The position numbers and the translations under genes are program-made. From assembly GCF_033025475.1 (NCBI RefSeq), contig NZ_CP130322.1:2423001-2487000 (forward strand): DNA of 64,000 bases, written 5' to 3'. Shown here piece by piece: positions 1 through 64,000 of the stretch. This stretch comes from Sphingomonas sp. C3-2 (GTDB taxonomy: Bacteria; Pseudomonadota; Alphaproteobacteria; Sphingomonadales; Sphingomonadaceae). The notes under the pieces are model-generated. The model worked only from the letters and a program-made list of their open reading frames with translations. It searched no databases and was not told where the DNA came from. The first letter of the stretch is position 1. Each line of letters begins with the position of its first letter.

Positions 1-1079
1 GGAGCCTGGTGCTCGAATACAGCCTTGTCGTCAGCGCGGTCGCGGTTGGCTGGTCGGGCTATGCCGCACCACTGTTCATCGAGTGGCTGGGCTTCCCCCC
101 TGAACTGACGGTGGGCCCGCATCTGGGCGGGATCATGAACCTGCCCGCCGTTGTCGTGATCTGGGTCGTCGCGGGCGTGCTGATGCTGGGCACCGGCAAG
201 GGCGCGGCGTTGAACGCGGCGCTGGTGTTTGTGAAGTTGGCGGCGCTTGCTGTATTTGCCGCGGTCACGATCGGCCATTTCGACCTCGCCAACCTTCACC
301 CCTTCAATCCTTATGGCTTTTCGAAGTCGATGGGGCCGGACGGCGTGGAGCGCGGAATCATGGCGGCGGCCGCGATCATCTTTTCCGCCTTTTACGGTTT
401 CGATGCCGTCGCGACTGCAGCGGAGGAAACGCGCAATCCCAAGCGCGATCTGACGCTTGGCATCATTGGATCGATGATCGCCTGCGCGCTCATCTACACG
501 CTAATCGCGGCGCTTGCGCTGGGGGCATCGCCCTTCACCCGCTTCGCCGACAGCCCCGAGCCGCTGGCGCTGATCCTGCGCGAACTGGGGGAGCCGGGCG
601 CGGCTACCTTCCTCGCGCTGTCGGCGGTGATCGCGCTGCCCACGGTGATCTTCGCCTTTTTCTTCGGGCAAAGCCGGATCTTCCTTGCGCTCGCGCGCGA
701 CGGGTTCCTGCCTGCGCCGCTTGCCCAAGTTTCGGCAGACGGGCGCGCCACGCGTGTGATCGGCTTTACCGCGATGGTCGTCTCGGTGATCGCGGCGCTG
801 CTGCCGCTGGGCGAGATCGTGGCGCTGGCCAATGCGGGCACGCTGCTCGCCTTTGGCGCGGTGGCATCGTGCCTCCTCATCGCCCGACGGCGGGGGCATC
901 AGAGCGAACATGCGATCCGCATCCCCTATGGCCGCGTGATCGCCCTCATCGCGCTGGCAGGATGCTTCTACCTGTTCATCAGCTTGCCCAGGACGACGCA
1001 CGGGCTGTTCCTTGCCTGGAACGTGCTGGGCGTGCTGATCTACTGGGTCGTGCGGCGTCGCGCGGCGGCGGCGCGCTGA
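1..1079 (+). CDS. APC-superfamily amino acid permease, 5' truncated by the window edge
   Basis: This is an inner-membrane amino acid/polyamine transporter of the APC superfamily. About 356 residues are visible, almost all hydrophobic, with roughly nine transmembrane segments. The reading frame is open to the first base. The motif SLVLEYSLVVSAVAVGWSGY at the left edge belongs in the middle of such a protein (around TM3), so the GTG at position 9 is not the true start. The visible part resembles the cationic amino acid transporter (YfnA/CAT-like) branch, including a helix pair around AIIFSAFYGFDAVATAAEE. The substrate cannot be told from sequence. A strong terminator follows the stop codon immediately. 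Confidence 0.85.
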   Translation, partial: SLVLEYSLVVSAVAVGWSGYAAPLFIEWLGFPPELTVGPHLGGIMNLPAVVVIWVVAGVLMLGTGKGAALNAALVFVKLAALAVFAAVTIGHFDLANLHPFNPYGFSKSMGPDGVERGIMAAAAIIFSAFYGFDAVATAAEETRNPKRDLTLGIIGSMIACALIYTLIAALALGASPFTRFADSPEPLALILRELGEPGAATFLALSAVIALPTVIFAFFFGQSRIFLALARDGFLPAPLAQVSADGRATRVIGFTAMVVSVIAALLPLGEIVALANAGTLLAFGAVASCLLIARRRGHQSEHAIRIPYGRVIALIALAGCFYLFISLPRTTHGLFLAWNVLGVLIYWVVRRRAAAAR

Positions 1080-1083
1080 TCAC

Positions 1084-1112
1084 GGGGCGGCGGCGATCGG
1101 CCGCCCCTTTTT
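1084..1112 (+). terminator. Rho-independent terminator of the permease gene
   Basis: An 8-bp GC stem (GGGGCGGC at 1084-1091 pairing with GCCGCCCC at 1100-1107) is followed by a run of five T residues. It lies directly after the permease stop codon and abuts the stop codon of the convergent efflux gene. Confidence 0.85.
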
Positions 1113-2356
1113 CAGTCGGTCAGCCAGAGGTCATGGCCGTCGATGCGCAGGCGCGTCACCGCGCGCAGCGTTTCGGCGCGCGCCGCCGCCTCGGCACGGA
1201 AAGCGTCATGAACCTGCCGTTCGCCGTATAGCATGTCGGTCAGGTCGATCTCGCCCGCCTCATGCCCCCGGCGCAGCTTCATGAGCGCCGCCAGTTGCGC
1301 ATCAAGCCCCTGGCGCGCGCGCTGCCACGCCTGGATGCGGAACCGCGCCTCGGCAAGGTCGGCCTCCGCGGTTTCCTGCACGTCGAAACGGGTTGCCGCC
1401 GCCTCGGCGCGCATGGCGCCCGCATCTGCGGCGGCCTGATCAGCCAGCGCGCGGCGATGGCCGCCACCGAGCGGCATCGAAAACAGCACGCCCGCACCCT
1501 GTTCCTCACCCCCGCGCTCGGAAAACAGCCGAATGCCGACCGACGGATCGGCGACCCGGTCGCGTCGGGCCCGTTCGGCCAGCGCCTTTTGCCGGTCTGC
1601 ATCGGCATCGGCGGCGGCGATATTGTGGTTTTCGGCCAGGATCTGGTCGCGTAGGCGCGACAGGGCGGCATCGGCGGCGTCAGGGGCGGGCATTTCGGGT
1701 GGCTGCGCGGGAAGCGTCAGTGACGGGAACTGCGCCATCAGCCGCGCGCGCGCGAGTGCTTCGCTCCCCGCCGAATTCTCGGCGGCAAGGCGCGCGGTGG
1801 CGAGCGCGGCTTCGGTCTGATCGGCCTCGAGCGTAGCGGCATCGCGCAGCGCCACGCGGCGGCGGACGGCAGTGAGCAGCTTTTCGTAATTCTGCACGGC
1901 CTGCCGGTCGACGGTCGCCGCGCTTGCCGCGCCCAGCCAGTCCCACCAATGCTGGGCGAGCAACAGGGCGGCCTGATGCCGGGCGGTCTCGGCGCGGTTC
2001 TCCGCCGCGCTTATCCCGTGGCGGCCAATGGCGCGGTCCAGCGGGGCCTTGCCGGGAAGGCGGACCGGGCGGGTGATCTCCGCGTCGAACTCGTCATAGC
2101 CGCCCTCGCGCTCGATCGAGCGCCGGACATAGCTGGTCGAAACCGAGACTTCGTTCGGCCCACGCGCCAGCGCGCGCGATTCGGCCTGTGCGCTGGTGAG
2201 CCGCGCGCGGGCGGCGGCAACGCGCGGGTGCGCATCGATTGCGGCGCGGGCGGCGTCCGCCTCGGGCAGGCCCGCCTCGGCATGGAGTGTGCCCGGCAGC
2301 GCCAGCGCCAGTGCGCCGAGCGAGAGGGAAGCGAGATAGGAAAGGGCGTGTCGCAT
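1112..2356 (-). CDS. CzcC-like outer-membrane efflux protein (TolC family)
   Basis: This is the outer-membrane channel of a heavy-metal RND efflux system. The 414-residue product begins with a Sec signal peptide (hydrophobic stretch to about residue 26, ending LHAEA). The rest is the Ala/Arg/Glu-rich alternating-helix pattern of OEP/TolC subunits, consistent with the usual length of CzcC (about 400-430). No lipobox cysteine is visible at the signal cleavage site. It is the last gene of a three-gene minus-strand operon, five bases after the RND pump gene, which supports the functional call more than its own weakly conserved sequence does. Confidence 0.85.
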   Translation of the reverse strand: MRHALSYLASLSLGALALALPGTLHAEAGLPEADAARAAIDAHPRVAAARARLTSAQAESRALARGPNEVSVSTSYVRRSIEREGGYDEFDAEITRPVRLPGKAPLDRAIGRHGISAAENRAETARHQAALLLAQHWWDWLGAASAATVDRQAVQNYEKLLTAVRRRVALRDAATLEADQTEAALATARLAAENSAGSEALARARLMAQFPSLTLPAQPPEMPAPDAADAALSRLRDQILAENHNIAAADADADRQKALAERARRDRVADPSVGIRLFSERGGEEQGAGVLFSMPLGGGHRRALADQAAADAGAMRAEAAATRFDVQETAEADLAEARFRIQAWQRARQGLDAQLAALMKLRRGHEAGEIDLTDMLYGERQVHDAFRAEAAARAETLRAVTRLRIDGHDLWLTD

Positions 2357-2361
2357 CGGGG

Positions 2362-5300
2362 TCAGGCCTCGCTCGGCGCGGGATGGAGCAGATCGCCGGC
2401 CGCCTGTTCGGCCGCGCTTTCGCCAAAGCGTTCATAGAGGATCGGCAGCAGGAGCAGCGTGAGCAGCGTCGCCGAGACCAGCCCGCCGATCACGACGATG
2501 GCGAGCGGCCTCTGGATCTCCGATCCCGGCCCGCTGGCAAAGAGCAGCGGGACGAGGCCGAAGGCCGCGATGGTGGCGGTCATCAGCACCGGGCGCAGCC
2601 GGCGTTCGGCACCGCGCCGAACGGCTTCGGCAAGCGACAGTCCGTTTTCACGCAGCTGGCGGAAATAGCTGACCATGACGAGGCCGTTGAGCACCGCGAT
2701 GCCAAGCAGCGCGATGAAACCGACCGAGGCGGGGACCGAGAGATATTCCCCCGACAGCGCGAGCGCGATCATCCCGCCCACCATTGCAAAGGGAATGTTG
2801 ACGAGGATGAGCGCCGATGCCCGCAGCGATCCGAGCGTCATGTAGAGCACGCCGAAGATCATCAGCACCGAGATGGGCAGCACCACCGCAAGGCGGGCAG
2901 AAGCACGTTGCTGGTTTTCGAACTGGCCGCCCCAGACGATGCGGTAACCCGGCGGCAGCGTCACATGCGCGCCGATATCGGCGCGTGCCTCGTCGACATA
3001 GCCGACAAGATCGCGCCCCGAGACAAAGGCCTGGACCAGCGCGAAGCGCGAGCCGTTTTCATGCTCCAGCTTCACCGGCCCCTCGACCTGCGCAACCCGC
3101 GCGACATCACTGGCACGGACAAGCTGGCCATCGGGTGCGCGGTAGAGCTGATCGGCAAAGGCCTGCGGTGACAGCGTGGTCCCCTGTTCGGTACCGCGCA
3201 GCACGATCGGCACGCGGCGGTTTTCGGCAACGACAACGCCCGCCTGCACCCCCTCGAGCTGCGCGCGCATCATGTCCTGCAAGTGATCGGTGGGCATCCC
3301 CGCGCGGCCGGCGGCAACGCGGTCGATATCGAACTGGAGATAGTCGACCCGGTCATTCGCCACCGTCATCGCCTCGCTGGTGCCGCGGATTTTCTGGAGG
3401 CGGCCCTGCACCTCGCCCGCGATGCGCGACAATTCGGCAAGGTCGGGCCCGAAGATCTTGATCGCGAGATCGCCGCGCGCGCCGGTCAGCATTTCGGAAA
3501 TGCGCATCTCGATGGGCTGGGTAAAGGTTGGCTCGAAACCGGGGAAATCCTCCAGCACCGTGCGAAGCTGTTCCGAAAGCCACGCCTTGTCGCCCACGCG
3601 CCATTCCTCGCGGGGCTTCAGTTCAAGGAAATGGTCGGTTTCATTCGGCCCCATGGCGTCGAGGCCAAGCTCGTCCGAGCCCACCCGGCCGATGATATGC
3701 TCCACCTCGGGCAGTTGTTCCTTCACCGCTTTCTGGAAGCTCAGATCACCCTTCACGCTGTGATCGAGCGAGATCGAGGGCAGCTTGGAAATCTGGACGA
3801 TGACCGAGCCTTCATCCATCGTCGGCAGGAAGGTCTTGCCCGTCAGCCCGTACGCAACGCCGGTGAGCGCCAGCGCGACCCCGGCGATCGCGAAGACGCG
3901 GCGCTTGTGCGCGAAGGATGCACCGAGCAGCTGCGCATAGCGCGGTGCGATCTTGCGCATCAGCCAGGGTTCGTGATGTCCTTCCTTCACCTTCAGCACA
4001 TAATAAGCGAGCACGGGGATGAGCGTCAGCGAGATGACGAGCGCCGAAAGGAGCGCGAGCACGATGGTGAGCGCAACCGGCGCGAACAGCTTGCCCTCAA
4101 GCCCTTCGAGCGTGAGCAGCGGCAGGAAGACGAGCGCGATGATCGCCATGCCCGAGGCAACGGGCTTGGCGACCTCGGCCGATGCGGCAAAGACGTTGTG
4201 GAGCTTGCTGGCGTGCAGATGCTTGCGGTCCGACAGGCGCTCGACGACATTCTCGACCACCACGACCGCGCCGTCGACCAATATGCCGACCGCAATGGCC
4301 AGCCCGCCAAGGCTCATCAGATTGGCGGTGAGCCCGATCGAGCGCATGAAGATGAAGGTCAGGAGCGCCGCCATGGGGAGTGCGAGCGCGACGATCACCG
4401 AGGCGCGAAAATCGCCGAGGAAGAGCAGCAGCAGGATGACGACCAGGATCGTCGCTTCGATCAGCGCCTTTTCGACCGTGCCGACCGCATGTTCGATGAG
4501 GTTGGAGCGATCGTAGAAGACCGAGATCGTCATCCCCTTGGGCAGGCCGGGCTCGATCTCGGCGATGCGTTCCTTGACCCCGTCGACCACCTTCGCCGCA
4601 TCCGCGCCGCGCAGCCCGAGGACAAGGCCCTGAACCGCCTCGCCTTTGCCGTCGCGGGTGACCGCGCCGTAGCGGGTGAGGCTGCCGGTGCGCACGGTGG
4701 CAACGTCGCCCACGCGCACGATCGTGCCATTGGCGCTGCGCACAACCACAGCTGCAAGGTCGTCGGGGCTGCGGATCGCGCCCGTCGAGCGGACGATCAG
4801 CGCTTCCTCACCGATCGTGAGCCGCCCGGCCCCGTCATTGCGGTTGCTGCTCTCTATCGCCGAGGCTAGGTCGTCGGTGCTGAGGCCGGCCGCGGCGAGT
4901 GCGGCGTTGTCGGGCGCAACCTCGAAGGTTTCGACATAGCCACCCAGCGCGTTCACATCGGCCACACCCGGCACGGTGCGCAGCGCGGGACGCACCACCC
5001 AGTCGAGCACGCGGCGCTTTTCAGCAAGGCTCTGCGGCCCTTCGAGCGTGAACATGTACATGTCCGACAGCGGGGTCGAGATCGGCGCCATGCCGCCTTC
5101 GACCGTGTCGGGCAGATCGCCCATCACATTGCCGAGGCGCTCGGCCACCTGGCTGCGCGCCCAGTAGATGTCGGTCCCGTCCTTGAAGTCGATCGTGATG
5201 TCGGCAATCGCATATTTGGCCACCGATCGCAGGACATGCTGGTCGGCGATGCCCAGCATTTCCATCTCGATCGGGGTGATGATGCGGTTTTCCACCTCTT

Positions 5301-5475
5301 CCGGCGTCATGCCGGGGGCTTTCAGGATCACCTTGACCTGGGTCGAGCTGATATCGGGAAAGGCGTCGATCGGCAGGTTGACGAAAGACCATCCGCCTAT
5401 GCCCGCAAGCAAGAGGGCAAGGCCGAGGACGGTGAGACGCAGCGACAGCGCGCGCTGGACGAGGGTGGACAGCAT
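2362..5475 (-). CDS. CzcA-type heavy-metal efflux RND transporter
   Basis: This is the inner-membrane proton/cation antiporter of the HME-RND family, which drives metal ions from cytoplasm or periplasm across the envelope. At 1037 residues it has the family length, with an N-terminal transmembrane helix and two large periplasmic loops. The motif FKDGTDIYWARSQVAERL is characteristic of HME pumps. The TM4 proton-relay region reads AIAVGILVDGAVVVVEN, with Asp and Glu-Asn as in CzcA, but the first relay Asp of the CzcA motif DFG is replaced (AVG), as in CusA. The three CusA copper methionines are not evident. The metal is therefore uncertain; Co/Zn/Cd is a guess from family. Confidence 0.93.
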   Translation of the reverse strand: MLSTLVQRALSLRLTVLGLALLLAGIGGWSFVNLPIDAFPDISSTQVKVILKAPGMTPEEVENRIITPIEMEMLGIADQHVLRSVAKYAIADITIDFKDGTDIYWARSQVAERLGNVMGDLPDTVEGGMAPISTPLSDMYMFTLEGPQSLAEKRRVLDWVVRPALRTVPGVADVNALGGYVETFEVAPDNAALAAAGLSTDDLASAIESSNRNDGAGRLTIGEEALIVRSTGAIRSPDDLAAVVVRSANGTIVRVGDVATVRTGSLTRYGAVTRDGKGEAVQGLVLGLRGADAAKVVDGVKERIAEIEPGLPKGMTISVFYDRSNLIEHAVGTVEKALIEATILVVILLLLFLGDFRASVIVALALPMAALLTFIFMRSIGLTANLMSLGGLAIAVGILVDGAVVVVENVVERLSDRKHLHASKLHNVFAASAEVAKPVASGMAIIALVFLPLLTLEGLEGKLFAPVALTIVLALLSALVISLTLIPVLAYYVLKVKEGHHEPWLMRKIAPRYAQLLGASFAHKRRVFAIAGVALALTGVAYGLTGKTFLPTMDEGSVIVQISKLPSISLDHSVKGDLSFQKAVKEQLPEVEHIIGRVGSDELGLDAMGPNETDHFLELKPREEWRVGDKAWLSEQLRTVLEDFPGFEPTFTQPIEMRISEMLTGARGDLAIKIFGPDLAELSRIAGEVQGRLQKIRGTSEAMTVANDRVDYLQFDIDRVAAGRAGMPTDHLQDMMRAQLEGVQAGVVVAENRRVPIVLRGTEQGTTLSPQAFADQLYRAPDGQLVRASDVARVAQVEGPVKLEHENGSRFALVQAFVSGRDLVGYVDEARADIGAHVTLPPGYRIVWGGQFENQQRASARLAVVLPISVLMIFGVLYMTLGSLRASALILVNIPFAMVGGMIALALSGEYLSVPASVGFIALLGIAVLNGLVMVSYFRQLRENGLSLAEAVRRGAERRLRPVLMTATIAAFGLVPLLFASGPGSEIQRPLAIVVIGGLVSATLLTLLLLPILYERFGESAAEQAAGDLLHPAPSEA

Positions 5476-5481
5476 CGACCG

Positions 5482-6603
5482 TTATTCCGCCAACAGGGCC
5501 TTGAGCTCGGCAACGCCGGTCACGGCCACCGGCTCGCCGGGGCGCACCCCGTCGCTGATCACGCTTTCGGCGCCATTTTGCGCGGCGACATTTACCGGGC
5601 GGCGCACGAATCGGGTGCGGTCGCGCACGAAAACATGGTCCTTGCCCTCGATCTGCGTCACGGCGGCAGCGGGCACGGCTACCCCGGTCGCGGTGCCCGC
5701 GCCGTGGATGACGACCATCACGCCCTTGCCCGATACGAGGCCTGCGGTTGTTTCAAGATGCGCCTTGGCGGGCAGCGAGCGCGTCGCCGGGTCGAGCGAG
5801 GCGCCCACCGACAATATCCGGCCCGATACGGGAACGGGCTGCCCCTGTGCATCGGATGCGGCGCTCTGCACGGTTACCGTCATGCCGGGATGAACCTGTC
5901 CGGCAAGCCGTTCGGGCAGCTGGAGGTCGACGCGGTAGGCGCTCGCGTTCTCGATCACGAAGGGCGCGGTCATCCCGCCCACCGGGCCACCGGTTTCAAC
6001 CGCCACGCGCGCGAGACGACCCGAAATCGGGGCCCGCAGCGTCATCGTGCCATCGGCTCCGGCACCGGCCAGCGCCAGCAGGCGTTGATGTTCGGCCACG
6101 GTTGCGCGGGTCTGGCGGAGCTGGGCGCCAGCCTCGTCGGCACGCGCACCCGCAACCACGCCCTCGCGCGCCAGCTGGTCGAGCCGCGCGGCGCGGGTTT
6201 CGGCCAGCGCGAGTTCGGACCGCGCACGCGCCAATTCCGCGCCATATTGCACGGGCTCGGCCGCGCGGACGATGGCGAGCGGATCGCCCTGGCGCACCTG
6301 CTGCCCTTCGATCACAAAAATCCGGATGGCGGCACCCGCAAAGGGGGCGGTGACGGCAACGCGCGCTTCGGGCGGAAGCGTGATGGTCCCCGGAACGGTT
6401 CCCAGCGGCAGCGTTGCGGCCAAGACCGCGGGTTTGGTCGTGATGTTGAGCCGTTCGAGCTGCTTTGCACTGAGCGCGCCGGCGGGCGCCTCGGTTGCGG
6501 CCGCCGCAGCGGGCTCGCCCGGTTCATCGCGCAGCCAGACGAAACCGCCAACCGCCGCCACAAGGATCGCTGCGCCCATGCCTGCCAGAATATTCCTGTT
6601 CAT
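5482..6603 (-). CDS. CzcB-like periplasmic adaptor (membrane fusion protein)
   Basis: This is the membrane-fusion subunit that links the RND pump to the outer-membrane channel. The 373-residue product has an N-terminal signal anchor (about residues 5-25), a biotinyl-lipoyl-like half around VTAPFAGAAIRIFV, an alpha-helical hairpin rich in Ala, Arg and Glu (about 120-185), a second lipoyl half (MTLRAPISGRLARV), then a beta-barrel and membrane-proximal domain. It is the first gene of the operon, starting 6 bases before the pump gene. It faces the response regulator across a 122-bp region that carries a double palindrome, so it is probably controlled by that regulator. Confidence 0.9.
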   Translation of the reverse strand: MNRNILAGMGAAILVAAVGGFVWLRDEPGEPAAAAATEAPAGALSAKQLERLNITTKPAVLAATLPLGTVPGTITLPPEARVAVTAPFAGAAIRIFVIEGQQVRQGDPLAIVRAAEPVQYGAELARARSELALAETRAARLDQLAREGVVAGARADEAGAQLRQTRATVAEHQRLLALAGAGADGTMTLRAPISGRLARVAVETGGPVGGMTAPFVIENASAYRVDLQLPERLAGQVHPGMTVTVQSAASDAQGQPVPVSGRILSVGASLDPATRSLPAKAHLETTAGLVSGKGVMVVIHGAGTATGVAVPAAAVTQIEGKDHVFVRDRTRFVRRPVNVAAQNGAESVISDGVRPGEPVAVTGVAELKALLAE

Positions 6604-6627
6604 GGTCTTGCGCCTTGGCGCGTCAAG

Positions 6628-6664
6628 CTGACAATAACTTGTCAGAATGACAGCTTATTGTCAG
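6628..6664. promoter_or_regulatory. Double palindromic operator between efflux operon and two-component genes
   Basis: Two tandem copies of TGACA-N6-TGTCA (6629-6644 and 6648-6663) are separated by GAA. They are also arranged so that the whole element is symmetric: CTGACAATAA at 6628-6637 mirrors TTATTGTCAG at 6655-6664 about base 6646. The half-sites resemble those bound by CusR/CopR-type metal response regulators (TGACA...TGTCA), with a longer spacer. The element is 25-61 bases upstream of the adaptor start codon, so it is a likely site for the adjacent response regulator. Confidence 0.75.
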
Positions 6665-6725
6665 TTTTCTCGCGCACAAGTCGCTGGCGCGCGGCCCCTG
6701 CGCGGCAAGAAAGGGCAGGAAAGAC

Positions 6726-7382
6726 GTGCGGTTGTTGCTGGTGGAGGATGACGGCGAACTGGGCCGGCGGCTGAGCGATCGGCTGCGCGGGGCTGGCTTT
6801 GCGGTCGACCTCGCCAGCGCGCGGGCAGAGGCCGAGCTGTGGCCCGATATCGACAAGATGGGCGCCATCATCCTCGACCTCGGCCTGCCCGATGGCAGCG
6901 GCATGGATCTGCTGCGCGGGTGGCGCGCGCGCAAGGTCGATTGCCCCATCGTGATCCTCACCGCGCGGGGCAGCTGGCAGGACAAGGTGGAAGGGCTCAA
7001 TGCCGGGGCGGATGACTTCATCGTCAAACCCGTGCGGTTCGAGGAGCTTCAGGCGCGGCTCAACGCACTGTTCCGCCGCCAGCTCGGCAAGCGCGAAAGC
7101 CATATCGAAACGGCTGGCCTGCGCCTCGATCCGCTGAGCGGCGAGGTGGTGTGCGACGGCGCTCCGCTCAAGCTCAGCAAGCAGGAGTTCCGCCTGCTCC
7201 ACCTCTTCATGCGGCGCCCCGAACAGATACTCTCGCAGGCAGACATCATGGAGCATCTTTATGAGTTGGACGCGCTGCGCGATCTGAACACGATCGAGGT
7301 GCTTGTCGGACGGCTTCGGCGCAAGATCGGGGCGGAGCGTATCGTCACGCTGCGCGGCCTTGGCTACAGGTTTGGCAAATGA
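6726..7382 (+). CDS. OmpR-family response regulator of the metal efflux system
   Basis: This is a DNA-binding response regulator of 218 residues. The receiver domain (residues 1-115) has the acidic pair at D8-D9, phospho-acceptor D51 (ILDLGLPDGSG), the Thr/Ala switch (LTARG) and Lys in VKPVRF. The C-terminal winged helix (about 125-215) ends in the OmpR signature TLRGLGYRF. The start is GTG at 6726. Its stop overlaps the start of the kinase gene by four bases (ATGA), so the two form one transcription unit divergent from the efflux operon. Confidence 0.95.
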   Translation: MRLLLVEDDGELGRRLSDRLRGAGFAVDLASARAEAELWPDIDKMGAIILDLGLPDGSGMDLLRGWRARKVDCPIVILTARGSWQDKVEGLNAGADDFIVKPVRFEELQARLNALFRRQLGKRESHIETAGLRLDPLSGEVVCDGAPLKLSKQEFRLLHLFMRRPEQILSQADIMEHLYELDALRDLNTIEVLVGRLRRKIGAERIVTLRGLGYRFGK

Positions 7383-8749
7383 GCGGCGATAGGGTTCCCA
7401 CGCGGCGGTGGCGCCACAGCCTGCGCACGCGTTTCCTGCTCGCGATCCTGATCTGGACGATGATCGGCATCGGCGCGATCTGGCTCTCGGCCAACCGGCT
7501 CTTCGCCAAGCATGTCGAGATGCAATATCATGAAGAGCTTGAGGTGCATCTGCGCGAGCTGGCGCGGCTGACGCATGTCGATGCCGGCGGCCATCCCGAA
7601 CTGCTGCGCCCGCTCTCCGATCCGCGTTACGAAGTGCCGCTTTCGGGCTTTTACTGGCAGGTGACGGTGCCGGGTAAGCGCCCGCTGCGTTCGGCATCGA
7701 TGACGCGCGGGATGCTCGATGAATCGATCGCCCATTCGCCCGAGATATTACACCGGGTCGAAAACGGGCCCACCGGCCCCACCATCACCTATGGCTTTAT
7801 CCGTCCTGCACCGACGGGCGGCTCGATCCATTATGTGATCGCGACCGACGAGCGCGAGCTGAACCGCGTGATTTCGGGTTTCACCAACGAACTCACCTTG
7901 TGGCTGGCGGTGCTGGCGGCGGCGCTGTTGCTCACCGGCGGAGTGATCATCCGCATCGGCGTTGCGCCGCTCGATCGGCTGGCGACCGCGATCTCGCGCT
8001 TGCGGGGCGGCAGCGCGGTGCGGCTGGAGGGGCAATATCCTGCCGAAATCGCGCCGCTGGTCGACGATCTCAACGCCTATATCCGCCAGAATGGCGAGAT
8101 TATTGCCCGTGCGCGGGTGCAGGCGGGCAATCTGGCGCACTCGCTACGCACGCCCTTGGCGGTGATCACCGACGAGGCCGAGCGCATGGCCGAACGCGGC
8201 GATGCGGCGCAGTCCGCGCAGGTGCTGCTCGATCAAAGCCGGATGATGGCGCAGCAGATCGAATATCAGCTGGCGCGCGCGCGGTCCGCCGCCGGAACCC
8301 GGATACCCGGCGCCACCAGCGTGTTGCCCGATCTCGTCGATCCGATCGTTGCGGCGATGCGGCGGCTCCACCCCGATGTCGCGTTCGATTTGCTGAGCCG
8401 TCCGACGACCCCCGTCATGCTGTCGATCGATCCGGTCGATCTTTCCGAGCTTCTGTCGATCCTTCTCGACAATGCCGGAAAATGGGCGGCGCATGCGGTG
8501 GCAGTGACGCTGGAGGAAGGGGAGGAAGGCCTGGCGGTTGAGGTGATCGATGACGGGCCGGGGATGACCCCCGCCCAGATCGCCGAGGCTTTCGCCGTCG
8601 GCTCTCGCTTCGACGAGAGCAAGGTAGGAACCGGGCTTGGCCTCGCCATCGCGCACGACATTTGCGAGGCGATTGGCGCCGATATCCGCCTGATGGCGCG
8701 CGGCGATGGGGCTGCGGGTCTGCGTGTCCGCCTGATGCTCCCGCGCTAA
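7379..8749 (+). CDS. Sensor histidine kinase, partner of the OmpR-type regulator
   Basis: This is a 456-residue membrane sensor kinase. It has one transmembrane helix near residues 17-38, a periplasmic sensor of about 135 residues, a second helix (about 177-200), a HAMP-like linker, a HisKA box with the phospho-accepting His in NLAHSLRTPLAVI, and an ATPase domain with an N-box (LLDNAGKWA) and G-boxes (DDGPGM and GTGLGLAIA). All catalytic boxes look intact. The genetic context suggests it senses a metal or envelope signal. Its last four bases overlap the end of the convergent TDT transporter gene. Confidence 0.93.
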   Translation: MSGDRVPTRRWRHSLRTRFLLAILIWTMIGIGAIWLSANRLFAKHVEMQYHEELEVHLRELARLTHVDAGGHPELLRPLSDPRYEVPLSGFYWQVTVPGKRPLRSASMTRGMLDESIAHSPEILHRVENGPTGPTITYGFIRPAPTGGSIHYVIATDERELNRVISGFTNELTLWLAVLAAALLLTGGVIIRIGVAPLDRLATAISRLRGGSAVRLEGQYPAEIAPLVDDLNAYIRQNGEIIARARVQAGNLAHSLRTPLAVITDEAERMAERGDAAQSAQVLLDQSRMMAQQIEYQLARARSAAGTRIPGATSVLPDLVDPIVAAMRRLHPDVAFDLLSRPTTPVMLSIDPVDLSELLSILLDNAGKWAAHAVAVTLEEGEEGLAVEVIDDGPGMTPAQIAEAFAVGSRFDESKVGTGLGLAIAHDICEAIGADIRLMARGDGAAGLRVRLMLPR

Positions 8750-9891
8750 GCCTGCGGGGCGGCGAGGCAGGGGGCAACGAACAGCCTCCCTGCCCAGGCC
8801 CCCGTCAACGTCTTGATCGCAACGAAGAGCCAGAGGCTCGCGAGCAGCGCGGTGAAGCCGGTGCCGATCAGCGCGAATGCCTCCATCTCCAGCGCCGCGC
8901 CTAAGCGGAAGGTGGCGAGCGTATAGACCCCCAGCGGGAAGATATAGCCCCACCAGCCGAGGTTGAACGGCGTGCCCGCGCGCCAGTAGCGGATGGTGAC
9001 GAGCGTCGCGAGCGCGAACCACCACAGCCCAAACCCCCAGAGCATCAGCCCGCCGATCACGCCGATCCCCTGCGCCACGCTGCCGATGGCGGCCAGACCG
9101 TGGCCCGCCATGATGGCGGGCGCGTCCTGGCCGAGCACGAGCAGGCCGAGCGCGCCGGTGCCGATCGGGCCGAGCGCAAGCCAGCTCGAGGCCGCCATAT
9201 TTTCATGCGGCAGGCGGTGGAGCGCCATGCGCAGGATGAGGATGGCGAGGATGCTGAACGCAACCGGCACCGAATAGGCCCAGAGCATGTAGGAAGTGGC
9301 GAGAACCGTGAGCTGCGCGTGCGGATCGGCAAGGTGCGGCGCCAGCAACCCGCCCGATGCGCCAGCCACTTCCGCCGCGACAACGGGGAGCAGCCACACC
9401 GCCGTCATCTGATCAAGGCTGTGCTCGTGCCGCGTGAACATCAGATAGGGGATGAGCACGCCGCAGGCGAGAGCAAGTACCACGTCAATCCACCAGAGCG
9501 TATGCGCCAGCGGCACGATGCCCGTCCCGAAGCGGGCGATGCCGAAGACGAGCGCGCCGTTGATCACCGTCGCCAACGCCATCGGGATCGTGCCGATGAA
9601 CATCGATACGGTGTTGTGCCCGAAGATCAGCCGCGCCTCGTGCCCGAAAAAGGCCCAGCGCGCGCCGTAAAGCAGCGCGAAGAGCGCGAACATCGCCGCG
9701 GCGGTAAGCCACAGCATCTCGCCGGTTTCGCTGAAACCGTGGTGGGCGAGCGGCAGGGCAAGCGCCAGTACGCCCGTGCCCATGACGGCGGCGAACCAGT
9801 TGGGGGTGAACTGACGGATCACCTCCATGGGGTGGCTCAACTGGGCCAGGGGGCGGCAGCCGAGCGTGACAGCGCGGACGGCCGCGATCAT
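8746..9891 (-). CDS. TDT/SLAC1-family anion transporter (TehA/Ssu1-like)
   Basis: This is a polytopic inner-membrane protein of 381 residues with about ten transmembrane segments. The N-terminal motif FTPNWFAAVMGTGVLALALP is typical of the tellurite-resistance/dicarboxylate transporter (TDT) family, which includes TehA, the malate transporter Mae1 and the sulfite exporter Ssu1. The substrate is not determined by sequence. The start ATG overlaps the stop of the upstream LysR gene (ATGA), so the pair is one operon. Because the LysR belongs to the YeiE/CysL-like group, linked elsewhere to sulfite metabolism, sulfite export is a plausible inference. Confidence 0.88.
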   Translation of the reverse strand: MIAAVRAVTLGCRPLAQLSHPMEVIRQFTPNWFAAVMGTGVLALALPLAHHGFSETGEMLWLTAAAMFALFALLYGARWAFFGHEARLIFGHNTVSMFIGTIPMALATVINGALVFGIARFGTGIVPLAHTLWWIDVVLALACGVLIPYLMFTRHEHSLDQMTAVWLLPVVAAEVAGASGGLLAPHLADPHAQLTVLATSYMLWAYSVPVAFSILAILILRMALHRLPHENMAASSWLALGPIGTGALGLLVLGQDAPAIMAGHGLAAIGSVAQGIGVIGGLMLWGFGLWWFALATLVTIRYWRAGTPFNLGWWGYIFPLGVYTLATFRLGAALEMEAFALIGTGFTALLASLWLFVAIKTLTGAWAGRLFVAPCLAAPQA

Positions 9892-10760
9892 GCCGGATAC
9901 TCCTCGAGAACATGGATCAGGGCTTCGGCGGCGCGGGTCAGCCTGCGCTCGCTATGACGGATCAGGTGAAAGGGGCGGTCGGGCAGCGTGACGGGCAGGA
10001 TCGCAACGCGGCCGGTTTCAACCGCGCGCGCCACCACCTGGCGCGACAGCATTGCCACGCCAGCACCGGTTTCGACCGCGGTGAGCACCGCCTCGTTTGA
10101 GGGCAGCGTCATCGCACAATCCAGTTCGGTGGGGTCGAGCCCATGCGCGCGGATCATCTCTTCAAAGGTGGAGCGCGTTCCCGAGCCGCGCTCGCGCATG
10201 ATCCAGCGGGCCGCCCGCAGCCATTGGGCGTCGATATGCGCAACGGGCGCCGCGCCGATCAGCGCCACCGCATCGCGCGCCACCGCGCGCTGGACCAGTG
10301 CGGGTTCGTCGATCATGCCCTCGACAAAGCCGAGTTCGGCCTTGCCCTCGCGCACGCGCGCGGCCGCGCCTTCGCTGTTGTCGATCGAAAGTTCGATCGC
10401 GATCTGCGGATAATCGGCGGTAAAGGCGGCCAGCCGGGGCGGCAGCCAGTAGCTGGCGATCGTCTGGCTGGCGACCAGATGGAGCGTCCCGCGCGCCAGC
10501 CCGGCCAGATCGGCGAGCAGCGCCTCGGCATGCGCGGCGCGGGCCAGCACGGCGCGCGCTTCACCCAGGAACAGCCGGCCCGCCTCGGTCAGTTCGATGC
10601 CGCGCCCGACACGGTTGAACAGCGCGACACCGTGGCGCGCCTCAAGTGCTGCGATCGTTCCCGAGACCGCCGATTGGGTCATGTGCAGCGCTTCGGCGGC
10701 GCGCGTTACATGTTCGCGTTCGGCCACGGCCACAAAGATGCGAAGTTGCTCGAGTGTCAT
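9888..10760 (-). CDS. LysR-family transcriptional regulator, YeiE/CysL-like
   Basis: This is a 290-residue LysR-type regulator. The N-terminal winged helix (MTLEQLRIFVAVAE onward, to about residue 65) is followed by a substrate-binding domain. The stretch WIMRERGSGTR is shared with YeiE and CysL, regulators connected with sulfite/sulfur metabolism; the assignment to that clade is from pattern memory. I chose the ATG at 10760 rather than the upstream GTG at 10775 because AGGAG sits six bases before it. It is transcribed first in the operon with the TDT transporter, and a symmetric T-N11-A site lies about 50 bases upstream. Confidence 0.9.
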   Translation of the reverse strand: MTLEQLRIFVAVAEREHVTRAAEALHMTQSAVSGTIAALEARHGVALFNRVGRGIELTEAGRLFLGEARAVLARAAHAEALLADLAGLARGTLHLVASQTIASYWLPPRLAAFTADYPQIAIELSIDNSEGAAARVREGKAELGFVEGMIDEPALVQRAVARDAVALIGAAPVAHIDAQWLRAARWIMRERGSGTRSTFEEMIRAHGLDPTELDCAMTLPSNEAVLTAVETGAGVAMLSRQVVARAVETGRVAILPVTLPDRPFHLIRHSERRLTRAAEALIHVLEEYPA

Positions 10761-10810
10761 CTGGATCTCCTGCACGCAGGATAATCCATGCGAAACGATC
10801 GATCCAAATG

Positions 10811-10825
10811 TTTGATGTGATCAAA
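10811..10825. promoter_or_regulatory. LysR-type operator candidate upstream of the LysR gene
   Basis: The sequence TTTGATGTGATCAAA is a perfect inverted repeat with 6-base arms and a 3-base centre, and it contains a T-N11-A core, the usual LysR box form. It is 51 bases upstream of the LysR start codon, within the short gap between the LysR and TetR genes, and fits autoregulation. Confidence 0.55.
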
Positions 10826-10836
10826 TCAATCTGAAA

Positions 10837-11502
10837 TCATGATGATTTGATGAAGTCGACCAGTTCTTCCGCCGCGATCCGGACATAGCGTTCGGCGGTG
10901 GCCGGAGAACAAAGATCGGGGGTCGTGATTTCCGAACAGATCAGATCGATCCGCTTGAGCAGCAATTCGGCGCGTGCGTGATGGAGCCGGGCGATGTCCT
11001 CGCTCCCCCGCGTCTGTGCAAAGCCGCCAAGCCCCGCCTCGGCCAGACGTTCGATCAGCGCATGGCGTTCGTCGATCAGGCGCTGGCGAAAGCCGGGCTC
11101 GAAGATCTGGAGCTGGGTGACGAGCGGGGTAACGAAACCATGTTCGACATAAAGATCGGCCAGCCGGGTGATCCACCGGGCAAAACCGGCAGTGTCGTCG
11201 GCCGCAATGTCGGGAAGGGCGTTGCAATGGTCGATCCAGTCGTCGCGAATGCCGTCATAGCTGGCGAGCGCGAGCGCATATTTGGATTCGAAATGGGCGT
11301 AGAAGGTTGCACGGCTCACGCCCGCCGCCGCAATCAGCTCGTCGATCGTTGCGCGGACATAGGGGGTCTTCGAAAACACCGTCTCGGCCGCCTGCAATAT
11401 GGCCATGCGGTTCTTCCGGTGGCGCTCTTCCTGCAGCGCGGTGCGCCCGGCCGGTCGGCCGCGCCGTGTCGCCGGCGGCGAAATCTTGCTTTCTGTGCTC
11501 AT
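10837..11502 (-). CDS. TetR/AcrR-family transcriptional repressor
   Basis: This is a 221-residue TetR-family regulator. The helix-turn-helix is clear at about residues 30-75 (ILQAAETVFSKTPYVRATID, then AAGVSRATFYAHFESKYALA). The N-terminus is a basic extension rich in Arg and Gly. The C-terminal ligand domain shows no recognisable ligand family. It is divergent from the VOC/SDR/SnoaL-like operon with 79 bases between the start codons, so it most likely represses that operon and itself. Confidence 0.92.
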   Translation of the reverse strand: MSTESKISPPATRRGRPAGRTALQEERHRKNRMAILQAAETVFSKTPYVRATIDELIAAAGVSRATFYAHFESKYALALASYDGIRDDWIDHCNALPDIAADDTAGFARWITRLADLYVEHGFVTPLVTQLQIFEPGFRQRLIDERHALIERLAEAGLGGFAQTRGSEDIARLHHARAELLLKRIDLICSEITTPDLCSPATAERYVRIAAEELVDFIKSS

Positions 11503-11581
11503 GCCGCCGTCCTGATCTTGTCGCGCATTATAGGCCGAACTAATAGTATACCCAAAATTGAAGGATAGAGGGAGAGGCTGG

Positions 11582-12112
11582 GTGAGTCAGGCGAAATATG
11601 GGCAGGCGGATCAGATCGGTTATCTGGTCGCCGATCTCGACAAAAGCATCGCCGGGTGGATCGAAACCATGGGTGTGGGTCCGTGGACGGTGTTTCGCAA
11701 TGTCAGCTTGGACGGCGCCTATCGCGGTGTCGAGGGCGTGGTGACGATGGATGTGGGGTTGGCCTATCAGGGCGACATCCAGATCGAACTGATCCAGGTG
11801 ACCAACGATACGCCGTCGCCCTATCGCAAGGCCGATGGCGAGGCGATCCTTGGCATCCATCATCTGGCGTGGATGGTCGATGATGTGGAAAGCGCGGTGG
11901 CGCGCGCGAGCGCCGATGGCCTCAGCACCGTCTTCACCGCAACCAACCCCGCGTCGAGCGTCGCCTATATGGAGCGGCCGGGTGAACCGGGCCTGTTGTT
12001 CGAATTCATCGAAAGCCCCGCCACCCGTGAGATGATGAATGCGGGGATCGTGGCGAGCAAGAAATGGGACGGGAGCAACGCCGTCCATGTCATCGATTTC
12101 GCAGCGGGGTGA
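11582..12112 (+). CDS. VOC-family (glyoxalase/dioxygenase fold) protein
   Basis: This 176-residue protein has the vicinal-oxygen-chelate fold, with paired beta-alpha-beta-beta-beta modules. Possible metal-ligand positions are seen in IELIQV, GIHHLAWMVDD and LLFEFIE, but the first-strand ligand is a Gln (DQIGYLVADLD) rather than His. I place the start at GTG 11582 because GAGGGAGAGG lies just upstream; the frame is open farther up to a TTG at 11558. It is the first gene of a three-gene operon with an SDR and a SnoaL-like protein. The substrate is unknown; such enzymes act on small catabolic or secondary-metabolite intermediates. Confidence 0.85.
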   Translation: MSQAKYGQADQIGYLVADLDKSIAGWIETMGVGPWTVFRNVSLDGAYRGVEGVVTMDVGLAYQGDIQIELIQVTNDTPSPYRKADGEAILGIHHLAWMVDDVESAVARASADGLSTVFTATNPASSVAYMERPGEPGLLFEFIESPATREMMNAGIVASKKWDGSNAVHVIDFAAG

Positions 12113-12120
12113 GGGGCATC

Positions 12121-12906
12121 ATGGACAAGCGGCTTGAGGGCAAGAAGGCGCTCGTGCTCGGCGTGGCGCCGGGCAATGTGGGTGCGGCCATCGCGCAGCG
12201 TTATGTCGATCACGGCGCGCAGGTGATGATCGCCGGGCGCCGCGCCGATGCGCTCGAAGACGTGGCGCGTACGGTCGGCGCCCAATGGCGCCAGTGCGAC
12301 ATCACCGTGCAGGACGATATCGACCGGCTGGTCAGCGACAGCGCACAGGCGCTGGGCGGCATCGATATCGGCGTCAACGCCACGGGCTGGGGGCTTTTGA
12401 AGCCGTTTCTCGATCATGATCGCAGCGATCTGGAACAGATGTCGGCGGTACAGTTCACCGGCCCGTTCCAGTATTTCCAGGCGCTGCTGCGCGCGATGAC
12501 GGACGGTGGCTCGATCATCCAGATCTCCTCGGTCACCGCGACGATCATGTTCGATCACCATGCCGCTTATATGGGCACCAAGGCGGGGATCGATCATGTC
12601 GTCCGCTGCATCGCGCATGAGTTCGGCCATCAGGGTATCCGCGCCAATTCGATCGCACCCGGCGGCGTTGCCGATGCGCCGATGTCGGGCGGCGGGTTGA
12701 TGGTGCCTGCGGTGGCCGCGCTCTATGGCCGCGAGATTCCACTCGGGCGCGCGGGCGTGTCGGCGGATGTGGCCGATGCCGCGCTGTGGCTGGCGAGCGA
12801 CGAATCCGGTTTCGTCACCGGGCAGACCATCCATGTCAGCGGCGGGCAGACCCTGCGGCGCAACCCCTCGATGCAGGACGTGATGGGGGCGTTCGGCGCG
12901 GCGTGA
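12121..12906 (+). CDS. Short-chain dehydrogenase/reductase (SDR)
   Basis: This is a 261-residue NAD(P)-dependent oxidoreductase of the classical/enoyl-reductase-like SDR type. The nucleotide-binding loop reads LGVAPGNVGAAIA, the catalytic Ser is in ISSVTATIM, and the YxxxK pair is in YMGTKAGID. The C-terminal SGGQTL motif is also typical. The ATG at 12121 follows GAGGGG with good spacing; the longer open frame upstream runs into the VOC gene. It is 8 bases after the VOC gene and 27 before the SnoaL-like gene. The substrate is unknown. Confidence 0.92.
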   Translation: MDKRLEGKKALVLGVAPGNVGAAIAQRYVDHGAQVMIAGRRADALEDVARTVGAQWRQCDITVQDDIDRLVSDSAQALGGIDIGVNATGWGLLKPFLDHDRSDLEQMSAVQFTGPFQYFQALLRAMTDGGSIIQISSVTATIMFDHHAAYMGTKAGIDHVVRCIAHEFGHQGIRANSIAPGGVADAPMSGGGLMVPAVAALYGREIPLGRAGVSADVADAALWLASDESGFVTGQTIHVSGGQTLRRNPSMQDVMGAFGAA

Positions 12907-12933
12907 TTCACTGAAGAAGAAGGGAAGCGGACA

Positions 12934-13362
12934 ATGGCAAGGTCAATCACCGGGCTGATCGTGGCCGCATATAACCATGCCGTAGCCGAAGCCGCCGGCG
13001 ATATCGACGCGATCATGGCGACGATGGAGGGCGAACCGGTTTATGACTTCTATCCCATCGCCCGCCGCTTTTCGGGCTGGGAACGGACCCGGCGCTATTA
13101 TGATCATTTCGTCGCCCATGTGATGCAGCGCATCACCGGCTATGAACTGCACCATGAATGGGTCGGCGAAGGCGGGGTGATCCAGGAATATAGCGTCATG
13201 GTCGCCCCTGAAACCGGTGGTGGAGACCCCGTCTGCCACCGCGTGCTCGGAATCCTCACCTTTGGCGAGAACAGGCTTTCGGGCGAACGCCTCTATGCCG
13301 ACGAGGCTTTTTTCCGAATGCTCCTCGGCCCGATCTGGGACGAGCTTGAGCCGATAAGCTGA
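12934..13362 (+). CDS. SnoaL-like/NTF2-fold protein
   Basis: This is a small protein of 142 residues with the cone-shaped NTF2/SnoaL pattern: an N-terminal helix (AAYNHAVAEAAGDIDAIMA), then PVYDFYPIARRFSGWERTRR, and a beta-sheet with HHEW and the C-terminal strand GERLYADEAFFRMLL. Family members are polyketide cyclases, isomerases, or non-catalytic small-ligand binding proteins. It ends the TetR-controlled operon, so it probably acts on the same substrate as the SDR and VOC enzymes. Confidence 0.8.
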   Translation: MARSITGLIVAAYNHAVAEAAGDIDAIMATMEGEPVYDFYPIARRFSGWERTRRYYDHFVAHVMQRITGYELHHEWVGEGGVIQEYSVMVAPETGGGDPVCHRVLGILTFGENRLSGERLYADEAFFRMLLGPIWDELEPIS

Positions 13363-13380
13363 CGCGCGGGGGCGCCGCGG

Positions 13381-14004
13381 TCACTTCAGTCGGCGTACCG
13401 TGATGATCTTGACCGGGTCCTTGATGTGCTGGCCGATCGTGTTCTGCGATCGGCCACCAGGCCAGGTCGGCGCGGCGAGGATGCGGCGGACGAGCGGCAT
13501 ACCGCTCACCACCCTGCCAAAGGCTGCATAGCCGGGCTTGCCGGGGGCGGCGTCGAGATAGGCGGCGGGGCCAACGGTGATGAAGAAATCGCCCATCGCG
13601 GTGTTGGGCGCATGGCGCGCCATCGAAATGGTGCCGTCGACATGCTTGAGGCCGGTCTTGCTGGTCGGTTCGTGATCAATCGGCCAGCGCGCCTTGCGTA
13701 CCTTGCTGTCGATCCCGCCCTGCACAAGGCCGAGCTTCGGATCGCTGCGGTTGCGCGCAGCGCGGTAGAAGCTGGTATTGTCGAAGCGTTTTTCTGCGGC
13801 ATAGGCGAGGAAATTGGCCGAGGTAATCGGTGCGCGCTTCATGTCGAGTTCGACGATGATCGGGCCCAGGCTGGTTTCGATCCGGACGCGCGCGGTGGCG
13901 GGGCCCTTGGCGCCCGCAGTCTGTGCGCCCGAAGGCGCGGCAAGAAGGGCAAGCGCAAGGCCAAGAACGGCCCTGCGTGCGATACCCTTCATGCCATTAC
14001 CCAT
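13381..14004 (-). CDS. Cyclophilin-type peptidyl-prolyl isomerase, secreted
   Basis: This is a 207-residue cyclophilin-fold protein with an N-terminal signal peptide (hydrophobic stretch to about residue 27), so it probably acts in the periplasm. The catalytic Arg is present in SFYRAARN and the FFI strand is in MGDFFITVG. The Gln normally preceding that strand (SQFF) is Asp here, so catalytic efficiency may be reduced. It follows purL on the same strand after 8 bases. An internal ATG four codons later is a possible alternative start. Confidence 0.87.
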   Translation of the reverse strand: MGNGMKGIARRAVLGLALALLAAPSGAQTAGAKGPATARVRIETSLGPIIVELDMKRAPITSANFLAYAAEKRFDNTSFYRAARNRSDPKLGLVQGGIDSKVRKARWPIDHEPTSKTGLKHVDGTISMARHAPNTAMGDFFITVGPAAYLDAAPGKPGYAAFGRVVSGMPLVRRILAAPTWPGGRSQNTIGQHIKDPVKIITVRRLK

Positions 14005-14012
14005 TCCGATGA

Positions 14013-16235
<2,223 letters not shown>

Positions 16236-16382
16236 GCCGAGCCCCTAGCGCCAGTAGCCGCATATGTCAGCACCTAAAGACACCCGAAAATGGGGCGCAT
16301 GGGGAGAAGGGCGGGGGCAGGGGCATTTTCCCGCGCTTGCGGCGCGCATGGCAGCGGCCGACCATGGCCTGCATATGCAGGA

Positions 16383-16409
16383 GCGCATGGCTTCGTCCGA
16401 AGCCTGCGC
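16383..16409 (-). terminator. Hairpin downstream of luxI, possible terminator
   Basis: GCGCATGGCTTCG (16383-16395) pairs with CGAAGCCTGCGC (16398-16409) with one bulged base and a two-base loop. It lies 17-43 bases past the luxI stop on the minus strand. No T-tract follows in that direction, so termination is only a guess. The rest of the 190-bp gap to purL contains a TGCATATGCA palindrome and nothing else I can identify. Confidence 0.4.
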
Positions 16410-16425
16410 CCCTGAATAAAGGCGA

Positions 16426-17193
16426 TCAGGCCGCGAGCGATTCGGTCGCGGTTGCCGGTGTCACCACCCGGCGCAGGCGGCTGAGATCCTCGCGGGGGAG
16501 CAGATCGGCGATCCCGCGCGCATCGGCGATGCGGCGGGCGGCGTCGTGCACGCTTTCGCCGGGCTCGAGATGGTCGACATAGACATAGGCCGGCTCGGGC
16601 AGGTCCCATTTGGCGCGCATCGCGGCGACGGCTTCCTCGTTCACCTCGATCTCGAAAGCGAAGCCCGCGCCGTGGCCGTCCTCGCCTTCCTGGCCGTAAT
16701 TCACCGAATCGCCCAGCACCTTGAGGTTCCACCCCATGTTGACGAGGAAGTTGAACATGCGGACATCGGTGAAGCCGACCAGCCGGTTCATGCCCTTGGC
16801 AAGCATCACCTCGAACGGGGCGGTCATGCACGCGGCCTTGCGGCGCAGGTTCCACGGCTTGCGCCCGAATTCGAGGCAAAATCCGCGCGTCACTTCCCAG
16901 CTCTTTCCGTCGTCAATACGGCGGACATCCACGGGAAGTGCGTTGCCGAACAGGTCGCCGACCAGCGAAATATCGTCGGTCGGGCGGACGCGCACCGACA
17001 TGACGACATTGTGCTTGGTGTCGAATCCGACAAAGTAATTCGTGCGCTCATCATCGAACTGGTCGATGTCGAGACCGTTTTTCAGCGGCAGCTTCCAGCC
17101 GAAGCCGTCGGCGAATATCTGTTTGCGTGCAAGGAACAGATCATTCAGCTCACGCCGATATATATGCTGATTCTCAGCATTTATCAGATGCAT
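16426..17193 (-). CDS. Acyl-homoserine-lactone synthase (LuxI family)
   Basis: This enzyme makes an N-acyl-homoserine lactone from SAM and an acyl-ACP for quorum sensing. The 255-residue product keeps the LuxI invariants: Arg and Phe in ARKQIFADGFGW, Trp in that same segment, the acidic cluster LDIDQFDDER, Arg in VRVRPT, and Glu plus Arg in WEVTRGFCLEFGR. It is longer than LuxI (about 193), with a C-terminal extension of about 60 residues ending in an Ala/Thr-rich tail. I favour ATG 17193; GTG 17199 is also possible. It follows luxR on the same strand. Confidence 0.93.
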   Translation of the reverse strand: MHLINAENQHIYRRELNDLFLARKQIFADGFGWKLPLKNGLDIDQFDDERTNYFVGFDTKHNVVMSVRVRPTDDISLVGDLFGNALPVDVRRIDDGKSWEVTRGFCLEFGRKPWNLRRKAACMTAPFEVMLAKGMNRLVGFTDVRMFNFLVNMGWNLKVLGDSVNYGQEGEDGHGAGFAFEIEVNEEAVAAMRAKWDLPEPAYVYVDHLEPGESVHDAARRIADARGIADLLPREDLSRLRRVVTPATATESLAA

Positions 17194-17249
17194 AACCACT
17201 GGAGCGACCCCCGATTAAGTACGGACGAGGGTATAACGGCTGAGCAAAC

Positions 17250-17270
17250 TGGTTATCAATCGATTAACCA
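17250..17270. promoter_or_regulatory. Inverted repeat between luxR and luxI, possible lux box
   Basis: TGGTTA at 17250-17255 mirrors TAACCA at 17265-17270 over a 9-base spacer that contains the palindrome AATCGATT. The repeat lies 57-77 bases upstream of the luxI ATG, where a lux-box-like activator site would be expected. Its sequence is AT-rich and unlike the classical lux box, so the assignment rests on position and symmetry only. Confidence 0.4.
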
Positions 17271-17289
17271 TCTTATTTTTTACAATGTT

Positions 17290-17982
17290 TTACTGCGCTA
17301 TGGCGCGCGGTCCTTCGACCGGCAATCCGGCCAGCCAGCCACGGCGCGCGGCCAGCGACACCGCCTCGGCGCGACTGGCGGCGCCAAGCTGCGAAACCGC
17401 ATCTTCCATATGCCCCCGCACCGCGAGCGGTGAGAGGTGAAGGCAGTCGCCAATCTCGATATCGCTGCGTCCAAACAGGAACTGGGCGAGGCACTGGCGT
17501 TGGACAAGGCCAAGCCCGCTCGCGGTCGGCACGTCTGCTGCGCGCTCGACAAGTGCACCGGCATAGGTCGCATAGACTTCGCACCAGCCGTGCAGGCGGG
17601 CGAGATCGGCGGCGCCAAGCGCCTCGCTGCGACCGAACAGGCAGAGATAGAGATCCTCTTCATGCCAGCTTTCGACCGGAATGATCACCAGCCCGGCTTC
17701 CTGGCGCGGTGCATAGAGCGGGGTGTCGGCCAGCCGTGCGTGGAGCGCATGAGGAAGTGCCTGGGCATCGCCAAAGCGCAGTTCGGCTTCGTCGTCGACG
17801 ATCGCCAGACAACCATGGCTGGTAATGCCCATCGCCGCGATCATGTCCGCGAACATCGCGGTCAACGCGCTGATCTCGTCGGTGCGGCTGGCGGCCATAT
17901 GAAAATCGGCCATGGTGCGCGGCGCGGGTGCCGCGACTGCCGGTGTTGCTATTGACCATGCAATTTGCGCTGGATGTGCCAT
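17290..17982 (-). CDS. LuxR-family regulator with divergent autoinducer domain
   Basis: This 230-residue protein has a C-terminal LuxR-type helix-turn-helix (about residues 165-225: FGRSDIEIGDCLHLSPLAV, then a recognition helix and SRAEAVSLAARRGWL). It lies directly upstream of luxI. The N-terminal domain is the right length for an autoinducer-binding domain but lacks the usual Trp/Tyr/Asp/Trp ligand-pocket pattern. The HTH opening reads GLVQRQC instead of the typical TPRE, so it may be ligand-independent or bind something else. I chose ATG 17982, preceded by GGGGA; the open frame extends to a TTG at 18030. Confidence 0.75.
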   Translation of the reverse strand: MAHPAQIAWSIATPAVAAPAPRTMADFHMAASRTDEISALTAMFADMIAAMGITSHGCLAIVDDEAELRFGDAQALPHALHARLADTPLYAPRQEAGLVIIPVESWHEEDLYLCLFGRSEALGAADLARLHGWCEVYATYAGALVERAADVPTASGLGLVQRQCLAQFLFGRSDIEIGDCLHLSPLAVRGHMEDAVSQLGAASRAEAVSLAARRGWLAGLPVEGPRAIAQ

Positions 17983-18121
17983 ATCGTCCCCAATGCTTGG
18001 GACGGATCTATCGCGCGATTGGGTTAACAAACTTCTAAAAATATATTTAGCAGGCCGTTAACCATTTGGCAGTGCAATCGCTATAACGCTGGGTTTCGGG
18101 CTAATCGGTGTGTGGGCGGCG

Positions 18122-20275
18122 ATGGCAAGCATGTTGAAACCTGATCAAGGCATTCGAAACGTGAAGGTTTTTCAGGACATTGACGCAATTCTTTCCCGTT
18201 TGAACGGGATGGGGGGCGCCTTTGCCGAACTGATGCGGCGCGAACGCGTATTTTTCGCATCGGTTTTTCCCGAGGACGGACTGGTCGTTTTCGATCGCGG
18301 CGCGCAGGAATTGCTGGGGGTCGGACCCGTCTGCGCCGTGCGTGATGTGCTGCGCCTGATCGATCGCCCGTATCGCCGCTTGCTGGTCGAGCGTGTCGCC
18401 ACGGGGCAGGTACATGACAGCGTCGAGGTAAGCGCCAGCCATGCCGCTGGTCAGCGCAGCCTGCGGATCGCGATGACGCCCGATGCCCAGTCCGGCGGCG
18501 TATCGCTAATGGTTCAGGATCTGACCGACGAGCGCGGGATGATCGAGCAGTTGCGAGTCGAACGCGATCATCTGCGCCATACGGTTGAACTGAATCCGCA
18601 ACTGCCTTGGCTGGCCGATCCGGCCGGCAATGTCATCGCGTTTACCGAGCGTTACGAAAAGCTGACCGGCCGTACGCAGGAAGACCTTGTCGGCAATGGC
18701 TGGGAACTGGTGCTCCACCCCGATGATCTGGAATCGGCGGGGGGTGCCATTGCGACGTCGCTGGGGACCGGTCAGCCGCTCGACATGCGCGTGCGGATGC
18801 GGATGGCCGATGGCTCCTATCGCTGGTTCCGCGCGACCTGCTATCCGCTGCGCAACGATGCGGGCGAGATCATCCGCTGGTTCGGCTATACCGAGGATAT
18901 CGACGATTATGTCCTGATCGAACAGCGTATTCGCTGGACCGCCGAGCATGACGCGCTCACCAAATTGCCCAATCGCGCGGTGTTCAACCACAAGCTCGAA
19001 CGCGCGATTTTCGAGGAAAGCCGTCTGGGCCAGAAGGTCGCGATCCTCCTGGCCGATGTCGATAATTTCAAGGATGTGAACGACGTTCTCGGCCATGATG
19101 CCGGCGATGCGCTGTTGCGTGCCTTTGCCGATCTGATCGGCCGGGTGCTGCCCGATGGTGCGCTGCTCGCGCGGATCGGGGGTGATGAATTCGCGATCAT
19201 CCTGCCGTTCGAAGGCGCGATCAGCGAGGTCCAGCAGCTGAGCGATCGGATCTTCGCTGCCTTGAAGGATCCGGTGGCGATCAACGGCCACAGCGTCGAA
19301 TGCCGGATTTCGATCGGGGCGTCGGTCTTTCCCTTTCACGGGCAGAGCCCGACCGAATTGTTCAAGAATGCCGATATCGCGCTTTATGAGGCCAAGGCAC
19401 GCGGGCGTGGTCAGATGACGCTCTTCTCGCTCGAGATGAAGCAGGAAACGCAGCGCCGCGTCGCGATGATCAATCTTGGGCGCAAGGCGGTCGAGACCGA
19501 TTCGATCATTCCCTTCTATCAGATGCAGATGGATCTGATGACCAATCGCCCGCTCGGCTTCGAGGCGCTGCTCCGCCGCCGCGACCGGCAGGGGCGGATC
19601 TGCGCGCCGGCCAGCATCGCCGCCGCGTTCGAGGATGCGGGCGTGGCCGAGGCGCTCGGCGATGCGATGCTGAAAGCGGTGCTTTCGGATATGCGCCGCG
19701 CGCGTGACATGGGGGTCGACATGGGCGCGATGAGCGTCAATTTCTCGACCGCCGAATTCCGCAACCCCAGCTTCGCCGAGCGCCTGTCAAACCGGGTGGC
19801 GGACGCGGGGATCGATTTTCGGTCCTTCGTGATCGAAGTGACCGAAAGCGTCTTTCTGGGGCGGCAGGTCGACAATGTCGCCGAAACGATCCGCAAGCTC
19901 GACAAGGCGGGCTTCCGCATCGCGCTCGACGATTTCGGCACCGGCTATGCGTCGCTCGTCCATCTGCGCCAGTTGCCCGTCGATACGCTCAAGATCGACA
20001 AGAGCTTTGTCCGCAATCTCGCCGACAGCCGTGACGATCTCGCGATCGTCTCCGCGATCATCAATCTGGGCGCCAGCCTCGATCTCAAGATCATCGCCGA
20101 GGGGATCGAGACCGAGGCGCAACTGGCGATCCTGCGTGGGCTCAATCTGCATTATGGGCAGGGTTTCCTCTTCGCGCATCCGATGCCGTTCAAGGATGCC
20201 TGTACGCTTGCGCTCGCGGCCCAGAATGGTGCGTCGCATTCCTGGTCGGGCGCGCTTCTGGCGGGCGTCAACTAA
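18122..20275 (+). CDS. PAS-GGDEF-EAL cyclic-di-GMP synthase/phosphodiesterase
   Basis: This is a cytoplasmic 717-residue c-di-GMP enzyme. An N-terminal region of about 140 residues shows no clear family. A PAS domain (about 150-265, ending RWFGYTEDIDD) follows, then a diguanylate cyclase domain with intact RIGGDEFAIIL, then an EAL phosphodiesterase with all usual residues: GFEALLRR, the Asn in VNFSTAEF, IEVTESVF, LDDFGTGYASL, IDKSF and AEGIETEAQL. Both activities could be functional. It is divergent from luxR, with 139 bases between the start codons, which hints at quorum-sensing control of c-di-GMP. GTG 18110 is an alternative start. Confidence 0.92.
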   Translation: MASMLKPDQGIRNVKVFQDIDAILSRLNGMGGAFAELMRRERVFFASVFPEDGLVVFDRGAQELLGVGPVCAVRDVLRLIDRPYRRLLVERVATGQVHDSVEVSASHAAGQRSLRIAMTPDAQSGGVSLMVQDLTDERGMIEQLRVERDHLRHTVELNPQLPWLADPAGNVIAFTERYEKLTGRTQEDLVGNGWELVLHPDDLESAGGAIATSLGTGQPLDMRVRMRMADGSYRWFRATCYPLRNDAGEIIRWFGYTEDIDDYVLIEQRIRWTAEHDALTKLPNRAVFNHKLERAIFEESRLGQKVAILLADVDNFKDVNDVLGHDAGDALLRAFADLIGRVLPDGALLARIGGDEFAIILPFEGAISEVQQLSDRIFAALKDPVAINGHSVECRISIGASVFPFHGQSPTELFKNADIALYEAKARGRGQMTLFSLEMKQETQRRVAMINLGRKAVETDSIIPFYQMQMDLMTNRPLGFEALLRRRDRQGRICAPASIAAAFEDAGVAEALGDAMLKAVLSDMRRARDMGVDMGAMSVNFSTAEFRNPSFAERLSNRVADAGIDFRSFVIEVTESVFLGRQVDNVAETIRKLDKAGFRIALDDFGTGYASLVHLRQLPVDTLKIDKSFVRNLADSRDDLAIVSAIINLGASLDLKIIAEGIETEAQLAILRGLNLHYGQGFLFAHPMPFKDACTLALAAQNGASHSWSGALLAGVN

Positions 20276-20283
20276 GCGCAAAT

Positions 20284-20313
20284 AAAAAGGCCGCCCGGCA
20301 ATGCCCGGCGGCC
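20284..20313 (-). terminator. Rho-independent terminator of the MliC-like gene
   Basis: A GC-rich hairpin with GGCCGCC arms (20289-20295 and 20307-20313) has an inner GGC/GCC stem and an AAT loop. On the minus strand it is followed by a T-rich run (AATAAAAA on the plus strand at 20281-20288). It lies between the convergent EAL and lipoprotein genes and serves mainly the latter. Confidence 0.8.
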
Positions 20314-20336
20314 CAAACTCTAGAACTGAAAAAGGC

Positions 20337-20723
20337 TCAGGCCTTGCAGGCCTGGCTGCCCTTGCCGGGAAGCTCAAGCGTCACGCTGGCGCCCGAACCG
20401 CTGAGCGAATAGCCCTCGGCAACCATCGGCTGGCCGGCTTCGGGAGCCTTGACCTGCGTCGGCGTGCCATTCTTTTCGAGGCGGATGTTCGCCGACTTGT
20501 CGTCCGACAGGAAGTCGACAAAGACGAGGCTGTTGTCCTTGCAGCGATAGGTCTTGCTTTCCTTCACCGAAGGGGGAAGTTCGACAGGGGCTGCGTTGGC
20601 AAGTTCCTCGGCCATGTCGTCGCGCGGACCGCCGGCAACAATGGTTTCGGGTTCGGTGTTGCAGGCGGACAATGCGAGAAGCGCAGAGCCTGCGGCGAAC
20701 ATAAGCGTAAAGCGAGTCTTCAT
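20337..20723 (-). CDS. MliC-like lipoprotein (C-type lysozyme inhibitor family)
   Basis: This is a 128-residue lipoprotein precursor: a short signal sequence ends in the lipobox LSAC, with lipidated Cys near residue 20. After a linker of about 40 residues a small beta-rich domain follows, with TYRCKDNSLVFVDFLSDD, a central Gly-rich turn, and a final Cys (QACKA) that could pair with the first. That layout fits the MliC/PliC membrane-bound lysozyme inhibitor family. The classical SGxxY motif is only approximate (AEGYSLSG), so inhibition is inferred. ATG 20723 starts the signal peptide. Confidence 0.75.
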   Translation of the reverse strand: MKTRFTLMFAAGSALLALSACNTEPETIVAGGPRDDMAEELANAAPVELPPSVKESKTYRCKDNSLVFVDFLSDDKSANIRLEKNGTPTQVKAPEAGQPMVAEGYSLSGSGASVTLELPGKGSQACKA

Positions 20724-20891
20724 AACGGCCTCAACGCTTCGCGCGTGCATCCTTGCGCGTCAAGCGCTGTTTGTGCAGCCAGCCCCGTTTCTGCCAGTCT
20801 TTGGCGCGGCGAAACCGGGAAACCGGTGCTTGATGCCATCTGCAGAAAGCCTTGCTTGGCGTTTGCCGCCTTTGGGCCTAGCTATTGCGGG

Positions 20892-21884
20892 ATGACGATC
20901 ACAGCTGACACGCTTTCCCTTATCGGCAACACCCCGCTGGTGCGGCTTGCCGGCCCCTCCGCAGACACGGGCTGCGAAATCCTCGCCAAGTGCGAATTCG
21001 CCAATCCGGGCGCCTCGGTGAAGGACCGCGCGGCGCTCTATATCGTCGAGGATGCCGAGGAAAAGGGCCTGATCAAGCCCGGCGGCACCATCGTCGAGGG
21101 CACCGCCGGCAATACCGGCATTGGGCTGGCGCTCGTCGCCAATGCCAAGGGCTATAAGACCATCATCGTGATGCCCGAGACACAGAGCCGCGAGAAGATG
21201 GATACGCTGCGCGCGCTGGGGGCCGAACTCGTGCTCGTGCCGGCCGCGCCCTATTCGAACCCCGGCCATTTCGTGCACACCTCGCGCCGGATCGCCGAGG
21301 AAACCGAAAACGCGCTCTGGGCCAACCAGTTCGACAATATCGCCAACCGCAAGGCGCATATCCTGGGCACCGCCGAAGAGATCTGGGAACAGACCGGCGG
21401 CAAGATCGATGGGTTCACCTGCGCGGTGGGCACCGGCGGCACGCTCGCCGGCGTCGCGCTCGGCCTGAAGGCGAAGAACGAGAATATCCGCATCGCGCTC
21501 AGCGATCCGCACGGCGCCGCGCTTTACAATTATTATGCCTGCGGCGAACTGAAGGCCGAGGGCAGCTCGGTTGCAGAGGGTATCGGACAGGGACGGATCA
21601 CCGCCAATCTCGAAGGCGCGCCGATCGATACCCAGTTCCGCATTTCGGATGCCGAGGGTCTGGAGCAGGTCCACCGCCTGTTGCAGGAAGAGGGGCTGTG
21701 CCTTGGTCTTTCGTCGGGCATCAACGTCGCGGGGGCGATCGAGTTGGCGCGACAGATGGGGCCGGGGCACACCATCGTCACCATCCTGTGCGATACCGGT
21801 TTCCGATATCTTTCAACGCTCTACAATGCGGATTGGCTGACGTCGAAGGGGCTTGAAGTCCCCGCGTCGTTGCGTGCGGGCTGA
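20892..21884 (+). CDS. cysK: Cysteine synthase (O-acetylserine sulfhydrylase-like, PLP)
   Basis: This is a PLP-dependent beta-replacement enzyme of 330 residues that makes cysteine from O-acetylserine and sulfide. The PLP lysine lies in PGASVKDRAAL. The substrate loop reads EGTAGNTGIGLAL rather than the EPTSGNTG of enteric CysK, and the phosphate-binding loop is VGTGGTLAG. The EGTAGNTG variant is the one seen in the mitochondrial/fungal cysteine synthase 2 group and many Alphaproteobacteria. The start is ATG 20892. There is no operonic partner upstream; a small membrane protein follows after 31 bases. Confidence 0.9.
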   Translation: MTITADTLSLIGNTPLVRLAGPSADTGCEILAKCEFANPGASVKDRAALYIVEDAEEKGLIKPGGTIVEGTAGNTGIGLALVANAKGYKTIIVMPETQSREKMDTLRALGAELVLVPAAPYSNPGHFVHTSRRIAEETENALWANQFDNIANRKAHILGTAEEIWEQTGGKIDGFTCAVGTGGTLAGVALGLKAKNENIRIALSDPHGAALYNYYACGELKAEGSSVAEGIGQGRITANLEGAPIDTQFRISDAEGLEQVHRLLQEEGLCLGLSSGINVAGAIELARQMGPGHTIVTILCDTGFRYLSTLYNADWLTSKGLEVPASLRAG

Positions 21885-21915
21885 CGGGCGTTCGACAAGG
21901 CGGTCTTGAACCGCT

Positions 21916-22257
21916 ATGTACCGTGACGTGCAATCGGGATCGCAAAACGAACGGCAGGAGCGCCTGCAGCGCATTCGCATCGGGATAACCGGCCTTGCGG
22001 TCGTGTTTCTCGTGGTGCTGAGTGCAGGCGCGCTGACCAATTCCGCGAGCGATGAGCTCAGTGTCGACCAGAATGGCGAACTGGGGAAGGGGGATGATCT
22101 GCCCGCGCTGATCGGTAACAGCCTTTCGCGCGAGCCTTTGCCGCAGGAACCGCTGGTCGAACTGGGCGTCACGCCCAGCACGGGTTCCGAAAACGGCACG
22201 GCGAGCGCCAAGCCCGCCAATCCCGCAAACGCGATGCCGCCGAGTCCGACGCCCTGA
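21916..22257 (+). CDS. Hypothetical single-pass membrane protein
   Basis: I do not recognise this 113-residue protein. It has a basic N-terminus (to about residue 22), one strongly hydrophobic helix (about 23-43), and a Pro/Ala/Ser-rich, probably disordered, tail of about 70 residues. The topology would place the tail in the periplasm. It sits directly before the next gene (8 bases), so the two are probably co-transcribed and may work together at the envelope. Confidence 0.65.
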   Translation: MYRDVQSGSQNERQERLQRIRIGITGLAVVFLVVLSAGALTNSASDELSVDQNGELGKGDDLPALIGNSLSREPLPQEPLVELGVTPSTGSENGTASAKPANPANAMPPSPTP

Positions 22258-22265
22258 GGGCTGGT

Positions 22266-23183
22266 TTGCCGCCCATCCGATCTCGTCTGTCTACGCTGTG
22301 CGCCGCGCTGGCGTTGCTGCTTGGCGTGCAGTCCGCCCAGGCTGTCCAACCTGCCGAAGATCCGCGTCCTTCGCTCGCGCTGATGACCAGCCTGCCCATT
22401 ATCTGGGGAGAGGGGGATATTGACGATACGCTGGCCGGGCGGCGGCAGAGTGCGCAAAGCTACCGCTTTCTGGAGACGCGCTACCGGCTGACGGTGCTTG
22501 ATGTCGTTGATGAAAAAGCGCTGGGCGCACACCCTGTGCTCATGCTCGCGCAGCCGCGTGCGCTATCCCCGCACGAACTCGCGGCAATCGATACATGGGT
22601 GCGCGGCGGCGGGCGCGTACTGATCCTGGCAGACCCCTCGCTCCACTGGCCAAGTGTTTATCCGCTCGGCGATCCGCGCGCGCCGCTTGCGGTGACCTTG
22701 CTCGATCCCCTGCTCGATCATTGGGGTGTGCGTGTCGATCTGACGAGCATCGGGCGCCACGCGGCGCCGGTGAGAATGAACTTACGCGAGGGCGCACGCG
22801 ATTGGCGGCTTTCCGTCGTGGCGCCCGGCGCATTCGTCGCGACGGGCAAGGATTGTCATGTGGAATCGCAAGGGCTTATCGCCCGTTGTCAACTTGGCAA
22901 GGGGCGCGCCGTGCTGATCGCCGACGCCGACCTCCTGTCCGATCCGCGCTGGGGTGAGGAGGGTGACGGCAACGGTCCGGCGATTGGCGCGCTTCTCGAC
23001 GGGCTTTTGGGGATTTCGCGGGATGCGGCGTTGGGGATATCCGGGGATGCGGGGATTTCGCGGGATAGCACCCCCAAGTCTTTAATCGCTGGAAAAGTGC
23101 GCTTTACCGCCATTTTTCCTATTTTGACGTTCCTTTTACTGTGTTGCCTTGCCTTTTTTCTTTGGAATCGCCGCAGAAACTGA
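22266..23183 (+). CDS. GldG-like (ABC-type uncharacterised transport) envelope protein
   Basis: This 305-residue protein has a signal peptide (about 1-26, ending AQA), a soluble domain, and a C-terminal transmembrane helix (about 277-298) followed by basic residues. The soluble part resembles GldG/ABC_transp_aux domains: LSPHELAAIDTWVRGGGRVL followed by ILADP. It lacks an obvious ATPase or permease partner, so no transport role can be claimed. The start is TTG 22266, preceded by GAGGG five bases away. Near its end it encodes a repetitive GISRD segment corresponding to DNA repeats. Confidence 0.7.
   Translation: MPPIRSRLSTLCAALALLLGVQSAQAVQPAEDPRPSLALMTSLPIIWGEGDIDDTLAGRRQSAQSYRFLETRYRLTVLDVVDEKALGAHPVLMLAQPRALSPHELAAIDTWVRGGGRVLILADPSLHWPSVYPLGDPRAPLAVTLLDPLLDHWGVRVDLTSIGRHAAPVRMNLREGARDWRLSVVAPGAFVATGKDCHVESQGLIARCQLGKGRAVLIADADLLSDPRWGEEGDGNGPAIGALLDGLLGISRDAALGISGDAGISRDSTPKSLIAGKVRFTAIFPILTFLLLCCLAFFLWNRRRN
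23009..23066. repeat. Short GGGGAT-type repeats inside the GldG-like gene
   Basis: GGGGATTTCGCGGGAT occurs twice, at 23009-23024 and 23051-23066, 42 bases (14 codons) apart. Related GGGGAT words lie at 23033 and 23043. Several adjacent copies are 10 bases apart. In the protein they give the repeated GISRD/GISGD segment. They resemble, on the other strand, the C4 array upstream of mraZ. Confidence 0.75.
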
Positions 23184-23308
23184 TTCATCCGACTCTGGCA
23201 ACTGATACATAGGTGTGAGAACATATCAGGAACTTAAGGAATATTGTGAGCAAGTGCGTATTTTTGCCTTTGTAAAAATCACATAAAAATCAATATGTTA
23301 TTGGCTAT

Positions 23309-23352
23309 CCCCAAAAATCCCCAGAAAACCCCTTTATTCCCCGATGCTCCCC
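23309..23352. promoter_or_regulatory. Five C4 tracts at 10-bp period: candidate MraZ operator
   Basis: CCCC occurs at 23309, 23319, 23329, 23339 and 23349, exactly ten bases apart with unrelated six-base spacers. On the minus strand this reads GGGGN-N5 repeated five times. MraZ of E. coli is known to bind TGGGN direct repeats with 5-base spacers upstream of mraZ. The array is about 105 bases upstream of the mraZ start, so autoregulation of the dcw cluster is likely. Confidence 0.75.
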
Positions 23353-23457
23353 TGATACGAAAAGGCACCTAAAGGCGGGCGTTCCCACTGTTTTCAGCGT
23401 TGGCGCGATTTCGGCGATGGCCGGGGTCGAGCGGGGAAGCGTGCGTCTTGCACAAGG

Positions 23458-23961
23458 GTGAGCAGAAAAGGCGTGACAACGAGGCGGACATTTCGCGGAT
23501 TTGGGTTGAGTGCGATCGACGGCAAGGGCCGCGTCGCCATCCCCGCGAAGCTGCGCGCCACGCTTGAAATCAATTCCGGCAACGAACGCGTCATCGCCTT
23601 GTCGCGCAGCCGCACCTCACCCTGCCTCACCGGCTATGATCTGCCCTATTCGGACCTGCTGCCCGAAGTGCTCGCCCGCGAAATGGCCGAGCGGGAGCCC
23701 GACGCGCCCAAGATGAGCCGTGAAAACCTCAACCGTATGGCATTCGGCGTGGTCGAGGACGTGCCCTATGACGCCAGCGGCCGTCTCGTCATTCCGCCCT
23801 TCATGCGCAAGCTCGGCCAGTTGGAAGACCTCGCCTTCTTCCACGGCTCGGGCGACATCATCGAAATCTGGAACCCTCAGGTGCTACTGAACACGCCCGA
23901 CGCACCGCCCATGCTGCTCGATCTGGTGACTTTCCTGCTCGAGGAAAGGGCCGCGAAATGA
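23458..23961 (+). CDS. mraZ: Transcriptional regulator MraZ
   Basis: This is a nucleoid-associated transcriptional repressor that heads the dcw cluster. The 167-residue protein has two AbrB-like SpoVT halves: [20 protein letters not shown] near the N-terminus and [17 protein letters not shown] in the second half. It is a little longer than E. coli MraZ (152). GTG 23458 is used; a second GTG at 23473 has a better upstream AAAAGG and gives a start closer to the family norm. Its stop overlaps the rsmH start by four bases. The 10-bp C4 array upstream is its probable target. Confidence 0.95.
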
Positions 23962-24908
23962 CCATCGCCGCAACGGATCGCCATATTCCCGTCCTCCTCG
24001 ACGAGGTGATCGACGGCCTCGCCATCGCCCCCGGCGAAACCCATGTCGACGGCACGTTCGGCGCGGGCGGCTATACCCGTGCGATTCTTGCAAAAGGCGC
24101 CAAGGTGTTCGCCTTTGATCGCGATCCTTCGGCGATCACCGAAGGGGCCGCGCTGGTTGACGAAAGCGCCGGCAGCCTCGTGCTCGTTCCCGAGCGCTTC
24201 TCCCAAATGGCCGAGGCGCTGCAGGCGCGTGGCGTGGAAGTGGTGGACGGCGTGACGCTCGATATCGGCGTGTCGTCGATGCAGCTCGACCGGGCGGAGC
24301 GGGGCTTCTCCTTTCAGTCCGATGGCCCGCTCGACATGCGCATGGAACAGGATGGCCAAACGGCCGCCGATTTCGTGAACAATGCCGACGAAGCCGAGAT
24401 CGCTGACGTGCTTTACCATTATGGCGAAGAGACGCGGTCGCGCCGCGTGGCGCGCGCGATTGTCGAGGCGCGCCCGATCACGCGCACCGGTGAACTCGCC
24501 AATGTCGTGCGCAAGGCGCTGGGCCACAAGCCGCACGACAAGAAGGATCCGGCGACACGCACCTTCCAGGCGATCCGCATCCATCTCAACCGCGAACTGG
24601 GCGAGCTTGAGGATGGTCTGGCGGCGGCCGAACGGCTGCTCAAGCCCGGTGGCCGGCTGGCGGTGGTGACGTTCCACAGCCTTGAAGACCGGCTGGTGAA
24701 AAGATTCCTGCGCGACCGAAGCGGACAAACCCCGCAAGGCTCGCGCCATTTGCCCGTCACGAAGGATGCCTCGGCATCGACCTTCGATCGGGTCGCAAAG
24801 CCGATACGCGCCGGGGAAGCGGAAGTCGCCCGCAACCCGCGCGCGCGATCGGCCACACTCAGGGTGGCGTATCGCACCGCAGCGGCGCCGAAGGGGGAAG
24901 CGGCATGA
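23958..24908 (+). CDS. rsmH: 16S rRNA m4C1402 methyltransferase RsmH
   Basis: This methyltransferase modifies N4 of C1402 in 16S rRNA using SAM. The 316-residue product has the family N-terminus [19 protein letters not shown], the SAM loop [14 protein letters not shown], and the C-terminal THFHS-like block [15 protein letters not shown] with the final [11 protein letters not shown]. It is the second dcw gene, joined to mraZ and ftsL by 4-base overlaps. Confidence 0.97.
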
Positions 24909-25678
24909 TCGCGAACAGGTTCAAATCGGTTGGTCGGGTGCTCACCGTCGCGGTCGCGGCGATGGGGCTCTATCTCGTGACGTCGCAGGTCGCGGCCGAG
25001 CGCACCGAGCTCGAGCGCGTCAACCGGCAGATCGTGACGGCGAAAAAGGATATCCGGCGGCTGCACACCGAACTCGGTACGCGCGCCAATCTGCGCCAGC
25101 TCGAACGCTGGAACGGGGAAGTACTGGCGCTCACCACGCCTGATGCCGATCAGTTCGTCGGTGCCGAAACGCAGCTCGCGTCGCTCGATCGCAGCGGGAT
25201 CACGCCGGGGCCGCGCTACGCGCCCGCAGCGATGGTGACCGCGATGGTCGCCATTCCCGATAGCGCGACGCTGGCCGAGGCGGCAAAGCCCGCGACCGCC
25301 GCCGCAACGCCTGCGCCTGTGGCGGCGCAGCCGACGTCGACTGCGGCGGTGGCGCAGCGCGTGGCGATGGTGCGCGAACAGATGAAGCCTGCGGCTCAGG
25401 TGGCGGCGGCTCGCGCGCCTGCACGGTCTGAAAAGCCGGCCCCAGCAAAGCCCGTGAGTGCGGAAAAGCCCAAAGCTACCCCCGTCCGCACCGAATTGGC
25501 CCGCGCCGAGGCACCCAAACCGGCAAAGCCCAAGCCCGATGCGCCCAAGGTTGACCGGGTGAAGGCCGATAAGGAGCGCCAACTGGCCCGGCTCGAGGAC
25601 AAGTTGCTCGATGATCGCCTGATGGGCGAGCTGGCCCGAACGGCACGCACCGAAACCGGCAGGAGACGGGCCCAATGA
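24905..25678 (+). CDS. ftsL: Cell division protein FtsL-like, with long Ala/Pro-rich tail
   Basis: The position between rsmH and ftsI, a short cytoplasmic N-terminus, one transmembrane helix (about 11-30) and a following heptad region ([20 protein letters not shown]) identify this bitopic divisome protein, partner of FtsB/FtsQ. At 257 residues it is about twice the length of E. coli FtsL (121). The extra part (about 95-257) is Ala/Pro/Lys-rich low-complexity sequence with a charged C-terminal helix. It overlaps its neighbours on both sides by four bases. Confidence 0.82.
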
Positions 25679-27372
25679 CCACTCTGGTCGCCCGGCCAAA
25701 TCGCACGCGCGATGCCGGGCAACGATACCAGTGGCTGGCGACTGCGCATCTCCGCCTGATGGTGTTGATGCTGGTATTTCTTGGGGTGGGTCTCCTGATC
25801 GGGACCCGCCTCATTTGGCTTGCGGTGTTTGGCGATCCGCCACAAAGCCGCAACATCAGCACCAGCTATGTCCCGATCCGCGGCGATATCGTCGATCGCA
25901 ACGGCGTGGCGCTGGCAAGCACGATCGATGCCTGGTCGATCGGCATCCATCCCAAAAAGCTGCTGAGCGATCCCGAGGATCTGGCGCCGCGTCTGGCCGA
26001 GCTGATGCCCGAACGGAGCGAGGCGCAATATCTCGCGATCCTGCGGTCCGAGCGCACTTTCACCTATCTGCGCCGCCGCGCGATGCCCGAACTGGTGGCG
26101 CAGGCAAATGCGCTTGGCGAACCCGCCATCGCTTTTGCGCGCGAGCCCGAGCGGCTGTATCCGCAGACGACGCTTGCCGCGCATGTGCTGGGCTATACCG
26201 ATTTCGACGGTCGCGGCGTGATCGGCATGGAACGCGTGCTTGAGGAGCGGCTGACCGATCCCAAGCTGCGGAGCACCCCGGTTGCGCTGTCGATCGACAG
26301 TCGCGTGCAGGCCGCTATGGAAAGCGAGCTGTTCGCCGCGATGACCAAGCACAGCGCGATCGGCGCGACCGGGCTGGTGATGGATGTCGACACGGGCGAA
26401 CTCATCGCGCTGGTCTCGCTGCCGGTATTCAACCCCAACAAGTTCGGCCAGTCGCCCGCCGAGGCGCGCCGCAACAACGTGACGCAGAGCGTTTACGAAC
26501 TGGGGTCGACCTTCAAGCCGCTGACCGTTGCCAAGGCAATCGATGTCGGGGTCGTGACCTCGATGTCGCAGCGCTATGACGCGACCGCGCCGATCGCGAT
26601 CGGCCGTTTCCGGATCAAGGACGATCACCCGCTCGGCCGCTGGATCAACGTGCCCGAGACACTTATCCACAGCTCCAACATCGTCACTGCGCGGATCGCC
26701 GATCAACTGGGTCAGCCGGGGATGGAGGATCTGTTCCGCAAGCTCGATTTCCAGAATCCCCCGGCGATCGAGCTGCGCGAAAAGGGCCGTACGCTGTGGC
26801 CGCACAATTGGGGCCGCTCGACCACGCTCACCACGTCCTATGGCCATGGCATCGCGGTCACGCCGCTGCATCTGGCCAGCGCCTATGCGGCGTTGGTGAA
26901 TGGTGGTATCTGGCGCCCCGCAACGGTGATGCGGGTCGAAAAGGGCAAGGCGGCCGAAGGGCGGCGTGTGTTTACCGAACCGACCAGCCACCTGATGCGC
27001 AAGCTTTTGCGCCTCGTCGTGCTCGATGGCACCGGCAGGCGCGGCGATGCCGCCGGATACCGGGTGGGCGGAAAGACCGGGACGGCAGAGAAGCCCGGCG
27101 TTGGCGGCTATTCCAAGAAGGTGAACGTATCGACCTTCGCGGCGGCGTTTCCGATGGATCAGCCGCGCTATGTGGTGATCGCGATGCTCGATGCGCCCAA
27201 GGGCACGTCCGATACCTTCGGTTTCACTGGCGCGGCGTGGACGGCGGCGCCGGTTGTCTCGAAGGTGATTGCGCGCACCGGGCCGATGCTCGGCGTCATC
27301 CCCGATGCCAACAAGGAAGTCGATCTGGCGGCGCTGACGCCGCTGATCTGGAAAGAGAAAAAGGAAAATTGA
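25675..27372 (+). CDS. ftsI: Septal peptidoglycan transpeptidase FtsI (PBP3)
   Basis: This is a class B penicillin-binding protein that cross-links septal peptidoglycan in the divisome. The 565-residue protein has a cytoplasmic N-terminus, one transmembrane helix (about 25-47), a pedestal domain, and the transpeptidase domain with all three active-site motifs: S278-T-F-K (ELGSTFKPL), SxN at S333-S-N335 and K467-T-G (VGGKTGTAEKPG). The stop TGA shares one base with the murE start. Confidence 0.96.
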   Translation: MTTLVARPNRTRDAGQRYQWLATAHLRLMVLMLVFLGVGLLIGTRLIWLAVFGDPPQSRNISTSYVPIRGDIVDRNGVALASTIDAWSIGIHPKKLLSDPEDLAPRLAELMPERSEAQYLAILRSERTFTYLRRRAMPELVAQANALGEPAIAFAREPERLYPQTTLAAHVLGYTDFDGRGVIGMERVLEERLTDPKLRSTPVALSIDSRVQAAMESELFAAMTKHSAIGATGLVMDVDTGELIALVSLPVFNPNKFGQSPAEARRNNVTQSVYELGSTFKPLTVAKAIDVGVVTSMSQRYDATAPIAIGRFRIKDDHPLGRWINVPETLIHSSNIVTARIADQLGQPGMEDLFRKLDFQNPPAIELREKGRTLWPHNWGRSTTLTTSYGHGIAVTPLHLASAYAALVNGGIWRPATVMRVEKGKAAEGRRVFTEPTSHLMRKLLRLVVLDGTGRRGDAAGYRVGGKTGTAEKPGVGGYSKKVNVSTFAAAFPMDQPRYVVIAMLDAPKGTSDTFGFTGAAWTAAPVVSKVIARTGPMLGVIPDANKEVDLAALTPLIWKEKKEN

Positions 27373-28787
27373 TGCAATTAGGCGCGCTTACCGGCGGAGA
27401 TGAAAAGGCGGTCGTGACCGGTTTCGCGATCGATCATCGCAAGGTCGCGCCCGGAACCGTGTTCGGCGCCTTTCAGGGCACCAAGGTCAACGGTGAGGAT
27501 TTCATCCCGCAGGCGGTGGCCGCGGGCGCAGTTGCCATCGTCGCGCGCCGCGGCGCCAGGGTCGACGGCGCGGTGCATATCGTGTCGGACGAGCCACGCG
27601 CCGCCTTTGCGCAGCTGGCGGCAAAGTTTTTCGCGCCTTTCCCCGATACCGTGATCGCGGTGACCGGCACCAACGGCAAGACCTCGACCGTCGAGATCAC
27701 CCGCCAGCTGTGGCGGATCGCGGGCAACAATGCCGCTTCGATCGGTACTTTGGGCGTCACCACGGCGGACGATCAGGTGAAAACCGGGCTCACCACGCCC
27801 GATGTCGTTACCTTCCTGTCGAACGTCGCTGGTTTGCGCCGTGAGGGCGTGTCCCATCTCGCGTTCGAGGCATCGAGCCATGGCCTGTCGCAGTACCGGA
27901 CCGAGGGGCTGCCCGTGACGGCCGCGGCCTTCACCAATCTCAGCCGCGACCATCTCGATTATCACGGCGACATGGCAGCCTATTTCACCGCGAAGCTGCG
28001 CCTGTTCGCCGAAGTGGTGCAGGACGGCGGCTCGGTCGTGATCTGGGCGGACGATCCGGAATCGCCCAAGGTGTTTGATCTGGCTTTGGAGCGGGGGCTC
28101 CGAGTGCTGGGTGTGGGGGAGCGCGGCGATGCCCTTCGGCTCGTGTCGCGCACCCCCACCCAGTTCGGCCAGACGCTGGAGGTCGAGGCCGAAGGCCGGA
28201 TGTTCACCGTCACTCTGCCACTGATCGGGGCCTATCAGGCGGCCAATGCGCTGGTTTCCGCCGCGCTCGTGATCGCCACTGGCGGCGATGTGGCGCGCAC
28301 GCTTGGTGATCTGGCGCGCATTCAGCCGGTGCGCGGGCGGCTCGAACGTGCCGCTATCAGCCGCGCAGGCGCCCCCGTCTATGTCGATTATGCGCACACC
28401 CCCGATGCCATCGAGGCGGCGGTGGCCGCGCTGCGCCCGCACGCCAGAGGCCGCATCATCCTCGTCTTCGGCGCCGGTGGGGATCGGGACAAGGGCAAGC
28501 GCCCCGAAATGGGCAAGGCGGCTGTCGCGTCGGCCGATTATGTGATCGTCACCGACGATAATCCGCGTACCGAGGATGCGTCCGCCATCCGCGCCGACAT
28601 CATGGAAGGCGCGCCGGGCGCCACCGAGATTGCCGGGCGGCGCGCCGCCATCGCCGCCGCCATCGCCGAAGCGGGCGCGGATGATATCGTCCTGATCGCG
28701 GGCAAGGGGCATGAACAGGGTCAGATCGTTGGCGATCTCGTCCTGCCGTTCGACGATGTCCAGGTCGCCCGGGAATGCGCGGCGTGA
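27372..28787 (+). CDS. murE: UDP-MurNAc-tripeptide synthetase MurE
   Basis: This enzyme adds the third amino acid, here predicted meso-diaminopimelate, to UDP-MurNAc-L-Ala-D-Glu. The 471-residue product carries the Mur ligase ATP loop VTGTNGKTST (about residue 97-106), EASSHGLSQ, and the DDNPRTED block whose DNPR motif marks specificity for meso-DAP. The ATG at 27372 overlaps the ftsI stop (TGATG), which decides the start; the frame is open far upstream only as a shadow of ftsI. Confidence 0.96.
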   Translation: MQLGALTGGDEKAVVTGFAIDHRKVAPGTVFGAFQGTKVNGEDFIPQAVAAGAVAIVARRGARVDGAVHIVSDEPRAAFAQLAAKFFAPFPDTVIAVTGTNGKTSTVEITRQLWRIAGNNAASIGTLGVTTADDQVKTGLTTPDVVTFLSNVAGLRREGVSHLAFEASSHGLSQYRTEGLPVTAAAFTNLSRDHLDYHGDMAAYFTAKLRLFAEVVQDGGSVVIWADDPESPKVFDLALERGLRVLGVGERGDALRLVSRTPTQFGQTLEVEAEGRMFTVTLPLIGAYQAANALVSAALVIATGGDVARTLGDLARIQPVRGRLERAAISRAGAPVYVDYAHTPDAIEAAVAALRPHARGRIILVFGAGGDRDKGKRPEMGKAAVASADYVIVTDDNPRTEDASAIRADIMEGAPGATEIAGRRAAIAAAIAEAGADDIVLIAGKGHEQGQIVGDLVLPFDDVQVARECAA

Positions 28788-30172
28788 AACCGCTCTGGAC
28801 CTCCGAGGCGCTGGCACGCGCGACGGGTGGCACGGCCTCGGCCGATTTCGCCGTCTCGGGTGTCGCCTTTGACAGCCGCGAAGTCGGGCCGGGCGATCTC
28901 TTCATCGCGATGAAGGGGGAGGCCACCGATGGCCACCGCTTCCTCGACAAGGCCTTTGCCGGTGGTGCTGCGGGCGCGATTGTGAGCGAACCCGTCGACC
29001 ATCCCCATATCCTCGTCGCGGATACCACCGCGGCGCTTGATGCCCTTGGGGTCGCATCCAGGGCGAGGACGGCTGCGAAGATCGCAGGCGTTACCGGGTC
29101 GGTGGGCAAGACCGGGACGAAGGAGGCGCTGTTCGCGGCGCTCGACCGCTTCGCCCCCGGCCATGTCCACCGGTCGGTAAAAAGCTACAACAACCATACC
29201 GGCGTGCCGCTCAGCCTTGCGCGCATGTCCGCCGATACGCGCTTCGGCGTGCTCGAAATGGGCATGAACCATGCCGGTGAGCTCGCGCAGCTGACGCGGA
29301 TGGTGCGCCCGCATGTGGCCATCGTCACCGCGATCGCGCCCGCGCATCAGGCCTATTTCGACAGTGTCGAGGCGATTGCCGACGCCAAGGGCGAGATTTT
29401 TCAGGGGCTCGAGCCCGGTGGCACCGCCATTGTTCCGTTCGACAGCCCCTACCGCGATCGGTTGATCGCGGCCGCAAAACCCCATGCCGGGCGCATCGTC
29501 ACCTTCGGCCTGGGCGAGGGGGCCGATGTCCGCGCGCGCGATGTGGTGCGCGCCACCAATGGCGGGTCGCTGGTCAATGCCCGGCTGCACGGTGCCGAGC
29601 TGTGCTTCACCATCGCGCATCCGGGTGCGCATTGGGTGTCGAACGCAATGGCGGTGCTGGCGGCGGTTGAGGCGCTGGGCGGCGATCTGGGGCAGGCGGG
29701 GCTTGCGCTTGCCGACATGGCCGGGCTCCCCGGTCGCGGCGCGCGCCACAACGTGCCTGTCGACGGCGGCACCGCGCTCGTCATCGACGAAAGCTACAAC
29801 GCCAATCCGGCCTCGATGGCGGCGACGATCCGTCAGCTGGGCGAGGAAGCCGGGCGCCGCATCGTGATCCTTGGCGGCATGCGCGAACTGGGGGAGGGCA
29901 GCGATGCCTTTCACGCCCAGTTGGCCGAGCCGCTGAAAGCGGCGAACGTCCAATATGCACTGCTCGTCGGCGCGGAAATGAAACCGCTCGCAAAGGCGCT
30001 TGAAGGCGTAATCGACTTCGCGCATAGGCCCGACGCCGCGGCCGCGCTTGAGCATATTTCCCAGATTCTCGAACCGGGCGACGCGGTCCTCATCAAGGGG
30101 TCTAACGCAATCGGGCTATCCCGGGTCGTCGCAAACCTTGTTTCCGGCGCGCTGGGGGGCAGGACGGACTGA
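28775..30172 (+). CDS. murF: UDP-MurNAc-pentapeptide synthetase MurF
   Basis: This enzyme ligates D-Ala-D-Ala to UDP-MurNAc-tripeptide. The 465-residue product has the Mur ligase ATP loop [14 protein letters not shown] (about residue 105-118), [24 protein letters not shown] and [11 protein letters not shown], all typical of MurF. ATG 28775 overlaps murE by 13 bases. GTG 28784 would give a 4-base GTGA overlap with the murE stop, like most junctions of this cluster, and is a credible alternative start. Confidence 0.96.
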
Positions 30173-31242
30173 TGCTCTACCTAATCGCAGAACAGCTTGG
30201 TTTTCCAGGAATATTCAATCTTCTCCGCTATCTGAGCTTCCGCGCGGGTGGCGCGGTGGCCACCGCGCTGCTGATCGGTCTGTTGATCGGCCCGCGCTTC
30301 ATCGGATGGCTTCGTGTCCGCCAGGGCAAGGGGCAGCCGATCCGCACGGATGGGCCGCAGACGCACCTTGCCAAGCGCGGCACCCCCACCATGGGCGGCC
30401 TGATGATCCTGACTTCGGTCGCGATCTCGCTGCTTCTGTGGATGGATCTCAGCAACATGTTCGTCTGGGCATGTCTGTTCGTCACCCTCGGTTTCGGCGC
30501 GATCGGTTTTCTCGACGATTATGACAAGGTGAAGAAGGCGAGCCACAAGGGCGTGTCGGGCAAGGTGCGCCTGATGGCCGAATTCGTGATCGCAGGGCTG
30601 GCCAGCTGGATGATCGTCTCCAAGACGGGCACCAATCTCTATCTGCCCTTCTTCAGCGATGTCTCGATCGATCTCGGCTATTTCTACATCCTCTTCGCCG
30701 CGTTCACGATCGTGGCGTTCGGCAATGCGGTGAACCTGACCGACGGGCTCGATGGTCTGGCCACTTTCCCGGTGATCATCGCCAGCCTGGCGTTCATGCT
30801 GATCGTCTATCTCGTCGGCAACGTGAAATATGCCACTTATCTTGGCATTCCGCATGTGCCCGGCGCGGGCGATCTGACGATCCTGTGCGGTGCGATCATC
30901 GGTGCGGGGCTGGCTTTCCTGTGGTTCAACGCGCCGCCGGCGGCGGTGTTCATGGGCGATACCGGCAGCTTGGCCCTGGGCGGTGCGCTCGGCGCGCTTG
31001 CGGTTGCTTCGCAGCATGAAATCGTGCTCGGCATCATCGGCGGCCTGTTCGTGGTCGAGGCGATGTCGGTGATCATCCAGGTGTTCTTCTACAAGCGCAC
31101 CGGCAAGCGCGTGTTCCGCATGGCGCCAATCCATCACCATTTCGAACAGCTGGGCTGGTCCGAGCCCACCGTCGTGATCCGCTTCTGGATCATCAGCATC
31201 GTGCTGGCGCTGGCCGGCCTGTCGACGTTGAAGCTGCGGTGA
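30172..31242 (+). CDS. mraY: Phospho-MurNAc-pentapeptide transferase MraY
   Basis: This integral membrane enzyme transfers phospho-MurNAc-pentapeptide to undecaprenyl phosphate, forming lipid I. The 356-residue protein shows about ten transmembrane helices and the family motifs [39 protein letters not shown] and [12 protein letters not shown]. The start ATG overlaps the murF stop by one base. Confidence 0.98.
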
Positions 31243-32519
31243 TCGTCTCGGCCGCCTTTGCTGGCAAGTCCTACGCGGTGCTTGGCCTTGCGCGCACCGG
31301 CATCGCCACGGTCGAGGCGTTGGTCGCCAGCGGTGCCAGCGTCACCGCATGGGATGATCGCGAGGCGGCGCGCGCCGCTGTCGCCGACAAGGCCACGCTT
31401 GCCGATCCGCTGACCATCGACCTAGCCGGTTTCGACGGCGTCGTCGTGTCCCCCGGCGTCCCGCTCAACCGCCATCCAATCGCCGACAAGGCGCGCGAAG
31501 CGGGCGTGCCCGTACTCGGCGATATCGAGCTTTTCGCGCAAGCCCGCGCCGGGCTGCCCGCACACCGTGTTGTCGGCATCACCGGCACCAACGGCAAGTC
31601 GACGACGACTGCGCTCATCCACCATATCGTGGCGGCGGCGGGGCTCCCCGCACGGCTCGGCGGCAATATCGGCCTGCCGATCCTGGGGCAGGAGCCTTTG
31701 CCCGAGGGCGGTGTCTATGTGCTCGAACTGTCGAGCTACCAGATCGATCTGACCACCAGCCTCGACTGCGATGTCGCGGTGCTCTTGAACATCACTCCCG
31801 ACCATCTCGATCGTTATGACGGTTTCGAAGGCTATGCTGCGTCAAAGGCACGCTTGTTCGCGATGCAGTCGGATGGCCACGCCGCCGTGATCGCGGTCGA
31901 GGATGAACCCAGCCGGGCGATCGCCGATCGCCACGCCCGCGCCATCCGCGTTGCCTCAACCGATGTCGACACCGCCGCACAGGCGCATTGGCCGTCGCTA
32001 CAAGGGCCGCACAATGCGCAGAATGCCGCCGTCGCGACGGCCGCCGCGCGCGCTCTCGGCATTGACGAGGCGGTGATCGCGCAGGCGCTCAGAACCTATC
32101 CCGGCCTCCCGCACCGCATGGAGCGTGTGGTCGAACGTGGCGGTGTGCTGTTCGTCAACGACAGCAAGGCCACCAACCCAACCTCGACCGCGCCTGCGCT
32201 TGCCGCTTATCCGGCCGTGCACTGGATCTTGGGCGGGTTGGCGAAGACCGATGATCTCGACGCCTGCGTCCCGCATTTCGGCCATGTCCGCGCCGCCTAC
32301 ACCATCGGCAGCTCGGCCGAGATGTTCGCAGCGCTGCTGACGCCGCACATGCCCGTCACCAATTGTGGCGACCTTGATACCGCGGTGCGCGCGGCGGCAG
32401 CCGCTGCTCAACCCGGTGAGACGGTATTGCTCTCGCCGGCCTGCGCCTCGTTCGATCAGTTCAGCGATTTCGAAGCGCGCGGGGCGGCATTCCGCGCGGC
32501 GGTGGAGGCCCTGGCATAA
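31239..32519 (+). CDS. murD: UDP-MurNAc-L-Ala:D-Glu ligase MurD
   Basis: This cytoplasmic ligase adds D-glutamate to UDP-MurNAc-L-Ala. At 426 residues it matches the family. The N-terminal Rossmann-like domain reads [17 protein letters not shown], the ATP loop is [15 protein letters not shown] (about residue 113-125), and [15 protein letters not shown] marks the C-terminal domain. GTG 31239 overlaps the mraY stop by four bases. Confidence 0.97.
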
Positions 32520-33742
32520 TGGCATCGATTCCCAGCCCTGTTCAGGCACCGGCCGCCGCCAAGCGGCCCAAGGCAAAGCTGATGTCGCGTTTCGGACGCG
32601 ACAATCACTCACCGCTGAGCATGTGGTTCTGGGAAATCGATCGCGTCCTTCTGCTCTTCGTCACGCTTCTGCTCTCGATCGGGCTCATTGCGGTCGCAGC
32701 CGCCTCGCCCGCCGCGGCGGAGCGCTATTCGGATGCCAGCACGCGGTTCGAGCCGCTTCACTATTTCTGGCGACAGCTGGCCTGGGTGGTGCTCAGCGTT
32801 CCGGTGATGCTCATCGTGTCGGCGCTCCCCAAGGATGCGGCCCGGCGCATGGCGCTGATCGGCGCCGTCATCTTCACCGCGCTTCTCGCGATCGTGCCGG
32901 TGATCGGAGCAGAGGTGAATGGCGCAAAGCGCTGGATCGGGTTCGGTTTCGCGCAGTTCCAGCCATCCGAATTTCTGAAACCCTGTTTCGTTGTCGGTAT
33001 GGCGTGGCTCCTGTCGCTGCGCGTGCATGACAAGACCCTGCCGGTCTTCATGATTTCGGGGCTGATCACCGGGCTGATTGCGCTTTTCCTGATGCGCCAG
33101 CCCGATTTTGGCCAGACGGTGATCTTCGCCGCGATCTGGCTGACGCTGATGCTGCTTTCGGGCGTCAGCGTGAAGATACTGAGCTGGCTCGGAGCGGCGG
33201 GTGTTGGCCTCGTCATCAGCGCCTATCTTTTCTACGATGTCGCCACCCGCCGCATCAACGACTTCCTGTTCCAGACGGGGGACACCTACCAGACCGACAT
33301 GTCGCATGCGACGCTGACGGCGGGTGGGTTGCTCGGCACCGGGCCGGGCGGCGGATCGATGAAGTTCCGCCTGCCCGAAGCGCATACCGACTATATTTTT
33401 TCGGTGATCGGTGAAGAGTTCGGCCTGATCGCCTGTTTTGCGATCGCGGCGCTCTATGTTGCAATCGTGGTGCGCGTGATCGTCAAGCTTCTCGATGAAG
33501 AGGATATGTTCCAGCTCCTCGCGGCGGCGGGGCTGGCCACCCAGTTCGGTGTGCAGGCGATGATCAACATGGCGGTGAACACGCAGCTCGCCCCGTCCAA
33601 GGGGATGACGCTGCCCTTTATCAGCTATGGCGGTTCGTCGATGCTTGCCTTGTCGTTCGGCTTCGGGTTGCTGCTCGCCTTTACGCGGCGAAACCCCTAT
33701 CTGGTCCGTTCGCCCTATGTTGTTAGATGGAACGGTCGATGA
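32519..33742 (+). CDS. ftsW: Septal peptidoglycan glycosyltransferase FtsW
   Basis: This SEDS-family polytopic protein polymerises septal glycan with FtsI. The 407-residue product has a cytoplasmic N-terminal extension of about 40 residues, about ten transmembrane helices, GAKRWIGFGFAQFQPSEFLK, the conserved Asp of RQPDFGQT, and the C-terminal signature PFISYGGSSMLA. It overlaps murD by one base and murG by four. Confidence 0.97.
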   Translation: MASIPSPVQAPAAAKRPKAKLMSRFGRDNHSPLSMWFWEIDRVLLLFVTLLLSIGLIAVAAASPAAAERYSDASTRFEPLHYFWRQLAWVVLSVPVMLIVSALPKDAARRMALIGAVIFTALLAIVPVIGAEVNGAKRWIGFGFAQFQPSEFLKPCFVVGMAWLLSLRVHDKTLPVFMISGLITGLIALFLMRQPDFGQTVIFAAIWLTLMLLSGVSVKILSWLGAAGVGLVISAYLFYDVATRRINDFLFQTGDTYQTDMSHATLTAGGLLGTGPGGGSMKFRLPEAHTDYIFSVIGEEFGLIACFAIAALYVAIVVRVIVKLLDEEDMFQLLAAAGLATQFGVQAMINMAVNTQLAPSKGMTLPFISYGGSSMLALSFGFGLLLAFTRRNPYLVRSPYVVRWNGR

Positions 33743-34905
33743 ACGTCGTGCGTCACTTTGTTCTCGCCGCCGGTGGCACCGGCGGCCATATGATTCCCGC
33801 CCATGCGCTCGCGGCCGAACTCATGGCGCGCGGGCACCGTGTCGCGTTGATCACGGATGAACGCGGCGCACGCATTCCCGGGCTGTTCGACGGTGTTCAA
33901 ACGCATGTGCTTCCCGCTGGGCGGCTGACTGGCGGTCCGCTTGGCTGGTTGAAGGCGGGGCGCTCGATCATGGCCGGGCGTGCCATGGCGTTGCGGCTTT
34001 ACGAAACCTTCGAGCCAAGCGCGGTGATCGGTTTCGGCGGCTATCCGGCACTGCCCGCGCTGCTCGGCGCGATGAAGGCGGGAATTCCGACCGCGATCCA
34101 CGAACAGAATGCGGTACTCGGCCGGGTGAACCGGCTGCTCGCGCGCAAGGCCGATGCGATCGTCACCGCCTATCCCGATGTCCAGCGGCTGAAACCCGGC
34201 TGGATGGACAAGGTCCACGTCCTCGGCAATCCCGTGCGCGACGAGGTGCTTGCGCTGCGCGAACAGCCTTTCCCGCCGCTCACCGAAGACGGGATCTTCC
34301 GTCTGCTCGTCACCGGCGGCAGCCAGGGCGCCACCGTGCTCTCGGATATCGTGCCCGAAGGGCTGGGGCTCCTTCCGCTCAACTTCCGCCGTCGCCTGCA
34401 GGTGACGCAGCAATGCCGGATCGAGGATATCGACCGCGTGCGCGCAACCTATGCCGAGCTTGAAATCCCCGCCGATCTCGCCACCTATCTGCCGGATCTC
34501 CCCGAACGCCTCGGCTGGGCGCATCTGGTGATCGCGCGTGCGGGTGCATCGACCATCGCGGAATTGACCGCCGCGGGCCGGCCGGCCATTCTCGTTCCGC
34601 TGCCCTCGGCCACCGACAATCATCAGACGTTCAACGTCCGTGAGATGGTGGAGGCGGGCGGCGCACGTTCAATCCCGCAATCCAGCTTTACCTCCGTGGA
34701 ACTTGCCAAACAGATGCAGAAACTTGCCCTTGAGCCGGGCGCACTCGCCAATGCCGCAAAGCGTGCCTGGAATTGCGGCCGTCCCAATGCCACGCGTGAC
34801 CTTGCCGATCTGGTCGAAAGCTTCGGGCCCCAGCCCATTGGTGGCGAGACGATCCGCATGAGCAAGCCGCTGCCGCGCATGGGCGGGCAGGAGGCGCTGG
34901 CATGA
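33739..34905 (+). CDS. murG: Lipid II synthase MurG
   Basis: This GT28 glycosyltransferase adds GlcNAc to lipid I at the inner face of the membrane. The product is 388 residues from the chosen ATG, with the glycine-rich loop [17 protein letters not shown] at the N-terminus, [23 protein letters not shown], a second G-loop [13 protein letters not shown] and [21 protein letters not shown] chose ATG 33739, whose ATGA overlaps the ftsW stop; ATG 33727 in the same frame is possible. Confidence 0.97.
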
Positions 34906-36320
34906 AGGGCGTGCACACCGATATCGGCACCATCCATTTCGTGGGCATCGGCGGCATCGGCATGTCGGGCATCGCGCGGGTGATGAACAATCTGGGCTAT
35001 AAGGTTCAGGGGTCGGACGTCGCCGAAAGCGCGGTGGTTCAGGCGCTGCGCGATCGCGGCATCAACGTGATGATCGGCCACAAGGCGGAAAACCTCGGCG
35101 ATGCACGTGTGGTCGTCACCTCGACCGCTATCCGCCGCGGCAATCCCGAGGTCGATCTGGCGCTCGAACGCCGCGTCCCCGTGGTGCGCCGCGCCGAAAT
35201 GCTCGCCGAACTGATGCGTCTCAAGTCGACCGTCGCGGTCGCGGGCACGCACGGCAAGACGACGACCACCTCGATGGTCGCCGCGCTGCTTGATGTTGGC
35301 GGGTTCGATCCCACGGTGATCAACGGCGGCATCATCAACGCCTATGGCTCGAACGCGCGCGTCGGTGCGGGCGAATGGATGGTGGTCGAGGCGGACGAGA
35401 GCGATGGCAGCTTCCTGCGGCTCGACGGCACGATCGCGGTCGTCACCAATATCGACCCCGAGCATCTCGATCATTATGGCAGCTTCGATGCGGTGAAGGA
35501 TGCGTTTGTCGAGTTCGTCTCGAACGTGCCCTTTTACGGTGCGGCGCTGCTCTGCCTCGACCATCCCGAAGTGCAGGCGATCCTGCCGCGCGTCGCCGAT
35601 CGCAAGATCGTCACTTACGGCTTCTCGGCGCAGGCCGATATCCGCGCTGAACAGGTCACCCCCATCCCGGGCGGCAACCGTTTCGACGCCGTGATCCGCG
35701 ATTATGACGGCAATGTCCGCCGCATCGAGGGGATCGAGCTTCCGATGCCCGGTCGCCACAATGTCCAGAATGCGCTGGCCGCGATCGGTGTGGCGCTGGA
35801 AATGGGCATGGCGGACGAAACCATCGTCGGCGGCTTCCGCAAGTTCGGCGGGGTCAAGCGCCGCTTCACCCATGTCGGCGAAGTCGACGGCGTCACGGTG
35901 ATCGACGATTACGGCCATCACCCCGTCGAGGTCCGCGCCGCATTGTCGGCCGCGCGCGAGGGGGTGAGCGGCCGCGTGATCGCGGTTGCGCAGCCGCACC
36001 GCTTTACCCGCCTGCGCGATCTGATGGATGATTTCCAGCAGGCGTTCAACGATGCCGATATCGTCTATGTCGCTCCCGTCTATCCGGCGGGCGAACAGCC
36101 GATCGAGGGGGTCGATGCGCAGGCGCTGGTCGACGGGCTCAAGCGTCGTGGCCACCGTGCGGCGGCCACCATTGCCGATGCCGATGCACTGGCGAAGACG
36201 CTGGCCGATGTCGTCCATCAAGGCGACATGGTCGTCTGCCTCGGCGCTGGCGACATTACCAAATGGGCCGCCGGGCTGGCCGATGCGATCGGCGCGGTGC
36301 GCAAGGGCCTTGCGGCATGA
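34902..36320 (+). CDS. murC: UDP-MurNAc:L-Ala ligase MurC
   Basis: This ligase adds the first amino acid, L-Ala, to UDP-MurNAc. The 472-residue protein has the N-terminal [15 protein letters not shown] nucleotide-binding loop, the ATP loop [13 protein letters not shown] (about residue 113-125), [11 protein letters not shown] and [10 protein letters not shown], all MurC hallmarks. It overlaps murG by four bases and murB by four. Confidence 0.98.
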
Positions 36321-37249
36321 TGCAAAAAGCTGCCCTGCCGGACGTTCGCGGCAGGCTGACACCGCATGCGCCGCTTGCTCCCCTTGTCTGGTTCAAATCG
36401 GGTGGTGCGGCCGAATGGCTGTTCGAGCCCAAGGATATCGATGATCTGCGCGCCTTTCTCGCCGATCTCGATCCCGCCGTGCCCGTCATGGGGCTTGGCC
36501 TTGGATCGAACATGATCGTGCGCGACGGCGGCGTTCCGGGTGTCGTCGTGCGTCTGGGCAAGCCCTTCGCCAAGGTCGAGGCGTTGGACGCGACGACGCT
36601 TTGCTGCGGTGGCGGGGCGAGCGGCATTCTCGTTTCCTCCACCGCGCGCGATGCAGGGGTGGGCGGGCTCGAATTCCTTCGCTCGATCCCCGGCACGGTC
36701 GGCGGTTTCGTGCGCATGAACGGCGGCGCTTATGGCCGCGAGGTGAAGGACGTTCTCGTCGAGTGCCAAGTCGTGCTGCGCACCGGCGAGCTGAAGACGC
36801 TCCCTGTCGCGGCGGTCGGCTACAGCTATCGTCACAGCGCCTTGCCCGAAGGCTGCATCGTCGTCGGCGCTACCTTTCGCGGACATGGCGAGGATCCCGA
36901 GGCGATCCAGCGCGAGATGGACCGGATCGCGGCCGAGCGCGAAGCCTCGCAGCCGCTCCGCTCGAAGACCGGCGGATCGACCTTCAAGAACCCCGATGGC
37001 GACAAGGCCTGGCGTCTTGTCGACGAGGCGGGGTGCCGCGGCCTGCGCATCGGCGATGCCCAGGTTTCGGAAAAACACTGCAATTTCCTGCTCAACCTTG
37101 GCGAGGCGCGTTCGGCCGAGATTGAGGCCCTGGGCGAGGAAGTCCGCCGCCGCGTCAAGGCGAAGTCGGGCGTGACACTGGAATGGGAAATCCAGCGCAT
37201 CGGCGTCCCCGCCGCAGGCGCGGATGACAGCGTAGGAGTAGAAGCGTGA
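36317..37249 (+). CDS. murB: UDP-N-acetylenolpyruvoylglucosamine reductase MurB
   Basis: This FAD-dependent enzyme reduces enolpyruvyl-UDP-GlcNAc to UDP-MurNAc using NADPH. From the ATG at 36317, which overlaps the murC stop, the product is 310 residues (type II MurB length). It shows [14 protein letters not shown] for FAD binding, the [15 protein letters not shown] loop, YSYRHSAL, and [17 protein letters not shown] with the catalytic Ser; the Glu near [12 protein letters not shown] fits the family. The frame is open upstream to 36263 only as a shadow of murC. Confidence 0.97.
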
Positions 37250-38166
37250 GCGAGACCTTGCACATTGTTGTTCTGATGGGCGGCTGGTCTTCCGAACGCG
37301 AAGTTTCACTGATGAGCGGCAACGGCGTGGCCGATGCGCTCGAAAGCCGTGGCCACAAGGTGACGCGCGTCGATATGGACCGCAATGTCGCGCAGGTGCT
37401 GGCCGAGCTGCGCCCCGATGTTGTCTTCAACGCGCTGCACGGCGCACCGGGTGAAGATGGCACGGTGCAGGGCATGCTCGATCTGATGCAGATCCCTTAT
37501 ACCCATTCGGGGCTGACGACCTCGGTCATCGCGATCGACAAGGAACTCACCAAGCAGGCGCTGGTGCCGCACGGTATCCGTATGCCCGAAGGCCGCATCG
37601 TCGAGAGCGAAACGCTGTATGCGGGCGATCCGATCGCGCGCCCCTATGTGCTGAAGCCCGTCAACGAAGGCTCGTCGGTCGGCGTCGCCATCGTGATGGA
37701 CGGGGGCAATTACGGCAATCCCATCGGCCGCGAGGCCAAGGGGCCGTGGCAGGAATTTGAACGGCTTCTGGCCGAACCCTTCATCCGTGGCCGCGAACTC
37801 ACCGTCGCCGTGATGGGGGACCGCGCACTCGCCGTCACCGAGCTCAAGCCCAAAAGCGGCTTTTACGATTACGACGCCAAATATACCGATGGCCTGACCA
37901 CCCATGTCTGCCCCGCCGAAATCCCCGCGGATATCGCGGCGGTGGCGATGGACATGGCGCTGCGCGCACACCAACTGCTGGGCTGCCGTGGCACGTCGCG
38001 CTCGGATTTCCGCTGGGACGATGAACGCGGTGTTGAGGGGCTCTACCTGCTCGAGGTGAATACCCAGCCGGGCATGACTCCGCTCAGCCTCGTTCCCGAA
38101 CAAGCGAAATATTGCGGCATTTCCTATGCCGAGCTGTGCGAGCAGATCGTGCGAGACGCCCTATGA
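37246..38166 (+). CDS. ddl: D-alanine-D-alanine ligase
   Basis: This ATP-grasp ligase makes the D-Ala-D-Ala used by MurF. The 306-residue product has LMGGWSSEREVSLMSG at the N-terminus, NALHGAPGEDGTVQGML, PYTHSG, the ATP-grasp VLKPVNEGSSVGV block, and GTSRSDFRWD plus LEVNTQPGMT for Mg binding. The length matches DdlB. GTG 37246 overlaps the murB stop by four bases. Confidence 0.97.
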   Translation: MSETLHIVVLMGGWSSEREVSLMSGNGVADALESRGHKVTRVDMDRNVAQVLAELRPDVVFNALHGAPGEDGTVQGMLDLMQIPYTHSGLTTSVIAIDKELTKQALVPHGIRMPEGRIVESETLYAGDPIARPYVLKPVNEGSSVGVAIVMDGGNYGNPIGREAKGPWQEFERLLAEPFIRGRELTVAVMGDRALAVTELKPKSGFYDYDAKYTDGLTTHVCPAEIPADIAAVAMDMALRAHQLLGCRGTSRSDFRWDDERGVEGLYLLEVNTQPGMTPLSLVPEQAKYCGISYAELCEQIVRDAL

Positions 38167-39182
38167 GATCAGCCACGATCAAACGTGGCAAGAATGCGGG
38201 CGGGCGCCCCAATGTGGGCGCGCGCCGCAAGGTCGCGCCCAAGAAAAAGGGTCTGCTGGCCAAGGCGGTCGAGCATCTGCCCATCAGTGAAGAAGCGCTC
38301 GAGACATATTTGAAGCGCGGCACGATCGGGCTCGGCGCGGCACTGGTGATCGGTGTCGCCACCTTCGCGGGCCTGCCGCAAATGGCCTATGTCGAAGCGG
38401 CCGAGCTTGTCGGGCGCGCCGGTTTCGAGGTGAAGCGCGTCGAAGTGACGGGGATCGACCGGATGGACCGGCTCACCGTCTATGCCGTCGCGCTCGATCA
38501 GGAATCGATGGCGATGCCGCTCGTCGATCTCGAAAAGGTGCGCGGCGATCTCTTGGGCTATGGCTGGATTCGCGATGCGCGCGTTTCGCGCCGCCTGCCC
38601 GATACGCTGATGGTCGACATTATCGAGCGTCAGCCCGCCGCGATCTGGCAGAATGCCCGGCAACTGAGCCTCATCGACCGCGACGGCGTGGTGCTCGAGC
38701 CGGTAAAGCTCGACGCGATGCCCGATCTGCCGCTGGTGATCGGTCCCGAAGCCAACCGCCAGGCAACCGCGCTCGCCGCGCTGATGGAGGCCGCGCCCTC
38801 GCTCAAGCCGCTGATGGCGGGGGCAACCTGGGTCGGCAATCGGCGCTGGGATCTGCGCTTCCAGTCGGGCGAGACGCTGGCGCTGCCCGAAGGCGAAAAG
38901 GAATCGGCGGCCGCGCTGGTCAAATTCGCGCGGATGGACGGTATGGAAAGGCTGCTGGGGCGCGGCTTCCTGCGCTTCGACATGCGCCTGCCCGACAAGT
39001 TCGTGGTGCGCGTGCCGCCGCAGGGCACGGCGAAAAAGGATGTGCCGGGGGCTGCTCCCGGCACGGCAGCTACTGCAGGCGCGGCCGCAGCGACAGGCGC
39101 CGCACCGGCCAATGCGGTGGCGGCCAGCGATGGCGATGCGGGCGAGGTGAAGGGAGACGGGAATGGCACAAACACGGGGTGA
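38163..39182 (+). CDS. ftsQ: Cell division protein FtsQ
   Basis: This bitopic divisome protein joins FtsA/FtsZ to the FtsLB/FtsWI complex. The 339-residue product has a basic cytoplasmic N-terminus, one transmembrane helix (about 55-75), a POTRA domain containing VKRVEVTGIDRMDRLTVYAV, the YGWIRDARVSRRLPDTLMVD block and the IIERQPAAIWQ strand. The last 40 or so residues are a low-complexity Ala/Gly tail. ATG 38163 overlaps the ddl stop by four bases, and the end overlaps ftsA by 20 bases. Confidence 0.95.
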   Translation: MRSATIKRGKNAGGRPNVGARRKVAPKKKGLLAKAVEHLPISEEALETYLKRGTIGLGAALVIGVATFAGLPQMAYVEAAELVGRAGFEVKRVEVTGIDRMDRLTVYAVALDQESMAMPLVDLEKVRGDLLGYGWIRDARVSRRLPDTLMVDIIERQPAAIWQNARQLSLIDRDGVVLEPVKLDAMPDLPLVIGPEANRQATALAALMEAAPSLKPLMAGATWVGNRRWDLRFQSGETLALPEGEKESAAALVKFARMDGMERLLGRGFLRFDMRLPDKFVVRVPPQGTAKKDVPGAAPGTAATAGAAAATGAAPANAVAASDGDAGEVKGDGNGTNTG

Positions 39183-40425
39183 CGGGCTGATCACTGCGGT
39201 GGACATCGGCTCTTCCAAGGTTTCCGCCTTGATCGCGGAACGGACCGAGGGGGGCGAGCTTCAGGTGCTGGCCACCGGGCAGCGCGAGAGCCAGGGCGTC
39301 AAGCGCGGCTATATCGCCGACATGCCCGCCACCGAAAAGGCGGTGCGCGAGGCGGTGGAGCAGGCCGAACGGATCGCCGGCACCAATATCGAGGATGTCT
39401 GGGTCAGCTTTTCGGCCGGTGGGCTGGTGAGCGACATCGCCTCGGTCGAGGTGGAGCTTGGCGGCCACCGGATCGAGCAGGACGATATCAACGAACTGCT
39501 GGCGGCCGGCCGCAATTCGATCGATCCCGATGGCCGCATGGTGCTCCATGCCCAACCGACGCTCTACACGCTCGACGGGCTGCGCGGGGTCAAGAAGCCG
39601 CTGGGGCTGCATGCTGATCGTCTGGGTGTCGATATTCATGTCGTCGCCGCCGATGGCTCGCCCGTGCGCAATCTCGACCTATGCGTGCGCTCGGCGCACC
39701 TTGAAGTGAAGTCGATCGTCGCGGCGCCCGTGGCGACCGGGGCGGCCTGCTTGTCCGACGAGGAACGCGAACTGGGTGTCGCGCTGGTCGAACTCGGCGC
39801 GGGCGTCACCAACGTGTCGCTCTTTGCGGGCGGCATGCTTGTCGGCCTTGCCTCGATCCCGATCGGCGCGGCCGATATCACCGATGACATCGCCTCCGCC
39901 TTCGGCACGCGCCGCATGCATGCCGAGCGGATGAAGTGTTTCTATGGCTGCGCCACCGCCACCCCGCGCGACAATCACGACATGGTCGAGGTGGCGCCGA
40001 TTTCAGCCGATGACGACAGCGGTGAGGCGGCGCGCATCACGCGGGCGCAGCTGATCGCGGTGATTCGCCAGCGGCTCGAGCATCTGATGGGCGAAATCGG
40101 CAAGGCGCTGAACGAACTGGGCTTCACCGGCCCGGTCGGTCGTCAGGTCGTGCTCACCGGCGGGGGCGCTGAACTCAAGGGAATTGCGGACTATGCACAG
40201 GGTGCGCTGGGCCGCGCTGTGCGTGTTGGTCGTCCTCGGGGGTTGATTGGTTTGCCGGATGCGCATAGCGGTCCTGCCTTCTGTACCCTTGCCGGGCTGG
40301 CCCAATATGCGGCGAGCAACCCCACCGATCTGCGGACTATCGTATTGAACCATCAGATGGTCCATCGTCCTGCCGGATCGGGGTTGATCCAAAGGCTGCT
40401 GACCGCTTTCAAGGCTGGGTACTGA
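39163..40425 (+). CDS. ftsA: Cell division protein FtsA
   Basis: This actin-like ATPase tethers FtsZ to the membrane. The 420-residue product has the phosphate-1 loop TAVDIGSSKVSALIAER, the 1C domain, phosphate-2 VELGAGVTNVSLFAGG and the adenosine loop VVLTGGGAELKGI. The C-terminus ends in an amphipathic basic helix (GLIQRLLTAFKAGY) that serves as the membrane-targeting sequence. It begins 20 bases before ftsQ ends. Confidence 0.97.
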   Translation: MAQTRGDGLITAVDIGSSKVSALIAERTEGGELQVLATGQRESQGVKRGYIADMPATEKAVREAVEQAERIAGTNIEDVWVSFSAGGLVSDIASVEVELGGHRIEQDDINELLAAGRNSIDPDGRMVLHAQPTLYTLDGLRGVKKPLGLHADRLGVDIHVVAADGSPVRNLDLCVRSAHLEVKSIVAAPVATGAACLSDEERELGVALVELGAGVTNVSLFAGGMLVGLASIPIGAADITDDIASAFGTRRMHAERMKCFYGCATATPRDNHDMVEVAPISADDDSGEAARITRAQLIAVIRQRLEHLMGEIGKALNELGFTGPVGRQVVLTGGGAELKGIADYAQGALGRAVRVGRPRGLIGLPDAHSGPAFCTLAGLAQYAASNPTDLRTIVLNHQMVHRPAGSGLIQRLLTAFKAGY

Positions 40426-40549
40426 TGACAAAATCGATTCCAGAATTTTGTCGAGTCGCCGTTTTTTCTGGTGATTCGGCGAATCTATTAGTGCACAAGA
40501 GTCAAGTGACATTCGCTTCGCCCGTAACGGAGCTTGGGGAGATAGGTAA

Positions 40550-41980
40550 ATGAGCATCGAATTCATGCCGCCCGAGGTCGATGAACTGCGCCCTCGCATC
40601 AGCGTTATTGGCGTAGGCGGCGCGGGCGGGAACGCCATCGCCAACATGATGGCAAGTCAGGTTCAGGGCGTCGATTTCATCGTCGCCAACACCGACGCGC
40701 AGGCGCTCAACGCGTCGGTCGCGGAACGTCGTATCCAGCTGGGTCTCAAGATCACCCAGGGTCTGGGCGCAGGCTCGCGTCCCGAAATCGGCCGTGCGGC
40801 CGCCGAAGAAACGCTCGAGCAGATCGAGCGCGCGCTTGACGGTGCACATATGTGCTTCGTTGCGGCGGGCATGGGCGGTGGTACCGGCACGGGGGCGGCG
40901 CCGGTGATCGCCAAGGCCGCGCGCGATCGCGGCATCCTGACCGTGGGCGTCGTTACCAAGCCGTTCAGCTTCGAAGGCGCGCGCCGCATGAAGTCGGCGG
41001 AAGCGGGCATTGCCGAGCTGCAAAAGCATGTCGACACGCTGATCGTCATCCCCAACCAGAATCTGTTCCTGATCGCCAATGCGAACACGACCTTCAAGGA
41101 AGCGTTCCAGATGGCGGACGAGGTTCTGCAACAGGGCGTGCGCGGGATCACCGACCTCATGGTCATGCCTGGCCTCATCAACCTCGACTTTGCCGACGTC
41201 CGTTCGGTGATGAGCGAGATGGGCAAGGCGATGATGGGCACCGGCGAAGCCGAAGGCGATGGCCGTGCGATCGAGGCCGCCGAAAAGGCGATTGCCAACC
41301 CGCTGCTCGACGGCGTGTCGATGAAGGGCGCCAAGGGCGTCATCATCTCGATCACCGGCGGCGAAGACATGCGCCTGATGGAAGTCGACGAAGCGGCGAA
41401 CCACATCAAGGAACTCGTCGATCCCGATGCGAACATCATCTGGGGTTCGGCGTTCAACAACAATCTCGACGGCAAGATTCGCGTCTCGGTCGTGGCCACC
41501 GGTATCGAGGCCGAAACCTCGAACCAGCCCGAACCCGCTCGCGTCTTCGCCTTCCCCAACGCGCGCAGCACCGCGCAGCCCGAAAAGGCAGCACCTGCAC
41601 CGGCACCCGAACCGACCCCCGTGGTCGAGGCGCCCGAGCCTGTTGCCAAGGCACCCGAGCCGGTGCTCGAAGCACCGCGCGTCGAGGAACCCGCAGCCGA
41701 GGCCGACGAGCTTCTGCTCGACAGCGCCCGGATCGTCGAGCCGGCCGAAGAACCGCTGGAACTTAAGGTCGAGGCGCCCGAACCCGCCGCCAAGCCCGGC
41801 TGGTCGCTCGGTGGCCAGCCCGAGGAACGCGCTCCGCGCGTGTCGACCGGTGGCGGCACGCTGTTCGAACGCATGTCGAACATCGCGCGCGGCGCGGCCA
41901 AGGCACCTGAAGATCAGGCCGCCGGTCGTACCGATCCGCTCGATATTCCGCGCTTCCTCAATCGCCAGAACAACCAGTAA
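40550..41980 (+). CDS. ftsZ: Cell division GTPase FtsZ
   Basis: This tubulin-like GTPase forms the Z-ring. The conserved core (about residues 1-320) has [13 protein letters not shown], the tubulin signature [13 protein letters not shown], and [12 protein letters not shown] linker of about 140 residues rich in Pro, Ala and Glu follows, as in other Alphaproteobacteria, and ends in the conserved C-terminal peptide [15 protein letters not shown] that binds FtsA. The 476-residue total is long for FtsZ because of that linker. The 124-bp gap after ftsA is a likely site for a dedicated promoter. Confidence 0.98.
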
Positions 41981-41998
41981 GGTGTGATGCGATTTCGG

Positions 41999-42044
41999 GA
42001 CGGTGCCGCCGGCTCAGCCCCGGTTGGCACCGTCTCGGCGTTTT
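41999..42044 (+). terminator. Terminator candidate after ftsZ
   Basis: GACGGTGCC (41999-42007) pairs with GGCACCGTC (42026-42034), with further GC pairs inside the loop. TTTT lies about six bases beyond the stem. It ends the dcw cluster between ftsZ and the next gene. Confidence 0.6.
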
Positions 42045-42098
42045 CAGGGGGCGCCGTTCAGGTGCGGTTGCCTTGGTGAGGGGATATAGCTGCCCGCG

Positions 42099-43691
42099 AT
42101 GACCTATTCCCGATTTTGCCGTTTGCGGGTGCTGCTTCCCGTTCTTCTGATCAGCGCTGCCCCCGTGGCGCTCCCGGCCCAGACCACGACGCCGGAGATG
42201 GCGGGGCGGGCGCTTTCCGATCATCTCAACACATTGTCGACCAGTCCGCAGAATCTGCGGGCGCTGCTGGGCGCGGGCGAGGCGGCGCTCGAGCTTGACG
42301 ATCCCAATGGCGCGATCGGCTTTTTCGGCCGGGTCGAGGAAATCGATCCGCGCAATCCGCGCGCCAAGGCCGGGTTCGGCCGGGCGCTGCTGATGCTCGA
42401 AAAGCCGCGTGATGCGCTGCGCCTGTTCGATCTGGCGGTGGATTACGGCATGTCCGAAGCCAGGATCGCGGGCGATCGCGGGCTGGCCTATGATCTGCGC
42501 GGCGATCAGCGCCGCGCCCAGCGCGATTATGCGCTGGCGCTCAAGCAGGAAAACGACCCCGAAGTCGTCCGTCGGCTTGCGCTGTCGCACGCGATTTCGG
42601 GCGAGCGTGATCAGGCGCTCAAGCTGATCGAGCCGCTGCTCTACAAGCAGGACAAGGCCGCTTGGCGCGTCCGCGCGTTCATCCTCGCGCTGTCGGGCGA
42701 TACCGAACAGGCGAACAACGTCGCGCGGCAGGTGATGCCCGGCAATCTCGCGCGTCCGATGGCGCCCTTCTTTGCCAAACTGCCCGGGCTCACCCCCGCG
42801 CAAAAGGCGGCGGCCGTGCATTTCGGCCATATGCCCTCCGATGGCCGCTCGGGCGGATTGCTCTACGCGCAGAACGATGCCGCGCCGACCTCGCCCGCGC
42901 CGCCGGCACGAACCACCGCACCCGCCGCCGCGCAGACGCGCGTCACCGGGCGCGAACGCACGTCGCGTGGCCGGGGCAGCCTCGCCTCGGTCACGGCGGC
43001 GCAGCAAAATGCACGGCTGGCGGCGTCGGAAACGCCGAGCGGCGCACCACCCGCGCCCGTGCTCAAGGCCGATACGCAGGGCGTGCTGATGGCACGTCCG
43101 GGTGCAAAGCCTTCGCCCGCCGCCACCGCCGCCGCGTCGAGCCGCCTTGCCGCGATCGTCGGCTCGCTGGAGCTGGAAACGCCGGTGATCGTCGCGCCGC
43201 CGCGCCCCGCTTCGGCGCGCGAGGCCAATGCCGTCGCCGCCGCGCAGGAAGCGCGGCCTGCCGCCGTCCCGCCCAAGCCGGTCGAGGCCAAGCCCGCGCC
43301 GAAACCGGCCGCCAAGCCGGCAGCCAAACCCACCGACCCCAAGCCCGACGCGAAGAAGCCACCGGTCAAGAAGGCGCCCGAAAAGCCTGCCGAGAAGAAA
43401 CCCAAGGTCGACCCCAAAAAGGCCGAGCCTGCGCGCCTCTGGGCGCAGATCCTGACCGGGGCGGACAAGGCCGCGCTCGCGCGTGATTATGATCGGCTGG
43501 TGAAAAAGGCACCGGTCGCGTTCAAGGGCAAGGGCGTATGGACCGCCGATTATGGCAAGTCGAACCGCCTGCTGATCGGGCCGTTCGCCACCGCCAAGGC
43601 GGCGCGCGATTTCCTCGACAATGCCAAGGTCGACGGCTTCGTCTGGTCGAGTGCGGCGGGTGAGGCCGTGGAAAAGTTCCCGGCGAAATGA
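42099..43691 (+). CDS. TPR and SPOR domain envelope protein
   Basis: This 530-residue protein has a signal peptide (about 1-27, ending LPAQ), an N-terminal region of TPR-like helical repeats (about 30-250), a long Ala/Pro/Lys-rich disordered linker, and a C-terminal SPOR domain (about 445-530: [20 protein letters not shown], then a beta-alpha-beta-beta end with [12 protein letters not shown]). SPOR domains bind denuded glycan at the septum, so a role in division-site peptidoglycan work is likely. Its place just after ftsZ agrees. Confidence 0.85.
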
Positions 43692-44851
43692 CGCTTGCGC
43701 CCTATGCCTGTCATCCGGCGCAGAGCCGCGGCCGGTTGCATGCCGAACCGGGCGGCGCGGCCCGTGGACCGCGCGATGCGTTCCAGCGTGATCGTGATCG
43801 GATCATCCACTCGATCGCCTTTCGCCGACTGCGCCACAAGACGCAGGTCTTCCTCGCGCCCGATGGCGATCATTTCCGTGTCCGGCTGACGCACAGCCTT
43901 GAAGTGGCGCAGATCGGCCGCGCGATTGCGCGTGCGCTGGGCGTCAACGAGGATCTGACCGAGGCGCTGTGCCTGGCGCACGATATCGGTCATCCGCCCT
44001 TCGGTCATGCGGGCGAGGATGCGCTCGAAGCCGCGCTCGCGGGGGCGGGGGGCTTCGATCACAATGCGCAGACGCTGCGCACGCTGATGCGCCTCGAAAT
44101 GCCCTATCCGCATTGGGATGGCCTCAATCTCAGCTGGGAAACGCTCGAAGGTCTCGCCAAGCATAACGGCCCGATCTACGAACCCGGCTGGGCGATGCGC
44201 GAGGCTGATGCCGAATTCCCGCTCGATCTCACCAGCCATGCCTCGATCGAGGCGCAGATCGCCGCGCTCGCCGACGATATCGCCTATGATAATCACGATA
44301 TCGACGACGGGATACGCGCGGGGCTGTTGACGCTTGATCAACTGATGGCGGTGCCGATGGTGGCCGAGGGTTGGGCCGATGTGCAGGCGCGCTGCGGCGG
44401 CCGTGCGCCCGATCGGTTGCGGTCCGAGCTTGTCCGCTCGCAGATCGGCCGGATGGTCAATGATCTGCTCGACGAAACCCGGCGCTGCATCGCCGAATCG
44501 GCTGTCGAGACGGTCGAGGATGTGCGTGCCGCAGGGCGCGCGCTGGTGCGTTTTTCCGACGCGATGCGCGAGGCCGAACGCGGGCTGAAGGCGTTCATGT
44601 ACGCCAATCTCTATCACCATCCCGCCCAACTGGCCGCCGCCGATTTCGCGCGCCGGATCGTCGCCGGGGTGTTCGCTGCCTATGCCGATGATCCCCGCCT
44701 GCTGCCCGAGGATTGGCGCGCGGCGCTGCCCGAGGCGGAGCCCGCGCGCAGCCGCCATATCGCCGATTTCATCGCGGGCATGACCGATCGTTATGCGGTC
44801 GCCCGCTACCGCGAACTGGTGGGCGAAGTGGCGCTGCCCGAGGGGTTCTGA
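43688..44851 (+). CDS. dgt: Deoxyguanosinetriphosphate triphosphohydrolase-like protein
   Basis: This HD-domain metallohydrolase hydrolyses dNTPs to deoxynucleoside and triphosphate, or a related substrate. The 387-residue product has the metal-binding HD pattern: [15 protein letters not shown], then [38 protein letters not shown] and later [18 protein letters not shown]. It is the short bacterial type rather than the 500-residue E. coli Dgt. It overlaps the preceding gene by four bases. Confidence 0.93.
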
Positions 44852-44890
44852 GGCGCTGAAAATCTGAAAGCGCTAAAGCCAGATACAGGC

Positions 44891-44924
44891 AGGCCCATCC
44901 CGGCGTATGCCGGAATGGGCCTTT
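44891..44924. terminator. Bidirectional terminator between dgt-like gene and convergent small gene
   Basis: AGGCCCATCCCGGC (44891-44904) pairs with GCCGGAATGGGCCT (44909-44922) with one mismatch and the loop GTAT. A short T run follows on the plus strand. It lies between convergent genes and would stop transcription from both directions. Confidence 0.75.
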
Positions 44925-44978
44925 GAATGTTGGGGCGCCTGCTCGGGCGGCGGGCCTCAGGCCGTGCCGCCTGAAGGA

Positions 44979-45266
44979 TCAGTCCGCAGCAACAACCTGC
45001 TTGTCGACGCCGACAAGGCGTTCGACCTGGGCGGTGCGGAACGAGACCGGCACGCCGTTCGAGGTGCCGCTGACCTTGTCGCCACGCACGACGAGGCGGA
45101 AGGGCGCGTTGCCGGGAAAGCGGCGGCCCGAAACAACCTGGCGATCGCCCTTGGCTTCGGCCTTGTAGACATAGGTGTAGCCGTCATGCTCGAAACGGGT
45201 TTCGGCGGCGGCGGGAGCAGAAGCCGCAACAGCGGCGGCGGCGGTGGCGATAAGCAGCGTGCGCAT
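44979..45266 (-). CDS. Small secreted hypothetical protein
   Basis: I do not recognise this 95-residue protein. It has a clear Sec signal peptide (MRTLLIATAAAAVAASAPAA...), then a small beta-rich domain with RFEHDGYTYVYKAEAKGDRQ and VRGDKVSGTSNGVPVSFRTA, ending in an acidic residue. ATG 45266 is chosen because it begins the signal peptide; the frame is open 66 bases farther upstream. It is divergent from argS across a 358-bp gap. No cysteine or catalytic motif is visible. Confidence 0.75.
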   Translation of the reverse strand: MRTLLIATAAAAVAASAPAAAETRFEHDGYTYVYKAEAKGDRQVVSGRRFPGNAPFRLVVRGDKVSGTSNGVPVSFRTAQVERLVGVDKQVVAAD

Positions 45267-45624
45267 CGATAGTCTCCATTGCTGGAATGTCGATCCGCGA
45301 ACCCGGCTGTCGACATCCTTCATCGACGTCATTTATGTTGCTCTGCACCATTATCTCGCAAACGCAAAAAATGCAGCGCCAGTTGCAAGATTCTCAATCG
45401 TTTTGCGTAGTGTTCCAACGCCTATTTTCCGAGATCATTGGGTGTTTCTAAATTTCCTTTGCCCTTTCATCGTCTTGTGTGCGGTGCAGCGACGCAGCGA
45501 GGCGTATGCGCAAGAGACAGGCGGCGCGGTGCCCCTTGGAGATAAAGCGACGCGCGCTCCTTCAAATCCCGCGAGCGATGCTCTAAAGCCGCAGCTTTCC
45601 CGATTTTGAAACCGGATAGCAGAC
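45267..45624. other. AT-richer intergenic region between small secreted gene and argS
   Basis: No gene can be supported here. A plus-strand open frame (45244-45609) lacks a ribosome site and shows atypical composition. The centre (about 45330-45480) is markedly AT-richer than the genome. It holds the outward-facing promoters, and I see no clear hairpin terminator or tRNA. Confidence 0.5.
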
Positions 45625-47352
45625 GTGACCCTTTACGCCCGTTTCGCCGCGCACATCGACGCGGTGCTCGACACACTTGTTGCCGCAGGCGAACTGCCGG
45701 CCGGTCTCGATCGCAAGAATGTGACGGTTGAACCGCCGCGCGATGCCTCGCACGGCGATCTGGCGACCAACGCCGCGATGGTGCTGGCAAAGCCTGCCAA
45801 GACCAATCCGCGCGCGCTCGCCGAAAAGCTCGTTAAGGGCCTTGGCGCGCTTCCCGAAGTGGCCAGCGCCGAGATTGCCGGGCCGGGCTTCATCAACCTG
45901 CGTCTGACCGAAGACACCTGGCGCGACGAATTGCGCGCGATCGACAAGGACGGCGATGATTATGGCCGCTCGGCGTTGGGGCAGGGCGTTACCGTCAATG
46001 TCGAATATGTCTCGGCCAACCCCACCGGCCCGATGCACATGGGCCATTGCCGGGGTGCGGTGGTGGGCGATGCGCTGTCGTCGCTGCTCGAATATGCCGG
46101 CCACAAGGTCATCCGCGAATATTATGTCAACGATGCCGGCGGCCAGGTCGATGTGCTCGCGCGCTCGACCCATCTGCGCTACCGCGAGGCACTGGGCGAG
46201 GATGTCGGGGCGATCCCCGAGGGGCTTTATCCGGGCGAATATCTGGTGCCCGTTGGCAAGGCGCTCGCCGCGGAATTTGGCGATCGCTATGTAAGCGCGC
46301 CGGAGGCCGATTGGCTCGCGCTGTTCCGTACCCGCGCCGTTGCCGCGATGATCGTGATGATCAAGGACGATCTCGCGCTGCTTGGCATCCATCACGATCT
46401 CTTCTCGTCCGAGGCCGAGCTTCAGGCCGCAGGCAAGCCCGAGGCGGCCGAGGCGTGGCTGCGCGAACGCGGTCTTGTCTATGACGGCGTGCTCGAAGCG
46501 CCCAAGGGCGAAACGCCCGAGGATTGGGAGCCGGTCGAACTGCCGCTCTTCCGCTCGACCCAGTTTGGCGACGATCAGGATCGCCCGATCAAGAAGTCGA
46601 CCGGCCAGTGGACCTATTTCGGCGCCGATCTCGCCTATCACTTCCAGAAGGCGCAGAACGCCGATCAGCTGATCGACATCTGGGGCGCCGATCATGCCGG
46701 CACCGTGAAGCGCATTCAGGCCGCTGTCGCCGCGCTTACCGAGGGCAAGACGCGCTTCGACGTGAAGCTCGTTCAGATGGTCCGCCTGCTGCGCGCGGGC
46801 GAACCGGTGAAGATGTCGAAGCGCTCGGGCAATTTTGTGACATTGGCCGATGTCGTGCGCGAAGTGGGCAAGGATGTGGTGCGCTTCACCATGCTCACCC
46901 GCAAGGCGGATGCGCAGATGGATTTCGACTTCGCCAAGGTGGTCGAGGCGTCGAAGGACAATCCCGTCTTCTACGTCCAATATGCGCATGCGCGTATCCG
47001 TTCGGTGAACCGCAAGGCCGCCGAGGCGGGGATCACCTGCACCAGCGCCGATCTCGATCTGCTCGACGCCGATGAACTCGCGGTGGTGAAGCTCGCGGCG
47101 CAGTTCCCGCGCATCGTGGAAAGCGCCGCGCTCGCTCGCGAACCGCACCGCGTCGCCTTCTACCTGTTCGATCTGGCGGCCGCATTCCACTCGCTGTGGA
47201 ATATGGGCAATGATCGGCCCGAACGCCGCTTCCTCGTCGCAGACAATGCGCCGATCACCTGTGCGAGGCTTTTCCTCGCCAACGCGATCGGGCAGGTTAT
47301 CCGCAACGGCCTGGCGATCATGGGGGTGGCCGCCGTCGAGGAGATGCAGTGA
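45625..47352 (+). CDS. argS: Arginyl-tRNA synthetase
   Basis: This class I aminoacyl-tRNA synthetase charges tRNA-Arg. The 575-residue product shows the N-terminal additional domain, [19 protein letters not shown] with the HIGH-type motif (HMGH), and [15 protein letters not shown] with the KMSK motif. The C-terminal anticodon-binding domain ends VQYAHARI to AAAFHSLWN. The GTG start at 45625 fits. It is followed without gap by a SPOR-domain gene. Confidence 0.97.
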
Positions 47353-48098
47353 TGGGCAATATGCAGCGGGGCGGGCTGGATCTCAGGGACGAGGACCGCT
47401 TGCCCTGGCTCGAGGCTGTTGGTGAATTCGAGGCCGATCGCGGTGGATCGACGATGAAGATGGCGGGCGGCGTAATTGCCGCCCTCGTCGCGCTGGGCGT
47501 CGTGATTGCCGGTGTCTGGTGGGTGAAGAATCGTGCCGTCGGCACCGGCGGCGATGGCTCGCTCATTCAGGCGCAGCCGGGCCCGTACAAAGTAAAGCCC
47601 GAGGAACCGGGCGGCATGGATGTCGAGGGGCGCGGCGATGCTGCCTTTGCCACCAGCGCCGGTGCCGAGGCAACCGGTCTGATCGACACCAGCGCGCTGC
47701 CCGAAGCGCCCGTGCAGGGCACTGTGATCAAGGGTGCGGTTGAAACGACCGAGGCTGCCCCGGTGGCAACCGCGCGCGTGGCCGAAGGGGGGCGTCTGCC
47801 CAAGCCTGCAAGCGCCTCGGCTGCTGCATCGATGCCCCGTCCGGTGGGCGCGCGTCAGGGCGGCTCGCTGATCCAGCTCGGCGCCTATGCCAATGAATCG
47901 AGCGCCAATGCCGCGTGGAACCGGATGATCAAGCGCTTCCAGTTCCTGGCCCCGCTCGAAAAGTCGATCGTCGCGGTAAAGCTTGAGGACAAGACGCTCT
48001 ATCGCCTGCGCGCCAATGCCGGCACCGATGCGCAGGCTGCCGATCTGTGCGGCCGCTTGAAGGTGGCGGGCGAAAGCTGCCTGATCGCCACCAATTGA
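47352..48098 (+). CDS. SPOR domain membrane protein
   Basis: This 248-residue protein has a short cytoplasmic N-terminus, one transmembrane helix (about 37-57: AGGVIAALVALGVVIAGVWW), a Pro/Ala/Gly-rich periplasmic linker, and a C-terminal SPOR domain (about 170-248: LIQLGAYANESSANAAWNRM, then VKLEDKTLYRLRAN). The topology is like FtsN/DamX. It probably acts at the septum by binding denuded glycan. The start ATG at 47352 overlaps the argS stop (TGATG). Confidence 0.85.
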   Translation: MGNMQRGGLDLRDEDRLPWLEAVGEFEADRGGSTMKMAGGVIAALVALGVVIAGVWWVKNRAVGTGGDGSLIQAQPGPYKVKPEEPGGMDVEGRGDAAFATSAGAEATGLIDTSALPEAPVQGTVIKGAVETTEAAPVATARVAEGGRLPKPASASAAASMPRPVGARQGGSLIQLGAYANESSANAAWNRMIKRFQFLAPLEKSIVAVKLEDKTLYRLRANAGTDAQAADLCGRLKVAGESCLIATN

Positions 48099-48145
48099 CG
48101 GCGCGGCCTGATTCCGGCCCATGAATATGAAGGTTTAGGATTGCG

Positions 48146-49153
48146 ATGAAGCCGGTTATCTACGGTCTTGAGGGCCTCGAACTCAGCGCCAATGAACGCA
48201 GCTTCTTCGCGGAAGCCCGGCCCGCCGGCTATATCCTGTTCAAACGCAACTGCGCCGATCGCGCACAGTTGCGCCGTCTCACCGATTCGCTGCGCGCCAT
48301 CGACGGGCGCGCCGATCTGCCGATCCTGATCGATCAGGAAGGCGGCCGGGTCGCACGGATGCGCCCGCCCGAATGGCCCGAATTTCCTGCCGCCGGGGCG
48401 CCCTTCGGCGCGCTCTATGATGTGGCGCCCGTCTCCGCGATCGAGGCCGCCCGCGCCAATGCGCAGGCGCTTGCGCTGACGCTGGCGGAGGTCGGGGTCA
48501 CCGTTGATTGCCTGCCATTGCTCGATGTCCGGCAGGAAGGCGCCTCGGACGTGATCGGGGATCGTTCCTTCGGCTCCGATCCGATGCGTGTCGCGGCGCT
48601 TGGCCGCGCCGTGCTTGACGGGTTGCGCCGCGGGGGCTGTGTCGGGGTGGTCAAGCACATGCCGGGCCATGGCCGCGCGCTGGTCGACAGCCATCTGAAG
48701 CTCCCGGTGGTGGATGCCGATGCCGAGGCGCTCGAGGCTGATCTTGCGCCCTTCATTGCGCTCAAGGACGCGCCGATGGCGATGAGCGCGCACATTATCT
48801 ACAAGGCATGGGATCCGGATCGTCCCGCTACCATCTCGCCGATCGTGATCAACGACATTATCCGCGATCGGATCGGGTTCGATGGTCTGCTAATGACTGA
48901 CGATATCGATATGAAGGCGCTGGCGGGCACCGCGGGCGAAAAGGCGGCCGCTGCGGTTGCGGCGGGCTGCGATCTTGCGCTCGATTGCTGGGCGCGGATG
49001 GACGAGATGATCGATATCGCCAACAGCCTTGACGATATCCGCCCCGAATCGCGCGCGCGGCTCGATCGGGCGATGGCCAGCCTCACTCCCGATCCGCAGG
49101 GCGATCTCGCCGCGCTGGTCGCCCGACGCGACGCGCTGCTGTCCTACGCATGA
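48146..49153 (+). CDS. nagZ: Beta-N-acetylhexosaminidase NagZ
   Basis: This GH3 enzyme releases N-acetylglucosamine from cytoplasmic muropeptides in peptidoglycan recycling. The 335-residue product has LIDQEGGRVARMRPP, the GH3 signature VKHMPGHGRALVDSH with the His of the acid/base dyad, and LMTDDIDMKAL with the catalytic Asp. It lacks a signal peptide, as expected for NagZ. The stop overlaps the scpA start by four bases, an arrangement common in Alphaproteobacteria. Confidence 0.95.
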   Translation: MKPVIYGLEGLELSANERSFFAEARPAGYILFKRNCADRAQLRRLTDSLRAIDGRADLPILIDQEGGRVARMRPPEWPEFPAAGAPFGALYDVAPVSAIEAARANAQALALTLAEVGVTVDCLPLLDVRQEGASDVIGDRSFGSDPMRVAALGRAVLDGLRRGGCVGVVKHMPGHGRALVDSHLKLPVVDADAEALEADLAPFIALKDAPMAMSAHIIYKAWDPDRPATISPIVINDIIRDRIGFDGLLMTDDIDMKALAGTAGEKAAAAVAAGCDLALDCWARMDEMIDIANSLDDIRPESRARLDRAMASLTPDPQGDLAALVARRDALLSYA

Positions 49154-49914
49154 ACGGCGAACTCTTTTCAGAAGAGGAACTGCCGCAAGCCGGGCCCGAA
49201 CGGCTCAACCTGAGACTGCACAGCTGGGAAGGCCCGCTCGACCTTCTGCTCACGCTCGCGCGCGTTCAGAAGGTCGATCTGCGCGAAATCTCGATCCTCG
49301 CGCTCGTCGAACAATATCTCGATTTCCTGAACGAGGCGAAGGCGCTCAAGCTCGAGATCGCCGCCGATTATCTCGTGATGGCCGCCTGGCTCGCCTATCT
49401 CAAATCCTGCTTGCTCCTACCGCGCGATCCAACGGTCGATCCCAGCCCGGAAGAACTCGCGCTCCGCCTGCAATTGCGCCTCCAGCGGCTCAACGCGATG
49501 CGCGAGGCGGGCGCGCGGCTGGTCGGGCGCGATCGGCTGGGACGCGACGTCTTTGTCCGCGCCGCGCCCGAAGGGCTGCGCACGGTCCGCACCCATTTGT
49601 GGCAGGCGAACCTCTATGATCTGATTTCGGCCTATGGCGCGGTGAAGGCGCGTAGTGTGCCGGTGTTCCATCACGTCCAGCGCCGCGCGGTGATGACGCT
49701 GGAGGAAGCACTCGAGCGTGTCGAACGTCTGCTCGGCGAACGGATCGACTGGATCGCGATCGAACAGTTCCTGCCGGACGGGGCCGATCCGCAACTGCGG
49801 CGCTCGGCACTGGCATCGAGTTTTCTGGCGGCGCTTGAACTGGCCAAGCAAGGGCGGGTCGCGCTGCGGCAGGACGGGGTGTTCGCGCCCTTATATGTGA
49901 GGGGAACCGCATGA
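49150..49914 (+). CDS. scpA: Segregation and condensation protein ScpA
   Basis: This is the kleisin subunit of the SMC-ScpAB condensin. The 254-residue product begins with the conserved N-terminal region after a short acidic leader: EGPLDLLLTLARVQKVDLRE, IADYLVMAAWLAYLKSCLLLP, a linker, and a C-terminal winged helix. It overlaps nagZ and scpB by four bases each, so the three form one operon. Confidence 0.94.
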   Translation: MNGELFSEEELPQAGPERLNLRLHSWEGPLDLLLTLARVQKVDLREISILALVEQYLDFLNEAKALKLEIAADYLVMAAWLAYLKSCLLLPRDPTVDPSPEELALRLQLRLQRLNAMREAGARLVGRDRLGRDVFVRAAPEGLRTVRTHLWQANLYDLISAYGAVKARSVPVFHHVQRRAVMTLEEALERVERLLGERIDWIAIEQFLPDGADPQLRRSALASSFLAALELAKQGRVALRQDGVFAPLYVRGTA

Positions 49915-50489
49915 ACCCGCCCGACGATATCCTGCGCGCGGTCGAAGCGGTGTTGTTCGCTTCGGAGCAGCCGCTCGCGCTTTCCGAGATTCAGCTCTTT
50001 GTCGGGCAGGGGAACGAGGTTAAGCGCGCGCTTGGTCGCCTGCAACAGGACTATGCCGGACGGGGCATTGAGCTGGTCGAACGCGGCGGGCGCTGGCATT
50101 TTCAGACCGCAGCCGACATGTCGCATTTGTTGCGGCGTTCGCGCGAGGAGCCGCGAAAGCTGAGCCGCGCGGCGATCGAGACACTGGCGATCATCGTTTA
50201 TCACGAGCCGGTCAGCCGCGCCGAGATAGAGGCCATTCGCGGTGTCCAGATATCAAAAGGGACGCTTGATGTGCTGATGGAGGCGGGCTGGGTGAAGCCG
50301 GCGGGACGGCGCGAGGTGCCGGGCCGTCCGCTCATCTATGCCACGACCGCCGATTTTCTCAGCCATTTTGGGCTCGCCAGTCGGCGCGATCTGCCGGGAA
50401 TCGATGATTTGCGTGCCGCAGGGTTGCTAGATCCCGTCGATCTCGCCATGGCTGAGCTTGATCTGGAAAGCTCGGACGATACCGATTAA
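49911..50489 (+). CDS. scpB: Segregation and condensation protein ScpB
   Basis: This winged-helix partner of ScpA dimerises and bridges the kleisin. The 192-residue product has ILRAVEAVLFASEQPLALSE at the N-terminus, LSRAAIETLAIIVYHEPVSR and AEIEAIRG in the middle, and the second winged helix GRPLIYATTADFLSHFGL. The length and motifs match ScpB. Confidence 0.95.
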   Translation: MNPPDDILRAVEAVLFASEQPLALSEIQLFVGQGNEVKRALGRLQQDYAGRGIELVERGGRWHFQTAADMSHLLRRSREEPRKLSRAAIETLAIIVYHEPVSRAEIEAIRGVQISKGTLDVLMEAGWVKPAGRREVPGRPLIYATTADFLSHFGLASRRDLPGIDDLRAAGLLDPVDLAMAELDLESSDDTD

Positions 50490-50570
50490 ATAGATGGTCT
50501 GTCATCAATTCTGCACGAAACCGTAGCAAAGGCGCACCTGAACAAGGTTTTGTGAATTGGGAGAAATTTT

Positions 50571-50813
50571 ATGGGTGGTCTGAGCCTGTGGCATTGGCTC
50601 GTTGTCGGCATCGTCGTGCTGTTGCTCTTTGGAAAGGGCCGCTTCTCCGACATGATGGGCGACGTGGCAAAGGGCATTAAAAGCTTCAAGAAGGGCATGG
50701 CTGAGGAAGACGAGGCCGCTCGTCCGCAATCGCGGATTGAAAACCAGACGCCGATCGACGTCACGCCGGAACGCGAAAAGCGCCCTGCGGGTGATGATCG
50801 CCCTGCGAACTGA
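50571..50813 (+). CDS. tatA: Sec-independent translocase subunit TatA
   Basis: This subunit forms the pore-forming oligomer of the twin-arginine pathway. The 80-residue protein has a short N-terminus, one transmembrane helix (about 5-20, [16 protein letters not shown]), an [17 protein letters not shown] hinge with an amphipathic helix, and an acidic tail. tatA, tatB and tatC are in order. An 81-bp gap separates it from scpB. Confidence 0.96.
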
Positions 50814-50861
50814 TCGCCATTGCCTTTTAAAGCCTTGAACCATCAGGACTAGCAGTACGGC

Positions 50862-51338
50862 ATGTTCGACATCGCTCCGACCGAATTGTTGTTGTGCGCG
50901 ATCGTCGCGCTGCTGGTGATTGGCCCCAAGGATCTGCCCAAGGCGATGCGCACGGTGGGTTATTGGGTTGGCCGGGTGCGCGGTATGGCCCGCCATTTCC
51001 GAACCGGTTTCGACGCGATGGTGCGCGAAGCCGAGCTCGAGGAAATGGAAAAGAAATGGGCCAAGGAAAATGAGCGGATCATGCGCGAGCATCCCGTTCA
51101 GCCCGAAGGCCCGGTGGTGGAAGGCACTGCAGGCCAGTCCGCTGCTCCGAATGCATCGATATTGCCCGAGCCGGGACCGCGTCCCTCGACGTCGGGCACG
51201 GCGGCGGGCGAGGATACGCCTCCGCCTCCGACATTGACCGAGAAGCCGGAGATCAAGCCGGAACCTTCTTCGGCAGGGCAATTGGATTTCGGACTTGAAC
51301 CGGATGCGCCCGGCAACGACCAGGAAAAGGCGCGATGA
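50862..51338 (+). CDS. tatB: Sec-independent translocase subunit TatB
   Basis: This subunit forms the TatBC receptor for folded substrates. The 158-residue protein has the TatB N-terminus [20 protein letters not shown] with the Glu in the helix, [13 protein letters not shown], a long amphipathic helix to about residue 75, and a Pro/Glu-rich tail. The stop overlaps tatC by four bases. Confidence 0.95.
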
Positions 51339-52096
51339 AGGATATCGACGACAGCCGCGCGCCCCTGCTCGAGCATCTGATCGAATTGCGTCAGCGCCTG
51401 CTCTGGTCGGTCGCGGCTCTGCTTCTCGGCTTTTTCGTCTGCTTCTATTTCGCGCGCGAGATATTTTCTTTCCTCGTCCAGCCGCTGGTGGCGGCGGGGC
51501 AGGGCAAGATCATCTACACGCAGGTGTTCGAGGCTTTCTTCGTCCAAGTGAAGGTCGCATTCTTTGCGGCTGCGATGCTCGCCTTTCCCGTGATCGCGTC
51601 GCAGCTTTGGCAGTTCGTTGCACCCGGTTTGTACCGTCAGGAAAAGCGGGCGTTGTTACCGTTCCTGCTGGCGACGCCGCTATTATTCTGTGCCGGTGCG
51701 GCGCTTGCCTATTATTTCGCGGTGCCGGTGGCGCTGCGTTTCCTGCTCGGCTTCCAGGGGGATCTGGGCGGTATCCAGCAAGAGGCCTTGCCTGCAGTCG
51801 GCAACTATCTGTCATTCATCATGCAGTTCGTGATGGCGTTCGGGATCGCCTTTCTCACGCCCGTTCTGCTGATGTTGATGGAGCGTGCCGGCGTCGTTAC
51901 GCGCAGCCAGCTTGTTGGTGCCCGGCGTTACATGATCGTCGTGGCGTTCATTATCGCGGCGGTATTCACCCCGCCTGATGTCGTGTCGCAACTGATGCTC
52001 GCGATCCCGCTGATCCTGCTTTACGAAATGACGCTGGTCGCGATCTGGTTCACCGAAAAACGGCGAAAACGCGCGATCGTGGCCGTCGAGGACTGA
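51335..52096 (+). CDS. tatC: Sec-independent translocase subunit TatC
   Basis: This six-helix membrane protein recognises the twin-Arg signal. The 253-residue product has the N-terminal [58 protein letters not shown], and [20 protein letters not shown] at the end. Glu residues of the TatC signature are retained. A terminator follows. Confidence 0.97.
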
Positions 52097-52097
52097 G

Positions 52098-52129
52098 CAA
52101 AAAGAAAAGGGCGGGGTTCCCCCCGCCCT
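52098..52129 (-). terminator. Rho-independent terminator of the entericidin-like gene
   Basis: AGGGCGGGG (52108-52116) pairs with CCCCGCCCT (52121-52129) around a TTCC loop. The A-rich stretch at 52099-52107 gives a T-rich tail on the minus strand. It also caps the convergent tatABC operon. Confidence 0.85.
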
Positions 52130-52158
52130 GTCGCGACCGTAGAAATACAGCCGATTGG

Positions 52159-52287
52159 TCAGTTGACAGCGCGTTCGCCCGCGCGACCCACCGACTTGAT
52201 GTCGTCACCAACGCCCTGCACGGTATTGCAGGCCGAAACCATCAGCGTCCCTGCGATAAGCGCCAAGGCCAGGCATTTGCGAACCAT
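52159..52287 (-). CDS. Entericidin A/B-like small lipoprotein
   Basis: This is a 42-residue product, too short for a standard ORF cut-off. It has a basic start MVRKCLALALIAGTLMVSAC with the lipobox VSAC (lipidated Cys at 20), then NTVQGVGDDIKSVGRAGERA with the NT-x-x-G-x-G-x-D-x-x-x-x-G pattern of entericidins. Entericidin B in E. coli is controlled by the stationary-phase sigma factor. Here the gene lies next to the general stress response locus. GGAG is seven bases before the ATG. Function beyond an envelope lipoprotein is not established. Confidence 0.85.
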   Translation of the reverse strand: MVRKCLALALIAGTLMVSACNTVQGVGDDIKSVGRAGERAVN

Positions 52288-52400
52288 GAATTATCTCCGG
52301 ATCAAATATGTGCTGCGCAGCCTAGGACTGCGGGCATCGGCCACGCAAGTCCCCGGCGAAGGATGCGGACCGAAATGATCCACCTCCCCAGAATCAATGA

Positions 52401-52492
52401 GGCCCGAACATGCCACCGGGGGGGAGGGGGTTGGCATGTCCGGGCCCTTGTCTTGGATAGCGAGAGCGGGGGGGCAAAAGGTCACTATCCGA
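52401..52492 (-). ncRNA. Candidate structured RNA with two C-rich-loop hairpins (sRNA or leader)
   Basis: On the minus strand, just after a sigma-EcfG-like promoter, two hairpins follow each other. The first has the stem GGATAG/CTATCC (52485-52490 with 52455-52460) and a loop containing CCCCCCC. The second has a 15-bp stem (52432-52446 with 52401-52415, one G-U pair) and a 16-base loop made almost wholly of C and one T. A GGGGAGG segment just downstream (52385-52391) could pair with the loops. It could be a free sRNA or the 5' leader of the entericidin-like gene. C-rich loops are typical of sRNAs that target Shine-Dalgarno sequences; this is inference. Confidence 0.5.
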
Positions 52493-52499
52493 ATAACAG

Positions 52500-52524
52500 A
52501 ACACTGCGTGCAGGCCTTGGTTCC
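52500..52524 (-). promoter_or_regulatory. Sigma-EcfG-like promoter before the structured RNA
   Basis: On the minus strand GGAAC (52524-52520) is followed after 16 bases by TGTT (52503-52500). The consensus for EcfG is GGAAC-N16/17-CGTT, so one base differs. Transcription would begin around 52493, a few bases before the first hairpin. It is 61 bases past the phyP stop. Confidence 0.5.
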
Positions 52525-52584
52525 GCAACTCGTCGAAATTTTTTTGGAGAGTAGGAAACGCCCGCGCAGATGTGGAGAAATTGC

Positions 52585-54195
52585 TCAGTAAGCGGTGCTG
52601 AGTAGCTTCACGGGTAGCTCAATCGCGAACCGACCAATCTGTTGATCATGATCGAGCGGGGAACGCAGCTGCCGGGACAAACCTTGAAGAATCCGCCCGA
52701 ACCTGCCGTTGAGCCGCGCTTCGAGCGCTTCGCACATAACAAACGCTTCTGATATGATGCCAAGCTGGGCGATCTCGCCTTCGCCGATCTGCAGATTGAT
52801 TGTGATGGGCGCCCCGGGCATGCACTCCATCGCGATCTCGATCAATTCGGTAAGCAGGAAGGCGACAGGGACAGCGATGTCCTGTGACGCGTAGCACGGG
52901 ATCACATCGATACTGATCGCGGGCACGATCTCGCCATCGGGCACCGATCCGCGCAAGTTCTGCGCCAGTTCGCCGATCAGCTTGCGTAGCTCGACGCCGT
53001 GATTTTCCTCGAGTTCGGCAAAGTGATTGCGGTGCACCACCGAAAGCGCATCGACACGCCGCTGGATGGATGCGTAAGCGCGCGATACAGCCATGCTCTC
53101 CGCGCTGCGTGCGTGCAGGTTGATAAGGCTGGCAATCACCTGAAGATTGTTCTTCACGCGGTGATGAACCTCGCGGGTCAGCTTGGTCTGCTTTTCCAGG
53201 CCGTCGGCAAGTGCAGCTTCGTGGCTGGCAATCATCTGGGTGATCGTATGAAAGGTCTCGCCGAGTTGGCGAAGCTCCTCTGCCGAATCGGCATCGCTGT
53301 GCGGGTCGAGGATGGTGCCGGGCTGATAGGCGGAAACCTGTCGTTCCAGATCCCGCAAAGGCCGGATCAGCACACGGTCCACCACCAGCCAGCCGATTGC
53401 GGCGGCTGCCGCCCACATCAGAACGGGAAGCAGGATCGCCACGAGTTCGGCGGTGCTGAACGGATCGCGCAACAGCGTCATTTCCAGCGACAAGCCGGTG
53501 ATTCCCACGGGAGTTGCCAGTGTCTCATAACCTGACAGCGTCGGCCGATGACGCAGATCGGCGATCTCGAGCCTTCCCGTGTCCCCAATTAGCGTCAACG
53601 CGAAATCATGCCCAAAATCGCCAGGTGATGCGATGTTGGCGAGTGTGCGGCGGCTGTAGATCAGCTTGCCAACCTGAAGGCTGGTGCTGCCCGGCACGGT
53701 GACGTTCAGGTGGTCTTCGGTTAATTCGGTTTCTGGGGCGCTGCTTTCACGCAGGCCGAAGGCGCTCGGCCGGGTGCCCGAAAAATCCAGCGCCGCGCAG
53801 ACAGGCTGGGTGCCCGATCCAAAGATCGCAAAGGGTGCGGCGGATCCCCCTTGTGCCGCCATGATGCTCGATAGCCGCATGCAGATCGAAGGATCTTCGG
53901 GGTCGACCTCGATCGCTTCCATCGCGACACGGATTGCCGAAATGTCCGAGGCGATTGTCGCCGATAATTTGCGGGAGCTTTCGTTGAGCGCAATGCGCAT
54001 TTGCGCCTGTTTTTCGAGATCGGCGGTTCGGCTGGATTGCAGCGTTGCAAAAAAGGCAATCATTGCCAGCGGCAACAGCGCGAGGCTGAGTGCAGTGAAC
54101 AGCTTGAACCCCGTCGAAAGGCGGGAAATTCTGAACAGGCGGAGGAAATTTATACGCGGCGTACGTCGCGTGCCGCTCGCTTTCGCTGCGGCCAT
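52585..54195 (-). CDS. phyP: PhyP-like degenerate sensor kinase/phosphatase of the general stress response
   Basis: This 536-residue membrane protein has two transmembrane helices (about 30-52 and 244-268), a periplasmic sensor, a HAMP-like region, and a HisKA_2 dimerisation domain with the His in REVHHRVKNNLQVIASL. The ATPase domain is degenerate: the N-box position reads TELIEIAMECM without the Asn, and no DxGxG loop is visible, so it is unlikely to autophosphorylate. That combination next to nepR fits PhyP of Sphingomonas, a negative regulator thought to dephosphorylate PhyR. It starts 6 bases after nepR and is co-transcribed. Confidence 0.85.
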   Translation of the reverse strand: MAAAKASGTRRTPRINFLRLFRISRLSTGFKLFTALSLALLPLAMIAFFATLQSSRTADLEKQAQMRIALNESSRKLSATIASDISAIRVAMEAIEVDPEDPSICMRLSSIMAAQGGSAAPFAIFGSGTQPVCAALDFSGTRPSAFGLRESSAPETELTEDHLNVTVPGSTSLQVGKLIYSRRTLANIASPGDFGHDFALTLIGDTGRLEIADLRHRPTLSGYETLATPVGITGLSLEMTLLRDPFSTAELVAILLPVLMWAAAAAIGWLVVDRVLIRPLRDLERQVSAYQPGTILDPHSDADSAEELRQLGETFHTITQMIASHEAALADGLEKQTKLTREVHHRVKNNLQVIASLINLHARSAESMAVSRAYASIQRRVDALSVVHRNHFAELEENHGVELRKLIGELAQNLRGSVPDGEIVPAISIDVIPCYASQDIAVPVAFLLTELIEIAMECMPGAPITINLQIGEGEIAQLGIISEAFVMCEALEARLNGRFGRILQGLSRQLRSPLDHDQQIGRFAIELPVKLLSTAY

Positions 54196-54201
54196 GCGGG
54201 G

Positions 54202-54435
54202 TCAGCCAAGCTTGCTGAGAAGATCGAGCATTTCGGACGGAATCGCTTCGTCAACGGTCTTTTGATAAACCGTACGCAACGCCTTGCCGAGGTCGCGTTC
54301 ACCGCCTGCGGCCGCATTTGTCGCGCCTTTTGCGGCCGCGCGCTGCGGCTTTTCATCACCCTGTGGTTTCTTCGTGGTTGACGGCACCGGCGGTGGATCC
54401 CCCTGAACGCGCAATTTGCTAAGCTTGGTCTGCAC
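54202..54435 (-). CDS. nepR: Anti-sigma factor NepR
   Basis: This anti-sigma factor holds EcfG inactive until phosphorylated PhyR sequesters it. The 77-residue product has a disordered N-terminus and the core GKALRTVYQKTVDEAIPSEM followed by LDLLSKLG, which is the NepR two-helix motif. The start is a GTG at 54435 with GAGAGA close upstream. It heads the nepR-phyP unit, and a sigma-EcfG-type promoter lies about 73 bases upstream, giving feedback. Confidence 0.92.
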   Translation of the reverse strand: MQTKLSKLRVQGDPPPVPSTTKKPQGDEKPQRAAAKGATNAAAGGERDLGKALRTVYQKTVDEAIPSEMLDLLSKLG

Positions 54436-54507
54436 TGTCTCTCTGGCCGAAAAATGTCAGATGATCAAATATAAGACGGAAGCGGAACAAAATCCCGCTT
54501 GGGATGA

Positions 54508-54532
54508 AACCAAAAACTTGATGGTTGGTTCC
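54508..54532 (-). promoter_or_regulatory. Sigma-EcfG-type promoter of nepR-phyP
   Basis: On the minus strand GGAAC (54532-54528), 16 bases, and GGTT (54511-54508) match the EcfG consensus except for the first base of the -10 element. It lies in the nepR-phyR divergent region, 73 bases from the nepR start. Confidence 0.6.
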
Positions 54533-54637
54533 ATCGGGTAATCCATTGTCGGGTGCCATCATCGGTTATGGCAAGGCGGGGTTGCCAAGTCGCGGACGAC
54601 CGCCCACACATATGTCATTTGAAGGAGCTTTTCATCG

Positions 54638-55429
54638 ATGTCGCTTGGTCAGCAACTGGCGCCGCACCTTCCCTTTCTCCGTCGTTATGCGCGCGCCCTG
54701 ACAGGCAGCCAGTCTCACGGGGATGCTTATGTACGCGCTGCGCTGGAAGCCATTGTCGGTGCGCCCGATCAGTTTCCCCGTGATGTTGATCCCCGTCTTG
54801 GGCTCTACCGAACTTTCCAGGCGATCTGGAATTCGGCGCAGGTCGAGGTGGATGATGCCGCTGCTGCTGCAGCCGGTGAGGCGGTTGCGCAGGCGCGTCT
54901 GGCGAAGATCCCGTCGATTGCGCGCCAGGCCCTGTTGCTGACAGCGATGGAAGGCTTCACGACCGAGGATGCAAGCTATCTGATCGGTGAGGCACCCGAC
55001 CAGGTTGAGGCATTGGTGGCTGAGGCGCTGACCGAGATCGAACGGCAGACACGTACTGAGGTTTTGATCATCGAGGATGAACCCATCATCGCGATGGATA
55101 TTGAGACGATCGTGCGCGATCTGGGGCATGAGGTAACCGGGGTTGCGGTGACCCGCGATGAAGCCGTGGCACAGGCAATGGCGCGCCGCCCCGGTCTTGT
55201 CCTTGCCGATATCCAGCTGGCTGACGACAGCAGTGGCATCGATGCGGTGAAGGATATTCTCGAAAAATTCTCGGTGCCGGTGATCTTCATCACTGCCTTC
55301 CCCGAGCGTCTGTTGACCGGCGAGCGGCCAGAGCCGACCTTCCTGATCACCAAGCCTTTCCAGCGTTCAACAGTAAAGGCAGCGATTGCCCAAGCCTTGT
55401 TCTTTGACGAGGCGACGGTTCCTGCCTGA
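54638..55429 (+). CDS. phyR: PhyR: ECF-sigma-like response regulator of the general stress response
   Basis: This 263-residue protein mimics a sigma factor. Its N-terminal half (about 1-130) is an ECF sigma-like domain (LPFLRRYARALTGSQSHGDA, then AMEGFTTEDASYLIGEAPDQ). The C-terminal receiver (about 140-258) has LIIEDEPIIAMD, the phospho-acceptor Asp in LVLADIQLADDSSG and the Lys of LITKPF. When phosphorylated it binds NepR and frees EcfG. It is divergent from nepR and upstream of ecfG. Confidence 0.96.
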   Translation: MSLGQQLAPHLPFLRRYARALTGSQSHGDAYVRAALEAIVGAPDQFPRDVDPRLGLYRTFQAIWNSAQVEVDDAAAAAAGEAVAQARLAKIPSIARQALLLTAMEGFTTEDASYLIGEAPDQVEALVAEALTEIERQTRTEVLIIEDEPIIAMDIETIVRDLGHEVTGVAVTRDEAVAQAMARRPGLVLADIQLADDSSGIDAVKDILEKFSVPVIFITAFPERLLTGERPEPTFLITKPFQRSTVKAAIAQALFFDEATVPA

Positions 55430-55453
55430 ATGGGTTCCATTCATGACAGGCGC

Positions 55454-55478
55454 GGAACTGTCTCGGAATTGCAGCGTT
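55454..55478 (+). promoter_or_regulatory. Consensus sigma-EcfG promoter of ecfG
   Basis: GGAAC (55454-55458), exactly 16 bases, and CGTT (55475-55478) match the alphaproteobacterial EcfG consensus perfectly. The ATG of ecfG is about 190 bases downstream, leaving a long leader. Autoregulation of ecfG is the expected function. Confidence 0.8.
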
Positions 55479-55665
55479 AATTTGCTGACATGCCTAAAAC
55501 AGCACCGGGAATTTGTGTGAGGGGACCAAGCCAAAAACTTATGCTATCCTGCTGGGCAGCGGGATTTTGAGGCCACTAGGTGGACCCGTGTCGCGTGATG
55601 GCGCGGGCCCTGTTTATGGTAACGCGCGCAGTGCTTCCGGGCCGGGGACGCGCGCTGGGGACATG

Positions 55666-56337
55666 ATGGAAAATACCTCGATGTCGTTGAATAAGTCGTC
55701 TGCCAAGGCCGATATGGACAATGACGGGGCGACCGAACCGGTGGCGCACGAGGCGCTGAGTGACGATGCGTTCAAGACCGAACTTGCAGGGGTCATCCCG
55801 CATCTGCGCGCCTTTGGGCGCTCGTTGTCTGGCAATGCCGATGTGGCGGACGATCTGGTTCAGGAAACGCTGATGAAAGCTTGGGCGGCGCGTCAGCGTT
55901 TTCAGGCCGGAACCAATATGCGTGCCTGGACCTTCATCATTCTGCGCAATCTCTATCTGTCCCAGATGCGGCGCGCCCGTTTCAAGGGCGAATGGGACGA
56001 TCTGGCTGCGGACAAGATCCTTGCGGCTCCCGCCAGCCAGGATCGACATGTCGAACTCGCTGACCTTCAGCGGGCCCTGATGCTGCTGCCCCAACCCCAG
56101 CGCGAAGCCCTGATTCTCGTCGGCGCCGGTGGTTTCGCCTATGAGGAGGCGGCCGATATATGCGGCGTGGCGGTCGGCACGATCAAGAGCCGCGTCGCGC
56201 GTGGGCGCGTCGCGCTTGAGCAGATCATGACTGATAATGTGCTTCAACCACGCAGCACCGATGGTACCGATAATGGCGGGCGCAGCGCGCTTGAGACAAT
56301 CATGGAGCAGGTGGACCAGTTAAGCCGCGACCGCTGA
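55666..56337 (+). CDS. ecfG: ECF sigma factor EcfG (general stress response)
   Basis: This sigma factor directs the general stress regulon. From ATG 55666 the product is 223 residues. Region 2 is at ELAGVIPHLRAFGRSLSGNA to MRAWTFIILRNLYLSQMRRA, and region 4 at LLPQPQREALILVGAGGFAY, then EEAADICGVAVGTIKSRVAR. The start is uncertain: ATG 55663, 55666 and 55681 are all possible; GGGGA at 55657-55661 favours 55666. The last residues follow the pattern of alphaproteobacterial EcfG. Confidence 0.94.
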   Translation: MENTSMSLNKSSAKADMDNDGATEPVAHEALSDDAFKTELAGVIPHLRAFGRSLSGNADVADDLVQETLMKAWAARQRFQAGTNMRAWTFIILRNLYLSQMRRARFKGEWDDLAADKILAAPASQDRHVELADLQRALMLLPQPQREALILVGAGGFAYEEAADICGVAVGTIKSRVARGRVALEQIMTDNVLQPRSTDGTDNGGRSALETIMEQVDQLSRDR

Positions 56338-56372
56338 TCCGCTTGTTGATAGCGGCCAGCGGTAAAATGCGG

Positions 56373-56510
56373 CTAGAGCAGTTTGTCTAAAAGCTTCTGC
56401 ATGTCCTGCGGGGTGCCGTTAACGCCGCCCCGAAAAGCCTTACGCAACGCCTGGCCAATACCATCGGCCTTGTGCGGGCGTGCAACCAAGGTCTGGCCGC
56501 CCGTCATCAT
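56373..56510 (-). CDS. Second NepR-like anti-sigma protein (short ORF)
   Basis: A short product (45 residues from ATG 56510, 54 from ATG 56537) has the NepR core: GQALRKAF then TPQDMQKLLDKLL, aligning with NepR GKALRTVY and IPSEMLDLLSKL. It is tail-to-tail with ecfG, with 35 bases between the stops. AAGGA lies nine bases before ATG 56510, and ATG 56537 lacks any ribosome site, so I favour the shorter form. The central insertion (RGGVNG) differs from NepR, so whether it binds EcfG, PhyR or neither is open. Confidence 0.7.
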   Translation of the reverse strand: MMTGGQTLVARPHKADGIGQALRKAFRGGVNGTPQDMQKLLDKLL

Positions 56511-56545
56511 TGATCGTGATCCTTTTGTTTCTACCATGAAGGAAT

Positions 56546-56570
56546 AACGTCGCGCGGGGCTGCGAGTTGC
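56546..56570 (-). promoter_or_regulatory. Possible sigma-EcfG promoter of the second NepR-like gene
   Basis: On the minus strand GCAAC (56570-56566), 16 bases and CGTT (56549-56546) fit the EcfG pattern with one mismatch in the -35 element. Transcription from here would give a leader of about 30 bases before ATG 56510. Confidence 0.35.
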
Positions 56571-56613
56571 GTGGCGATTGTCTTTTGTGCGCGACTGCCT
56601 TTAAGGCAGAGGC

Positions 56614-59312
56614 ATGGATGTCACAGCCGCCATCGACGATGCGCTGAAACGCGCCGAGGCCCATGCGCCTTTCCTCCGCCACTTGATGGAGCGGAACCCC
56701 GAATTGGTTGATTGCCTGCGCAGCGAAGGCGTCGGCGCTGCCATGGAGGTCGCGCGTCGAAGGGCCGCCGAGGAAGAGCAGGTTGGCCGCTCGCTCCGGC
56801 TTGAGCGGCAGGGGCTCGCGCTTGTGCTGGCGGTCGGCGATCTGGCCGGGCTGTTGCCGTTCGAGGAGGTCGTGCACGCCCTTTCCGACCTCGCAGACAG
56901 CGCGCTCGACCGTGCCATTCGGGCCGCCATTGCCGAGCGCACGCCGGATGCCGAACCGCGCGGCTTTGCCGTTCTGGCGCTGGGAAAACATGGCAGCCGC
57001 GAACTCAACTATTCGTCGGACATCGACCCCATCCTGATCTTCGATCCCGAAACGCTTCCGCGCCGGGGAAAAGAAGAGCCGGTGGAGGCGGCCGTCCGCA
57101 TTGGTCGTCGCGTGGTGGAATTGTTGCAGACGCGCGATGCCGATGGTTATGTTTTCCGCGTAGACCTTCGTTTGCGCCCGTCGCCAGAGGCGACGCCCAT
57201 CGCCCTGCCGCTGAATGCCGCGATTTCCTATTATGAATCGAGCGCATTACCCTGGGAGCGTGCGGCATTCATCCGCTCGCGTGCCTGTGCAGGTGATATC
57301 GCGCTTGGCACTGAATTCCTGGACGCCATTCGGCCCTTTGTGTGGCGGCGTGGGCTTGATTACGGTGCGATTGGTGAGATTCGCGGTATTTCGCGGCGTA
57401 TCCGCGACCATCACGCGCAGGGACAGGCATTTGGCCCGGGGTTCGATCTGAAACGTGGTCGGGGCGGCATTCGGGAAATCGAGTTTTTCGCGCAAATTCA
57501 TCAGCTTATTTATGGTGGCCGTGAAACGTCACTCCGCGTGCCGGCGACGCTCGATGCGCTGAAGGCACTGGCGGATGCCGGCCGGATCGAGGCTGACGTC
57601 GAGGACGTGCTCAGCCACAGTTATCGGCTCTACCGAACGATCGAACACCGGCTGCAGATGGTGGACGATCAGCAGACGCACAGCCTGCCGCGGGATCTGA
57701 CGGCGCTGGATGGGGTCGCACGCTTGCATGGCCTTGCCGACGGCGCCGAACTCCAGACGCTTCTGGCCGGGCCGGTGGAAACCGTCGGGCGGATTTATGA
57801 CAGCCTCGATGACGAGGCCGAAGATGGGCAGGCGCTGCCCGCCGATGCCGATCGGCTCGAAGCCCGGCTGGCGGAAGCTGGATTTCCTGATGCGAAAGCC
57901 GCGCTTGCACGCGTACAGCGCTGGCGGGATGGGTCGGTGCGGGCGCTGCGAACAGACGCCGCGCGCTCTGCGCTGGAAAGTGTATTGCCGCATCTGATCA
58001 ACGCCATTGGCCAGTCGCCCGATCCGAATGGAGCCCTTAATCGGTTCGATGATGTCATCGGTCGTTTGCCGAGCGCGCTCAACCTGTTCCGCTTGCTTGA
58101 GGCACGACCGGCACTGGGCAGGCTTTTGGCCGACATTCTGAGCCACGCGCCGACGCTTGCCGAGCAACTGGGGCGCCGTCCCGAACTGCTCGATGGCCTG
58201 ATCGATGCAAGCGCGCTTGATCCGGCGCCGTCGGTCGCCGCGTTGGAGGCGGAATTCATACGTTGCGAACGCGGTGCGGACTATCAGCAGATGCTAGATC
58301 TCGTTCGCCAGAAGGTGAACGAGCGCCGTTTTGCCCTGGGCGCCCAGATCATCGAGGGGGCGAGCGATCCGATCCAGGTTGCCGAAGGCTATGCGCGTGT
58401 CGCCGAAGCGGCGATCAATGTGCTTGCAGCGGCCGCCACGCGCGAATTCGAAAGCGCGCATGGCCGTGTGCCAGACAGTGAAATGGCAATCATCGGGCTT
58501 GGCCGTCTTGGCGGCGGAGCGCTCACCCATGCCTCAGATCTAGACCTCGTCTATGTCTTTACCGGCGGGCATGAGGCCGAATCGGACGGGCGCAAGCCGC
58601 TGGGCGCGGTGCAATATTACAACCGCCTCGGCCAGCGCATCACCGCTGCGCTGTCGGTGCCGACGGCGTCTGGCCCGCTTTACGAGGTGGATACCCGGTT
58701 GCGTCCTTCTGGCGCGCAAGGGCCGCTGGCGGTTTCGCAGTCCGGTTTCGAACGCTATCAGCGCGAAAGCGCGTGGACCTGGGAGCATATGGCGCTGTGC
58801 CGGGCACGCGTCGTCTTTGGCTCAGAAGCTGCACGCAGTTCGCTGTCGGCCAGCATTGCCGGGATTTTGTACGAGCCGCGCGACGTTCCCAAGCTGCTTG
58901 CCGATGCCGTGAAGATGCGGACGGATATGGCAGCGCACAAGCCGCCTGCCGGGCCGTTCGACGTCAAGCTGATCGAGGGCGGGCTCGTCGATCTTGAATT
59001 CTGTGTCCATGTTGCGCAATTGCGTCACCGCATGGCCTTCAACCCGCGCCTGGCCCGGGCCGTGGCTGAGCTTGTGGAAGCAGGGCATATGCCTGCCGGG
59101 GTGATCGGGGCGCATGCCTTGCTTGCACGCCTGCTCGTCACGCTCCGGCTCGTTTCGCCGGCATGCGAAGCACCGCCGCCCGCAACCCAGCGTCTCGTTG
59201 CACGCGCCTGTCGCACCGAAAATTGGGAAGAACTGGTCGCAGCGTATGACGCGGCGCGCATGGCGATCAAGCAATGCTGGCAACAGGTGGTTGCCGAAGT
59301 GGAGGAACTGCA

Positions 59313-59316
<4 letters not shown>
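56614..59316 (+). CDS. glnE: Glutamine synthetase adenylyltransferase/deadenylase GlnE
   Basis: This bifunctional enzyme adenylylates and deadenylylates glutamine synthetase in response to PII and glutamine. The 900-residue protein has two nucleotidyltransferase halves: GSRELNYSSDIDPILIFD in the N-terminal deadenylylase half and GLGRLGGGALTHASDLDLVY in the C-terminal adenylylase half. It is a little shorter than the E. coli enzyme (946). The stop overlaps the bcp start by four bases. Transcribed upstream of bcp, a mixed operon seen in related genomes. Confidence 0.95.
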
Positions 59317-59780
<464 letters not shown>

Positions 59781-59787
59781 TCTGACC

Positions 59788-60567
59788 ATGGTGGAATTGG
59801 GACAGGCGATCCGCGAGGCGCTACTCACGGCGTCTCCGGCGGAGAAGGTGCGTCGCGCGCGCGCATTGGCCCGGCATTGGCGCATGGGGATGCTCGATCA
59901 CCGCTTTTCGGCGGTGATGCCCGATCGCCCGGCGCGCCCGGCTCGGCCCGAACTGTTGCCACCCAACCAGATGCCCAAGCGTGGCAAGGGCGGAAGCGAG
60001 CGGGGAAGGATCGCGCTCCTCCATGCGCTGGCCCATATCGAATTCGTCGCGATTGATCTGGCGCTCGACATTGTCGGTCGGTTCGGTCGTGATTTCCCGC
60101 AGAGTTTTGCCGATGACTGGCTGCGCGTGGCGGGCGACGAGGCCATACACTTCGCTCTGCTCGACCGGCGCCTCAAGGCGCTCGGCAGTCATTACGGGGC
60201 CTTGCCCGCGCATATCGGATTGTGGGAGTCGGCAACTGAAACCGCGTTCGATGCCCGTGCCCGGTTGGCGATCGTGCCGATGGTGCTGGAAGCGCGCGGA
60301 CTGGATATCACCCCGATGACGATCGAGCGCTTCCGCAATGCCGGCGACGAGGCGTCGGCGCGCATATTAACACGTATTATGACGGACGAGATTCGCCATG
60401 TCGGCGCTGGGACGAAATGGTTCCTCTGGTCGTGCAGCCGCGACGATTCGAACGCCGTCGAAACGTGGAAAGTGCTGGTAAAGCGCCATTTTCGCGGCGA
60501 GCTTAAGCCTCCATTCAACGACTCAGCGCGGGCGTCAGCCGGTTTAACGCAGGAATTCTATAAATGA
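59788..60567 (+). CDS. DUF455 ferritin-like domain protein
   Basis: This 259-residue protein of the DUF455 family is helical, with a ferritin-like carboxylate/His pattern: ALLHALAHIEFVAIDLALDI, RVAGDEAIHFALLDRRL and ILTRIMTDEIRHVGAGTKWF. The E-x-x-H and D-E-x-x-H arrangement suggests a di-metal site, as in the related tRNA hydroxylase MiaE. Its activity has not, to my knowledge, been settled. It begins 7 bases after bcp, suggesting a shared transcript. Confidence 0.85.
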   Translation: MVELGQAIREALLTASPAEKVRRARALARHWRMGMLDHRFSAVMPDRPARPARPELLPPNQMPKRGKGGSERGRIALLHALAHIEFVAIDLALDIVGRFGRDFPQSFADDWLRVAGDEAIHFALLDRRLKALGSHYGALPAHIGLWESATETAFDARARLAIVPMVLEARGLDITPMTIERFRNAGDEASARILTRIMTDEIRHVGAGTKWFLWSCSRDDSNAVETWKVLVKRHFRGELKPPFNDSARASAGLTQEFYK

Positions 60568-60694
60568 CTTGTGGAAAGCCCCCGGCCTTTTCACAACGCT
60601 GACAGCACTAAGGGCGGGGCAAACAGCCCAGTGTAAATAAGTAATAGCACGCTGGTCGCGATCGGCGTTTTCGAATGGCCGAGCTGGGGGTCGT

Positions 60695-61444
60695 ATGAGC
60701 GTGAACATGTATATCAATAACGTCCTTGCCCGATCCGGGTTCCGCACCAAGATCATGGCTGTGGCAATCGCCGCTGCACCGCTGCTGAGCGCGAATGCCG
60801 CGCACGCTGCTGGAAGCACCGATGGCACCGCGGTTGCGGCCGCCGCAGCTGCCGCGCCCGCCGCCGGTGGAATTTTCGAACGCGCTGCCCCGTCCAACGA
60901 AAACGCTGATCCTCAATATCGTTCGCTCTTCCTGTCGTGGAAGAAGCTTGACCAAGTTGGCGCGCAGGGCGGGGTATCGATCCCGTCGCAACGCCCCGTC
61001 TCGGATCTGAATTTCTCCAGCAATTTCGGTTTTCGTTCGGATCCGTTCCGTGGCAGCCGCGCAATGCACGCTGGCGTCGACATCCCCGGTCCGGTGGGCA
61101 CTGCAATCTATGCCACCGCCGACGGTGTTGTCGGGCGCGCCCAGCGCCTGGGTGGCTATGGCAACTATATTGAAATCGAACATGGTCAGGGCATCCAGAC
61201 CCGTTACGGTCACCTTTCCGCCATCCTCGTTGCGCCTAACACCCGCGTTAAGCGTGGTCAGCTGATCGGCCGCATGGGTTCGACCGGTCGTTCGACCGGC
61301 AGCCATCTTCATTACGAAGTCCGCCTGGACGGCCGTGCGGTCAATCCGCTGCCCTTCCTCCAGTCGTCGGACTATCTGCTGGCGCTGCAGCAGACGGAAA
61401 CGGGCGCCACGCGCATCGCCATGGGCGGCCCGGACAAGGAATAA
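60695..61444 (+). CDS. M23 family metallopeptidase (LytM-type), secreted
   Basis: This is a predicted peptidoglycan endopeptidase. The 249-residue product has an N-terminal signal region (hydrophobic stretch about 20-40), an Ala-rich linker, and a LytM/M23 domain. The zinc-binding residues are intact: HAGVDIPG (H..D), and HLHYE (HxH), with RYGHLS between. It is therefore likely to be active rather than an EnvC-type activator. It stands alone on the plus strand with a 127-base gap before it. Confidence 0.92.
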   Translation: MSVNMYINNVLARSGFRTKIMAVAIAAAPLLSANAAHAAGSTDGTAVAAAAAAAPAAGGIFERAAPSNENADPQYRSLFLSWKKLDQVGAQGGVSIPSQRPVSDLNFSSNFGFRSDPFRGSRAMHAGVDIPGPVGTAIYATADGVVGRAQRLGGYGNYIEIEHGQGIQTRYGHLSAILVAPNTRVKRGQLIGRMGSTGRSTGSHLHYEVRLDGRAVNPLPFLQSSDYLLALQQTETGATRIAMGGPDKE

Positions 61445-61503
61445 GGAGAGGAACGGGGCCGGTGCGGTTGTCGCCGGTCCCCAACCGCACTATCTCCTGC
61501 TCT

Positions 61504-61839
61504 ATGAGCGAACCTCTTCCTATTGAACTGACCCAAGCCGCTGCAACCCGCGTTGCAGCCATTGCCGCACGCCAGGGCAAGCCCGCGATCCTGCGTCTCG
61601 CGGTCGACGGCGGCGGATGTTCCGGTTTCCAATATCGCTTTGAACTGGCTGAAGGTGTTGAGGAAGACGATGTCACCGTTTCGCGTGACGGCGTCAGCCT
61701 TATCGTCGATTCGATCAGCCTTGATCTCGTGCGTGGATCAGCCGTGGACTTTGTCGAATCACTGGGCGGTTCGGCCTTCCGCGTGACCAACCCCAATGCG
61801 GCCTCGGGCTGCGGTTGCGGGTCTAGCTTCGCAATCTGA
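61504..61839 (+). CDS. erpA: Iron-sulfur cluster insertion protein ErpA
   Basis: This A-type Fe-S carrier delivers clusters to apo-proteins. The 111-residue product has the HesB/IscA fold with the three cysteines of the family: LAVDGGGCSGFQYRF and SGCGCGSSF. ATG 61504 is chosen; the frame upstream is open but lacks a site. The family call as ErpA rather than IscA is by resemblance. Confidence 0.88.
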   Translation: MSEPLPIELTQAAATRVAAIAARQGKPAILRLAVDGGGCSGFQYRFELAEGVEEDDVTVSRDGVSLIVDSISLDLVRGSAVDFVESLGGSAFRVTNPNAASGCGCGSSFAI

Positions 61840-61864
61840 GGGCATTCTGTCGGCGGCGGAATGA

Positions 61865-61892
61865 AAGCGCGGGCTGACAGGTGCCTGCGCTT
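61865..61892 (+). terminator. Hairpin between erpA and the exonuclease gene
   Basis: AAGCGCGGGC (61865-61874) pairs with GCCTGCGCTT (61883-61892) with one mismatch and an 8-base loop. There is no T-tract, so it may be a weak terminator or processing site. Confidence 0.35.
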
Positions 61893-61909
61893 ACGCTACC
61901 CCGAGCGTC

Positions 61910-62683
61910 ATGAAAATCGTCACCTACAATGTGAACGGGATCAAGGCCCGGCTGCCGCGTCTTCTTGAATGGCTGGAGGAAACCGGCCCGGACATCGTCT
62001 GCCTTCAGGAATTGAAGAGTTCCGACGAAACCTTCCCCGAAAAGGATATTCGATCCGCCGGCTACGGTGCTGTCTGGCACGGGCAAAAGGGCTTCAACGG
62101 CGTGGCGATCCTTGCGCGCGGCGTCGACCCGGTTGAGGTGCAGCGCGGGCTGGAGGGGGAGCCGGAGGACGAACATAGCCGTTATATCGAGGCCGATGTC
62201 ATGGGGCTGCGCGTCGCCTCCATCTATCTCCCCAACGGCAATCCGCAGCCGGGGCCGAAATTCGATTACAAGCTGCGCTGGATGAAGCGGCTGCACGACC
62301 GGGCACGCCAGATACTCAGCGAAGAAGTGCCTGCCGTGTTGGCCGGTGATTACAACGTGATCCCCACCGATTCCGACGTGTTCTCCGTCCAGGCGATGCA
62401 GGATGATGCCCTGATGCAGCCGGAAAGTCGCGCAGCCTATCGTGCGTTGTGTTTCCAGGGCTGGACCGATGCACTACGGACGCGCCATCCCAATGGCGGC
62501 GTATGGACCTTCTGGGATTATCAGGCGGGCTGCTGGCAGCGTGATGCCGGGTTCCGCATCGACCATCTGCTGCTCAGCCCGCAGGTTGCCGACCGTCTGG
62601 TCGATGCCAATGTCGACCGGGAATATCGTGGGCGTGAAAAGGCGAGCGATCACGCACCGACCTGGGCAACACTGCGCGATTGA
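61910..62683 (+). CDS. xth: Exodeoxyribonuclease III
   Basis: This AP endonuclease/3'-5' exonuclease repairs abasic sites. The 257-residue product has KIVTYNVNGIKARLPRLLEW, the metal Glu in VCLQELKSSDE, the Asp-Asn pair in LAGDYNVIPTD, and the catalytic His in ASDHAPTW. The stop is directly followed by the palindromic element before the DUF2239 gene. Confidence 0.96.
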   Translation: MKIVTYNVNGIKARLPRLLEWLEETGPDIVCLQELKSSDETFPEKDIRSAGYGAVWHGQKGFNGVAILARGVDPVEVQRGLEGEPEDEHSRYIEADVMGLRVASIYLPNGNPQPGPKFDYKLRWMKRLHDRARQILSEEVPAVLAGDYNVIPTDSDVFSVQAMQDDALMQPESRAAYRALCFQGWTDALRTRHPNGGVWTFWDYQAGCWQRDAGFRIDHLLLSPQVADRLVDANVDREYRGREKASDHAPTWATLRD

Positions 62684-62687
62684 TATA

Positions 62688-62724
62688 TTACCCGGGTAAT
62701 ATTGACTCTATTTTACCCGGGTAA
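62688..62724. promoter_or_regulatory. Twin TTACCCGGGTAA palindromes upstream of the DUF2239 gene
   Basis: The perfect 12-bp palindrome TTACCCGGGTAA occurs at 62688-62699 and again at 62713-62724, with centres 25 bases apart. A TTGACT -35-like hexamer (62702-62707) lies between the copies, and the second copy fills the spacer to a TAAT-rich -10 region (62722-62730). This is a typical repressor-operator layout. Confidence 0.75.
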
Positions 62725-62751
62725 TAATTCGGTGTCCGAGAGGATATGCCG

Positions 62752-63270
62752 ATGGAATCGACCTGTACTGCCTTTGCCGGAGAACTTTGGATCGCGACGG
62801 GGCCTGCTGCCGATGTGCGTGAGGCGCTCCGCGTGTTCGACGATCCTGCCGCTGGCCCCGTGCTGGTCTTCGATGATCGTACGGGGCGCCAGATCGATCT
62901 CGACATGCGCGTGGACGAACCGGCACGCGGCAGGGGACGGCCGAAGCTCGGCGTCATCGCGGGGGAAGTCACGCTTCTCCCGGAACATTGGGAATGGTTA
63001 CGCGCACAGCGGGGCGGCGCGTCGATCACGCTCAGGCGCCTGATTGATGAAGCTGCCAAGGCCCGGCCGCTGGATGCCGCCCGGCAGGCTCGTGACGCGA
63101 CCTATCATTTCCTCACCGCCATCGCCGGTGACCGGCCGCATTTCGAGGACGCGATTCGTGCGCTTTATGCGGGCCAGAAGGATCGTTTTGATGCGTTGAC
63201 GGCGGATTGGGCGGTGGGAATCCGTGATCATGCGACATCGCTCGCACAAGCTGCATGGGCCGCCGAATGA
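62752..63270 (+). CDS. DUF2239 family protein, possible RHH-like regulator
   Basis: This 172-residue protein matches the DUF2239 family as I remember it. The N-terminal half is a small beta domain (CTAFAGELWIATGPAADVRE to RTGRQIDLDMRV). A basic linker GRGRPKLG leads to EVTLLPEHWEWLRAQRGG and ASITLRRLIDEAAKAR, which could form a ribbon-helix-helix DNA-binding unit. ATG 62752 has AGGA seven bases upstream and is preferred over ATG 62746. The twin palindromes upstream suggest autoregulation. Its function is not known. Confidence 0.75.
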   Translation: MESTCTAFAGELWIATGPAADVREALRVFDDPAAGPVLVFDDRTGRQIDLDMRVDEPARGRGRPKLGVIAGEVTLLPEHWEWLRAQRGGASITLRRLIDEAAKARPLDAARQARDATYHFLTAIAGDRPHFEDAIRALYAGQKDRFDALTADWAVGIRDHATSLAQAAWAAE

Positions 63271-63309
63271 TGCTTTTGAGAATCTCGTCCAGGGGCTAAC
63301 AGGACCGCC

Positions 63310-64000
63310 ATGACCTATGATCTGTTTGCGGACCTTCCGATCAGCGGGCGCAAGCTCGACCGTTTTGCGCTTGAACAACTGCACGCCGAAAAATCACCAC
63401 GCAACCTGATCGAATGCGATCTGGAAGAGGTGGATCTTTCGCGGATCGAACTCGTTGGCTGGACGTTCGAGCGCTGCAATTTTCGACGCGCGACGTTGAA
63501 GGGGGCATCGCTGGAGCGGACGACCTGGCGTTCGTGTCGCCTTGCAGGCGCGGATCTGATGGGCGCCGATCTCGCCGAGGCGCGATTCATCGGAACGGAT
63601 CTGAACAATGCGACGCTGCGTCGGTCGATCCTGCGCAGCGCGTCCTTTGCCGGTTGCAAGCTGACGGGCGCCGATCTGTCGGAAGCGGGCATGCTCGACG
63701 CGTGCTTCCTCGAAACATTGATGGTCGCCGCCAAGTTGCCCGGCGTGTCCTTCCGCAACCAGCGGCTCGAAAAGCTCGACCTTGAACAGGCCGATCTTCG
63801 CAAATGTGATTTCCGCGAGGCGGTTTTCAACCAGTGCAGCCTGCGCGATGCCAATCTTGATGGCGCGCGTTTCGAGGGCGCAGACCTGCGCGGTGCCGAT
63901 CTCGGAGGTCTGCGGCTGATGCAGGCGACCGCGTTTCGCGGTGCCACGATCTCGGCGATGCAGGCTGAACAACTCCTGGGAGAGCTTGGTCTCAACGTCC
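63310..64000 (+). CDS. Pentapeptide-repeat protein, 3' truncated by the window edge
   Basis: The frame runs from ATG 63310 to the last base without a stop, about 230 residues. After an N-terminal segment (MTYDLFADLPISGRKLDRFA) it consists of A(D/N)LXX-type repeats: CRLAGADLMGADLAEARF, CKLTGADLSEAGM, ADLRKCDF and ADLRGADL. They form a right-handed quadrilateral helix as in Qnr/MfpA/McbG proteins, some of which protect DNA gyrase. The remaining end is close to a Qnr-like C-terminus, but the role here cannot be told. A 39-base gap separates it from the DUF2239 gene. Confidence 0.85.
   Translation, partial: MTYDLFADLPISGRKLDRFALEQLHAEKSPRNLIECDLEEVDLSRIELVGWTFERCNFRRATLKGASLERTTWRSCRLAGADLMGADLAEARFIGTDLNNATLRRSILRSASFAGCKLTGADLSEAGMLDACFLETLMVAAKLPGVSFRNQRLEKLDLEQADLRKCDFREAVFNQCSLRDANLDGARFEGADLRGADLGGLRLMQATAFRGATISAMQAEQLLGELGLNV

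Follow-up and report, generated by a model that had tools for sequence, protein, structure and literature searches.

A predicted small RNA gene with two C-rich loops and an EcfG-type promoter lies beside general stress response genes in sphingomonads

The window, by which we mean the whole 64,000-nt stretch of Sphingomonas sp. C3-2 DNA that was analysed, holds phyP, nepR, phyR and ecfG within 4 kb, as judged from open reading frames (ORFs) and Pfam. Pfam matches support an HWE/HisKA_2 kinase, NepR, PhyR, TatC and a sigma-70 family factor as the neighbours; phyP, ecfG and entericidin are names taken over from the original prediction. On their common strand, 6 nt separate nepR from phyP downstream of it. 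The element described here was predicted to sit between phyP and an entericidin-like (ecn-like) gene on their common strand, and this is where it is found (phyP ends at 52585; the ecn-like gene spans 52287–52159). In general, phyP and tatC flank the element, and an ecn-like gene usually separates it from tatC. The ecn-like protein had no Pfam match. The features of the window are:

54399–54403, minus strand: G5 tract, 11 nt before the probable nepR start (sequence)
54202–54387, minus strand: nepR, probable GTG start at 54387; candidate target mRNA (ORF; Pfam NepR)
52585–54195, minus strand: phyP-like HWE/HisKA_2 histidine kinase gene, directly upstream of the RNA (ORF; Pfam HisKA_2, HWE_HK)
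52500–52524, minus strand: EcfG-type promoter GGAAC-N16-TGTT (sequence; same architecture upstream of relatives)
52390–52494, minus strand: predicted sRNA, ~95–105 nt (conserved block, fold z −5.94, covariation)
52455–52490, minus strand: hairpin 1, stem GGATAGTGA/TCGCTATCC, with C7 in the loop at 52474–52468 (sequence, covariation)
52401–52446, minus strand: hairpin 2, terminator-type stem with a C12U loop (sequence, comparison of relatives)
52390–52400, minus strand: T-containing tail after hairpin 2, weak in the window (sequence)
52159–52287, minus strand: ecn-like small lipoprotein gene, 42 residues, downstream (ORF; name from the original prediction)

Direct reading of the minus strand bears out the promoter and both hairpins that had been proposed. 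GGAAC (52524–52520) is separated by a 16-nt spacer from TGTT (52503–52500). The EcfG motif is GGAAC-N16-CGTT in Sphingopyxis granuli TFA, where TGTT at −10 is a weaker yet used variant (PMC7083833), and GGAAC-N17–20-GTT in Sphingomonas melonis Fr1 (PMC6599016). Hairpin 1, with its seven loop cytosines, has 9-nt arms (52490–52482/52463–52455) that are 89% complementary; the 15-nt arms of hairpin 2 (52446–52432/52415–52401) are 93% complementary and enclose 12 C interrupted by one U (52430–52418). The stretch 52494–52400 folds at −45.2 kcal/mol against a shuffled mean of −26.97 kcal/mol, with none of 200 shuffles as good, while the longer stretch 52494–52330 folds less strikingly (z −2.12; 5/200 shuffles). 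With the 5′ end placed by promoter spacing and the 3′ end by the terminator, the minus strand at ~52494–52390 probably carries a discrete, non-coding RNA gene, and as far as motifs can tell the region is a transcription unit.

The same gene recurs widely in the family. All four other genomes of the genus that were searched carry it, as does the window's genome, and in one the 95-base block is 100% identical. Blastn recovered the RNA in 120 of 397 family genomes, and a covariance model built from 61 sequences (R1) in 165 of the 397, representing 46 of 96 genera. These 61 sequences form alignment A1, hand-picked from 89 family loci. In the MAFFT alignment, 17 of the 20 predicted base pairs show two-sided changes with the pair kept in at least one sequence. 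The covariance search next to phyP that had been proposed for this locus found the stems kept with compensatory changes: in the model-fitted alignment, which leans towards structure, two-sided changes affect 19 of 20 pairs (232 cells, 98.3% paired) and none of 500 shuffles reached any covariation measure. This alignment (A2) has 82 rows, including L046 and L063, which are weak opposite-strand matches, and L236, L237 and L096. The pattern indicates that the RNA structure is under selection and, to judge from its spread, that the gene is a real and old feature, kept over long evolutionary time. The gene, its structure, promoter motif, terminator and position are all read from comparison.

The promoter is nearly constant. 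GGAAC-N16/17-NGTT is found immediately 5′ of the RNA in 88 of 89 family loci (89 of 90 loci entered this count; L008 was missed by the regular expression). A second collection, the named loci, comprises at least 120 stretches found by an exact hairpin-1 pattern, which makes it unfit for measuring hairpin-1 conservation. Among the matches listed there, the promoter lies just 5′ of the RNA in 117 of 119 usable loci, against 54 of 11,952 control windows (0.45%) from the same loci. Of the named loci among the matches listed, 111 extend far enough upstream to be judged, and 100 of these have phyP directly upstream on the same strand; a convergent tatC follows downstream in 98 of 107. The wider family set gives 73 of 115 with phyP no more than 700 nt away. 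Several diverged copies (L228, L232, L233, L235, L239 and L240) have no phyP upstream and are still beside ecn and tatC. Among the copies of genus g21 (L225, L226 and L234, in genomes G338 and G252), L225 has a GCAAC-type promoter and the others show no recognised one of EcfG type. The model matches G338 three times, and in G024, a further genome of the genus, a search at E ≤ 1e-30 found no PhyR.

The loops are the most conserved part of the RNA. Six C and the following G of loop 1 are invariant in all 61 sequences of A1. A run of at least five C is present in loop 2 at 88 of 89 family loci and, among the matches listed, 117 of 118 named loci; CCUCC occurs in or beside this loop in 45 of 89 and, again among the matches listed, 99 of 118. 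The C-runs are retained in diverged relatives despite different stems, for example in L229. A T-rich stretch lies 3′ of hairpin 2, with at least four T in the first 12 bases at 67 of 89 family loci and 76 of 118 named loci among the matches listed. In L220, L221 and L227, an extra small hairpin with a C6–7 loop and a T-tail follows the terminator, resembling a partial duplicate. Two genomes have copies elsewhere, in which the loop TTTTGCCCCCCCGCTC sits on different stems:

L236:1440–1605, genome G225: copy with no phyP, ecn or tatC match nearby; terminator-like hairpin
L237:1498–1625, minus strand, genome G309: copy with no phyP, ecn or tatC match nearby; terminator-like hairpin

Each has a GGAAC promoter, with CATT at −10 in L237 (by eye), and G225 also holds the usual copy (L036). 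Retention of the loop on different stems would be expected if the loop acts in trans, and the loop conservation seen here resembles the behaviour of a base-pairing seed.

The edges of the distribution were examined from several sides. Applied to 385 genomes of the class, model R1 gave three matches outside the family at E ≤ 0.05, none of them convincing. One, L096:1501–1604 (E 3.5e-5), has a C7 hairpin and a terminator with a CCTCCCCC loop; it has no GGAAC promoter and no match to the general stress response (GSR) proteins of the window within 1.5 kb. The weak model matches L242, L243, L097, L098 and L099 resemble plain terminators by eye. R1 left 232 genomes unmatched; a wider model (R2), tried on the first 80 of them, matched four. 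Two of these additions, L240 and L241, carry the promoter and lie next to ecn and tatC, with phyP as a further neighbour of L241. L241 lies in a 2.1-Mb genome and has 44.6% GC over a 3-kb stretch; it may come from Zymomonas. About half of the sampled genera have no recognisable copy. In G032, the locus arrangement is the same and the RNA is absent. A scan by eye of the PhyR loci of 20 genomes without an R1 match, for a GGAAC promoter followed by a C-run, found the RNA in none; one of the 20, G027 (PhyR locus L245), has it at another place, L241. In many RNA-lacking PhyR loci, PhyR is 51–63% identical to that of the window and the gene order is different. Many of these loci may be erythrobacter- or novosphingobium-like; if erythrobacter-like, they would agree with the remark that Erythrobacter litoralis has no apparent gsrN-like gene (PMC5869019).

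Asking whether this RNA belongs to a described class, we compared it with known systems. Rfam gave no match for the window at the gathering threshold. The statement that no equivalent had been described holds for the RNA itself, of which the literature searched contained no description; this search lay mostly outside subscription journals and left aside the SuhB paper of Sphingopyxis. SuhB of Sphingopyxis granuli TFA is reportedly a described sphingomonad sRNA, whose title concerns catabolite repression of tetralin genes. The Rhodobacter CcsR or 'cuckoo' RNAs, which are RpoH-controlled and arranged in tandem, have C-rich loops resembling anti-Shine–Dalgarno sequences. The main texts of two EcfG-regulon papers contain no small-RNA word bar one reference title (PMC7083833, PMC6599016), and the available text of two Zymomonas sRNA papers offered no sequences to compare (PMC6970203, PMC7064620).

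The same statement does not hold for function, since Caulobacter crescentus GsrN is a functional equivalent in another order. GsrN is EcfG/SigT-controlled, about 100 nt long and ends in an intrinsic terminator (PMC5869019), features that the window RNA is predicted to share, with control read here from the promoter motif. The 5′ C-rich loop has six tandem C in GsrN and C7 in the window RNA, and predicted gsrN homologues typically lie near ecfG–nepR–phyR (PMC5869019). An EcfG promoter motif upstream, proximity to the GSR core and a 5′ loop of about six C are all found at our locus. The window RNA differs in having two C-rich loops, one of them in the terminator hairpin, and in its site between phyP and tatC. 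No word beginning with 'sphingomon' appears in the main text of the GsrN paper (PMC5869019). In our class sample, which may or may not include gsrN, R1 found no convincing member outside the family, and a 17-base pattern from the GsrN target list gave nine one-mismatch matches, none recognisable as gsrN by eye; no sequence homology to GsrN emerged from these comparisons. In logic, GsrN is the closest known system.

In its repeated anti-Shine–Dalgarno loops, the window RNA is closest to NfeR1/alpha-r14 (RF02344), in which conserved unpaired anti-Shine–Dalgarno motifs are carried on hairpins with variable stems (PMC10746234). However, alpha-r14 has three hairpins with identical CCUCCUCCC, whereas the window RNA has two with different loops, and NfeR1 is under LsrB/NtrC control, in contrast to the EcfG-type promoter here (PMC10746234). 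Sub-threshold similarity to RF02344 coincides with the RNA in three of 11 sources (L239, L232 and L046), with a best score of 35.9 among 11 relatives against a gathering score of 58.8; the window had no match. Bsr6 of Brucella, which we liken by its description only, is an sRNA that requires the general stress sigma factor RpoE1 (PMC12772402).

The original prediction also offered the RNA as a leader for the small lipoprotein gene. In this alternative, ecn would be transcribed from the EcfG promoter, with hairpin 2 as a controlled point of termination or read-through, possibly combined with a switch between loop and G-rich segment. Five loci speak for it (L228, L232, L235, L239 and L240): ecn begins 25–29 nt past the terminator without a second promoter, and stays beside the RNA though phyP was not found upstream. 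Nor was a second promoter before ecn found in the window species, and 24 of 157 loci in all are without one. Against this, ecn has its own EcfG-type promoter (GGAAC-N15–18-NRTT) in 133 of the 157 loci, compared with 203 of 11,798 control windows of 135 nt (1.7%), so that the RNA and ecn are usually separate units and the RNA is normally not a leader. These 157 come from 235 loci, the rest being without an ecn match, a promoter with C-run, or an ATG; they are not independent, since some species occur in both the family and the named set, and in a few the end of the terminator is misplaced (e.g. L048, L050, L141 and L171). Furthermore, 25 named loci among the matches listed have at most 260 nt between the RNA and tatC and no ecn match there, and L236 and L237 are located away from ecn. 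The GGGGAGG segment of the proposed switch was found at 52389–52383, not at 52385–52391. It lies outside the conserved RNA, beyond the hairpin-2 stem and the weak T-tract. Both hairpins persist in the predicted long fold, and we have rejected the switch. A short G-run just after the T-tract does recur, with GGGG in 16 of 89 family loci against 3.75 further downstream and, among the matches listed, in 25 of 118 named loci, where more distant windows average 6.5. In the named loci among the matches listed this run falls ~10–13 nt after the terminator stem, so outside the RNA, and its enrichment is perhaps linked to pausing at the termination site. A leader role is unlikely as a general rule, and we give the attenuator reading a small share of the probability; the RNA may double as an ecn leader in the window species and in the five loci named above.

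We regard it as less probable still that the element is only the conserved terminator, or transcript end, of the nepR–phyP operon with no regulatory RNA. Its place directly after phyP in 100 of 111 named loci among the matches listed and the likeness of hairpin 2 to an intrinsic terminator would suit that account. However, a terminator needs neither an EcfG-type promoter 3′ of phyP nor a near-invariant hairpin-1 loop, and the RNA is retained beside ecn and tatC where phyP was not found upstream. Least probable of all, in our estimate, is a small protein-coding gene, or a DNA or protein-binding element conserved for other reasons. Short frames do stay open through the GC-rich sequence, and 57 of 61 aligned sequences have some open frame longer than 96 nt, so a frame test excludes nothing. 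The C-run, on the other hand, varies from 6 to 11 in length, with 16 of 61 sequences departing from the commonest length by other than a multiple of three, and the stems change in a compensatory manner that neither codons nor duplex-DNA sites predict.

The reading we prefer, and consider probable from the comparative evidence, is a discrete sRNA gene of the EcfG regulon that acts in trans, like GsrN, through two C-rich loops. Conservation, covariation, promoter motif and position lend strong support to the general-stress sRNA originally suggested. EcfG–RNA polymerase would start at GGAAC-N16-TGTT and transcription would end at hairpin 2, giving an RNA of ~100 nt. The two hairpins would hold the C-rich single-stranded loops in place, and the loops would work in trans, seeding pairing with ribosome-binding or leader regions that are rich in G. 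From these features we infer expression of the RNA, its EcfG dependence, its action in trans, the direction of regulation and its targets.

Among possible targets, nepR is the best lead and a candidate. Its start is probably the GTG at 54387 rather than 54435, in which case the G5 tract falls at the nepR ribosome-binding region. Among the matches listed, the sense leader region of nepR has at least G5 in 61 of 88 named loci and at least G6 in 30 of 88 (control windows 11.6% and 2.1%); not all of the runs adjoin a start codon, several lying further upstream by eye. For 30 genomes of 29 genera, being those of 40 searched that had loci, taken at their best PhyR matches, the counts are 17 and 5 (controls 12.6% and 2.5%), with the proviso that in L328, L330, L331, L334 and others the gene beside phyR may not be nepR. 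While these G-run counts support nepR, the pairing-energy tests were negative. The duplex energy of loop 1 with the 320-nt nepR-side region, compared with shuffled regions, had a median z of −0.03 over 88 loci. When 49 other start regions of the window's genome are set against nepR, 17 pair at least as well with loop 1 and 19 with loop 2; G5 occurs in 4 of the 49.

The G-run at nepR is also kept where the RNA is absent, in L244 of G032, and by eye near the likely nepR start in two (L250 and L251) of 11 further RNA-lacking loci; loss of the RNA is thus not strictly coupled to loss of the G-run. G-run leaders are enriched for phyR (20/88; control 31/440) and ecfG (13/73; control 21/365) too, and not for tatC (3/88), ecn (4/78) or phyP (5/96), all in windows anchored on BLAST match starts rather than true starts. 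Across the window's genome, GCGGGGGG sites are not enriched (201 versus 220 for the reversed control). No G-tract was seen in the leader region of the genome's katG gene, so that the GsrN–katG mechanism was not reproduced.

The RNA could conceivably form a feedback arm of the sphingomonad general stress response, with its loops lowering NepR through the G5–6 of nepR, a proposal we rate as doubtful. Freed EcfG would make the RNA, whose loops would cover the G5–6 ribosome-binding region of nepR; this would lower the anti-sigma factor NepR, perhaps together with phyP from the shared message, and the response would stay on until the stress ends. The table of RNAs co-eluting with GsrN includes nepR, with the predicted site GGGGGGCG (PMC5869019), which suggests that the same link may exist in two orders. 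PhyT activates the general stress response and prevents its lethal overactivation (PMC6599016). If phyP is PhyT, silencing phyP could act either way, and this has made us slightly lower the odds of the feedback proposal.

Work on the general stress response of alphaproteobacteria uses sphingomonads as model organisms. Conserved in at least 46 of 96 sampled genera, an RNA with an EcfG promoter would extend this response by a post-transcriptional arm. It would also bring the GsrN kind of regulator to the sphingomonads, a group with none reported in the literature examined, and would give a concrete test of the anti-sigma factor itself as a target.
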